Positions 1 through 35,574 of a DNA stretch of 35,574 nucleotides are shown here, piece after piece. Below the pieces are notes generated by a model that worked only from the letters and a program-made list of their open reading frames with translations, ran no database searches and was not told the origin of the DNA. The translations under genes were made by a program, and so were the position numbers. The stretch lies in assembly GCA_017398685.1 (NCBI GenBank), contig JAFQFH010000078.1, positions 1 to 35,574 of the forward strand. The letters are read 5' to 3'. Every line of letters begins with the position of its first letter. Positions within the stretch are counted from its first letter, which is position 1. The stretch is from Oscillospiraceae bacterium (GTDB lineage Bacteria; Bacillota; Clostridia; Oscillospirales; Oscillospiraceae).

Positions 1-59
1 CGAAAAAAAGACTACAATATGGAGTGTATGTGCTCTTTTATTGTACTACGTCGACTTTA

Positions 60-79
60 GGTATACAAGCTTGTATACC
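60..79. promoter_or_regulatory. 20-bp perfect palindrome upstream of ackA
   Basis: GGTATACAAGCTTGTATACC reads the same on both strands and ends 9 bases before the ackA ribosome site. Its TTGTATAC half-sites resemble those bound by GntR-family repressors, although in the Bacillus gluconate operator the halves meet in the opposite order. It lies where a repressor could block transcription or where a small mRNA hairpin could form. No convincing -35/-10 pair could be fixed around it. The operator role is inference. Confidence 0.45.
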
Positions 80-106
80 ACGATTTTAGAAGGAGAGATT
101 GTTATT

Positions 107-1303
107 ATGAAAATCCTGGTAATCAACGCCGGCAGTTCCTCCCTGAAGTATCAGCTGATGGATCCCGAGACCCGTGAGGTTCTGGCCAAGGGTCTTTGCG
201 AGCGCATCGGCATAGACGGTCGCCTCAAGCACACTCCCCTTGTCGGAGACAAGCCCGTTTTCAATTCTGACATTCCCATGCCCACCCACGCTGAGGCAAT
301 TGCAGCCGTTATTGACAAGCTCACCAGCGCTGAGTACGGCGTTGTCAGCTCCATGAGCGAAATCGACGCAGTGGGTCACCGCGTTGTTCACGGCGGTGAG
401 AAGTTTGCGAGCTCCGTCAAGGTAGATGATGCTGTTATGGCAGCTCTTGAGGAGTGCACCCCCTTTGCTCCCCTCCACAATCCCGCAAACATCACCGGCA
501 TCAACGCCTGCAAGGCAGTTATGGGCGATGTTCCCATGGTAGCCGTGTTTGACACTGCATTCCACCAGACCATGCCCAGCAAGGCATATATGTACGCTGT
601 TCCCTATGAATACTACGAAAATGACGGTGTCCGCCGCTACGGCTTCCACGGCACCTCCCACCGCTACGTTTCCTCCCGCTGCGCAGAGCTCATGGGCAAG
701 CCCATTGAAGAGCTGAAGATCATCTCCTGCCATCTGGGCAATGGTTCCTCTCTGGCAGCCATCAAGAACGGCAAGTGTGTTGACACTTCCATGGGCTTCA
801 CTCCCCTGGTCGGTCTTCCCATGGGTACCCGCTGCGGCGACCTTGACCCCGGCGTTATGCAGTACCTGATGGCAAAGTACGATATGGACATCGACAAGAT
901 GCTCAACGTTCTGAACAAGAAGTCCGGCGTACAGGGTATCTCCGGCATCTCCTCCGACTTCCGCGATCTGGAAAAGGGCGCTGCCGAAGGCAATGAGCGC
1001 GCAAAGCTGGCTCTTGAGATGTTCTCCTACTGGGTTGCAAAGGTTGCAGGCTCCTACGCTGCCGCAATGAACGGCGTTGACGCCATCATCTTTACCGCCG
1101 GTGTGGGTGAGAACGGCCCCGACATCCGCAAGGCAGTTCTGGATTACCTTGCATTCCTGGGCATTGAGGTCGATGCTGCTGCCAACGCAAAGCGCGGCGA
1201 GGACATTATGATCTCCACCGCTGACTCCAAGGTCAAGGCCTTTGTTATCCCCACCAACGAAGAACTGGTCATCGCCCGCGACACTGCTGAAATCGTCGGC
1301 TGA
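107..1303 (+). CDS. ackA: Acetate kinase
   Basis: Converts acetyl phosphate plus ADP to acetate plus ATP in the cytoplasm, the last step of the Pta-AckA fermentation route. The 398-residue length is normal for the family. The N-terminal NAGSSSLKY motif, the VGHRVVHGG and [10 protein letters not shown] signatures, HLGNGSS and the C-terminal FTAGVGENG are all present. ATG at 107 is chosen because GAAGGAG lies 11 bases upstream and the protein then begins [12 protein letters not shown] as in homologues. A longer frame opening at TTG 41 runs through the palindrome and ribosome site and is unlikely. The usual partner pta is not in the window. A hairpin terminator follows within 30 bases, so the gene ends its transcript. 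Identification is very secure. Confidence 0.98.
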
Positions 1304-1329
1304 GTTTAAAGCACATAATTCATATACCA

Positions 1330-1369
1330 AGCACCCCAATTTCTGTGTTCGGAAATTGGGGTGCTCTTT
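1330..1369 (+). terminator. Rho-independent terminator after ackA
   Basis: A 14-bp stem (AGCACCCCAATTTC with its complement at 1352-1365) and an 8-base loop, followed by a short CTTT tail. It separates ackA from the next gene. The short T tract makes it moderate rather than strong. Confidence 0.75.
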
Positions 1370-1396
1370 CGGGTAAGAGAAGGAATTTGAGGACAA

Positions 1397-2656
1397 ATGG
1401 ATTTTGAGAGATATAAGAAAACCGCCAAAAGCTACGCGGCATATGTATTGATTTTTATAAAATGGCTGAATATCGGGCTGCTGCTTGGTGTACTCGGCGG
1501 GCTTGTGGGTACCGCCTTTTGTTACAGCATCGGTTTTGTGACAGGGCTTCGCGAGGCTAATCCCTTTCTCGTGTGGTTTTTGCCCCTTGGCGGCCTTGTG
1601 ATAGTATTTCTTTATAAAAAGTGCGGCCTGCACCCTACAGACACAAACGGCGTGCTGCTGGCAGTTCACACTCCGGCAAGCATTTCACCCTCTACCGGCC
1701 CGCTTATTTTTGTTGGCTCCACCATAACCCACCTTTTCGGCGGCTCTGCCGGACGTGAGGGTGCCGCCTTGCAGCTTGGAGGCGTGCTGGGCTGGCACAC
1801 AGCGCATCTTCTGAGGCAGCCGGAAAAGGACACCCATGTTGTTGTGATGACCGGTATGAGCGCGGTATTTGCCGCCCTTTTCGGCACACCTATCACAGCT
1901 GCCATCTTTGCAATGGAAGTCGCCAGTGTGGGTATACTGCACTTTTCCGCTATAGTCCCATGCCTGACATCCTCCCTTGTGGCTTCTCATCTGGCTCTCG
2001 CCCTGGGCGTAACGCCGGAGAGCTTTCCTCTTGCGGTGCTTCCCCATGTGGGTACGGGCAACGTGGCAGGTGCTATGCTGGTAGCCGCAGTGTGCGGAGT
2101 GCTGAGCATCATATTTTGCATAGGTCTTAAGAAGGGCCACAAATATGCCAAGAAGCTTTTTCCCGACAGCTACCTGAGAATTGCCGTGGCCGGCATAAGC
2201 ATAAGCATTCTCACCTACATTCTTGGCACCAATGACTATAATGGCGCAGGCATGCACATTGTTGAGCACGCCATCCACGGTCATGCCGAACCCGAGGCTT
2301 TTCTGCTGAAAATCATTTTCACGGTTATTACCATGAGCTGCGGCTACAAAGGCGGCGAGATAGTCCCTGCAATGTTCATTGGCGCCACGGCAGGCTGTGT
2401 AATCGGAGAGCTTATGGGACTGCCTGTGGGCCTTGGGGCAGCGGTCGGACTTGTTTCCATGTTCTGCGGCTCTCTCAATTGCCCCATCAGCGCTATATTT
2501 CTCGGCCTTGAAATTTTCGGTGCGGACAATCTGCATTTCTTTGCCATTGCCGCAGCGGTAAGCTATGTACTCTCAGGCAATTTCGGGCTATATTCCGAGC
2601 AGAAGATAATGTACTCCAAAATCCACCCCGAATTTATAAATAAATATGCCGATTAA
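1397..2656 (+). CDS. CLC-family anion channel/antiporter (fluoride-exporter-like branch)
   Basis: An integral membrane protein of 419 residues with about ten hydrophobic segments and no C-terminal CBS domains. The CLC signature is GGSAGREG at residues 115-122, with the gating glutamate at 121, followed by GGEIVPAMFIGA in the second half. The usual GSGIP chloride-filter motif is not seen at its expected place after KKCGLHP; the sequence there is TDTNGV. The segment from GSTITHLFGGSAGREG resembles the CLC-F fluoride/proton antiporters more than E. coli ClcA. Substrate is therefore uncertain: fluoride or chloride. Start at ATG 1397 follows GAGG by a few bases. No fluoride riboswitch was recognised in the 93-base gap upstream. 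A two-way terminator follows directly. Confidence 0.88.
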   Translation: MDFERYKKTAKSYAAYVLIFIKWLNIGLLLGVLGGLVGTAFCYSIGFVTGLREANPFLVWFLPLGGLVIVFLYKKCGLHPTDTNGVLLAVHTPASISPSTGPLIFVGSTITHLFGGSAGREGAALQLGGVLGWHTAHLLRQPEKDTHVVVMTGMSAVFAALFGTPITAAIFAMEVASVGILHFSAIVPCLTSSLVASHLALALGVTPESFPLAVLPHVGTGNVAGAMLVAAVCGVLSIIFCIGLKKGHKYAKKLFPDSYLRIAVAGISISILTYILGTNDYNGAGMHIVEHAIHGHAEPEAFLLKIIFTVITMSCGYKGGEIVPAMFIGATAGCVIGELMGLPVGLGAAVGLVSMFCGSLNCPISAIFLGLEIFGADNLHFFAIAAAVSYVLSGNFGLYSEQKIMYSKIHPEFINKYAD

Positions 2657-2691
2657 AAAACTGCACCGATCAAAAATCGGTGCAGTTTTTT
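2655..2691. terminator. Bidirectional terminator between convergent genes
   Basis: Stem CTGCACCGAT/ATCGGTGCAG flanked by six As on the left and six Ts on the right, with a 5-base loop. Symmetric A/T tails make it work in both directions, serving the CLC gene (plus) and the small minus-strand gene that ends at 2691. Confidence 0.9.
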
Positions 2692-2945
2692 CAGTCGAGA
2701 AGCTTGCCCAGCTTGGAAAGGCCGGGAATCTTGTCCTTGTCCAGAAGGTCATCCAGATCAAAGTTGTCCGGATCCAGCTTGGTTTTTACGATTTTGACGA
2801 TGGAATTTACCTTTTCATCGGGCAGATCAATGCCAAGAACGTCCTCAATGGCCTTGGCAGGATTTCTGTCAAATTTGGCTTCAAATTCGTCATCGTCCTT
2901 CATTATTTCGATAAGTCTTTTTGCAATGTCCTTGATGTTGTCCAT
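2691..2945 (-). CDS. Small acidic protein resembling an NHLP-type RiPP leader
   Basis: 84 residues with no membrane segment. Residues about 15-45 (DDEFEAKFDRNPAKAIEDVLG, then IDLP) follow the pattern of nitrile-hydratase-like leader peptides: acidic helix, Phe, NP/DP, Ala-rich helix, G-I-x-x-P. The C-terminal half is Asp/Lys/Leu rich (DPDNFDLDDLLDKDKIPG) and lacks the Cys/Ser/Thr density expected of a modified core. No modifying enzyme, protease or dedicated exporter lies beside it, so it may be a free-standing protein sharing only the leader fold. AAGGAG sits about 8 bases before the ATG, and TATAAT lies at 2987-2992 on the minus strand. It appears monocistronic. Function unknown. Confidence 0.72.
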   Translation of the reverse strand: MDNIKDIAKRLIEIMKDDDEFEAKFDRNPAKAIEDVLGIDLPDEKVNSIVKIVKTKLDPDNFDLDDLLDKDKIPGLSKLGKLLD

Positions 2946-3021
2946 AATACAGCTCCTTAAATTTATTTTTCGAACACCGTATTTATATTATACATCATTT
3001 CATGCAAAATACCACAACAAA

Positions 3022-5271
3022 TTATACTCTGTCAAAACCAATGACTATCTTGAAAAGGTCCCCGTCTATGCTAAGCTCAAAAACACCCTTGCAGGCTTCA
3101 ACATAGCTTTTGGCTATAGCAAGCCCAAGTCCGCTGCCGTCAGTGCTTCTGGACTCATCCCCCCGGACAAAGCGGCCCACTATCTCGTCTGTGTCAAAGT
3201 CCATATAGTATGATGCAATGTTTTTAAACTCCATACTGGCCTTGCCGTGCTTATCAGCAAGAGAGATAAACACCCGTGTCCCGCTCAGGCTGTATTTGAG
3301 AATATTACCGATTAAATTACCAATGGCACGGGACATTTTTTTGCCGTCAGCATTGACATAGATATCTTTTTCAAGCTTCACAACAAAGTCAAGACCGCTG
3401 TTTTTTATTTCCTTTTCATATTCAGCAAGAGTCTGTTCTATAAGCAAGGCAGCATCAAGTCTTTCAAAGGCTATTGTCTCACTGCCACTTTGTACTTTGG
3501 ATATGTCGAAGAGGTCCTGAGTCAGTCTCTTAAGTTTATCACTCTTTCCGGCAATGATGGAGATATAGTCTGCGGCCTCCTCGGGCAAGCCCTCCACCTT
3601 TGACAAAAGCTCGGTGTAGCTTATGATGGAAGTCAGAGGTGTTTTCAGGTCGTGGGAGACGTTGGTGATAAGCTCGGTTTTGAGTTTTTCCGCTTTCAGC
3701 TTTGCCGCAACGGACTCGTCCAGACCCTTCGCTATGTGGTTTATGTCGTCGGCAAGCTCCTTAAGGTCTGCACTGTAAGGTGTGGAGATTTTATAACTGA
3801 GCTTGCCGCCTTTTATTTCTTTTGTGCCCTTGCGTATCTCGTCCATGTCCTTGGCGCGCTTTATGAGAGCATACACAGCTGCGGCAAATATGACGATGGC
3901 AAATAGCAGGAAGATGGGCGCATCGGGCGTAAATGTGCCGCAAAGCCACAAAAGAAAGCTGAACACTGATAATCCACCCAGGAGCCATCGTCCTGTTTTC
4001 TTTGCCATTATTGAGCGCGTTTCAGTTATAAGCTCTTTCCATGTGCGGGCAAAAAATCTCCAGACGGTTCTCAAAGCGCGGAAAAGCCGGAAAATAACTG
4101 CTTTGGCGATACGCCATGCAAAGGCGATAAATATGCAGCAAACGCTGTCCTTTAAAAATCTGCCCTGCCTGAGTTTTCGGACAAGCATCAAAAGAGAGCT
4201 TACTGTGATAAGCATACCCAACCCCGCCGCAACGAAAATCAAAGGCTCTGAGATATACTGTGGAATGGCCCCGTAATATGTCCCCAATGAACTTTCAATA
4301 AGAACGGCACAAAGTGCCACTGCGCCAATTGAGCCGCCAAGCATCAAGGCGAGATAAATCTCAGTCCAGAGCTTGTCCATGGCTGAGCGCTTTATTTCAC
4401 CGGCGCTATTCTTTCCGGCGGCGGCAACAAGGTATATTATCAGAAGAACTATACCGCCAAGGAGCACCAGAAGTCTCTCGTAACAGCGGCGTACAACAGC
4501 TTCCTGCCCCTGCCATATCTCTTTCATCTGCTGTGCATACTCATCCTTTATGGCAGAGCAGACAACTATACTGTCGCTGCCGTATAAATGATCTGAGCCA
4601 AAGTGGGAATAAAGGCTCCTAGTGCTGCCCCTGTAGCCTGAGGACTCATAGCTGCACTCCCCGTCAGAGCGCCTTTCAGCCAGATAATAAAAACGGCTGT
4701 CCATAAGGTCTTTTTCACTTTTTGCATCACAGTTGGTGAAGACCGCGTCATTTATCCTGACGTAATATTCCAGTCCCTCAGAGTTCTCTATAGCGGAAAA
4801 ATACTCATGGACATATTCATATACGTTCATATCGACTGCCTCGGCTTCCGCCGGCGTCGGCGAAGGCGTGGGCGGGGCAGATATCGGAGCCACCGTCGGC
4901 TGCGGCCTTGATACAGCCTGAGCCTGCGAAGAAGCTGTAGGCTCGGGTGTCACTATCTTCGGCGAGGGTGTGAGCGTAGGCGCCGGAGTTGACTCCATGT
5001 ATATTATTTCCCCGGTGGGCTGATAAATGTGTACGCTACCGATATCTGTCTCTCTGTATGCGGATACAAGAAGCTGCAACGGTGTATTGAGCAGGCCGGA
5101 AACCGTGGATGAGCTTTCAAAGTCTTTTTTGAAGTCATAAACGCTGTACTCACTGTCGGAAATATACTCATTCACAGCTGTGTACAACTCATACACGAAG
5201 GCCAGCGTCAGCGCCAGCAGCAACAGCCACGCTATTGCTTTTGTGACTTTAGAGTAAAATAATCTTTTCAT
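3022..5271 (-). CDS. Multi-pass membrane sensor histidine kinase
   Basis: Phosphorylates the response regulator encoded just upstream. Of 749 residues, an N-terminal membrane segment precedes an extracellular region that contains a Pro/Thr/Ser-rich linker (about residues 90-145) and is followed by several more hydrophobic segments. The cytoplasmic part has a HAMP-like linker, a HisKA domain with NVSHDLKTPLTS (phospho-acceptor His540), an N-box NLIGNILKYS and the G2 box GSGLGL. The G1 box (DxGxG) is not obvious; the equivalent stretch reads FKNIASYYMDFDTDEIVGRF, a variant also found in some clostridial kinases. ATG 5271 is preferred because GAGGTG lies 7 bases upstream; an earlier ATG at 5289 would overlap the regulator and lacks a site. 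The stimulus is unknown. Confidence 0.92.
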   Translation of the reverse strand: MKRLFYSKVTKAIAWLLLLALTLAFVYELYTAVNEYISDSEYSVYDFKKDFESSSTVSGLLNTPLQLLVSAYRETDIGSVHIYQPTGEIIYMESTPAPTLTPSPKIVTPEPTASSQAQAVSRPQPTVAPISAPPTPSPTPAEAEAVDMNVYEYVHEYFSAIENSEGLEYYVRINDAVFTNCDAKSEKDLMDSRFYYLAERRSDGECSYESSGYRGSTRSLYSHFGSDHLYGSDSIVVCSAIKDEYAQQMKEIWQGQEAVVRRCYERLLVLLGGIVLLIIYLVAAAGKNSAGEIKRSAMDKLWTEIYLALMLGGSIGAVALCAVLIESSLGTYYGAIPQYISEPLIFVAAGLGMLITVSSLLMLVRKLRQGRFLKDSVCCIFIAFAWRIAKAVIFRLFRALRTVWRFFARTWKELITETRSIMAKKTGRWLLGGLSVFSFLLWLCGTFTPDAPIFLLFAIVIFAAAVYALIKRAKDMDEIRKGTKEIKGGKLSYKISTPYSADLKELADDINHIAKGLDESVAAKLKAEKLKTELITNVSHDLKTPLTSIISYTELLSKVEGLPEEAADYISIIAGKSDKLKRLTQDLFDISKVQSGSETIAFERLDAALLIEQTLAEYEKEIKNSGLDFVVKLEKDIYVNADGKKMSRAIGNLIGNILKYSLSGTRVFISLADKHGKASMEFKNIASYYMDFDTDEIVGRFVRGDESRSTDGSGLGLAIAKSYVEACKGVFELSIDGDLFKIVIGFDRV

Positions 5272-5281
5272 GGTTTTCACC

Positions 5282-5962
5282 TCAGTCAAGTTTATAGCCT
5301 ATGCCCCAGACAACTTTCAGATATCGGGGTTCCTTTGGGTTTATCTCAATCTTTTCACGGATATGCCGCACATGAACGGCGATGGTATTGTCACCCACCA
5401 CGCTCTCCTCGTTCCAGACCTTGCGGTATATTTCGTCAGCAGACAGAACCCTGCCTTTGTTTTTTGCAAGCAGTTCAAGAATTTTATACTCTATAGGCGT
5501 AAGCCTCACCTTCTCGCCGTCAAGCTTTACGGTTTTGCTTTCAGTATCTATGGCAAGACCGCCTGTGACAATATAATTCTTTTCTTTTTCAATGGAGCCA
5601 AGGCTTGTATAGCGACGAAGCTGGGAGCGTACCCTGGCCACAAGCTCAGAAGGATTGAAGGGCTTTGTAACATAGTCATCCGCTCCGGCCGTAAGCCCAA
5701 GAATTTTGTCTGCATCTTCTGACTTGGCGGAAAGCAGAATGACAGGTATATTTCGGGACTGCCGAAGCTTCATAAGCGTTTTTATCCCGTCAAGCTGCGG
5801 CATCATTATATCCAGTATCATAAGATGTACAGTGTTTTCATTCAGCTTTTCCAGCGCCTCAAGCCCGTTAAATGCTTTCAGCACACTGTATCCCTCCGCC
5901 GAGAGGAATAGGGATATACTCTCCACTATGTCCCTGTCATCATCGACCACCAGTATCCTCAT
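5282..5962 (-). CDS. OmpR/PhoB-family response regulator
   Basis: 226 residues. The receiver domain has the acidic pair D7-D8-D9, phospho-acceptor D51 (LILDIMMP), T/S at 78 and K100 (TKPF). The C-terminal winged helix (about 130-226) contains LTPIEYKILELLAKNKGRV and HVRHIREKIE, the DNA-recognition region typical of this family. GAGGTG lies 9 bases before the ATG. The kinase starts 10 bases after the stop codon, so the two are one operon. Two copies of TTTCTTAAGA upstream (5995-6004 and 6028-6037) are candidate autoregulatory sites. Target genes cannot be read from the sequence. Confidence 0.95.
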   Translation of the reverse strand: MRILVVDDDRDIVESISLFLSAEGYSVLKAFNGLEALEKLNENTVHLMILDIMMPQLDGIKTLMKLRQSRNIPVILLSAKSEDADKILGLTAGADDYVTKPFNPSELVARVRSQLRRYTSLGSIEKEKNYIVTGGLAIDTESKTVKLDGEKVRLTPIEYKILELLAKNKGRVLSADEIYRKVWNEESVVGDNTIAVHVRHIREKIEINPKEPRYLKVVWGIGYKLD

Positions 5963-5981
5963 GCTTTTTCACCTCGTTTTT

Positions 5982-6037
5982 ATAATACACCATATTTCTT
6001 AAGATTTGTGGAAGAATATTATTAATTTTTCTTAAGA
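5982..6037 (-). promoter_or_regulatory. Promoter region with TTTCTTAAGA direct repeats
   Basis: TTTCTTAAGA occurs at 5995-6004 and 6028-6037, 33 bases apart (about three helical turns). The second extends to a 12-bp palindrome. They lie around the likely -35 region of the regulator-kinase operon, with a minus-strand -10-like TATTAT at 5982-5987. OmpR-type regulators bind direct repeats, so these may be autoregulatory sites. This is inference. Confidence 0.4.
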
Positions 6038-6058
6038 AAGAACTGTGTGTAAATTTCA

Positions 6059-6094
6059 AAGAGCTGCCGCAGCCTGATTGCCGCGACAGCTCTT
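6059..6094 (-). terminator. Terminator after ferritin
   Basis: AAGAGCTG pairs with CAGCTCTT, and CGC/GCG extends the stem past one mismatch. On the minus strand it is followed by TTTGAAATTT. It sits 33 bases after the ferritin stop codon. Confidence 0.65.
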
Positions 6095-6126
6095 ATATTA
6101 TTCATATCCAAACTTCCTACGGTGCA

Positions 6127-6636
6127 TCAAAGAGTGAGAGAGGGCGCTGTATACACTCTTGCCGCATACTCCTGGTCAAGCAGGTAAAGTCCCTTGGGAT
6201 CCTGTCCGAAGAGTTTATAACGGTTGATCATGCTGTCAGCATTGTCCTCTTCCTCCATCTGCTCATCCACAAACCAGTCAAGAAACTTCATTGTGCGGTA
6301 GTCCTTTGCCTGATGTGCTTCATGGTAGATATTGTTGATAAGCTCTGTGACATAACGCTCATGCTCGGCTGCTATAAGGAGAGGATCAAGCACGGACTCA
6401 AAACTTTTGTCAGGCTTGGCGATAGCGTCAAGACTTACATCAAGTCCGTTATTCTGAAGATACTTCATGAAAAGCAGTGCATGATCACGCTCTTCCTGAG
6501 CCTGGATCATGTAGTAGTTTGAGTATCCGTCAAGATCAAGCTTATCGTAGTATATTGCCATGTCAAGATAGAGATAGGCAGAATAAAACTCCTTGTTGAT
6601 TTGCTCGTTCAAAAGGGCAGCAACTTTATCGTTCAT
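6127..6636 (-). CDS. ftn: Ferritin (non-haem, FtnA-like)
   Basis: A 169-residue four-helix-bundle iron-storage protein that oxidises Fe(II) and stores ferric mineral in a 24-mer shell. Ferroxidase ligands are visible: E16 in NKEFYSAYLYL, and E49 with H52 in QAQEERDHALLFMKYL, plus a later Glu in EHERYVTEL and the DEQMEEE segment near the C terminus. ATG 6636 is used because AAGGAG lies 8 bases upstream; a GTG 18 bases earlier would include the ribosome site itself. The PerR/Fur-like gene ends 19 bases upstream, so both share a transcript, linking iron storage to metal or peroxide sensing. Confidence 0.96.
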   Translation of the reverse strand: MNDKVAALLNEQINKEFYSAYLYLDMAIYYDKLDLDGYSNYYMIQAQEERDHALLFMKYLQNNGLDVSLDAIAKPDKSFESVLDPLLIAAEHERYVTELINNIYHEAHQAKDYRTMKFLDWFVDEQMEEEDNADSMINRYKLFGQDPKGLYLLDQEYAARVYTAPSLTL

Positions 6637-6655
6637 AATTTTTCTCCTTTTCACA

Positions 6656-7057
6656 TCAATTATTCAACTTATTTTTACAAACATTGCAAACACCATTAAA
6701 GGAAAGTACATATGATTCTGCAACACAACCGGTATTGTCAGAAATCTGGTTAAAAAGTGGCTTAATCATCTCGGGGAAATCCACATCAATCACACGACCG
6801 CAATTATTACAGACAAAGTGAGCATGAGGCTCCGTGTGCGCGTCATAACGCTCCTGCCCGGCCACATGGGCAACACGGCTGACAAGACCGTCTTCCACAA
6901 GAACGGACAGATTGCGATACACAGTTCCAAGACTGAGTTCTGGGATTTCAGGCTTAAGCGCGGCATACAGCATTTCAGCTGTAGGATGCTCTCTGGTTGA
7001 AGAAAGAGCATGCAATATGGCAGTTCTCTTTTTGCTGTTTTTACGTTTTTGTTCCAT
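6656..7057 (-). CDS. perR: Fur-family metalloregulator, PerR-like
   Basis: A DNA-binding repressor that uses a regulatory metal to sense iron or peroxide. The 133 residues contain the winged helix with SLGTVYRNLSVLVEDG, the metal-site stretch HAHFVCNNCGRVIDVDFP and a second structural-zinc pair CNVC near the C terminus, matching the CxxC...CxxC layout of PerR. PerR versus Fur cannot be settled without the metal-ligand comparison. ATG 7057 is preferred since GGAGGTG lies directly upstream; the ATG at 7069 would place the ribosome site inside the gene. It leads the two-gene operon with ferritin, and an imperfect operator overlaps its promoter. Confidence 0.9.
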   Translation of the reverse strand: MEQKRKNSKKRTAILHALSSTREHPTAEMLYAALKPEIPELSLGTVYRNLSVLVEDGLVSRVAHVAGQERYDAHTEPHAHFVCNNCGRVIDVDFPEMIKPLFNQISDNTGCVAESYVLSFNGVCNVCKNKLNN

Positions 7058-7067
7058 CTGCACCTCC

Positions 7068-7096
7068 ATAACAATAATAATTCTTACTATCGTTAT
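7068..7096. promoter_or_regulatory. Candidate PerR/Fur operator
   Basis: A 29-bp imperfect palindrome (ATAAC...GTTAT ends, 22 of 29 positions symmetric). Its central 15 bases (7075-7089, TAATAATTCTTACTA) match 10 of 14 fixed positions of the Bacillus Per box TTATAATnATTATAA. It lies at the expected transcription start of the regulator-ferritin operon, which suggests autoregulation. Confidence 0.5.
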
Positions 7097-7123
7097 GCTA
7101 CCATAAGTTTATGCATTTGTAAA
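7095..7123 (-). promoter_or_regulatory. Promoter of perR-ferritin operon
   Basis: On the minus strand TTTACA (7118-7123) and TAGCAT (7095-7100) are 17 bases apart. The candidate operator starts immediately downstream and overlaps the -10 box. Confidence 0.5.
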
Positions 7124-7162
7124 GAAAAATATCCGGAAAATCATAAAATTGATTTTCCGGAT
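7121..7162 (-). terminator. Terminator of the VanZ-to-HAD operon
   Basis: A 12-bp stem ATCCGGAAAATC/GATTTTCCGGAT (7131-7142 with 7151-7162) followed on the minus strand by ATTTTTCTTT. It begins 5 bases after the HAD gene stop codon. Confidence 0.85.
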
Positions 7163-7166
7163 TTTC

Positions 7167-7739
7167 TTATTTCAAATATTCCTCAGGCCATGGGCTGAGA
7201 CTGCCTTTGTTAACCATATACGCCCTGTCGGCAATTTTAGCCATAGGTGAATCCGTCAGAGAATCGGAATAAAACTCTTCCGTGTGAGCGCCCGGATATT
7301 CCTCGTAAAAACGGCGCACTTTCTCCTCGTCGTGACAGTTCTCACCTGGTATCTTACCGGTGGTTTTATCCATGGGAGTAGCTATCAGAGCAAGACCCAG
7401 TTCGCGCATGATCGGCTTCAGGAGAAATTCGGGAGATGCGGAAATGACAAGATCATCGGCCCTCCGCCGCTCCAGATACCAGTCACCTATTCCCTGCTTC
7501 TTTTCCTGCCAAAAGCATTCAACCAGACTATCCACATCCTCCAGATTGCAAAGGAAAGAAAAAACCTGCTCTTTAAGTTCCTTGGTTTCTATCCTTTTTG
7601 CAGCGTACAAAAGAGCTTTTATCAAAGTACGCGGAAGTGTTGGAATAACAGCGCCGGGTCTACGCAAAAAGCACCACTTGAAAAAATCAGCAGAGCTGTC
7701 GTTTATGTAGATGGTTTTATCAAAATCGTAAGTGTTCAT
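7167..7739 (-). CDS. HAD-superfamily phosphatase (subclass IB-like)
   Basis: 190 residues. Motif I is DFDKT with nucleophile D5 and acid/base D7; motif II is ISASPEF; the lysine motif and motif IV (SDSLTDSP) follow. The all-helical cap inserted after motif I matches phosphoserine-phosphatase-like HAD proteins, which hydrolyse small phosphomonoesters; the substrate cannot be told. It starts 3 bases after the nitroreductase stop and has no clear ribosome site of its own, suggesting translational coupling. It is the last gene of the operon, followed at once by a terminator. Confidence 0.85.
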   Translation of the reverse strand: MNTYDFDKTIYINDSSADFFKWCFLRRPGAVIPTLPRTLIKALLYAAKRIETKELKEQVFSFLCNLEDVDSLVECFWQEKKQGIGDWYLERRRADDLVISASPEFLLKPIMRELGLALIATPMDKTTGKIPGENCHDEEKVRRFYEEYPGAHTEEFYSDSLTDSPMAKIADRAYMVNKGSLSPWPEEYLK

Positions 7740-7742
7740 TTA

Positions 7743-8261
7743 TCAGAGGACGTAATAAATGTAGTTTTCCTTGCGGGGTTTCATCTGGGGAGTTTCATCG
7801 GCATAGCCGAGTATGCAGTTGCCAACACCTATATAGTCACCCTCAATGCCCCATTTTGCCAGAAGCTCCTTGCCCTCCGGCATTTCAAAAAGCTCTTTTG
7901 CGCGGTTTATCCAGCAGGAGCCGAGGCCGGTGGCATAAGCCGCATTCATAAGATTACCCATAACAAGGCTGCCATCAGCCACGGCATTGGGATTTTTGGC
8001 ATCTGCCAGAACAACCAGAACAGTGGGAGCACCGTAGAAAGGATCGCTTGTCACGCCCATGATCTGAGCATTGAGCTTGGACATGAAGGCAATTGTCTCC
8101 TTATCCTGTACAACAACAATGATCGGAGACTGAAGGTTTTTCGCGGTGGGAGCAGATACACCGGCCTGAAGGACGGCACCAAGCTCCTCCCTTTTGATCT
8201 GCTCGCTCTTATATTTACGTATGCTGCGGCGGTTGAGAAGACATTCCATTGCTTTATTCAT
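7743..8261 (-). CDS. Nitroreductase-family flavoprotein
   Basis: 172 residues, the usual size of FMN-dependent nitroreductase-fold oxidoreductases that use NAD(P)H. NRRSIRKYKSEQIKREEL at the N terminus and SAPTAKNLQSP form the FMN phosphate site; GLGSCWINRAKE and IGVGNCILGYADE are the typical C-terminal motifs. ATG 8261 overlaps the stop of the upstream ATPase-like gene as ATGA and is preceded by GGAGG, so it is preferred to ATG 8276. The physiological substrate is unknown; the operon gives no direct clue. Confidence 0.92.
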   Translation of the reverse strand: MNKAMECLLNRRSIRKYKSEQIKREELGAVLQAGVSAPTAKNLQSPIIVVVQDKETIAFMSKLNAQIMGVTSDPFYGAPTVLVVLADAKNPNAVADGSLVMGNLMNAAYATGLGSCWINRAKELFEMPEGKELLAKWGIEGDYIGVGNCILGYADETPQMKPRKENYIYYVL

Positions 8262-10231
8262 CTGCGCATCCTCCATTTTTTATAATTATAATTAATTACC
8301 TGTAAGGAATTAAAATACATAACCATGCTAAGAACAAAGTCTGTCAGAACAACAGCTGCCAAGCCAAGCACTCCGCTGATAGCCAGCACAAAGAGCAGCA
8401 GTTTTATTCCGCCGGCAAGAAGTATATTCAATCTGCCCACAGAGCGCACAAATTTGGATATACCCATTATCTCAGAGAGCGCTGCAAGCTTCTGTGAAAA
8501 CACCAGGACATCGCCCTTTTCATAAGCATCAAAGCTGCCCAATGCGCCCATGGAGATGCCTGTGTCAGCGCGGCTAAGCGCTTCGGGGTCTCCCGCAGCA
8601 TTGGAGACAAAGGCCAGAGTGCTCCTTTCGGCTTTGGTGGCCATAAGATACTCCACTGCCGAAACCTTGGCTTCGGGACTGAGCTCTGCACGTACAAGGT
8701 CCATGTTCAGGGATGATGCAAGCGGCCTTGCCACGGACAGCACATCCGCCGTAAGAGTAACCATGTTCTTAACGCCGTGTACACGAAGCTGCTCAAGCTG
8801 GTCAAAGGCATATTCCCTGACTTTGTCAACCAAAAGAATATATCCCACGCATTTCCCGTTGACAGCCACAAAAATCGCACTTCCGCCCTTCTTGGGCAGC
8901 GGTGTCTCGATTGAATGCTCTGCAAGCAGCGCTGCATTACCTACGTACACGTGCTTGCCACTTACCATGGAACTGACACCTTTGCCCGGTATCTCCTCAC
9001 ATCTGGTGCTTTTGCCAAGCTCCGGATATGGTCCGTAGGCCTTGCATATGGCCTTTGCAACAGGGTGCTCGGAGTGGGCCTCAGCATGGGCTGCAACAGT
9101 AAGAAGTTCCTGCTCATCCATACCGATGGGAACTATGTCCACAACTGAATACCTGCCCTCGGTGAGAGTACCGGTTTTATTGAAAACAAAGGTCTGTGTG
9201 TCGGCAAGAACCTCAAAAAAGCGGGTGCCCTTGAACACTATGCCCTTTCTTGCGGCCCATACCCTGCCGCTGTGATAGGCGTGATTGATGCTGATGGCAA
9301 GACCTGCGCATCCTGAAATAGCCAGCACTGCCGCAGCACGGCTGAGCCATTTGTGCCATTCACCGCTGAACGCCGGAACAATCAGCGCGGTAGCCAGCGC
9401 CGCAAGCACGATCAATGGGGTATAAAAACGCTCAGCCTTACCGGCCAGTTTCTCCTGGCTAGGCTTATATTTGTCGGCCTTTTCCAAAAGTTCGCTTATT
9501 ACAGCCGCATTGGAACCGGAATACATACACTCAGCTTTTATTCTCACAGTGGAGCTGAGATTTGTGCAGCCAGAGAGCACATAGCTGCCCTCACTTACGG
9601 CTATTCCGGACATCCCTGAAATGAACACAGACGCATCCATCACACTGTTGCCTTCAATAACGGTTCCATCTACTGGGAAAACTTCCCCTGCCCGAACTTC
9701 AAGAATGTCATTTTCCGCTATCTTCTCAGGCTCCGTTTCACGCAGACCTCTCTCCGTAACAAGGTTTGCACTTTGAGGCAGAAAGGATGTAAAGCTTTCC
9801 GAAAGCTTGCGGCTATCGGAAAGGACATAGCCTTCGGCAAGCTTGACAATGCGGTAGCAGAGCACTATAAGCACAGCTCCGGCATAATGGCCCAGCGCAA
9901 AGCTCAAAGCCGCAGACAGCAAAACAAGCACATCCGACTCCAGAAGCTGAATACTCAAAATCTCATCCACGGCGCGCAGGAGAACCTGAAGCGCTGCTGC
10001 CGCCAACGCCGCAGCAAAAAGGCCGATTGTCAAAATGCCATCTCCGCCGACAGCTAGAGCCGCCACAAGCAAAAGCGCCGACAGAGCAATAAAAGCATAG
10101 TTTTTCCACCCCAGCTCTGTCAGCTCGTTTTTTATACGGCTGCTCTTGCGTTCCCTGAGAGGAACATTCAGAACGCTGGGTTCCGGCTCTTTTTCATGTT
10201 TATTTTTTTTGGGCGGAAGATGTTTGCTCAT
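8258..10231 (-). CDS. Catalytically degenerate P-type ATPase homologue (pseudoenzyme)
   Basis: 657 residues with the full P1B heavy-metal ATPase architecture (membrane helices, actuator, phosphorylation and nucleotide domains, final helices), but the conserved machinery is altered throughout. The phosphorylated Asp of DKTGT is Asn351 (NKTGT, codon AAT at 9179-9181). TGES in the actuator is replaced by ISGMSG, CPC in the metal-site helix by GCAG, TGD by TAD, and GDGxNDxPAL by SNAAGDPEAL. The SEHPVAKAI motif remains, as does the fold-level pattern. The frame is open with no stops, so this is not simple decay; it probably has a non-transport role. The N terminus is Lys/Glu rich. ATG 10231 has AGGAGG 12 bases upstream and overlaps the VanZ-like gene by 32 bases. 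Confidence 0.85.
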   Translation of the reverse strand: MSKHLPPKKNKHEKEPEPSVLNVPLRERKSSRIKNELTELGWKNYAFIALSALLLVAALAVGGDGILTIGLFAAALAAAALQVLLRAVDEILSIQLLESDVLVLLSAALSFALGHYAGAVLIVLCYRIVKLAEGYVLSDSRKLSESFTSFLPQSANLVTERGLRETEPEKIAENDILEVRAGEVFPVDGTVIEGNSVMDASVFISGMSGIAVSEGSYVLSGCTNLSSTVRIKAECMYSGSNAAVISELLEKADKYKPSQEKLAGKAERFYTPLIVLAALATALIVPAFSGEWHKWLSRAAAVLAISGCAGLAISINHAYHSGRVWAARKGIVFKGTRFFEVLADTQTFVFNKTGTLTEGRYSVVDIVPIGMDEQELLTVAAHAEAHSEHPVAKAICKAYGPYPELGKSTRCEEIPGKGVSSMVSGKHVYVGNAALLAEHSIETPLPKKGGSAIFVAVNGKCVGYILLVDKVREYAFDQLEQLRVHGVKNMVTLTADVLSVARPLASSLNMDLVRAELSPEAKVSAVEYLMATKAERSTLAFVSNAAGDPEALSRADTGISMGALGSFDAYEKGDVLVFSQKLAALSEIMGISKFVRSVGRLNILLAGGIKLLLFVLAISGVLGLAAVVLTDFVLSMVMYFNSLQVINYNYKKWRMRR

Positions 10232-10700
10232 CTTGCTTCCATTCCCCTCCTGACTTGAAAATAAACTTCCTGACTGTGTACAAGCATACAATTGCAGTCA
10301 GTGCACCTGCCGAGTCCAGCAGCACATCCGAAAACTGCATCGACCGGCCCGGCACAAAATACTGATGTATCTCATCGCTTGCTGCATAAAGAAAATTGAA
10401 AATAAAAGCGCAGATTGGAGGCGGGACTTTCCCTTGCCCCAATGGGCCAAGTTCAAAAAACATCAGCGACGAGCTGAGTCCCAAAGCGAAAAACAAAGAA
10501 AAATGGGCCAGCTTTCGTATGATAATTTCATACCGCTCCATAAATTGCTGTAAATTGAGGCATGATAAAATTTTATACAGCACGCTGTCGCTCAATTTCT
10601 GCGACGCGGCAGCATCCTGAGCAGAAAAAGCGAAAATAAGCGCCATAAGGAAAAGGCTTACAAGTATATAAACGCCCAGCCTGAACCTATATTTTGTCAA
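10200..10700 (-). CDS. VanZ-like membrane protein
   Basis: About 166 residues with four hydrophobic segments. VanZ-family hallmarks are FSAQDAAASQKLSDSV after the first segment, RKLAHFSLFFALG, and DEIHQYFVPGRSMQFSDVLLDSAGA. VanZ proteins are linked with low-level glycopeptide resistance, but most homologues have no known function. A TTG start at 10700 is chosen because GGGGAGAG lies 6-8 bases upstream; GTG 10718 is possible but has no site. First gene of the operon with the degenerate ATPase, nitroreductase and phosphatase. The C terminus is hydrophilic and overlaps the next gene by 32 bases. Confidence 0.88.
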   Translation of the reverse strand: MTKYRFRLGVYILVSLFLMALIFAFSAQDAAASQKLSDSVLYKILSCLNLQQFMERYEIIIRKLAHFSLFFALGLSSSLMFFELGPLGQGKVPPPICAFIFNFLYAASDEIHQYFVPGRSMQFSDVLLDSAGALTAIVCLYTVRKFIFKSGGEWKQDEQTSSAQKK

Positions 10701-10731
10701 AACCGACTCTCCCCGCACAAATATTCATTTT

Positions 10732-10760
10732 ATTATACACGCAAATATGCTATAATTCAA
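10732..10760 (-). promoter_or_regulatory. Promoter of the VanZ-ATPase-like operon
   Basis: On the minus strand TTGAAT (10755-10760) and TATAAT (10732-10737) are 17 bases apart, close to consensus. Its -35 overlaps by two bases the -10 of the divergent plus-strand promoter, so the two may interfere. Confidence 0.7.
10748..10756 (+). promoter_or_regulatory. Extended -10 promoter of the RNA methyltransferase gene
   Basis: TGCTATAAT is an extended -10 element, 33 bases before the ribosome site at 10785. The -35 position (TTTTAT) is poor, as is common with extended -10 promoters. Confidence 0.6.
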
Positions 10761-10798
10761 GCATTCTACAGTCAAAGCATATCTGAGGAGTGTTTAAG

Positions 10799-11617
10799 AT
10801 GGCCGAAATAATTGAGATAAAGGATATTTCTGCTCCGGAGCTTGATGTTTACGCAAGGCTTACTCAGGCACAGCTGAAAAATAGGCAAAATCCCGAAAAG
10901 GGAATGTTCATTGCCGAGGGTACAAAGGTCATCGAAATCGCTCTGAAAAATAACATTGAGCCCCTTTCCCTACTGGTTGAAAAAAAGCACATTGAGGGAA
11001 AAGCAAATAAACTTATCCGCTGCTGTCCCGATATCCCGGTGTACACAGCAGAGCGTGATGTGCTGGAAAAGCTTACCGGCTTTGAGCTGACCCGGGGCGT
11101 ACTCTGCGCAATGCGCAGGCCCCATGAAAAAAAGCCGGAGGAAATTTGCCGCAGCGCCAGAAGACTTGCCGTACTGGAAAATATCGTCGATGCTTCAAAT
11201 CTGGGCGCCATTTTCCGAAACGCAGCCGCTCTGGGTATAGACGGGATAATCCTCTCCCCCTCCTGCTGTGATCCGCTTTACAGAAAGGCTGTAAGAACCA
11301 GCATGGGCACGGTTTTTCAGCTTCCATGGTGCCGTTTTTCCGGCTGCTGGCCGGATGATGGCATTGCCTTTTTAAGAAAGCTGGGTTTTAAAACTGCGGC
11401 TCTTGCCCTTGATGCCCAAGCTATAAGTCTTGATAACCCCATTCTTTCGGGTATTGAAAAGCTTGCAGTTATTTTGGGTACGGAAGGTTCAGGTCTTGAC
11501 AGCAAAACCATCAATGCCTGTGATTATAGTGTCTATATCCCCATGTATTCCGGTGTTGACTCGTTGAATGTGGCGTCCGCCGCTGCGGTAGCTTTCTGGC
11601 AGCTGAGAGTTAAATAA
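10799..11617 (+). CDS. SpoU/TrmH-family RNA 2'-O-methyltransferase
   Basis: 272 residues. A substrate-binding N-terminal domain (about 1-105) is followed by a SPOUT knot domain with the three family motifs: DASNLGAIFRNAAALG, ILGTEGSGL, and IPMYSGVDSLNVASAAAVAFW. It transfers a methyl group from S-adenosylmethionine to a ribose in rRNA or tRNA; which nucleotide cannot be told. ATG 10799 follows GAGGAG by 8 bases; a GTG upstream would lie on that site. Transcribed alone, divergently from the VanZ operon, and ended by a hairpin. Confidence 0.93.
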   Translation: MAEIIEIKDISAPELDVYARLTQAQLKNRQNPEKGMFIAEGTKVIEIALKNNIEPLSLLVEKKHIEGKANKLIRCCPDIPVYTAERDVLEKLTGFELTRGVLCAMRRPHEKKPEEICRSARRLAVLENIVDASNLGAIFRNAAALGIDGIILSPSCCDPLYRKAVRTSMGTVFQLPWCRFSGCWPDDGIAFLRKLGFKTAALALDAQAISLDNPILSGIEKLAVILGTEGSGLDSKTINACDYSVYIPMYSGVDSLNVASAAAVAFWQLRVK

Positions 11618-11621
11618 AAAA

Positions 11622-11651
11622 GTTGGGTCTTTGTGTTTATAAAGACCCAAC
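11622..11651 (+). terminator. Hairpin after the RNA methyltransferase
   Basis: An 11-bp perfect stem GTTGGGTCTTT/AAAGACCCAAC with an 8-base loop, then ATATTTATATT. It starts a few bases after the stop codon. The tail is AT-rich but not a pure T tract. Confidence 0.7.
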
Positions 11652-11773
11652 ATATTTATATTACCATTTGTTTGTATAATATGTCAATACAGCTTTTGTT
11701 TTCAAAGCTTAATTCCGAGATTTTTCATCGTGTTGCACAATTGCGTCGCTTTCATTTCATACAATTTAGCGTA

Positions 11774-11802
11774 TTGAATTATTGCAATTCCTGTGTTACA
11801 TT
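11774..11802 (+). promoter_or_regulatory. Promoter of the putative ncRNA
   Basis: TTGAAT (11774-11779) and TACATT (11797-11802), 17 bases apart, with no gene downstream on this strand before a strong terminator at 12048-12102. Confidence 0.5.
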
Positions 11803-11804
11803 AT

Positions 11805-12102
11805 AGCCAGAAAGGGTGATACCGATGTACAGGTAAGCTTAAGGCTCAGGAAATAAGCCTTGAGTCACTACCGGGGATCTTCAACTGAATAAACTTCCGA
11901 TTAATATATAGCTTCTGATGATGAGACGAAGAAATTGATGATATGATCATAATGAGACGGAAGCATTGCAGGCAGTTTGAGGATCTGGCCGGAATTGAAC
12001 GAAAGAGAGGTAACCATTGATGTTAGATAATAAGAATTCAGAGAAATAACCCTTGGCTGTCGCCGTCGTAAGATGCTCAGTCAAGGGTTGTTTCTTTTTT
12101 TT
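11805..12102 (+). ncRNA. Putative free-standing structured RNA, about 300 nt
   Basis: No credible long reading frame lies between 11652 and 12161, yet the stretch has a promoter, a strong intrinsic terminator and foldable parts. A 9-bp hairpin CTTAAGGCT/AGCCTTGAG is nested in GGTA/TACC near 11845-11885. The 5' end (GCC at 11806-11808 and AAGGGT at 11812-11817) can pair with ACCCTT and GGC at 12049-12057. That same strand is the 5' arm of the terminator, whose 3' arm also reads AAGGGT, so the two pairings exclude each other. A tiny frame (ATG at 12020, MLDNKNSEK) follows AGAGAGG just before the terminator and could be a leader peptide. The RNA class was not recognised: tmRNA, RNase P, SRP and T-box do not fit. 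Confidence 0.5.
12048..12102 (+). terminator. Strong terminator ending the putative ncRNA
   Basis: A 12-bp stem (12048-12059 with 12078-12089, one G-U pair) and the T-rich tail GTTTCTTTTTTTT. It points along the plus strand although the nearest upstream plus-strand gene already has its own hairpin, implying a separate transcript. Confidence 0.88.
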
Positions 12103-12119
12103 CACATTTTTATAAAAAG

Positions 12120-12155
12120 CTGCAGGCCGCAATCCATTGGGATGGGATTGCAGCC
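12120..12155 (-). terminator. Terminator of the K+ channel gene
   Basis: GGCCGCAATCC (12125-12135) pairs with GGATTGCAGCC (12145-12155), 10 of 11 Watson-Crick plus one wobble. On the minus strand it is followed by TGCAGCTTTTT. It starts 7 bases after the channel stop codon. Confidence 0.75.
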
Positions 12156-12161
12156 TTATTT

Positions 12162-13376
12162 TTATATTCTTATCTGATGTGAGTCGAATATACGCTCCTG
12201 ACTTATCATTATCAGCTTGTCTCCGGCCTGAAGAACAAGTTCCGGAACTGGGCTGATATTTTTATTATCCCGTTTGACCATGAGTATAATGGTCTGCCGT
12301 GAAATATCCAGCTCTCTTATTTGCAGGCCGTTCCACGGGTGATGACGCATAAGCGAAATCTCCTTAAGCTCAATGTGCTTATCGTCCTGCAATGCCTGCG
12401 AACTCAGAACGAGCATATCCCCGGCTGCAGTAATGGTATCCGAACTCGGAACTATGTTTTCCCTCCCCCGCCGTATCAGCGCAACGGAAAGACCCGCCGG
12501 AAGTTTGAGTGACGGTATATCCTTCCCGCACCATGCATCTTCTTTTTCAAGGCGCAGTTTCAAAAACAGGATATCATCCTCACTTGCATACTCACTCATG
12601 CGCTTTATGCGGGAATACTGCTCAACAAAGCCGGCGGAAATGATACCGGTAGGGATAGCGACCATACCCACCCCAAGAAAGCTTATTATAATGCCAAATA
12701 TCCGTCCAGTTGTGGTTATGGGATATATATCGCCATAGCCCACGGTCAACAAGGTTGACACCGACCACCATATACCGGAAAACGCGTTTACAAAAATATC
12801 GGGCTGTGCCTCATGCTCAAGACTGTACATACAAAGGCTGGAGGCAAGCATAAGAACCAATATGATAAAAACAGAGGAAACAAGCTGCTGTTTTTTGCTG
12901 TCAAGGACTTGAGCTATCACATTCAGAGAATCATAGTACGCATTTATCTGAAACAGTCTGAAAATACGTATTACACGGAAAATTCTGAAAAAGGCCGCTC
13001 CACTGGGGATAAAGAAAGGCAGATAATAGGGAAGGAAGCATAGTAAATCCACAAGGCCGGTAAAGGAAAAAATGTACTTCCATATAGCTCTTATTTCACT
13101 CACATTCGGGCGGACAAAGCGCGCCGTCCATACCCGAAGGAAGTAATCAAAAGCAAAAAAAGCCACCGTCACCGATTCACAGGCCATAAGAACACCATGA
13201 AAGCGCTCTTCTACAGGCTGATAGGTGAAAAGAACCATTACTGCAAGATTTACAAAGAGCATCATAGTGCTCAATATATCATAAGCCCTGCTTATCCAGT
13301 CACCGGATGAACCTACTTCAATTATTTCCGAAATTCTTTTTCGCTTTTCTTCCCAGAAGCCAAGTTTTTCCTCCAT
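12162..13376 (-). CDS. Voltage-gated-type K+ channel with C-terminal TrkA-C domains
   Basis: 404 residues. Six transmembrane helices include an arginine-rich S4 (FFRIFRVIRIFRLFQ) and a pore loop with the K+ filter TVGYGD at 211-216. The cytoplasmic tail (about 255-404) carries two repeats of the TrkA-C/RCK-C ligand-binding type; no Rossmann RCK-N domain is evident. It should conduct K+ across the cell membrane with gating by voltage and perhaps a small ligand. GGAGGG lies 5 bases before the ATG. It is transcribed alone from a TTTGAT/TATAAT promoter. Confidence 0.92.
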   Translation of the reverse strand: MEEKLGFWEEKRKRISEIIEVGSSGDWISRAYDILSTMMLFVNLAVMVLFTYQPVEERFHGVLMACESVTVAFFAFDYFLRVWTARFVRPNVSEIRAIWKYIFSFTGLVDLLCFLPYYLPFFIPSGAAFFRIFRVIRIFRLFQINAYYDSLNVIAQVLDSKKQQLVSSVFIILVLMLASSLCMYSLEHEAQPDIFVNAFSGIWWSVSTLLTVGYGDIYPITTTGRIFGIIISFLGVGMVAIPTGIISAGFVEQYSRIKRMSEYASEDDILFLKLRLEKEDAWCGKDIPSLKLPAGLSVALIRRGRENIVPSSDTITAAGDMLVLSSQALQDDKHIELKEISLMRHHPWNGLQIRELDISRQTIILMVKRDNKNISPVPELVLQAGDKLIMISQERIFDSHQIRI

Positions 13377-13405
13377 GTTGCCCTCCGCATTTTATACTAC
13401 TGAGG

Positions 13406-13434
13406 ATTATAGCACAGATGTTGCAATAATCAAA
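13406..13434 (-). promoter_or_regulatory. Promoter of the K+ channel gene
   Basis: On the minus strand TTTGAT (13429-13434), a 17-base spacer and TATAAT (13406-13411) preceded by TGC, an extended -10. It lies 30 bases upstream of the ATG. Confidence 0.7.
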
Positions 13435-13446
13435 ACAAATACAAAA

Positions 13447-13473
13447 GATCCCGGAGCATAAAGCTCCGGGATC
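13447..13473 (-). terminator. Terminator of the SNF transporter gene
   Basis: A perfect 11-bp GC-rich stem GATCCCGGAGC/GCTCCGGGATC with a 5-base loop, followed on the minus strand by TTTTGTATTTG. Confidence 0.85.
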
Positions 13474-13491
13474 GCAGTTTATAAAAATCTG

Positions 13492-14826
13492 TCAGTTCCA
13501 GGCAAAAGTCACCAGACCGTAGATGTAAAGGAAAACAACTACCACAGGTACAAAGTAACGGAACAGGGGCTTCATCCAGGGCTGAACCTTCAAACCCTTG
13601 CCGGCATTGGCCTCGGCAATAAAGTTATCCCATCCCCAGCCAAAGCGGTTGCAGCAGAAAAGTGCGATGACCAGAGAGCCCAGAGGCAGAAGATTGTAGC
13701 TGACAATGAAATCCCAGAAGTCGAGCCATGCAGAACCGGCTGCAAAGGGCTGGAAGGTGAAGACGCTGTAGCCGAGAGCAGTGGTAAGGGCAACCAGGAA
13801 AATACCGATACCGCAAGCTATGCAGCCCTTGGGACGGTTCCAGCCGGTCAGTTCACGGACGCAGGCCAGAATGTTTTCAAAAACGGCAAGCTCAGTGGAG
13901 AAAGCGGCGAAAACCATAAAGAGGAAGAAGAAGCTACCCCATATACGGCCACCCTGCATATTGACAAACACGGTTGCCATTGTGTCAAACAGCAGACCGG
14001 GGCCTGCACCGACCTCAAGATTATAGCTGAAGCAGGCAGGGAAAATAATAAGACCGGCAGTGATAGCAACAAAAGAGTCAAGCAGGATGATATTGATGGA
14101 CTCACCCATCAAAGAGCGCTCCTTGTCCAGATAGCTGCCGAAGATGGCCATGGAGCCGATACCCAGAGACAATGTGAAGAAAGCCTGATTCATAGCGGCC
14201 ACAACAGTGGAGCCGTTTATTTTGGACAAATCAGGCAGCAGATAGAACTTGAGTCCCTCAGCGGCACCGGAAAGGGTCATGCTGCGCACAGCCAGCACAA
14301 GCATAAGTCCGAAAAGGGCAACCATCATGTACTTTGTAACTCTCTCAAGGCCGCCCTGAAGATTAAAACTAAGTACAAAGAAACCAACAACAACGGCTAT
14401 TGCAAGGAAGAGAACATTAACACCGGGGTTGGAAATCATGTTCACAAAACCGAGATCAACGTAGTTGCCGGTTATAAAGCGATAGAAGTAATAAATCATC
14501 CATCCGGTTACAACCGTGTAGAAGGCCATAAGGCATACGTTGCCCAGAAGAGCAAGATAACCGATAGGCCCCCATTTCTGGCCGGGTTTCTGAAGCTTTT
14601 TGTACATGACAACAGGGCTTGCCTGAGCTGCGCGTCCTATGGAAAACTCCATTACCATAACAGGCAGGCCAAGGAGCAGAAGACACAGCACATAAATAAG
14701 CACAAATCCGCCGCCGCCATTCTGGCCGGTAAGCCAGGGGAACTTCCACACATTGCCGCAGCCTATTGCACAGCCTGCACTTAGCAGAATGAAGCCAAGC
14801 CGGCTTCCAAGTCTTTCTCTGTTCAT
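13492..14826 (-). CDS. Sodium:neurotransmitter symporter (SNF/NSS) family transporter
   Basis: 444 residues with about eleven hydrophobic segments. The N-terminal stretch GFILLSAGCAIGCGNVWKFPWLTGQNGGGGF is the NSS family's unwound TM1 sodium and substrate site, as in LeuT. Bacterial members take up amino acids such as tryptophan, tyrosine or alanine together with Na+; the exact substrate is not readable here. ATG 14826 has GGAGG 7 bases upstream and gives the normal N terminus (MNRERLGSRLGF); the longer ATG 14856 lacks a site. It appears to be a single-gene unit. Confidence 0.94.
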   Translation of the reverse strand: MNRERLGSRLGFILLSAGCAIGCGNVWKFPWLTGQNGGGGFVLIYVLCLLLLGLPVMVMEFSIGRAAQASPVVMYKKLQKPGQKWGPIGYLALLGNVCLMAFYTVVTGWMIYYFYRFITGNYVDLGFVNMISNPGVNVLFLAIAVVVGFFVLSFNLQGGLERVTKYMMVALFGLMLVLAVRSMTLSGAAEGLKFYLLPDLSKINGSTVVAAMNQAFFTLSLGIGSMAIFGSYLDKERSLMGESINIILLDSFVAITAGLIIFPACFSYNLEVGAGPGLLFDTMATVFVNMQGGRIWGSFFFLFMVFAAFSTELAVFENILACVRELTGWNRPKGCIACGIGIFLVALTTALGYSVFTFQPFAAGSAWLDFWDFIVSYNLLPLGSLVIALFCCNRFGWGWDNFIAEANAGKGLKVQPWMKPLFRYFVPVVVVFLYIYGLVTFAWN

Positions 14827-14989
14827 AATATCCTCCAAATTTTTCTCCAACACCAACGATTTAAAGTGTTAGTTCATATTATATATTATGGGTGTTAAAA
14901 TGTCGATAAGATAATATGCTCAAATTACACTCAGTCACAAAGCGGCAAATTAAGCAAAAGATACAATACGACAAGCAATATCTTTGCGT

Positions 14990-15028
14990 AAAAAAACACC
15001 CGAAAATCCATGATTTTCAGGTGTTTTT
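14990..15028 (-). terminator. Terminator of the glycan operon
   Basis: AACACC-C-GAAAATC and GATTTTC-A-GGTGTT form a long stem with one mismatch and a short CAT-containing loop, flanked by A and T runs on both sides. On the minus strand a seven-T tail follows. It sits 8 bases after the GT2 stop codon. Confidence 0.85.
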
Positions 15029-15035
15029 ATCGGCT

Positions 15036-16124
15036 TTATTTTTTCTGGGAAAAGACCCACTCGCGCTGTATGTAGTAGCTGATGAAAAACAGCACCATAT
15101 CCACCGCAAACTTTATAAGTGTGGCGACAATGGGCAGGCTGTTGGCAAAAAGGCCGTTTATCAAAGTGACAAGTCCTGCGGAAACCAACATCTGTGGGAT
15201 GCACAGGCAGTAATAACGGAACATTGCCCTCTTGTATCCGCCGTTCTTATTTTCAAAAACAACGGAGTTATTGGCGTTGAAGTTGAAGAAAGATGAAATG
15301 GCGCGGGCCACAACGGTCGCCAGAAGCTCCGCGTATTTACCGGCAGCTGCGGCAAAAAAGCGCATCATCAGGTAAAATACACCCAGATCAATAAGAGTGG
15401 AGCCCAGAGAACTGAGCATAAACTTGATCATGACCTTGAAAATACGCCAGGAGTCCTTGACCGCATCGTAGTGAGAACTGTAGTCATCCGGGTCATAGAC
15501 TGTTTCAATAGGCTGCTCATAGAAAGCTATGCCCATCCGCTTCATATTGAGGAGCATATTGGTCTCATACTCAAAGCGTTCGCCCTCTATTTCGCAGAAT
15601 GCAGGAAGATATTTTGAGGGTATGGCGCGAAGGCCGGTCTGAGTATCAGAGAGGACTATACCGTAGCAAAGTCTGAAAAGTCTGGATGTGGTCTTGTTGC
15701 CGGCAACGCTGCGGGGCGGAATTCCGGGCTGGTTGAAGTCACGGCAGCCCAAAACAACCTTATCCTCCTGCTCAAGCATACGCTCGCCGCAGGCAATAAT
15801 ATCGTCCGTCAGGTGCTGACCATCGCCGTCAATTGTGATGACACCGGCAATCTCCGGCATATTGGAAATAACGTACTCAAATGCTGTTTTGAGAGCACGG
15901 CCCTTGCCGCGGTTTACATCATGATGAAGCACAACAGTCTCTTCATAGCGCTCCACCTCGTCAAACCAAGATCTGTGCTCATCATCGCTGCCATCGTCCA
16001 CTATAACGATGTGTTCAAAGCCCTTTTCAATCAAACCGTCTACGACAGCTCTGAACTTCTTGTCCGGATTCAGGGACGGCAGCACAATTGCTGTGACAGA
16101 AAGGCACGATTTCTGCTCGTTCAT
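15036..16124 (-). CDS. GT2 glycosyltransferase fused to a GtrA membrane domain
   Basis: 362 residues. Residues 1-220 form a GT-A family-2 glycosyltransferase with DDGSDD at 43-48, NRGKG at 71-75, and the metal-binding D99-G-D101 of TIDGDGQH, resembling dolichol- or undecaprenyl-phosphate sugar transferases. Residues about 235-362 are a four-helix GtrA-type domain, which in O-antigen and teichoic acid modification systems is proposed to flip lipid-linked sugars. The fusion should both make and translocate a polyprenyl-phosphate sugar for use outside the membrane. AAGGAG lies 7 bases before the ATG. It starts 18 bases after the preceding gene in a three-gene operon. Confidence 0.92.
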   Translation of the reverse strand: MNEQKSCLSVTAIVLPSLNPDKKFRAVVDGLIEKGFEHIVIVDDGSDDEHRSWFDEVERYEETVVLHHDVNRGKGRALKTAFEYVISNMPEIAGVITIDGDGQHLTDDIIACGERMLEQEDKVVLGCRDFNQPGIPPRSVAGNKTTSRLFRLCYGIVLSDTQTGLRAIPSKYLPAFCEIEGERFEYETNMLLNMKRMGIAFYEQPIETVYDPDDYSSHYDAVKDSWRIFKVMIKFMLSSLGSTLIDLGVFYLMMRFFAAAAGKYAELLATVVARAISSFFNFNANNSVVFENKNGGYKRAMFRYYCLCIPQMLVSAGLVTLINGLFANSLPIVATLIKFAVDMVLFFISYYIQREWVFSQKK

Positions 16125-16142
16125 TTCTTCTCCTTTGGATCA

Positions 16143-17279
16143 TCAGGCCAGCGACAGGGCTCTGATATCTCCGTAATTGTCAAATACTATAATTTTGAGC
16201 TCATTGATGTCAACACTCTCGCCGCTGCCCTGAGTGACGGAGGTGGTCTGTGCCACAACATCGCAGACATAATAACCCTCGCCCAGATCAATGGCGTTTA
16301 CAAGCTGATAGCTGTCCAGCCTGAAAGCGTGAGTATGCGCCCAGCCCAAACCGTCAAGAGCTGCGTAAAGGCGCTTGTCCAAATCTCCGCCGGGCATAAC
16401 ATAGCCGGTGAGTTCGGAGTATCCGCCGGAGGAATGCTTGCCCATAATGCCCGAGGTATATCTGAGATACTTCTCGGTGAACTTGGAACAAAATCCATCA
16501 AGGCGGGCAAATTTTTCAGGATCACAGGGCTTGATGAACTGGGAGTCATCGCGGCTGCTGTCTATTTCGTATACACTGCCGTTCTCATCGAGTATGACAG
16601 GAGTAATGTAGCCAATGATTTTATCTGCCCGGTAAGTAGTTTTGGTGGGGAGATTGGGGTTCACATCATAAAAATCCCTGAGTGAATCGTACTGTATCCC
16701 CTGCTCAACAATATACTCCGGTCCCAGTGTAATGCCGTTGAGCTGGACACTGTAGGTTGCCGGAACAGTAACTTCAACACTGGTATAAAGGCCGCTCAGG
16801 TCAAATTCCTGACTGTGAACAAGCCACGGGCGCAGATCCCAGGGCAGCTCTATCTCCTTGTCCAAAAGCTCTATCTCAAACTTTGCATTCTTGGTTTCGT
16901 CCTTGACCAGATAGACCTTGCCAAAACTGCTCTTCCCTACTCTGAGAGAATACGCATTGAGATTGGGGTCGGCACTGACGGAGCGGACATGGTTGATCTC
17001 GCCGCTGAGCAGCTCCATAACAACAGCCTTGCATTCCTCATCACTCTGGAAGGGGTGCTCCATAAGAGACATGGTATCTGCAAGTCCTTCCTCCCAAAGA
17101 TCGGTGCTCAGCTGGGAAACGTAGCTGTCTATAACATCGTCGGGCATGGATTTCTCATAAAGATCAGCAAAATCCCACAGAGTCCGCAGAGCAAAAACCA
17201 CAACCGCTGCAATGGCCAGGGTATATATTATAAGGAGCGCCCAGAATATTATCTTATTTCTCTTTTTTCTGTAAGACAC
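16143..17279 (-). CDS. Membrane-anchored protein of unknown function
   Basis: 378 residues. A basic N terminus (MSYRKKRNK) and one transmembrane helix (about 10-32) are followed by a large, mostly polar extracytoplasmic domain. The sequence around 105-175 (YSLRVGKSSFGKVYLVKD, then LDKEIELPWDLRPW) looks like beta strands, but no family was recognised. A GTG start at 17279 is supported by GGAGG 9 bases upstream. It lies between a phosphodiester-glycosidase gene and the GT2-GtrA gene with gaps under 20 bases, so it probably acts in the same surface-glycan pathway; this is inference from position. Confidence 0.85.
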   Translation of the reverse strand: MSYRKKRNKIIFWALLIIYTLAIAAVVVFALRTLWDFADLYEKSMPDDVIDSYVSQLSTDLWEEGLADTMSLMEHPFQSDEECKAVVMELLSGEINHVRSVSADPNLNAYSLRVGKSSFGKVYLVKDETKNAKFEIELLDKEIELPWDLRPWLVHSQEFDLSGLYTSVEVTVPATYSVQLNGITLGPEYIVEQGIQYDSLRDFYDVNPNLPTKTTYRADKIIGYITPVILDENGSVYEIDSSRDDSQFIKPCDPEKFARLDGFCSKFTEKYLRYTSGIMGKHSSGGYSELTGYVMPGGDLDKRLYAALDGLGWAHTHAFRLDSYQLVNAIDLGEGYYVCDVVAQTTSVTQGSGESVDINELKIIVFDNYGDIRALSLA

Positions 17280-17296
17280 AAAAGCTTACCTCCAAA

Positions 17297-18394
17297 TCAT
17301 CTGAAGAGGAACGCGGTAGGCAGAGGACGAGCGCCCGCTGTGCTGGAGTTCCTGTTAACATATTCGCCATTGTAGTACATGCTGGTGGAAGAGCCGCCGT
17401 CCATATTGATGGCATTGACAGCACCTCTGGAGAGCATGATTTCCATGCAGTCCTGATAGGTCGCGCCCATGGAGTGAGCCTGTCTGCCGTCGATGACCAG
17501 CATCAGAATTGCACCGTCGGAGCGCTGACCAATCGCGGTACGGGGATTGACGCCGCTGGGCAGGGAATCAGGATTGACAGGCTGACCGTTCATGATAAGT
17601 ACAGGGCCGAAGGAAACGCCGTTTTTGATATTATTGACTTCTGCGGACCAGGCAGTATAGTAGCCAACGTGCATAATGCCCTTGTCGTCCAGACCTACAA
17701 ACACGCTCTCCCTGCTGCCGTCACCGTAGCACACACCGTCAACAATGGTAAGACCTTCAGGCTGGCCGCCAAGACCGGAACCGCCTTCATCCTTGAAGCC
17801 ACCGGCATTTATTCCACCAAGTGCACCATACTTGTTCACCATTTCCTCAAGTGTAAGACCCACGCCGCCATATGTGTCCGGCATGCCCACCAGAACACGG
17901 GTGGGGTCCAGAACCGTGATCATATAACCGGCATAGCCGGGGCCTTTTATCTCTTCAAAGATAATGCCATCGCCATCATCATCCTGTGCAAACTGGGCTG
18001 TATCCATCTGAGCGGCGCCGATAGCATCGGCGCTGGCGATGCTGATAAGAGACGAGTCAAAATCCGCCACTACGGTATCATCTCCCACGTTTCGGATTTC
18101 CGAAACTTCTTCGGAAGTCAGAAACAGACGCGACATAAAGTCAAACCTTCTGGTTTCCAGCATGGTCATGACAAACTCATCACGCAAAGACTCGGAAGGT
18201 CCTTTTGTGAGAACATACACAACACCTATTCCGGCAATCAGCACAACCAATGCTGTGACAAGCATGAAGCCGAAAATACGATCCAGCACTGTCATAAGAC
18301 CGTTGAGCTTTTCCTGTCTGATCTTTTTCTCGCGCTCGAGTCTGGGGTTTACTCTTTCTTCCGTCATTTCAAAGTTTTGCTTTTTATTTTTCAC
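17297..18394 (-). CDS. Membrane-anchored phosphodiester glycosidase (NAGPA-like)
   Basis: 365 residues with a charged cytoplasmic N terminus, one transmembrane helix (about 38-62) and an extracellular NAGPA-type domain. Its hallmarks are GGINAGGF near residue 190, NPRTAIGQRSDGAILMLVIDG, and AINMDGGSSTSMYYNG near the C terminus. This family includes the enzyme that uncovers mannose-6-phosphate by cleaving GlcNAc-1-phosphodiesters and bacterial proteins that act on glycan phosphodiesters such as teichoic-acid-like polymers. A GTG start at 18394 follows GAGGTG by 5 bases. It opens the glycan operon. Substrate unknown. Confidence 0.88.
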   Translation of the reverse strand: MKNKKQNFEMTEERVNPRLEREKKIRQEKLNGLMTVLDRIFGFMLVTALVVLIAGIGVVYVLTKGPSESLRDEFVMTMLETRRFDFMSRLFLTSEEVSEIRNVGDDTVVADFDSSLISIASADAIGAAQMDTAQFAQDDDGDGIIFEEIKGPGYAGYMITVLDPTRVLVGMPDTYGGVGLTLEEMVNKYGALGGINAGGFKDEGGSGLGGQPEGLTIVDGVCYGDGSRESVFVGLDDKGIMHVGYYTAWSAEVNNIKNGVSFGPVLIMNGQPVNPDSLPSGVNPRTAIGQRSDGAILMLVIDGRQAHSMGATYQDCMEIMLSRGAVNAINMDGGSSTSMYYNGEYVNRNSSTAGARPLPTAFLFR

Positions 18395-18513
18395 TATAAC
18401 ACCTCAGAAAAAAATGGGATGTACATTTATAAACGCTTTTACGCATACACGGGGATTATAACACAGAATATATACATTGACAATGGATAATTTGTTAATC
18501 AGTGAGAACAACG

Positions 18514-18544
18514 AAAGCCGGAGTGCTGTACACACTCCGGCTTT
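18514..18544 (-). terminator. Hairpin after the exporter operon
   Basis: A perfect 12-bp stem AAAGCCGGAGTG/CACTCCGGCTTT with a 7-base loop, 9 bases past the stop of the repeat-bearing adaptor. The following minus-strand sequence has only a weak T tract. Confidence 0.7.
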
Positions 18545-18552
18545 TGATATTA

Positions 18553-21009
18553 CTATGAGAATTTAAGGCTTTCGGCGTATCGGTAATAATATCTCTGCCC
18601 TTTTTCAAGGCCGGAAAGTATCTGTACCTTTTCCCCGTCAGAAACACCGGTTGTAACGTATACAGGCTCCGTCAGCACATCATTTTTCTCATCGTAGCCT
18701 GTGTACACGAAGCATTCCCCGTTTTCTTCGCACAGTGCCGCCAGCGGAATGGCAACTTCCGCTTCCACGGTCTCAAGCAGCGCAGCGGTGGAGGCGTTCA
18801 TTCCCGTGAGCATATCCGGGCTTCTTTCTACCTGTACACTGAGGGTATATTTTGTGCTTCCCCCATCTTCATTTATTCCGTTAGGGTCAATCTTGCTGAC
18901 AGTACCCACATAGCTCTGGGCACGAAGTGCATCAAAGCTGACTTCCAGCTTCTGTCCCACATGATACGAGCTTATGTCCCTCTCGTCCACGTATATACTG
19001 ATTTCGGCACTGTCAAAAGGCGTGATGTAGGCCAGTATAGTTTTGCTCAGTTCAAATGGGTCTTCTGTCTCTGACTGAGTCTCCGCGCCGCTCATTGACA
19101 TAGCTGAACCACTGCCGCCTGATGCGCCCATGCCGCCTGCGGATGAAGCCATACCACCCGGAGAGCTTCCGGGGGCACCGCCGTGTGCACTTCCATGCTG
19201 CGCCCCAGCTTCGCCCGGGACGGTTGTGGGATAGAGAATAATATGGTCAATGCTCTCCTGTCCGCTTGTATCGGTGTACATACCCAGCACCAAACTGTCT
19301 CCTGCCTTTATTTCAGAAGATGTGCAGGGATGATAGCTGCCGTTTTCGTATTTGAACACTAAGGCGCTTTCCAAATTTATCTCTTTACTTACACTGGCTG
19401 CTGTATCGGTATAGGCGACAGTAATAAGTGACCCCTCCACTTCCACTACGGATACCGCGTAGCTTTTCATTTCAGGAGTCTGAGCCGGAGCGTTGCTGTC
19501 GGCTGAAGATAGTGCTTCGACGCTTATATCTTCATTGATTGCTGCAATACGCCCATTGCACGGAGCATTTATACAGCCGGAATTATAGGCTGAAAAGAGC
19601 GCTGTAAGTTCCTCTTCCATCTGACGGCGTTTTGCGGTAAGAATATCTCTCTGGCCTGAAAAACCTGTATTTTTAAGGATAAGTAAGGCCATGTCCGTGC
19701 CCACGGGCATATTTTCCGTAACGTTTATCCGCTCTACCGTACCGGCAATTCCAGTTATACATATCTCCCTGTGGATATAAAGGCTGCTTTCGCCAAGCAA
19801 CGTCCCCTGTGCATCATAGATGCTGACAATTTCGCCGTATCCTGCAAGCTCATCCGATACTGTTATCGTTGCCACACCGTCCATAAGCTTTTCAACACTG
19901 CCGTCAAGATAGCTTCCGTCCGGTCTTTGCACGATTACTGTCATCCCTGTGTACATTCCCTCAGTTTCCTGAAGCTCCGCTGCCATAAGACCATCCAGCG
20001 AAAGTCTTATCAATGCCCCGTGCTCACTCACAGTTTCCTGCACATCCACTCCGCTGACTGCGTGTATGGCCTTGACCCGTCCTGAAGCCGGAGCATATAT
20101 GGCGTTTGAAACAGTGTCGGAAAAGCTCGCATTTATCTCCTGATCAAGCTGTGACATAAGCTCGGTAAGCTCCGCGATAGAAAGAATAACACTGTCCCTG
20201 TCCGCCAGAGCAACGGCCTGATCCTTCTCCACATAGTCGCCAGCGCTTACAAGCCACTGTTCAACTCTAATATCTCCTGCAAGGGATATCTGACTTGTGG
20301 TATTTTCTGCTATAGCTCCGCCGTTTTTCAATACAATATCAATGCTGGCTGAGTCCGCAGTGGCTTCAATCAGCTTTATATCTGCAACAAACCCGCTGCT
20401 TTCTGACTCCTGCCGGGGCACAAGCGCAGAAAAGAGCACCACAGCCGCAACGATCATAATAAGATAATACCCGTACAGATTTTTCTTTCTTACAGGGAAA
20501 TCATCCTCTTCCGGTTTTTCTGCTGCGTCCTGCGCACTGTGCTGTTTTCTATTCCTTTTTGAAATAATGACGAGCATTATCACCGAAAACACAAAAGTGA
20601 CAGCGCTGGCGATCATAAGAATGAATATAAACCTTTCCGAAAGCAGAGACTGTGCCAGCAGCTTCGGTTCAAAGCCCTGAAAAGCTTCTGGCTGCTGCAT
20701 ATCCGGCGTCTGCGACATATCCGGCATCTGCGACATATCCGGCATCTGCGACATATCCGGCATTTGCGACATATCCGGCATTTGCGACATATCTGGCATT
20801 TGCGACATATCTGGCATCTGCGACATATCCGGCATTTGCGACATATCCGGCATTTGCGACATATCCGGCATTTGCGACATATCTGGCATCTGAGACTCCA
20901 TTTGCAGCTGTTCTGAAAGGCTGTATGAAAAATACAAAGCTGCTGCAAGAACAAGAACACTCAGAATGATAAGTCCGATATAAATTCCTTTTTTCTTGAA
21001 TATTCTCAA
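18553..21009 (-). CDS. Exporter adaptor (HlyD/MacA-like) with MPDMSQ repeats
   Basis: 818 residues, about twice a normal membrane fusion protein. Order: TM helix 9-31; ten perfect MPDMSQ repeats at 41-100 plus TPDMQQ; TM helix near 130-155; a charged loop; TM helix near 178-197; then a HlyD-type region. That region has biotinyl-lipoyl-like parts (LAGDIRVEQWLVSAGDYVEKDQ and APASGRVKAIHAVSG), a Gly/Ser/Met-rich insert (about 610-650) and a beta-barrel and distal part related to the first adaptor of the operon. The repeats should face outside between TM1 and TM2. MxxM spacing recalls copper(I)-binding methionine motifs. TTG 21009 is the start, with GGAGG 8 bases upstream. It begins 4 bases after the permease stop codon. 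Confidence 0.85.
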   Translation of the reverse strand: MRIFKKKGIYIGLIILSVLVLAAALYFSYSLSEQLQMESQMPDMSQMPDMSQMPDMSQMPDMSQMPDMSQMPDMSQMPDMSQMPDMSQMPDMSQMPDMSQTPDMQQPEAFQGFEPKLLAQSLLSERFIFILMIASAVTFVFSVIMLVIISKRNRKQHSAQDAAEKPEEDDFPVRKKNLYGYYLIMIVAAVVLFSALVPRQESESSGFVADIKLIEATADSASIDIVLKNGGAIAENTTSQISLAGDIRVEQWLVSAGDYVEKDQAVALADRDSVILSIAELTELMSQLDQEINASFSDTVSNAIYAPASGRVKAIHAVSGVDVQETVSEHGALIRLSLDGLMAAELQETEGMYTGMTVIVQRPDGSYLDGSVEKLMDGVATITVSDELAGYGEIVSIYDAQGTLLGESSLYIHREICITGIAGTVERINVTENMPVGTDMALLILKNTGFSGQRDILTAKRRQMEEELTALFSAYNSGCINAPCNGRIAAINEDISVEALSSADSNAPAQTPEMKSYAVSVVEVEGSLITVAYTDTAASVSKEINLESALVFKYENGSYHPCTSSEIKAGDSLVLGMYTDTSGQESIDHIILYPTTVPGEAGAQHGSAHGGAPGSSPGGMASSAGGMGASGGSGSAMSMSGAETQSETEDPFELSKTILAYITPFDSAEISIYVDERDISSYHVGQKLEVSFDALRAQSYVGTVSKIDPNGINEDGGSTKYTLSVQVERSPDMLTGMNASTAALLETVEAEVAIPLAALCEENGECFVYTGYDEKNDVLTEPVYVTTGVSDGEKVQILSGLEKGQRYYYRYAESLKFS
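20692..20889 (-). repeat. Eleven tandem 18-bp units inside the adaptor gene
   Basis: Ten units encode exactly MPDMSQ (20710-20889) and an eleventh gives TPDMQQ. Units differ only at silent positions: Pro as CCG or CCA, and Gln as CAG or CAA. Because 18 is a multiple of three, every frame stays open across the array, creating spurious overlapping frames. Copy number is likely to vary between strains by slippage. Confidence 0.95.
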
Positions 21010-21013
21010 ATTA

Positions 21014-22216
21014 TTAACCTCCGTAGTGCAGTGCGTCTATAGGCTTCATCCTGGCCGCCTTATTTGCCGGGTACAGCCCGAAGCCCACTCCGATGACAAA
21101 GCAGAAAGCCACCGCGATAAGCACGACTGTAACATCCATTTCAAAGCTCATTCCAAGCCCAGACACGACCACTCCGGCTATTCTCAGAAAGCCCCATGAA
21201 AGCAAAATACCGATTATACAGCCAAGCATACAAAGCACTGTGCTTTCCAGAAGAAACTGCTGCAAGATAGTTCCCCGGCTTGCGCCGATAGCCTTTCTTA
21301 TGCCGATTTCTCTTGTGCGCTCCGTCACTGTGACAAGCATGATATTCATAATGCCAATGCCGCCCACCACAAGTGATATGGCTGCGATCCCGCCCAAAAG
21401 AAGGGTGAGGATGGAGGTGATGGAGCCCATAGCGTCCTCAAGGGCATCCTGAGCGGATATGTCATAGGCATCCTCATCCTGTTCAAGCCGCTCGTAGAGT
21501 ATCCTGTCAATGGCGGCCTCGGCAGCCTCTATAGTGCTGTTTTCCGCCGCGCCCACATAAAATGAGTCAATTTGAGCGTTTAAGGATGTGCTGAGCTTTA
21601 CAAGGGAGCTGTAGGGGATATGTACTGTCAGTGAGCCGCTGCCGAAAACGGCAGTTAGGGAGTTTTCATCGTCCTCCATGACACCAACAACGGTGAATTT
21701 CACACCGTTGAGTGAAATCTCCTCTCCCAGACAGTCCGTATAACCCACAAGCTCCGTGGCGGCAGTTTCGTTTATGACACAGACATAGCTTGAATTATTT
21801 ACGTCAGCGGTTTTGATATCCCGTCCCAAAAGGATATTGATGCTTTGAATCTGACTGTAGGCGGAGCTAACGCCGTAGACCTGTACGGTGGCAGATTCGG
21901 AACCGTATTTTCCCACCGCGCTTTCATTCTTCCACGCTGCCGCAAGGCCAATGTCCGCATCTTCCGTCCATTCCTCAAGGTCTTCCAGATATATAGCATC
22001 CCCCTTGTCATCCGATATGCTGACCGTCAAAAGATTTGTACCCAGCTGGGATATAGTGTCCTGCACAGTTCCGGTAGCGCCGTTGACAAGGCTGACAAGG
22101 ATGACCAGCGCCATTACGCCGATTATTATGCCAAGCATAGTGAGAAAAGCCCTGAGCTTGTTTCCGCCAATGGACTTGAGTGCCATCGGCACAGCCTGCA
22201 AAAGTGCGTATATCAT
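21014..22216 (-). CDS. MacB/YknZ-type ABC permease
   Basis: 400 residues. TM1 at about 20-43 follows ALKSIGGNKLRAFLTMLGIIIGV, the conserved MacB N terminus; a large extracellular MacB-PCD domain (45-270) and three C-terminal TM helices of the FtsX fold follow, with MNIMLVTVTERTREIGIRKAIGA between them. It acts as a dimer with the ATPase in mechanotransmission-type export of peptides, antibiotics or lipids. Its ATG overlaps the ATPase stop as ATGA, with GAGGTG just upstream. In a cell without an outer membrane the closest described layout is Bacillus YknXYZ. Confidence 0.95.
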   Translation of the reverse strand: MIYALLQAVPMALKSIGGNKLRAFLTMLGIIIGVMALVILVSLVNGATGTVQDTISQLGTNLLTVSISDDKGDAIYLEDLEEWTEDADIGLAAAWKNESAVGKYGSESATVQVYGVSSAYSQIQSINILLGRDIKTADVNNSSYVCVINETAATELVGYTDCLGEEISLNGVKFTVVGVMEDDENSLTAVFGSGSLTVHIPYSSLVKLSTSLNAQIDSFYVGAAENSTIEAAEAAIDRILYERLEQDEDAYDISAQDALEDAMGSITSILTLLLGGIAAISLVVGGIGIMNIMLVTVTERTREIGIRKAIGASRGTILQQFLLESTVLCMLGCIIGILLSWGFLRIAGVVVSGLGMSFEMDVTVVLIAVAFCFVIGVGFGLYPANKAARMKPIDALHYGG

Positions 22217-22884
22217 TCATACACCTCGCTTAATCTTCCGTCCATGATATGAACACGCCGCTGCGCCTGCATTGCCACGTCATCCTCATGGGTTATGAGC
22301 AGGATGGTATTCCCCTGCTGATGCAGTTCGTGGAAAATGTCCATTATTTCCAAGGTGGTTTTGGAATCAAGATTGCCCGTCGGCTCGTCTGCAAGGATGA
22401 GTGAAGGCCGCGTTACAATGGCGCGGGCAATGGCAACGCGCTGCTGCTGACCTCCGGAAAGCTCCGTTGGAAAGTGCGCCGCCCTGCGCCTTAGCTTTAC
22501 CTTTTCCAGCGCCTGAGCCACCCGCTCTGCCCGCTCGGCTTTTCTCACACCCTGATATATAAGGGGCAGCTCCACATTTTCTTCTGCTGTGAGCTTGGGA
22601 ATAAGATTGAAGCTTTGAAAAACAAAGCCTATCTTCCGGTTTCTTACGGCGGCAAGCTGATTTTCCGTATAGTCCTCAATAGGTATCCCGTCCAGCAGGT
22701 ATTCTCCGCTATCCGCCACGTCAAGACAGCCTATTATATTCATAAGCGTGGATTTACCACTGCCGGAAGGCCCGATAACGCTGACAAATTCACCCTTCGC
22801 AACGTGCAAAGTAGCCTCGTCAAGAGCCTTGACTACCTCGCTGCCTATCTTATACCGCTTGGACAATTTATTTATGCGTATCAT
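22213..22884 (-). CDS. MacB/LolD/YknY-type ABC transporter ATPase
   Basis: 224 residues. Walker [10 protein letters not shown] is at 38-46, the Q-loop [16 protein letters not shown] follows, then the signature [14 protein letters not shown], Walker B LILADEP and the switch histidine in LLITHE. This is the usual set for the MacB class. ATG 22884 is chosen because AAGGAG lies 7 bases upstream and the protein then starts [12 protein letters not shown] longer frame to 22986 would read the repeats of the upstream adaptor gene out of frame as Cys/Pro repeats and is rejected. It starts 10 bases after the upstream stop. Confidence 0.96.
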
Positions 22885-22894
22885 ATCCAGCTCC

Positions 22895-24568
22895 TTATCT
22901 GCCGCCGGGCATTCCACCGCCGGGCATTCCACCACTGGGCATACTACCTCCGGGCATTCCACCGGGCATTCCGCCGGACATACCACCGGGCATTCCGCCG
23001 CCGCCGAAATTCATCTCAGCCCGTCCTCCGGAGCCGCCGGGCATAAAGAAGCTCATCTGCTCTTCCACCTCTTCGTAGTAGACCACGTCACCATCGGAAA
23101 GGCCGCTGCTTATCTCTACATAGTCTGCATTTGAAATGCCTATGGTAACTTCCTTTATTCCGCCAAGTGTTCCGCTGGTCTCGTCATAGCTGGTATAGAC
23201 GAAATAGGAGCTGCTGGTCTTTTGCAGAGCATCCACCGGGATGAGCAGGGCATTGTCCACGCCGTCAATCTCTATGGCTGTGGATGCAGACATTCCCGAA
23301 AGCATACCGCTTTGCTTTGCAATACTCACAGTGGCGGTATAAACGGTAACGCCGCTGGAGCTTGTGCCTATCCTGTCGATTTCGGTGACTGTGCCGCTGT
23401 ACTGCTCTTCTCCAAGAGAATTTATAGTTACAAGAGCCTGTTGTCCCGCCGAAAGGGAGAGAATATTGGTTTCATCCACGCTGACGGAGACGGACATGGT
23501 CTCATCCGGACTTATGCTGATATACATGGTTTCCAGAGCTTCGCTTTCTTCCTCAGTTTCCTCGCTCTGGGCATCTGTTGCCTCAACTTCCTTTACAGTG
23601 CCGCCAAAGGGGGCATATATTGCGCCCTGACGATAAAAGCCGATGAGCTGCTCCATTTTATCCTCAAGCTCTCTGCGCTCAACCAAAAGAGCATCAAGGT
23701 TCACCGTATATGACTGATTTACAAGCTCAATGAGGGAAGAGCCGGAGAATACCTGCGCGTTTTCCTTTGCCCATATGTAGTTGACAGTACCGGTATAGCC
23801 TATGACCTTCAGAGGGTCATGGATATAAAGCTCTCCGCTGCCAAGCTCCGCTCCCTGCATGTTCAGCACCGTGACATGCTCTGCATAGTTTGTCCCCACG
23901 TCCGTCACAAGCACTGTAGCCTTATCGCCGATTATTTTTCCCACGCTGGCAGGATACTGTCCCTGTGCGGTCAGAACATAGACGCTCTCCTTTTCGCTAA
24001 GCTCTCCTGCGGGGATATCCACAGCCATGTAGCCGTCCAGCGAAAGGAGCATCAAAGCACCCTTTTCCATCATAACATCCGCCACATCGTCGCCCTTGTT
24101 GACAAACACAGCCTTTACTCTGCCGTTTATAGAGGATTTTATGAGGTTTTCCGCAGTTTCAAGGCTTGCAGAGTTGATCTGGCTGTCAAGCTGAGACAGC
24201 TCATCGCTGAGGCTGACCATTGCAGCCATAGCCGAATTAGTGTCAACAGTCGCAAGAAGCGCGCCTTCCTCTACGATATCGCCGGGCTGGACGTATATTT
24301 TTTCCAGCTCAATGCCTTCCAAAATCTCCAGCTTTTCAACATCGTCATCAGACAACATTCCGGAGCCGTACACAGACGTGCTTATACTGCCGCGAGTGGC
24401 CGTTCCCTGGATGACGGTGTCTTTCGGTTCCTCTGCGTATTCCTCGGAAACTTTGTTTTGCAAATACCGTATTCCCAGCGTTACTATTGTCGCTGCAACA
24501 AGCAGAAATGTGATTATTCTTATTACACGGTTTTTTCCCGGTTTGTTTCTTCGTCTGGATTTTTTCAT
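22895..24568 (-). CDS. HlyD/MacA/YknX-like adaptor with Met-Gly-rich tail
   Basis: 557 residues with one N-terminal TM helix (about 13-33) followed by the membrane-fusion domains: VYGSGMLSDDDVEKLEILEG with IYVQPGDIVEEGALLATVD (lipoyl-like), a helical hairpin part, then a beta-barrel (SVSVDETNILSLSAGQQALV). The last 45 residues are a low-complexity tail of MPGG, MSGG and MPSGG units. The adaptor presumably passes substrate from the permease to the wall side. AGGAGG lies 6 bases before the ATG. First gene of the four-gene operon. A second, larger adaptor closes the same operon, which is uncommon. Confidence 0.93.
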   Translation of the reverse strand: MKKSRRRNKPGKNRVIRIITFLLVAATIVTLGIRYLQNKVSEEYAEEPKDTVIQGTATRGSISTSVYGSGMLSDDDVEKLEILEGIELEKIYVQPGDIVEEGALLATVDTNSAMAAMVSLSDELSQLDSQINSASLETAENLIKSSINGRVKAVFVNKGDDVADVMMEKGALMLLSLDGYMAVDIPAGELSEKESVYVLTAQGQYPASVGKIIGDKATVLVTDVGTNYAEHVTVLNMQGAELGSGELYIHDPLKVIGYTGTVNYIWAKENAQVFSGSSLIELVNQSYTVNLDALLVERRELEDKMEQLIGFYRQGAIYAPFGGTVKEVEATDAQSEETEEESEALETMYISISPDETMSVSVSVDETNILSLSAGQQALVTINSLGEEQYSGTVTEIDRIGTSSSGVTVYTATVSIAKQSGMLSGMSASTAIEIDGVDNALLIPVDALQKTSSSYFVYTSYDETSGTLGGIKEVTIGISNADYVEISSGLSDGDVVYYEEVEEQMSFFMPGGSGGRAEMNFGGGGMPGGMSGGMPGGMPGGSMPSGGMPGGGMPGGR

Positions 24569-24753
24569 ACTTTTCCTCCTGAAAAGAATACATTGCCTTT
24601 GTTATGCGGTAATTTTAGAGCTGTATCTTAAAAGACAACTGAAGTTTTTTCCAAAAAAACAAAATGAATCCACAATTTACATCTCGTTCACATTCTTCCG
24701 CACAGAGCATTGCATAGTCCGGCAAACTTGAAAATAAAACTCTGAAATTAGCC

Positions 24754-24781
24754 TTGATTTCTGTGTTTTTACCTGTATAAT
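24754..24781 (+). promoter_or_regulatory. Promoter of the MFS gene
   Basis: TTGATT (24754-24759), a 16-base spacer and TATAAT (24776-24781), 28 bases before the ATG. Divergent from the exporter operon; no clear promoter for the latter was fixed in this 240-base gap. Confidence 0.75.
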
Positions 24782-24809
24782 CATAGCAGCAAATCTGGAG
24801 GAAAACGAA

Positions 24810-25976
24810 ATGGTAAATCTTCTCCTTGCGCTAATATACATATCATTTATCAGTCTTGGTCTGCCGGACTCTGTTTTGGGTGCGGCATGGCCCACCATAT
24901 ATCCGGAGTTTGGGGTGCCGTTTTCCTACGCCGGCCTTATCTCCGCAATAATCTCTGTGGGCACCATTACATCAAGCCTTTTCAGTGACAAGCTGACAAG
25001 AAGATTTGGTACCGGCAAGCTCACCGCTTTCAGTGTGGCATCAACAGCCCTTGCGCTTTTCGGTTTTTCCATTTCTCATTCCTTCATTGCCCTTTGCATT
25101 CTTGCCATACCATATGGTCTGGGTGCCGGCAGTGTTGATGCTGCGCTGAACAATTATGTGGCTGTGCACTACAAAAGCCGCCATATGAGCTGGCTGCACT
25201 GCTTCTGGGGAGTAGGTGCAAGTCTGGGCCCGTATATAATGGGCTACACCCTCTCCGGTGGACAGACATGGAACATTGGATACAGGTACATTGCCATCAT
25301 CCAGATTGTGCTCAGCTTTGTTCTTCTTATAAGTATCCCTTTGTGGAAGCACAGAATTGTTGTACCCGCCGTGGATGGTTCCATTGACGACAGGGAGCTT
25401 TCCCTCCGGGAGATACTCTCTATCAAAGGCGCAAAGGAAGTAATGCTTTTCTTCTTTTCATACTGTGCCGTTGAGCAGGTCATGATAGTGTGGTCCGGTA
25501 CTTACCTCAACCTGCACAAGGGTTACAGCGCAGAAGCTGTGGCAAGTCTGGCGGGTATGTACTGTCTGGGCCTTACCATCGGTCGCGGTATCAGCGGTTT
25601 TGTAACCATGAAGCTTGACGACACCAGCATGATACGCCTCGGTATAGGAATAATGACTGTGGGAGTTTTTATTCTGATGCTGCCGGGCAGCCCTGAGATG
25701 GCGCTGGCGGGTCTGGCGCTTGTCGGTCTTGGAAGCGCCCCTGTTTACCCATGCGTTATCCACTCAACTCCCGGGCATTTCGGTGCGGATAAGTCTCAGG
25801 CTATCGTTGGGGTTCAGATGGCCAGCGCCTATACCGGCACCTGTATAATGCCGCCTGTATTCGGCGTCGTTGCAGATAATTTAGGGGTTCATCTTCTCCC
25901 ATACTTTTCCCTTGTGATAATTGCCGTTATGGTATTCATGCACGAGCGCCTTGTGAAAAAGACTGTGAGCGTATGA
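24810..25976 (+). CDS. Major facilitator superfamily permease
   Basis: 388 residues with twelve predicted TM helices. SDKLTRRFGTGK between helices 2 and 3 is the family's loop motif, and the second half begins near residue 205 after a cytoplasmic loop. Overall it resembles sugar/proton symporter-like and FucP-like MFS proteins, with LPDSVLGAAWPTIYPEFGVP at the first periplasm-facing loop. Substrate and direction are not readable. TGGAGG lies about 10 bases before the ATG. It is a single-gene unit ended by a terminator at 26042, and it is the last gene of the conserved-looking part of the window. Confidence 0.92.
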   Translation: MVNLLLALIYISFISLGLPDSVLGAAWPTIYPEFGVPFSYAGLISAIISVGTITSSLFSDKLTRRFGTGKLTAFSVASTALALFGFSISHSFIALCILAIPYGLGAGSVDAALNNYVAVHYKSRHMSWLHCFWGVGASLGPYIMGYTLSGGQTWNIGYRYIAIIQIVLSFVLLISIPLWKHRIVVPAVDGSIDDRELSLREILSIKGAKEVMLFFFSYCAVEQVMIVWSGTYLNLHKGYSAEAVASLAGMYCLGLTIGRGISGFVTMKLDDTSMIRLGIGIMTVGVFILMLPGSPEMALAGLALVGLGSAPVYPCVIHSTPGHFGADKSQAIVGVQMASAYTGTCIMPPVFGVVADNLGVHLLPYFSLVIIAVMVFMHERLVKKTVSV

Positions 25977-26041
25977 TGGCGGTGGGTTATCATCTGCTGA
26001 TATCTTAAAGAAAAAAAGGAGCGTCCCAGGGCCATAAAATA

Positions 26042-26088
26042 ATAGAGACTGTCCTTGCAAATATTGCACGACAGTCTCTATTTTTTTG
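26042..26088 (+). terminator. Terminator downstream of the MFS gene
   Basis: A 12-bp stem ATAGAGACTGTC/GACAGTCTCTAT with further TGCA/TGCA pairing inside, followed by TTTTTTT. 65 bases past the MFS stop codon. Confidence 0.88.
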
Positions 26089-26130
26089 AAACGCAAAAGG
26101 CCACTGGTTCAATATCCGCTTCTGCAAAAG

Positions 26131-26166
26131 AAAAAAGCTCGGAGGGCTATGCCCTTCGAGCTTTTT
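26131..26166. terminator. Second hairpin terminator, two-way
   Basis: AAAAAGCTCG-G-AGGG pairs with CCCT-T-CGAGCTTTTT around a CTATG loop, with A and T flanks, so it can work in both directions. It would stop minus-strand transcription arriving from the accessory region. Confidence 0.75.
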
Positions 26167-26173
26167 GGTCGGA

Positions 26174-26198
26174 ATGTAATTATAGGGTTTAGTCAGTC
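26174..26198 (+). repeat. Dispersed 25-bp repeat, copy 1
   Basis: Begins ATGTAATTATAGGGTTTAG and ends TCAGTC; identical at 21 of 25 positions to 26888-26912 in the same orientation. A shorter inverted relative lies at 26820-26835. Its 3' end runs into CAGTCAAGCGAGAGG (26194-26208), which recurs inverted at the recombinase promoter. Confidence 0.55.
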
Positions 26199-26221
26199 AA
26201 GCGAGAGGAAAAAAGATTACA

Positions 26222-26248
26222 AACCGAGGTACATGTTGTACCCCGGTT
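26222..26248. repeat. Inverted repeat/hairpin
   Basis: AACCG-A-GGTACA and TGTACC-C-CGGTT form a near-perfect stem around a TGT loop. No T tail follows, so it is not a simple terminator; it may be a protein-binding or transposon-end structure. Confidence 0.5.
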
Positions 26249-26397
26249 ATAGCCAGTGAGATTTTTTTCAAAACAGTATATTTTTACCATTCATCGACAA
26301 AGTAAGAATAACTGTAGGAATGCCATATTGTAGCATCAAAAATTTTTGGCTTGTTTTTGGTTCGTACCAGATTACTTATTATGCCTTGAAACTCAGT

Positions 26398-26619
26398 TTA
26401 AGGTTTTATCATTTCTCCTATAGGGTTATTGCTTTTAAGTCGGTATATTTTCCCTGTACTGTCTGAGACAAAAAAGATTAACTTGCGCCGGGGGTTAATA
26501 GTCTTTTCTGCAATACATTCTTTTAAATTTCGCACAAAGTATTTGTGTTCTAAATATAGATCAATTTTGTTTTCGATTTCTAGTTCATATGGCAGAGAGG
26601 GATTAATTCTGCGCGTTAG
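26398..26619 (-). pseudogene. C-terminal fragment of an unknown gene
   Basis: A 73-codon open frame on the minus strand with no ATG, GTG or TTG near its beginning, bounded upstream by a stop at 26620-26622. It reads like real protein (for example NPRRKLIFFVSDSTGKIYRL and YLEHKYFVRNLKECIAEKT) and ends ...NPIGEMIKP then TAA. This suggests the 3' end of a gene whose front part has been lost. The family was not recognised. The overlapping plus-strand frame is judged a shadow. Confidence 0.4.
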
Positions 26620-26655
26620 CTAGCAAATTTCAAAACAACTTATAATGGTATGCGG

Positions 26656-26745
26656 ATGTCAATGAATCTGTGTGCTATGGACGGAGTAATGCTATTTATA
26701 CAGGATGACAAGACACCAGTTAAACCGGAAGAGAACGAATCATAA
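26656..26745 (+). CDS. Possible 29-residue peptide or gene remnant
   Basis: ATG 26656 opens MSMNLCAMDGVMLFIQDDKT followed by PVKPEENES and TAA. The acidic, hydrophilic end resembles the C terminus of a larger protein, so it may be a remnant. There is no good ribosome site upstream. No family recognised; low confidence that it is expressed. Confidence 0.2.
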   Translation: MSMNLCAMDGVMLFIQDDKTPVKPEENES

Positions 26746-26819
26746 AAGCAGCTATTCGCATTAGGAATACTATTATCAAAAACTCTGTCCCGCTATAATC
26801 AAAGGATAAGAAAGAGCGT

Positions 26820-26835
26820 CTAACCACAATTACAT
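26820..26835 (-). repeat. Inverted relative of the dispersed repeat
   Basis: CTAACCACAATTACAT is close to the reverse complement of the element at 26888-26906, missing three bases. The two form an inverted pair about 50 bases apart. Confidence 0.4.
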
Positions 26836-26887
26836 GTGAGTAGACTCTTTGAAAAATCGAATATTTAACGCAGGAAACATGGCCTAA

Positions 26888-26912
26888 ATGTAATTGTGTG
26901 GTTTAGTTAGTC
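26888..26912 (+). repeat. Dispersed 25-bp repeat, copy 2
   Basis: Begins ATGTAATTGTGTGGTTTAG and ends TTAGTC; differs from copy 1 at 4 of 25 positions. The two direct copies, 714 bases apart, bracket the gene fragment and hairpins of the junction region. Confidence 0.55.
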
Positions 26913-27006
26913 CGACAGGAGACTAAATTATAAATTGCTACTTTGGGATGTATTATCTACAATTTTTTTACAACAAAGCTTATTTTTGAACGTTATTAAT
27001 TCCCTT

Positions 27007-28554
27007 TTAGACGAGAGAATTAATCCATGCCCATATATTGGTAAGCCATGTTGCAATAGGTGCGCTCCACTCCGGGAAAATCAGGAGAACAAGCGTTAAA
27101 ACTGCAATAAAAAACATTATGTAATTTATTAATCTGTTTCTCGACTCATTCTTGTAGTTTTGTAGATGCTGTAAAACAGCTTCTTTGCTGTCAAAGTCTT
27201 TTGCCAATATTGCTTGTTGAGCTTGAATTCTTTTCATTGAATCAAGAGGAATGTCTGTAAAATAAGTGTAGTCATAGCCCCTGCTCACGGTCTGATTGTT
27301 AAAAAGTTTTGCAACATTTCCCACTGTACGTTCCCAAATATCATCTGATGAAAAACGTACATACATATCCATGTCCCTTTCAAATTTATAGTGCAGTTTT
27401 AAGAGACTATGTATGCGCCTTTTTCTAAGTTTGATTCTGTTGAGCTTGTGCTTATAGTGTATTAGCTCTTTGGAAAAATAGTTATTTAATATATCTAGGA
27501 ATTGAAACTTGAAAAAATCACGAGAGTAGTCCCAGTAAAACCAATGAATTATCTGAAATGCAAGGTCATGAAAACCCGCTTCAAGAGATGTTTTTTCATC
27601 ATGGAATATAAAAATCATATCACTATGAGTATGTTTTGAAAACCTAGCACTTAAATCAGTTTTGAAGAATATTTTTTTGCTCTCGTCTATTGCTTGCCAT
27701 TCCAAAGCAGGAACCCCTAGTGACCTCCAGAATTGAGTTGCAGAAGAATCTGAGTAGTCAATATTAGTTTGATAGAACAGAATGCCAGGCGGAGCCAGAT
27801 TCAATTCATGAAGAACTGTCGGAAAAAATCTTTGTAAAGCACAGTAGAATTTCCATTTAAGGGACACCATATTCTCATGAATAACATCACTTTTTTGGTT
27901 TGCCTCATTATAGTGGCACAGAGCAAATGTTTTTCTTCCGCCGCTTTGCTTATTGTTTCGCCTAAAAGCAAAATTGATGTATGTTTTTTGTTCGGTGATA
28001 TTAGAATCGATGATTTGTTGAAGGTTATTGGCGTATTGTTTAGTAAAGTAAATGTGCGTTTCTACCGACAAATAAGAGTCGTTAATCTTTCGTATATGCA
28101 AATCGAAGTAAGATATATATGGTTGTAATGAGGGCAGAAGGTCAAAATCAAATCTCCCCGCATCAATGGATGTATAATGCCAAGTTAGTGTATCATCCAT
28201 GTTTTCTACGGAAGTTAGCACTTCGTCTATTGAACGGAATCCACCCAGAAATTTATGCGAGTGATGTTTTTTCAGTAGTTTAACTAATCCTCTTTTTAAT
28301 AGCGGAAGGTTCTCCCTCAAAATCAAGTCTGATGTAATTAAACAAACTGGATTGCAATGCTTCCCATTTGGGATAGAATAGTTTTCTCTGATGCAAGGTA
28401 GTTTAGTGATGAAGTAATCTTTATATGTGCCCTTATAATGTTCACGCATTCTCCGTGACCGTGCACAATATTGCAAGAAGAAGTATTCCAACTGTGCAAC
28501 TCTGTAAAGGGTATTTTCTATGAATTTCTTGCGTTCAACACCATAGTCTTTCAA
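27007..28554 (-). CDS. Unknown 515-residue protein with C-terminal membrane segment
   Basis: A large, basic, aromatic-rich protein (for example YFFLQYCARSRRMREHY near residue 25 and IIHWFYWDYSRDFFKFQFLD near 345). It is soluble for about 480 residues and then has one or two hydrophobic segments (LINYIMFFIAVLTLVLLIFP and IATWLTNIWAWINSLV), so it is probably tethered to the membrane by its C terminus. A basic helical stretch (HKLNRIKLRKRRIHSLLKLH) lies near residue 380. No catalytic motif or family was recognised. The CorA-like shape of the tail lacks a GMN signature. It starts with TTG, preceded by AGGTGGTGA. It follows the Fic gene by 24 bases and shares its transcript. Base composition is AT-richer than the core genes. 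Confidence 0.8.
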   Translation of the reverse strand: MKDYGVERKKFIENTLYRVAQLEYFFLQYCARSRRMREHYKGTYKDYFITKLPCIRENYSIPNGKHCNPVCLITSDLILRENLPLLKRGLVKLLKKHHSHKFLGGFRSIDEVLTSVENMDDTLTWHYTSIDAGRFDFDLLPSLQPYISYFDLHIRKINDSYLSVETHIYFTKQYANNLQQIIDSNITEQKTYINFAFRRNNKQSGGRKTFALCHYNEANQKSDVIHENMVSLKWKFYCALQRFFPTVLHELNLAPPGILFYQTNIDYSDSSATQFWRSLGVPALEWQAIDESKKIFFKTDLSARFSKHTHSDMIFIFHDEKTSLEAGFHDLAFQIIHWFYWDYSRDFFKFQFLDILNNYFSKELIHYKHKLNRIKLRKRRIHSLLKLHYKFERDMDMYVRFSSDDIWERTVGNVAKLFNNQTVSRGYDYTYFTDIPLDSMKRIQAQQAILAKDFDSKEAVLQHLQNYKNESRNRLINYIMFFIAVLTLVLLIFPEWSAPIATWLTNIWAWINSLV

Positions 28555-28578
28555 AGCAAATCACCACCTATAAATATT

Positions 28579-29517
28579 CTAAAATGTTTTCCAACACTTG
28601 TTTCGCATGAACTTTACAATTTCTCCAGCATCCCTGTCCTCGTAGTATGCGACCAACAAACGCTTGAATTCAGGCACAAAGTTTTCGGGAATTACAAGGA
28701 GACCATGCCCTTTAGAAATCATATAATGATTGGCAAAGATAACGGCAGCTCTCTTATTTCCATCATTAAAGATTTGAGTTTTCATGCAGTAAAGGCAAAG
28801 ATTAATAGCGACGGTTACTTCATCAGTGCTGTCATTAATAATTTCATCTATTTTCTCTTTGACAATGGTTTCAATTGGCAGAGGAGGAATATAGCTCGTT
28901 CCGCCTATTGTCACAGGTACACCACGTATACGACCACCATCAGAGTAGAAACCCTCGTTGATAAGCTTAGCAATATGGCAAAGAATATGATAATCAGTAC
29001 CGTAGCTGAGAACATCTTTATCCAAAATAAATTCCCATGCGTGTTTGAGATTCAGAATCTTCTGTACATCGGTTGCGGTCATGCCGGACACAATACCGTT
29101 TTCTATAATGTCCTCGGTTTGTGGGAATGTTGTTGCAACGCCCTCCAAAACAGCCTGATCATAGATGTTCGATTTCATGTTTGCTCTGGCAAAATCAAGA
29201 TTGAGCATTACTCTTGGAGAGAGTTCCGTTTCTTCATAGCCCAATGCTGCCAGATCTTTTTCAACACGACGGATGTTTTTTCTCAACTCTCGTGCATCTC
29301 TGGAGTTTCTGAGAAGTAACTGATATAAATCATCTGAATAACTATCTACATATGTCGATGTTAAACGACTACCTATTCTTTTTCTAACATACAGATATTT
29401 CTGCCCATCACGGTCTTTAATTTCTGGTGTTCCATCATATGGTATTAAGTTAAGACGGGCTTGGAAATCAGCTTTCTGATGTAACAACTCTTGAATCTTA
29501 GAGTATACGTTTTCCAT
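28579..29517 (-). CDS. Fic-fold protein with altered catalytic motif
   Basis: 312 residues. Fic proteins usually attach AMP or another phosphate-linked group to target proteins through HPFxxGNGR. Here the motif is QIFNDGNKR at 248-256: the phosphate-binding GN and R remain and GNKR is Doc-like, but the catalytic His position is Gln248. An inhibitory-helix-like AVLEGVATT lies around residue 145, retaining E-G, but the preceding Ser/Thr is Gln. So transferase activity by the usual route is doubtful; some Firmicutes homologues appear to share this variant. AAGGAGG lies 7 bases before the ATG. First gene of a two-gene unit with the 515-residue unknown. Confidence 0.88.
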   Translation of the reverse strand: MENVYSKIQELLHQKADFQARLNLIPYDGTPEIKDRDGQKYLYVRKRIGSRLTSTYVDSYSDDLYQLLLRNSRDARELRKNIRRVEKDLAALGYEETELSPRVMLNLDFARANMKSNIYDQAVLEGVATTFPQTEDIIENGIVSGMTATDVQKILNLKHAWEFILDKDVLSYGTDYHILCHIAKLINEGFYSDGGRIRGVPVTIGGTSYIPPLPIETIVKEKIDEIINDSTDEVTVAINLCLYCMKTQIFNDGNKRAAVIFANHYMISKGHGLLVIPENFVPEFKRLLVAYYEDRDAGEIVKFMRNKCWKTF

Positions 29518-29549
29518 GACAGCCTCCTTGGGGAACTTTTTTTGAAATT

Positions 29550-29578
29550 AGTATACTAAAATTTTCCCCAAAACACAA
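29550..29578 (-). promoter_or_regulatory. Promoter of the Fic unit flanked by TTCCCCAA motifs
   Basis: On the minus strand TTGTGT (29573-29578), 17 bases, and TATACT (29550-29555). The -10 sits between inverted copies of the motif: TTGGGGAA at 29529-29536 and TTCCCCAA at 29564-29571. A third copy lies at 29641-29648. The arrangement suggests a repressor site, perhaps for self-control. Confidence 0.55.
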
Positions 29579-29824
29579 GTGGTTAATCTTCCATATTGTA
29601 ATTTATAGGGAACTTATCTAACTAGAAATTAAAGAAATGTTCCCCAAACATGGGGTCGTGTAATAAACATGAATTGGGACAAGTAATATGCTAAAAATTT
29701 CTAGCTTAAGATTGGAAAATATGCGTCCTGAACCCGTTGATTTTCCTAGGTTTTTTAGGCCTGTTTTGGGTGGGGTAATATGATTATACCTTTTTGCCCG
29801 ATTTGGCACTTTAATTGTCAACAT
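29579..29824. other. Intergenic stretch without a recognised gene
   Basis: AT-rich spacer between divergent accessory units. It holds one more TTCCCCAA motif followed by CATGGGG (29641-29655). Nothing else was recognised; the open frame on the minus strand here has no ribosome site and no family resemblance. Confidence 0.5.
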
Positions 29825-29852
29825 TTGCATGGTTGACCACACAGGTTATAAT
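29825..29852 (+). promoter_or_regulatory. Candidate promoter of the accessory plus-strand unit
   Basis: TTGCAT (29825-29830), a 16-base spacer and TATAAT (29847-29852). The predicted start lies at the foot of the hairpin at 29858-29894, so transcription could be attenuated almost at once. Confidence 0.5.
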
Positions 29853-29857
29853 AAAGG

Positions 29858-29894
29858 CAGTGGACTTGTCGTTATGATAAGTTCACTGTTTTTT
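29858..29894 (+). terminator. Hairpin with T tract immediately after a promoter
   Basis: CAGTGGACTT pairs with AAGTTCACTG (one G-U), then TTTTTT. It has intrinsic-terminator form, but no gene ends near it on this strand. It could be a leader attenuator or an insulating terminator of lost sequence. Confidence 0.65.
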
Positions 29895-29914
29895 CATAAG
29901 GAGCGGGGATTCCC

Positions 29915-30106
29915 GTGACGCAACCAAATTCCTCGGGACAATTTGTCCCAAGGACAAGCGAAATTTGCGAGTGTGGCCACACTTGCCCTGCTTGCCGTCC
30001 CGGGAAAACTAACCTTATTGACAAAAGACTTGTTCTAATCTTAAATGAAAATCAGAAAAATATTTTATTTTTCTGTGCAATCTTTTCTTCCATTTTACGA
30101 CTTTAG
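29915..30106 (+). CDS. Small Cys-rich protein of an accessory element
   Basis: 63 residues from a GTG start with AAGGAG 11 bases upstream. The middle contains CECGHTCPACRPGKTN, a C-x-C-G-H-x-C-x-x-C cluster suited to zinc; the end is hydrophobic. The start region can fold (CGGG/CCCG between ribosome site and GTG), and a palindrome GGGACAATTTGTCCC lies within codons 7-12. It ends 19 bases before the sigma factor gene. Family not recognised; expression uncertain. Confidence 0.4.
   Translation: MTQPNSSGQFVPRTSEICECGHTCPACRPGKTNLIDKRLVLILNENQKNILFFCAIFSSILRL
29935..29949. repeat. GGGACAA palindrome, copy 1
   Basis: GGGACAATTTGTCCC is a perfect 15-base palindrome. With its right flank it matches the near-palindrome at 34261-34279 upstream of the TnpW-like gene. 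It may be a shared operator or a conserved leader of mobile-element transcripts. Confidence 0.5.
30018..30046 (+). promoter_or_regulatory. Candidate promoter of the ECF sigma operon
   Basis: A consensus -35 TTGACA (30018-30023), 17 bases, and TTAAAT (30041-30046), inside the small Cys-rich frame and 80 bases before the sigma gene. Confidence 0.45.
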
Positions 30107-30125
30107 GGGCAAAGGAGGTTGAGGC

Positions 30126-30683
30126 ATGACAGACATTTCAATAATAGAACTATATTTCAAACGGTCAGAACGGGCTATAGAAGAAAGCCAAGCAAGCTAC
30201 GGCGGCTACTGTTACTGTGTGGCAAACGGAATTCTCAATGATCCGGATGATTCCGAGGAAAGCGTAAACGATACATGGTTTGCAGCATGGAACGCTATTC
30301 CTCCAACACGCCCTCTGAGCCTTAAAACATATTTCGGGGCTTTAACTCGACACATTTCTGTTGACCGTCTGAGGAAACGTCTTGCCGACAAGCGTGGAAA
30401 GAGTGAAACACTTATTGCGATTGACGAATTTGCGGAGTGTATTCCTTCAAGTTGTAACACAGAAAAGTCCATTGAGGACAAAGAGCTTGTTCAAGCCTTT
30501 AACGCCTTTTTAGGAAGTCAGACTGCTCTGGAAAGAAATCTTTTTGTTGCGCGGTATTGGTACGGTCTGCCTATTGCTGAAATAAGTACAAAATTTGGGT
30601 TAAAGAAAAATACTGCAATTTCAAAGCTGCACCGGACACGAATCCGTCTGCTCAAGTATCTTGAAGAGGAGGGATTGCAGTGA
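30126..30683 (+). CDS. ECF-type RNA polymerase sigma factor
   Basis: 185 residues. Sigma region 2 (about 25-90) contains the DDSEESVNDTWFAAWNAIPP core-binding stretch and LKTYFGALTRHISVDRLRKR, which meets the -10; region 4 (about 125-180) has the helix-turn-helix RYWYGLPIAEISTKFGLKKN followed by SKLHRTRIRLLKYLEEEG. It should redirect RNA polymerase to a small set of promoters, probably including its own operon. AAAGGAGG lies 7 bases before the ATG. It overlaps the next gene by 4 bases (GTGA), the usual sign of a sigma/anti-sigma pair. Confidence 0.95.
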   Translation: MTDISIIELYFKRSERAIEESQASYGGYCYCVANGILNDPDDSEESVNDTWFAAWNAIPPTRPLSLKTYFGALTRHISVDRLRKRLADKRGKSETLIAIDEFAECIPSSCNTEKSIEDKELVQAFNAFLGSQTALERNLFVARYWYGLPIAEISTKFGLKKNTAISKLHRTRIRLLKYLEEEGLQ

Positions 30684-31702
30684 CAAAAGATAATTTTTTT
30701 GATTTGTTTGGGCAAATCGACTCCAGCTATATTCTTGCTGTTGAAGACGTCCTCAACGGAAGCGGTAAAGCAATTCACTTTCATAGAAAAAGAATTGCTC
30801 GTACGATATTGATTGCCGCAGTAATTGCAAGCCTTATGCTGTTAACTGCGTATGCCACCGGCTTGTTCGGGCTCGTTAGCAGGCTTATCAAAGACCCCGG
30901 AAGCGCGATTCAAAGTATTACTGCTCCCCGTGAAGTCTCTGAAGTTTTGGACACGCTCCGCGCAGTTCATCACCGTGACTATATTTCACTAAGCGGAGTT
31001 GCTGGTTCGCCGGAATATCAGGCAGCGGCCGAATGGCTGGCATTCAAGGGAAGCTATGCTGATCAAAAGACCGCCGAGCAAATTGAAAAAGGCGAAACCT
31101 ACTACGAGTGGCGCGATCTGGAACGTAGCTTTGCACCCGATGAAAAGGAGAAAGAGATTTGCCGACTTTACCAAGTTTGGGATGAAACCATGTGGGAAAC
31201 GCTCCAAGCAATTGCCGATAGATATGACCTCTCCCTACACTCAGAACGTACAATGCTTGTTGGTGACTGGAATCCACAAAGGGAGCATGGCAAATATGAA
31301 GATGGTTCCTTTGCCATTTCAAGTACGACCACAATTTCTGGACAGGTATGCATTTATGATCTCTATTTTGAACGTACAGGGTATTTGCCCTGCGATGATA
31401 TGACGGCAAGCTGTGCCGATAAATACGAGGAATGGGAATACACCAATTCCCATGGGCAAAGTGTCAGCATTGCCATGCGTGATGTGAGTACGAATGAATC
31501 TTGGTCACAGCTTGATTATTTGATTTTCTATTCCAGTGATGCTGCCACAATTACAGTCAAGGCGACATACGGGCATTCCCTGAACGATAATGCCACGGAT
31601 GATATGCTCTATGCAGAACAGCTGGCAGACAGCATAGATTTTACTGCTCTGTGTTTCTCAAATACACCCGAATCCGCCCTTGAAATACTGAGAGGAGAAT
31701 GA
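30680..31702 (+). CDS. Membrane protein, probable anti-sigma factor
   Basis: 340 residues from a GTG start overlapping the sigma stop. A cytoplasmic N terminus of about 45 residues (FFDLFGQIDSSYILAVEDVL) precedes one TM helix at about 47-68 (LIAAVIASLMLLTAYATGLFG) and a large extracytoplasmic domain with no recognised motif. This is the layout of clostridial anti-sigma factors that hold an ECF sigma at the membrane until an outside signal is sensed. No zinc-binding HxxxCxxC motif is present, so it is not of the ZAS type. The anti-sigma role rests on position and topology. Confidence 0.8.
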   Translation: MTKDNFFDLFGQIDSSYILAVEDVLNGSGKAIHFHRKRIARTILIAAVIASLMLLTAYATGLFGLVSRLIKDPGSAIQSITAPREVSEVLDTLRAVHHRDYISLSGVAGSPEYQAAAEWLAFKGSYADQKTAEQIEKGETYYEWRDLERSFAPDEKEKEICRLYQVWDETMWETLQAIADRYDLSLHSERTMLVGDWNPQREHGKYEDGSFAISSTTTISGQVCIYDLYFERTGYLPCDDMTASCADKYEEWEYTNSHGQSVSIAMRDVSTNESWSQLDYLIFYSSDAATITVKATYGHSLNDNATDDMLYAEQLADSIDFTALCFSNTPESALEILRGE

Positions 31703-31703
31703 A

Positions 31704-33209
31704 ATGAGAAGAATATTATCATTATTTCTTTGCTTTACAGCCCTGTTCAGCTTGTGCGCCTGTGGTGCTGAGAGCCAGCCTGTTACAATAGAACAAACAG
31801 GACAATCAAGTGCAGAACAAATTCCCTCACAAGCAGACACCGCACCAGCGAACACAACACATCCATTAAATATGGATTTTGTATCTGACGATGGGCTTAT
31901 TCACATCAGCATCCATGATGATAATGTGGATTCCATTCCAGCCACAATGACCGTCTTGCGTGTGCGCCCTCAAACTATCACTTCTGACATGACACGAAAA
32001 ATGGCAGAAGCCGTGTTTGGTGATGCTGAGTTTTTTGAATACTCAGAGGAATTAAGTAAAGCTGAAGTTGCAGATATGATTGCTGTCTGGGAGAATGCTG
32101 TAAGTGATGAAGCAATCCGTGCCGATCACGGCGCGGATGCACCGCAGGACTGGATCGACAGTGTTCGTGATGGCAGACTTGAAATACTGGAGTTCTATCG
32201 AAATGCTTATGCCAATGCCCGCGATGAAGTCACTCCTGTTCCTTGCCAATGGAAATTCTGGCCCATTGAACACTACGCCATCCACGGCCACGACTATGCG
32301 GGGACAGACCCATTCTACACCGACAATATCCCTTCGGGCGTTTCCGTTGATTTGCGGGCTGTAACTACGGTTGACGGCATACCTTACGAATTTTGGGTCA
32401 ATAACAATGAGCAATCGGGCTTCCGCAATCATAGTCTGCTCATCTTTGTTCAGACACCAGACGGATTATTTGCAGGAGATTTGAACGATGAAGTCCGGCA
32501 GTTGAGGCAGCGAGAATGGAATACCAGCATGGGTATTTATTCTTCTGCTCCGGCTACAGATGAAGAATTAAGTGCAGCCTGTGACCGTGCAGTTCAGCTA
32601 GCCGCTAATATGGGGCTGGGCGAATGGACATTCTCAGCGCATTGGTTGGACAGAACGAATGTTCCCGGTGGCGGTTGGCAAATTGAACTGGAGGGCCAAG
32701 CAATCTATGAGGGCATCCCGGTAAGCTGGCAAAATCCGTCTGAGTCTCAGACATTTGCCCCGGAATCAATGACAATCCACATGAAAAATGATGGGACAAT
32801 CATTGATTTGCAGTATAGTTCACCGCTGGAAATTGTTGAGATTGTCGAAGAGAGTGTTCAGCTAAAACAATGGGAAGAAATGAACCCAATCGTATCACAG
32901 ACTATACAGAGCTTAACTTGTGATGCCGTGATTCCCAATTTCGCGGCAGAAAAATCATGGTGGGATGGCATTGGCGCACAGATTTCTGAAACGAAGGTCG
33001 ATATAGATTCTGTATGTATAGGCTATACGCGCCTACCTTATGATGCTACAGACTTTCTCCTTATCCCGACACTTTCTTTTATAGGGAAACTGGAAGTTAT
33101 CGGCACTATACCCAGCGTGCATGAAAGCCCAATGGATCTGCTGATGGGAGCAAATAATTCAAGAACAGCGCTTTTAACTTTTGACCTCAGAGATGGGAAA
33201 CTGATCTAA
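31704..33209 (+). CDS. Lipoprotein of unknown function in the sigma operon
   Basis: 501 residues. A signal peptide with a hydrophobic core (ILSLFLCFTALFSL) ends in a lipobox LCAC, with Cys20 the likely lipidated residue, followed by a Ser/Thr/Gln-rich linker (about 22-53) and a long surface domain without TM segments. Acidic and aromatic residues dominate (WKFWPIEHYAIHGHDYAG near 190). The family was not recognised with confidence; similar lipoproteins accompany ECF sigma genes in gut Clostridia. It begins one base after the preceding stop; GAGAGGAG lies just upstream. It is a likely target or signal partner of the sigma/anti-sigma pair. Confidence 0.85.
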   Translation: MRRILSLFLCFTALFSLCACGAESQPVTIEQTGQSSAEQIPSQADTAPANTTHPLNMDFVSDDGLIHISIHDDNVDSIPATMTVLRVRPQTITSDMTRKMAEAVFGDAEFFEYSEELSKAEVADMIAVWENAVSDEAIRADHGADAPQDWIDSVRDGRLEILEFYRNAYANARDEVTPVPCQWKFWPIEHYAIHGHDYAGTDPFYTDNIPSGVSVDLRAVTTVDGIPYEFWVNNNEQSGFRNHSLLIFVQTPDGLFAGDLNDEVRQLRQREWNTSMGIYSSAPATDEELSAACDRAVQLAANMGLGEWTFSAHWLDRTNVPGGGWQIELEGQAIYEGIPVSWQNPSESQTFAPESMTIHMKNDGTIIDLQYSSPLEIVEIVEESVQLKQWEEMNPIVSQTIQSLTCDAVIPNFAAEKSWWDGIGAQISETKVDIDSVCIGYTRLPYDATDFLLIPTLSFIGKLEVIGTIPSVHESPMDLLMGANNSRTALLTFDLRDGKLI

Positions 33210-33216
33210 AAATTCT

Positions 33217-33402
33217 ATGGCAATTACCAATAAATTTTCCCATTGGGTGACTTGTCCAGTTTGTAAAAGCAAGACCCGAACAATGCTCCGCAGTGATACA
33301 GTGCTAATAAACTTCCCACTGTTCTGTCCCAAGTGTAAAAGCGAAACCCTGATTAACGCAGAGAAATTAAATATCACTGTTATCACAGAGCCGGACGCAT
33401 AG
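33217..33402 (+). CDS. Cysteine-rich KTR-domain protein of mobile elements
   Basis: 61 residues with two zinc-knuckle pairs: CPVCKSKTR at 13-21 and CPKC near 37. The C-x2-C-x2-KTR pattern with FPLFCPKCK is the signature of a small protein found across Tn916/Tn1549-like and other Firmicutes conjugative elements. Its role is unknown; the zinc ribbon suggests nucleic-acid binding. It starts 7 bases after the lipoprotein stop without a clear ribosome site and is followed at once by a strong terminator. Confidence 0.85.
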   Translation: MAITNKFSHWVTCPVCKSKTRTMLRSDTVLINFPLFCPKCKSETLINAEKLNITVITEPDA

Positions 33403-33406
33403 ACGC

Positions 33407-33453
33407 AGAGCCGATAACCCGCAAGCCTAATGGCGCGAGTTATCGGCTCTTTC
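33407..33453 (+). terminator. Terminator after the KTR gene
   Basis: A 12-bp perfect stem AGAGCCGATAAC/GTTATCGGCTCT with a 20-base loop and a TTT tail. It closes the transcript that includes the sigma operon. Confidence 0.85.
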
Positions 33454-33520
33454 AATTTCATAACGGCAAGTAGCCGGGCAAAGAAAAAAAGACTTCTTTG
33501 GCTGGCTGCTTTTAACGCAC

Positions 33521-33569
33521 AAAACGGCATAGCCGGAGAGTCTTGGAGGACTTTCGCCTATGCCGTTTT
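33521..33569. terminator. Large A/T-flanked hairpin
   Basis: AAAACGGCATAG pairs with CTATGCCGTTTT, and GAGAGTC can pair with GGACTTTC inside. Flanking A and T runs make it a possible two-way terminator. Such hairpins are common between the KTR and sigma-like genes of these elements. Confidence 0.7.
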
Positions 33570-33633
33570 ACTTTTTCGCTCTTAGTCTGCGGCCAAAAAA
33601 AGCCGCGCTTGCGAAAAGGGGTATTACAGCATA

Positions 33634-33680
33634 CAAGGTGAAATAGAATACACCCTTAAACGAAACTGCGTTTCACCTTG
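33634..33680 (+). promoter_or_regulatory. Leader hairpin upstream of the sigma-like gene
   Basis: CAAGGTGAAA pairs with TTTCACCTTG (10 bp), followed by a GC-rich CCCCGGTG...CACCGCCGGG hairpin at about 33682-33703. No T tail follows. Position in the leader of the sigma-like gene suggests RNA-level control or insulation. Confidence 0.5.
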
Positions 33681-33752
33681 TCCCCGGTGTCGGTCACCGC
33701 CGGGCTTCGTTCAGAGAATTGAATCATCAAAAATCTGAACGGAGGAAAATAA

Positions 33753-34175
33753 ATGACCACCATAAATTTGAAAGAATTTTACCCATGGTACGACCATGAT
33801 GAGTATATAGAAGTCCCTGATGGAGTAGCCGAGGAACTCAGAGCGGATAAGCGTTATGAACATGCCTACATACGCCGTGTTATGAGGAACAAGGCACAGT
33901 ATTCTCTGGACTGTGACGACGGCATTGAATACTCTGCTTGCATCTTTGAAAAGTCTCCCGAAGAGCTTGTCATAATGAAAGAGCAGTATCAAAAGCTATG
34001 CCGTGCGTTGAACTCTCTGCCGGAGAAGCAGGGGCGCAGAGTTGATGCAAACATCATTATGGGAAAGACGCTTAGAGAAATAGCCAAAGAAGAAAATGTT
34101 GCTAAAAGTTCTGTCGGAAGCTCTGTAAAAATCGGCCTTGCAAGTATGAAAAAGTATCTGCAAGAAAACTGGTAA
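33753..34175 (+). CDS. Sigma-70 region-4-like regulator of a mobile element
   Basis: 140 residues. The C-terminal half has a sigma region-4 helix-turn-helix (LNSLPEKQGRRVDANIIMGK, then TLREIAKEENVAKSSVGSSV) while region 2 is absent. The N-terminal part (FYPWYDHDEYIEVPDGVAEEL, RYEHAYIRRVMRNKAQYSLD) is typical of small sigma-like proteins near the integrase of Tn916- and Tn4451-type elements. It probably activates transfer or recombination genes. CGGAGG lies 9 bases before the ATG. Confidence 0.85.
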   Translation: MTTINLKEFYPWYDHDEYIEVPDGVAEELRADKRYEHAYIRRVMRNKAQYSLDCDDGIEYSACIFEKSPEELVIMKEQYQKLCRALNSLPEKQGRRVDANIIMGKTLREIAKEENVAKSSVGSSVKIGLASMKKYLQENW

Positions 34176-34260
34176 ACAGACTGTCCGTTTAAGCCATTTC
34201 TGTCCTTGGTATATAGGGGGAAGTATTGTCTGTAATGGGACTAGGCAGGCGGTCTTCCCC

Positions 34261-34279
34261 TTGGGACAAATTGTACCAA
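34261..34279. repeat. GGGACAA near-palindrome, copy 2
   Basis: TTGGGACAAATTGTACCAA is symmetric but for one pair and matches the palindrome at 29935-29949 over 13 of 15 bases plus the right flank. It sits 13 bases before the TnpW-like start codon and next to its ribosome site. Confidence 0.5.
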
Positions 34280-34291
34280 AGGGGGCATTGT

Positions 34292-34426
34292 ATGCAGAAA
34301 GAAGAAAGCTACATTTATGAGATAGGAAAAATGATATTCATCGTTAAGCCAGTTTACAAAGACAAGGGCGAAACGATACAGAATATATTATTAAAACTCA
34401 TGCTGGCTGACTTGGGATTGGACTAA
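34292..34426 (+). CDS. TnpW-like small transposon protein
   Basis: 44 residues. The pattern YEIGKMIFIVKPVYKDKGET followed by a Leu-rich C-terminal helix (IQNILLKLMLADLG) matches the TnpW family of Tn4451-like elements, which have an IG-(T)-Y-V-V core and a final DKI-L-RLI helix. Function is unknown. ATG 34292 follows AAAGGGGG by about 7 bases; an in-frame upstream extension to 34226 crosses the near-palindrome and is unlikely. It lies just ahead of the recombinase. Confidence 0.7.
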   Translation: MQKEESYIYEIGKMIFIVKPVYKDKGETIQNILLKLMLADLGLD

Positions 34427-34437
34427 GTTCCACATCC

Positions 34438-34466
34438 TTAACAGATACAGTCAGCGGAGGTATAAT
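34438..34466 (+). promoter_or_regulatory. Promoter of the recombinase gene
   Basis: TTAACA (34438-34443), a 17-base spacer and TATAAT (34461-34466). The -10 falls inside the 42-bp dyad at 34448-34489, so binding of the recombinase there would control its own expression. Confidence 0.7.
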
Positions 34467-34489
34467 ATAACTAACCTCTCGCTTGACTG
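34448..34489. repeat. 42-bp dyad, possible recombinase or att site
   Basis: CAGTCAGCGGAGGT on the left and ACCTCTCGCTTGACTG on the right are inverted copies (two gaps) around an AT-rich 12-base centre. Size and layout fit a serine-recombinase attachment or binding site. The right half recurs inverted at 26194-26208 (15 identical bases); a chance 15-base match is not excluded in a window of this size. Confidence 0.4.
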
Positions 34490-34503
34490 CGAAAGGAGGA
34501 AAT

Positions 34504-35574
34504 TTGAAACAGTCAAGTATAAACACAAACTATGGTACAGCGGCATTGTATTGCCGTTTGAGCCGTGACGATAACATGGACACTGAGTCCAACAGCATAC
34601 AGAACCAGAAGCAGCTTTTGCAGAAAGTTGCCAAAGACAAAGGTTATACTGACACTATCTTTTTCGTGGACGATGGCGTTACAGGCACCACAATGAACAG
34701 ACCGGGATTTCAGAAAATGCTCAATGCTATTGAGGCGGGGTACATCTCTGCTGTGCTTGTAAAAGACTTATCCCGTCTGGGCAGAAACTACATTGAGGTC
34801 GGAAAACTTACGGAAGAATTTTTCCCAATGCACGATGTAAGGCTTATTGCCGTGTCTGACGGTGTGGACAGTGATGAGGGTGACAATGAGTTTACTCCAT
34901 TCCGCAACATTATGAATGAGTGGTATGCCAAGGATATTTCCAAAAAGCGAAAGATAGTAAACAAGCTGAAAGGCAACGCTGGCATACCGCTTTCTCAGCC
35001 GCCGTACGGCTACATCAAAAATCCTGATGATCCACGCTTTTGGATAGTAGAGCCGGAGGCTGCATCTGTTGTGAAAAGGATATACCGTATGGCACTTGAT
35101 GGCTTTGGGCTTGCCGAGATTGCTAATGTATTACAGGCTGATGGAATACACAATCCAAGCTATTATTGGTTAAGCCGAGGTACAAGCCGGAGCGGGTCAA
35201 AGAGTACACTTGAATCTACCAAGTGGGGCCACACAACCATCAAGAAGATACTGACACTACAGGAATATTGCGGGGATGTCATCAATTTCAAGAGCTATTC
35301 CAAGTCCTACAAAATGAAGAAGCGCATCGAGAACCCGGAAGAAAACAGGGCTGTGTTTTTGAATGTACATGAGCCTATCATTGACCGTATCACATGGGAA
35401 AAGGTACAGGCTTTGCAGAAAGGCACACGGCGCAGAAAACCTACAAAGTCCAATGTGCCAAACATCTTTGCCGGTAGATTAAAGTGTGCAGACTGCGGCG
35501 GCAATCTGAATTTCCACTTTAATCAACTCAACCCGGACATAAAGTTTTTCAGTTGTCAGAGCCATAACTCAGGC
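34504..35574 (+). CDS. Large serine recombinase, TnpX-like (3' truncated by window end)
   Basis: 357 codons are visible and the frame is open to the end. The catalytic resolvase domain (1-150) has the nucleophile Ser20 in YCRLSRDD, then SNSIQNQKQLL, LVKDLSRLGRNYIEVG and DGVDSDEGDNEFTPFRNIMNEWYAKDISKK. The recombinase domain follows (GIPLSQPPYGYI, LDGFGLAEIANVLQADG), and the start of the zinc ribbon (LKCADCGG) is at the window end. It excises and inserts the element by serine-linked strand exchange, as in Tn4451. TTG 34504 is the start, with AAAGGAGG 6-7 bases upstream. The remaining part of the coiled-coil/zinc region lies outside. Confidence 0.93.
   Translation, partial: MKQSSINTNYGTAALYCRLSRDDNMDTESNSIQNQKQLLQKVAKDKGYTDTIFFVDDGVTGTTMNRPGFQKMLNAIEAGYISAVLVKDLSRLGRNYIEVGKLTEEFFPMHDVRLIAVSDGVDSDEGDNEFTPFRNIMNEWYAKDISKKRKIVNKLKGNAGIPLSQPPYGYIKNPDDPRFWIVEPEAASVVKRIYRMALDGFGLAEIANVLQADGIHNPSYYWLSRGTSRSGSKSTLESTKWGHTTIKKILTLQEYCGDVINFKSYSKSYKMKKRIENPEENRAVFLNVHEPIIDRITWEKVQALQKGTRRRKPTKSNVPNIFAGRLKCADCGGNLNFHFNQLNPDIKFFSCQSHNSG

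Follow-up and report, generated by a model that had tools for sequence, protein, structure and literature searches.

P-type ATPases are recognised by a phosphorylated aspartate and by a cycle in which three domains take part. ZntA (4umv) and CadA (7qbz) are Zn/Cd-transporting ATPases of type P1B-2. Precedents for work of P-type ATPases other than pumping exist in the SPCA2–Orai1 system, where resting Ca2+ is raised even by the D379N mutant of SPCA2, and SPCA2 is described as a chaperone and activator of Orai1 (PMC7827456, partial text). In PfGC-alpha, a guanylyl cyclase of the apicomplexan/ciliate kind with a P4-ATPase domain, an ATPase module stands upstream of another enzyme (PMC7858053, partial text). 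Among the matches listed from open-licence PMC, as judged by titles and the beginnings of abstracts, none described dead P-type ATPases that form a natural clade.

In the present study a pump-like gene was analyzed in a window of 35,574 nucleotides, by which the whole stretch of DNA is meant (Oscillospiraceae bacterium, contig JAFQFH010000078.1 of assembly GCA_017398685.1). An earlier note on this DNA had claimed that the gene encodes a P-type ATPase homologue with all catalytic motifs replaced in an intact frame, its pump fold being retained for some other function, and had offered as options a scaffold, a regulator or a partner of the VanZ-like protein whose gene it overlaps.

The pump-like gene and its clade

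Translation of the open reading frame on the minus strand gave 657 residues without a single inner stop, as had been claimed, and the N-terminus, MSKHLPPKK, is the same in the nearest relative, and many members of the clade begin similarly with M[AGS]KHLAP. The protein matches Pfam E1-E2_ATPase (2.4e-22) and HAD Hydrolase (4.8e-13), its closest solved structures are CopA and ZntA (about 1e-51), and with 339.5 bits it stays slightly below the cut-off of the NCBIfam heavy-metal P-type model TIGR01525 (346.25). Judged by these matches it is a homologue of P1B (Zn/Cd-type) ATPases across most of the protein. As it also passes the general P-type model TIGR01494 (103.2 versus a cut-off of 62.3), automatic annotation probably says P-type ATPase and would thereby probably enter a dead pump among the working ones.

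The genome of the window possesses, on a separate contig, an intact P1B paralogue (L002) with CPC, TGES and DKTGT, against which the register of the motifs was set. The replacement of the phosphorylated Asp by Asn351 and the alteration of TGES, CPC, TGD and GDGxND, all asserted in the earlier note, were recovered in the translation (Table 1): VFISGMSG stands where the paralogue has ALTGESLP, SGCAG replaces SCPCA, LTADV replaces LTGDN and FVSNAAGDPEAL replaces FVGDGINDAPVL. Measured against what defines a P1B-type ATPase, the window protein is therefore without the phosphorylated Asp of DKTGT (Asn351), without TGE (ISGM) and without CPC/CPx (GCA), while the N-domain residues (ExxSxHP, GxG, GN) are present; beside them KTG and, in the P domain, Asp496 and Lys522 are retained. 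Two AlphaFold models, with input from among the window protein, L023 and L024, reached pLDDT values of 35.9 and 38.8 and yielded no usable structure.

Table 1: Features of the window around the pump-like gene; positions are those of the whole window.
Feature	Position	Strand	Remarks
Putative pseudo-P1B-type ATPase gene, 657 aa	8258..10231	(-)	ATG at 10231; translation, Pfam, NCBIfam
TGES position of the A domain, residues 204-207 I-S-G-M	9611..9622	(-)	catalytic Glu replaced by Gly206
CPC metal motif position in M4, residues 307-309 G-C-A	9305..9313	(-)	alignment
Phosphorylated-Asp position of DKTGT, Asn351	9179..9181	(-)	translation VFNKTGT
N-domain ExxSxHP, intact, residues 384-390 EAHSEHP	9062..9082	(-)	clade alignment
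N-domain GxG, intact, residues 416-418 G-K-G	8978..8986	(-)	clade alignment
N-domain GN, intact, residues 431-432 G-N	8936..8941	(-)	clade alignment
TGD position, residues 494-496 T-A-D	8744..8752	(-)	Asp496 kept; alignment
GDGxND position, residues 543-548 S-N-A-A-G-D	8588..8605	(-)	first Asp replaced by Asn544, Asp548 kept
VanZ-family gene	10200..10718	(-)	overlap with ATPase gene 32 bases
Nitroreductase-family gene, between ATPase and HAD genes	7743..8276	(-)	overlap with ATPase gene 19 bases
HAD-IB phosphatase gene	7167..7739	(-)	DxDxT and other HAD motifs intact; Pfam, alignment

Relatives were sought in 102 genomes of the window's genus (g1) with two profile models, one based on the four members found first and the other on 54, the latter being rerun on 29 genomes without a dead-copy match. 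Copies lacking at least one of CPC, TGE and DKTG were labelled dead in the first pass. A full-length dead copy was read from the DNA in 90 genomes, one row each and the window included, and together with four genomes in which the copy is broken, edge-cut or internally deleted (G239, G264, G265, G266) dead copies occur in 94 of 102; the eight genomes without one are 57-80% complete. Five fragments (L237, L238, L242, L243, L244) and L212 of G266 were excluded from the 90. The nearest relative, L023 from the colon of a roe deer (Oscillospiraceae bacterium isolate RGIG4239), is 78-79% identical and presents the same Asn, losses at matching motifs and a matching local gene order; L023 apparently equals L080 of G220, the motifs of both being identical. 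Thus the close relative is no more intact in DKTGT and TGES than the window, the concerted loss is not a sequencing error, as had been argued, and a one-strain accident is likewise ruled out by a dead copy common to 90 genomes.

An exact-pattern scan of genome contigs yielded L023 and the distant, intact L024, and at least 5000 matches in a plasmid collection all stayed below 60% identity, the five that were listed being annotated as ordinary heavy-metal ATPases. Among the loci read in the family outside g1 no dead P1B copy was found, and every relative with motifs read was intact; bit scores do not tell a diverged dead copy from an intact pump.

In a FastTree phylogeny of the 90 dead rows and 64 comparison rows picked as intact, the dead copies occupied one side of a branch with supports of 97-99 and none of the 64 intact rows fell among them, although a long-branch warning was given and the placement of L236, L162 and L225 is unsure. 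For IQ-TREE (LG+C20) 47 of the 154 rows, 28 dead and 19 intact, were chosen by us for spread, the columns of TGES, CPC, DKTGT and GDGxND were removed and rows lacking the A domain were left out; the dead copies of this sample were united at 100/100 and joined four intact pumps of genus g102 (L055, L064, L245, L246) at 100/99.

Ratios of dN/dS were estimated after Nei-Gojobori for dead pairs more than 70% identical and intact pairs more than 80% identical, with medians taken only where dS was below 2.5. The 47 dead pairs had a median of 0.105 and a maximum of 0.264 (overall range 0.05-0.26), compared with a median of 0.141 in 33 intact pairs, and the window against L080 gave 0.076 at a dS of 1.9, which is near saturation. 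These values are far from the ratio of one that the earlier note had named as speaking against it; purifying selection acts on the open frame of the dead copies.

Losses and retentions across the clade

Position 351 was occupied by D in 28 of the 90 rows, by G in 24, S in 14, N in 11, E in 11 and by C and T in one each, so that Asp is absent in 62, and on the tree it requires at least 14 changes over its seven states, or six if only Asp and not-Asp are distinguished. A clade of dead copies was thus recovered as the earlier note had supposed, but not one with a conserved Asn. The Glu of TGE is retained in 10 of 81 rows, nine further rows having no A domain; the second Cys of CPC remains in 7/90 and the whole motif in 1/90; the first Asp of GDGxND (Asp544) is present in 59 and absent in 31. 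Glu206, CPC and Asp351 are never present jointly (0/90), and all of them together with Asp544 are absent in 16/90, to which the window belongs by its letters. Lacking Asp544 and the Gly of TGD, the window protein would have a weaker P-domain half of the site than most of its relatives. The nine rows mentioned (L227-L235) display a clean deletion of approximately residues 157-247 in window numbering, i.e., the actuator domain; of the three scanned, L228 and L233 have no Pfam E1-E2_ATPase match and L231 has one below cut-off, and what is left of L228 continues to match P1B pumps of known structure.

The residues of the N-domain pocket were kept to a large extent, namely E384 (90/90), H389 (84/90), G416 (82/90), G418 (90/90), G431 (90/90) and N432 (86/90), and so were K352 (89/90), D496 (89/90) and K522 (90/90). 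By motif, G416, G418, G431 and N432 match G1099, G1101, G1149 and N1150 of ATP7B, which lie near ATP; a direct role of the N-domain His in ATP binding is doubted in the same source (PMC3203118, partial text).

Mean pairwise identity, calculated from up to 1200 sampled pairs, was compared between the dead clade and 33 intact g1 rows. It amounted to 0.50 versus 0.56 in the N domain (0.51 in all intact rows) and to 0.48 versus 0.64-0.66 of intact rows in the P domain, whereas the A domain (0.33 versus 0.67), M1-M2 (0.25 versus 0.61), M3-M4 (0.29 versus 0.75) and M5-M6 (0.27 versus 0.69) differed widely. Conservation of the N domain thus almost equals that in intact pumps; membrane and A domains are relaxed. 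In addition, 14 columns are conserved to at least 85% in the dead clade and to at most 25% in intact rows. Two of these are N-terminal and mostly absent from intact rows, and those of the P domain are R472, F476, D477, E480, R483, S499, R502, F510 and Y528, of which R502 is not new, as three of the four g102 pumps possess it. Judging from their spacing, positions 472, 476, 480 and 483 may lie on one helix face. Position 510 is Met in the window, and R472 takes the place of a Lys.

With catalytic residues lost clade-wide and an open frame under purifying selection, the clade presents what is expected of a pseudoenzyme, and we consider it highly probable that the window gene and its relatives form a pseudo-P-type ATPase. 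The monophyly of a genus-wide clade without working motifs, at dN/dS near 0.1, supports the former proposal of a fold kept for another purpose.

The HAD-IB gene and other neighbours

In the window the genes follow one another tightly on the minus strand, in the order VanZ-like gene, ATPase homologue, nitroreductase, HAD-IB phosphatase, Fur-family gene and ferritin. The overlap between ATPase and VanZ genes reported in the earlier note was found again (Table 1), the HAD-IB gene starts 3 bases beyond the nitroreductase, and the Fur-family gene follows 97 bases past the HAD-IB gene.

Of the VanZ, nitroreductase and HAD genes whose constancy the earlier note had asked to be checked, only the last was a constant neighbour across the 89 loci of relatives. 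In 84 loci a HAD-IB gene follows downstream in the same orientation, in 60 of them adjacent (median 6 nt), in 22 with the nitroreductase in between and in two after gaps of 174 and 285 nt. VanZ stands upstream in 23/89 and nitroreductase occurs in 22/89, by which both are ruled out as fixed partners; no VanZ match was present in 66/89 loci within the flanks read, a few of which end at a contig edge. In five loci the HAD gene was absent from the flanks read. A HAD match was located on another contig in G109, G209, G212 and G256, and given its lower score (202-243 bits) it may be a paralogue; the scores in G212 and G256 come near the 180-187 bits of the second copies that G277 and G278 possess. 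In G232 a HAD match was not found in the genome.

Over the 102 g1 genomes HAD-IB was present in 93, among them 34 of the 34 of best quality; pseudo-pump and HAD-IB occurred together in 93, neither in eight, the pseudo-pump by itself in one (G232) and HAD-IB by itself in none (Fisher p 4e-11, a value inflated by linkage and by missing contigs and incomplete genomes). The HAD motifs DxDxT, S/T-A-S, K140 and D159/D163 are intact in 85/85 rows, with D5, D7, T9, S100-A101-S102, K140, D159 and D163 each at 95% or more.

Family-wide, 45 HAD-IB matches were obtained and the near neighbours of 30 were read. No P-type ATPase match was found within about 1.5 kb in 20 of the 30, including G109 of g1; in three loci of g41 part of a differently built P-type ATPase (VDKTGTITENK) lies directly behind the HAD gene, and two of g57 have a VanZ-family gene by HAD-IB. 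A HAD-IB gene follows directly behind the four intact g102 pumps that join the dead clade, and behind the partly read L251. Since these sister pumps are intact, the pair of pump and HAD-IB probably predates the loss of pumping.

Possible roles and comparison with known systems

With the cycle gone, the N-domain pocket kept, the membrane part relaxed and the gene of a live phosphatase alongside, the pseudo-pump is best read as a nucleotide-dependent regulator or scaffold of this phosphatase at the membrane. The ancestor would have been a P1B pump of Zn/Cd type, probably already followed by a HAD-IB gene, as is still the case in g102. Pumping would then have been lost in the window's genus, in most members with the Asp and in addition with the dephosphorylating Glu and the ion site CPC, and with the whole actuator in nine genomes, while N domain and P-domain scaffold were retained and some newly conserved P-domain residues arose. 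The membrane part may have relaxed towards an anchor whose helices hold the cytoplasmic N/P head; this head would bind ATP (or ADP) without hydrolysis and, depending on its nucleotide state, might dock or regulate the HAD-IB phosphatase encoded by the next gene. To this mechanism of a nucleotide sensor with a HAD partner we assign a probability of roughly 0.5. His389 lost in 6/90, Gly416 lost in 8/90, Asp351 kept in 28/90 and Asp544 lost in 31/90, the window copy included, weigh against it, as do the five loci with no HAD gene in the flanks read and the 20 of 30 family loci with HAD-IB and no P-type neighbour. The fuller statement, that a natural genus-wide pseudo-P-type family uses its N/P head as a membrane nucleotide sensor controlling the neighbouring HAD-IB, with evolution reaching as far as deletion of the actuator, is tentative and falls somewhat short of an even chance. 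If it were true, the intact g102 orthologues beside HAD-IB would represent the state before, the step from pump to sensor could be traced, and the graded loss from intact g102 pumps to copies without Asp, CPC and actuator would show which parts of a pump have value apart from pumping.

It is rather unlikely, yet deserves consideration, that the protein is a plain membrane anchor or scaffold for HAD-IB (in some species for VanZ or nitroreductase) and that its pocket residues only stabilise the N-domain fold. The pairing with the HAD gene and the absence of Asp544 in 31/90 would suit an anchor, but an N domain approaching that of intact pumps in identity (0.50 versus 0.51 and 0.56) and E384, G418 and G431 invariant in 90/90 exceed what a mere anchor would need.

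A regulatory subunit that pairs with the intact P1B zinc/cadmium paralogue of the same cell and tunes it is improbable. Such a paralogue is available, as L002 in the window genome, and 26 of the 32 g1 genomes in which intact P1B copies were read also gave a dead copy. However, the two genes of the window genome lie on different contigs, the membrane parts, through which the two might be supposed to pair, belong to the least conserved regions, and to our knowledge P1B pumps are not obligate oligomers.

Slightly less credit still is given to an enzyme or transporter in disguise, in which another residue is phosphorylated, the 28 Asp members cycle or a passive channel persists. The 28 members themselves and the Glu of 11/90, which might mimic a phosphorylated Asp, speak in its favour, but the TGE Glu accompanies this Asp in only three rows and CPC in one, an identity of 0.25-0.29 in the membrane parts does not point to a common path for ions, and the nine members without an A domain lack what known P-type cycles need.

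VanZ as the partner, one of the options of the earlier note, is favoured by a VanZ gene that overlaps or abuts upstream in the window and in 23/89 relatives, but is very improbable with no VanZ match in 66/89 loci within the flanks read and HAD in 84. A gene decaying under relaxed selection after duplication and heading for loss, to which long branches, low membrane-domain identity, the gene split over two frames in G265 and the internal deletion in G266 might point, is rejected on dN/dS of 0.05-0.26 in every pair examined, alongside open frames in 90 genomes, presence in 94/102 and newly conserved residues, and has hardly any probability left.

Regarding the known systems, the candidate partner gene resembles the HAD-IB phosphatases (PF12710; TIGR01490 HAD-SF-IB-hyp1; 3fvv) in family match and HAD motifs: the HAD-IB protein of the window matches PF12710 (4.1e-18), and 3fvv is the single solved chain found with the HAD-IB profile at E <=0.01 (2.8e-6). 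It differs from TIGR01490 in scoring under the cut-off of that model (64.9 versus 98.3 bits). The window VanZ carries, by eye, RKLAH and DVLLD and thereby the motifs RKxxH and DxxxD of the VanZ-2 lipocone family (PMC12419801, partial text); the terms 'P-type ATPase' and 'HAD phosphatase' are absent from the available main text of that source, and the link of VanZ to the pseudo-pump is occasional here, unlike a fixed pairing.

The clade profile is homologous to ZntA 4umv and CadA 7qbz over nearly the full length (E 9.7e-117 and 1.1e-111), and the layout of N and P domains and the pocket residues correspond; unlike both pumps, the clade never combines Asp, TGE and CPC, and nine members dispense with the A domain. 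From PfGC-alpha it differs in that the ATPase domain is there fused and not neighbouring, and the authors infer that its Asp is needed, i.e., that it is catalytically active (PMC7858053, partial text). SPCA2 is itself an active pump and eukaryotic, and D379N is a laboratory mutant and not a natural clade, yet the likeness to SPCA2-Orai1 lies in a P-type ATPase with a job independent of pumping (PMC7827456, partial text).

Variation among the pump relatives

The actuator domain was found to be cleanly missing from a relative of the P-type ATPase in nine genomes of the window's genus (loci L227-L235), and in these relatives the position of the catalytic Asp is occupied by Gly or Ser. Among the dead copies, i.e. 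pseudo-P1B-type ATPases with lost pump motifs, some retain more of the pump and are useful as intermediates: for example, L106 (genome G237) has kept CPC and the Asp while TGE is lost, and L083 (G109) displays TG, TGD and GDG together with Asn at the catalytic Asp position.

Surroundings of the gene pair

In many relatives, including L081 and L086-L095, the pair of dead ATPase and HAD-IB phosphatase genes is followed 3' of the HAD gene by what we take, by eye, to be SpoIIIAA/SpoIIIAB-like sporulation genes; in other relatives, genes that by eye are L27/Obg-like lie 5' of it. In the window the Fur-family gene starts 97 bases past the HAD gene. G+C content amounts to 0.35-0.38 at 26001-30000, compared with 0.44-0.54 in the rest of the profile, and this stretch was perhaps acquired.

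Further genes of the window
Feature	Position	Location	Remark
Ferritin gene and Fur-family regulator gene	6127-7069	downstream of operon	same strand as operon
Putative membrane protein	27007-28554	inside low-G+C stretch 26001-30000	
Fic-like ORF	28579-29517	inside low-G+C stretch 26001-30000	FNDGNKR, by eye

HAD-IB genes in other genera of the family

Part of a P-type ATPase of different build (VDKTGTITENK) was detected 3' of the HAD-IB gene at three loci of genus g41 (L254, L257, L259), and a VanZ-family gene in the same position at two of g57 (L268, L272). The association of the HAD-IB family with P-type ATPases and VanZ may thus be wider.
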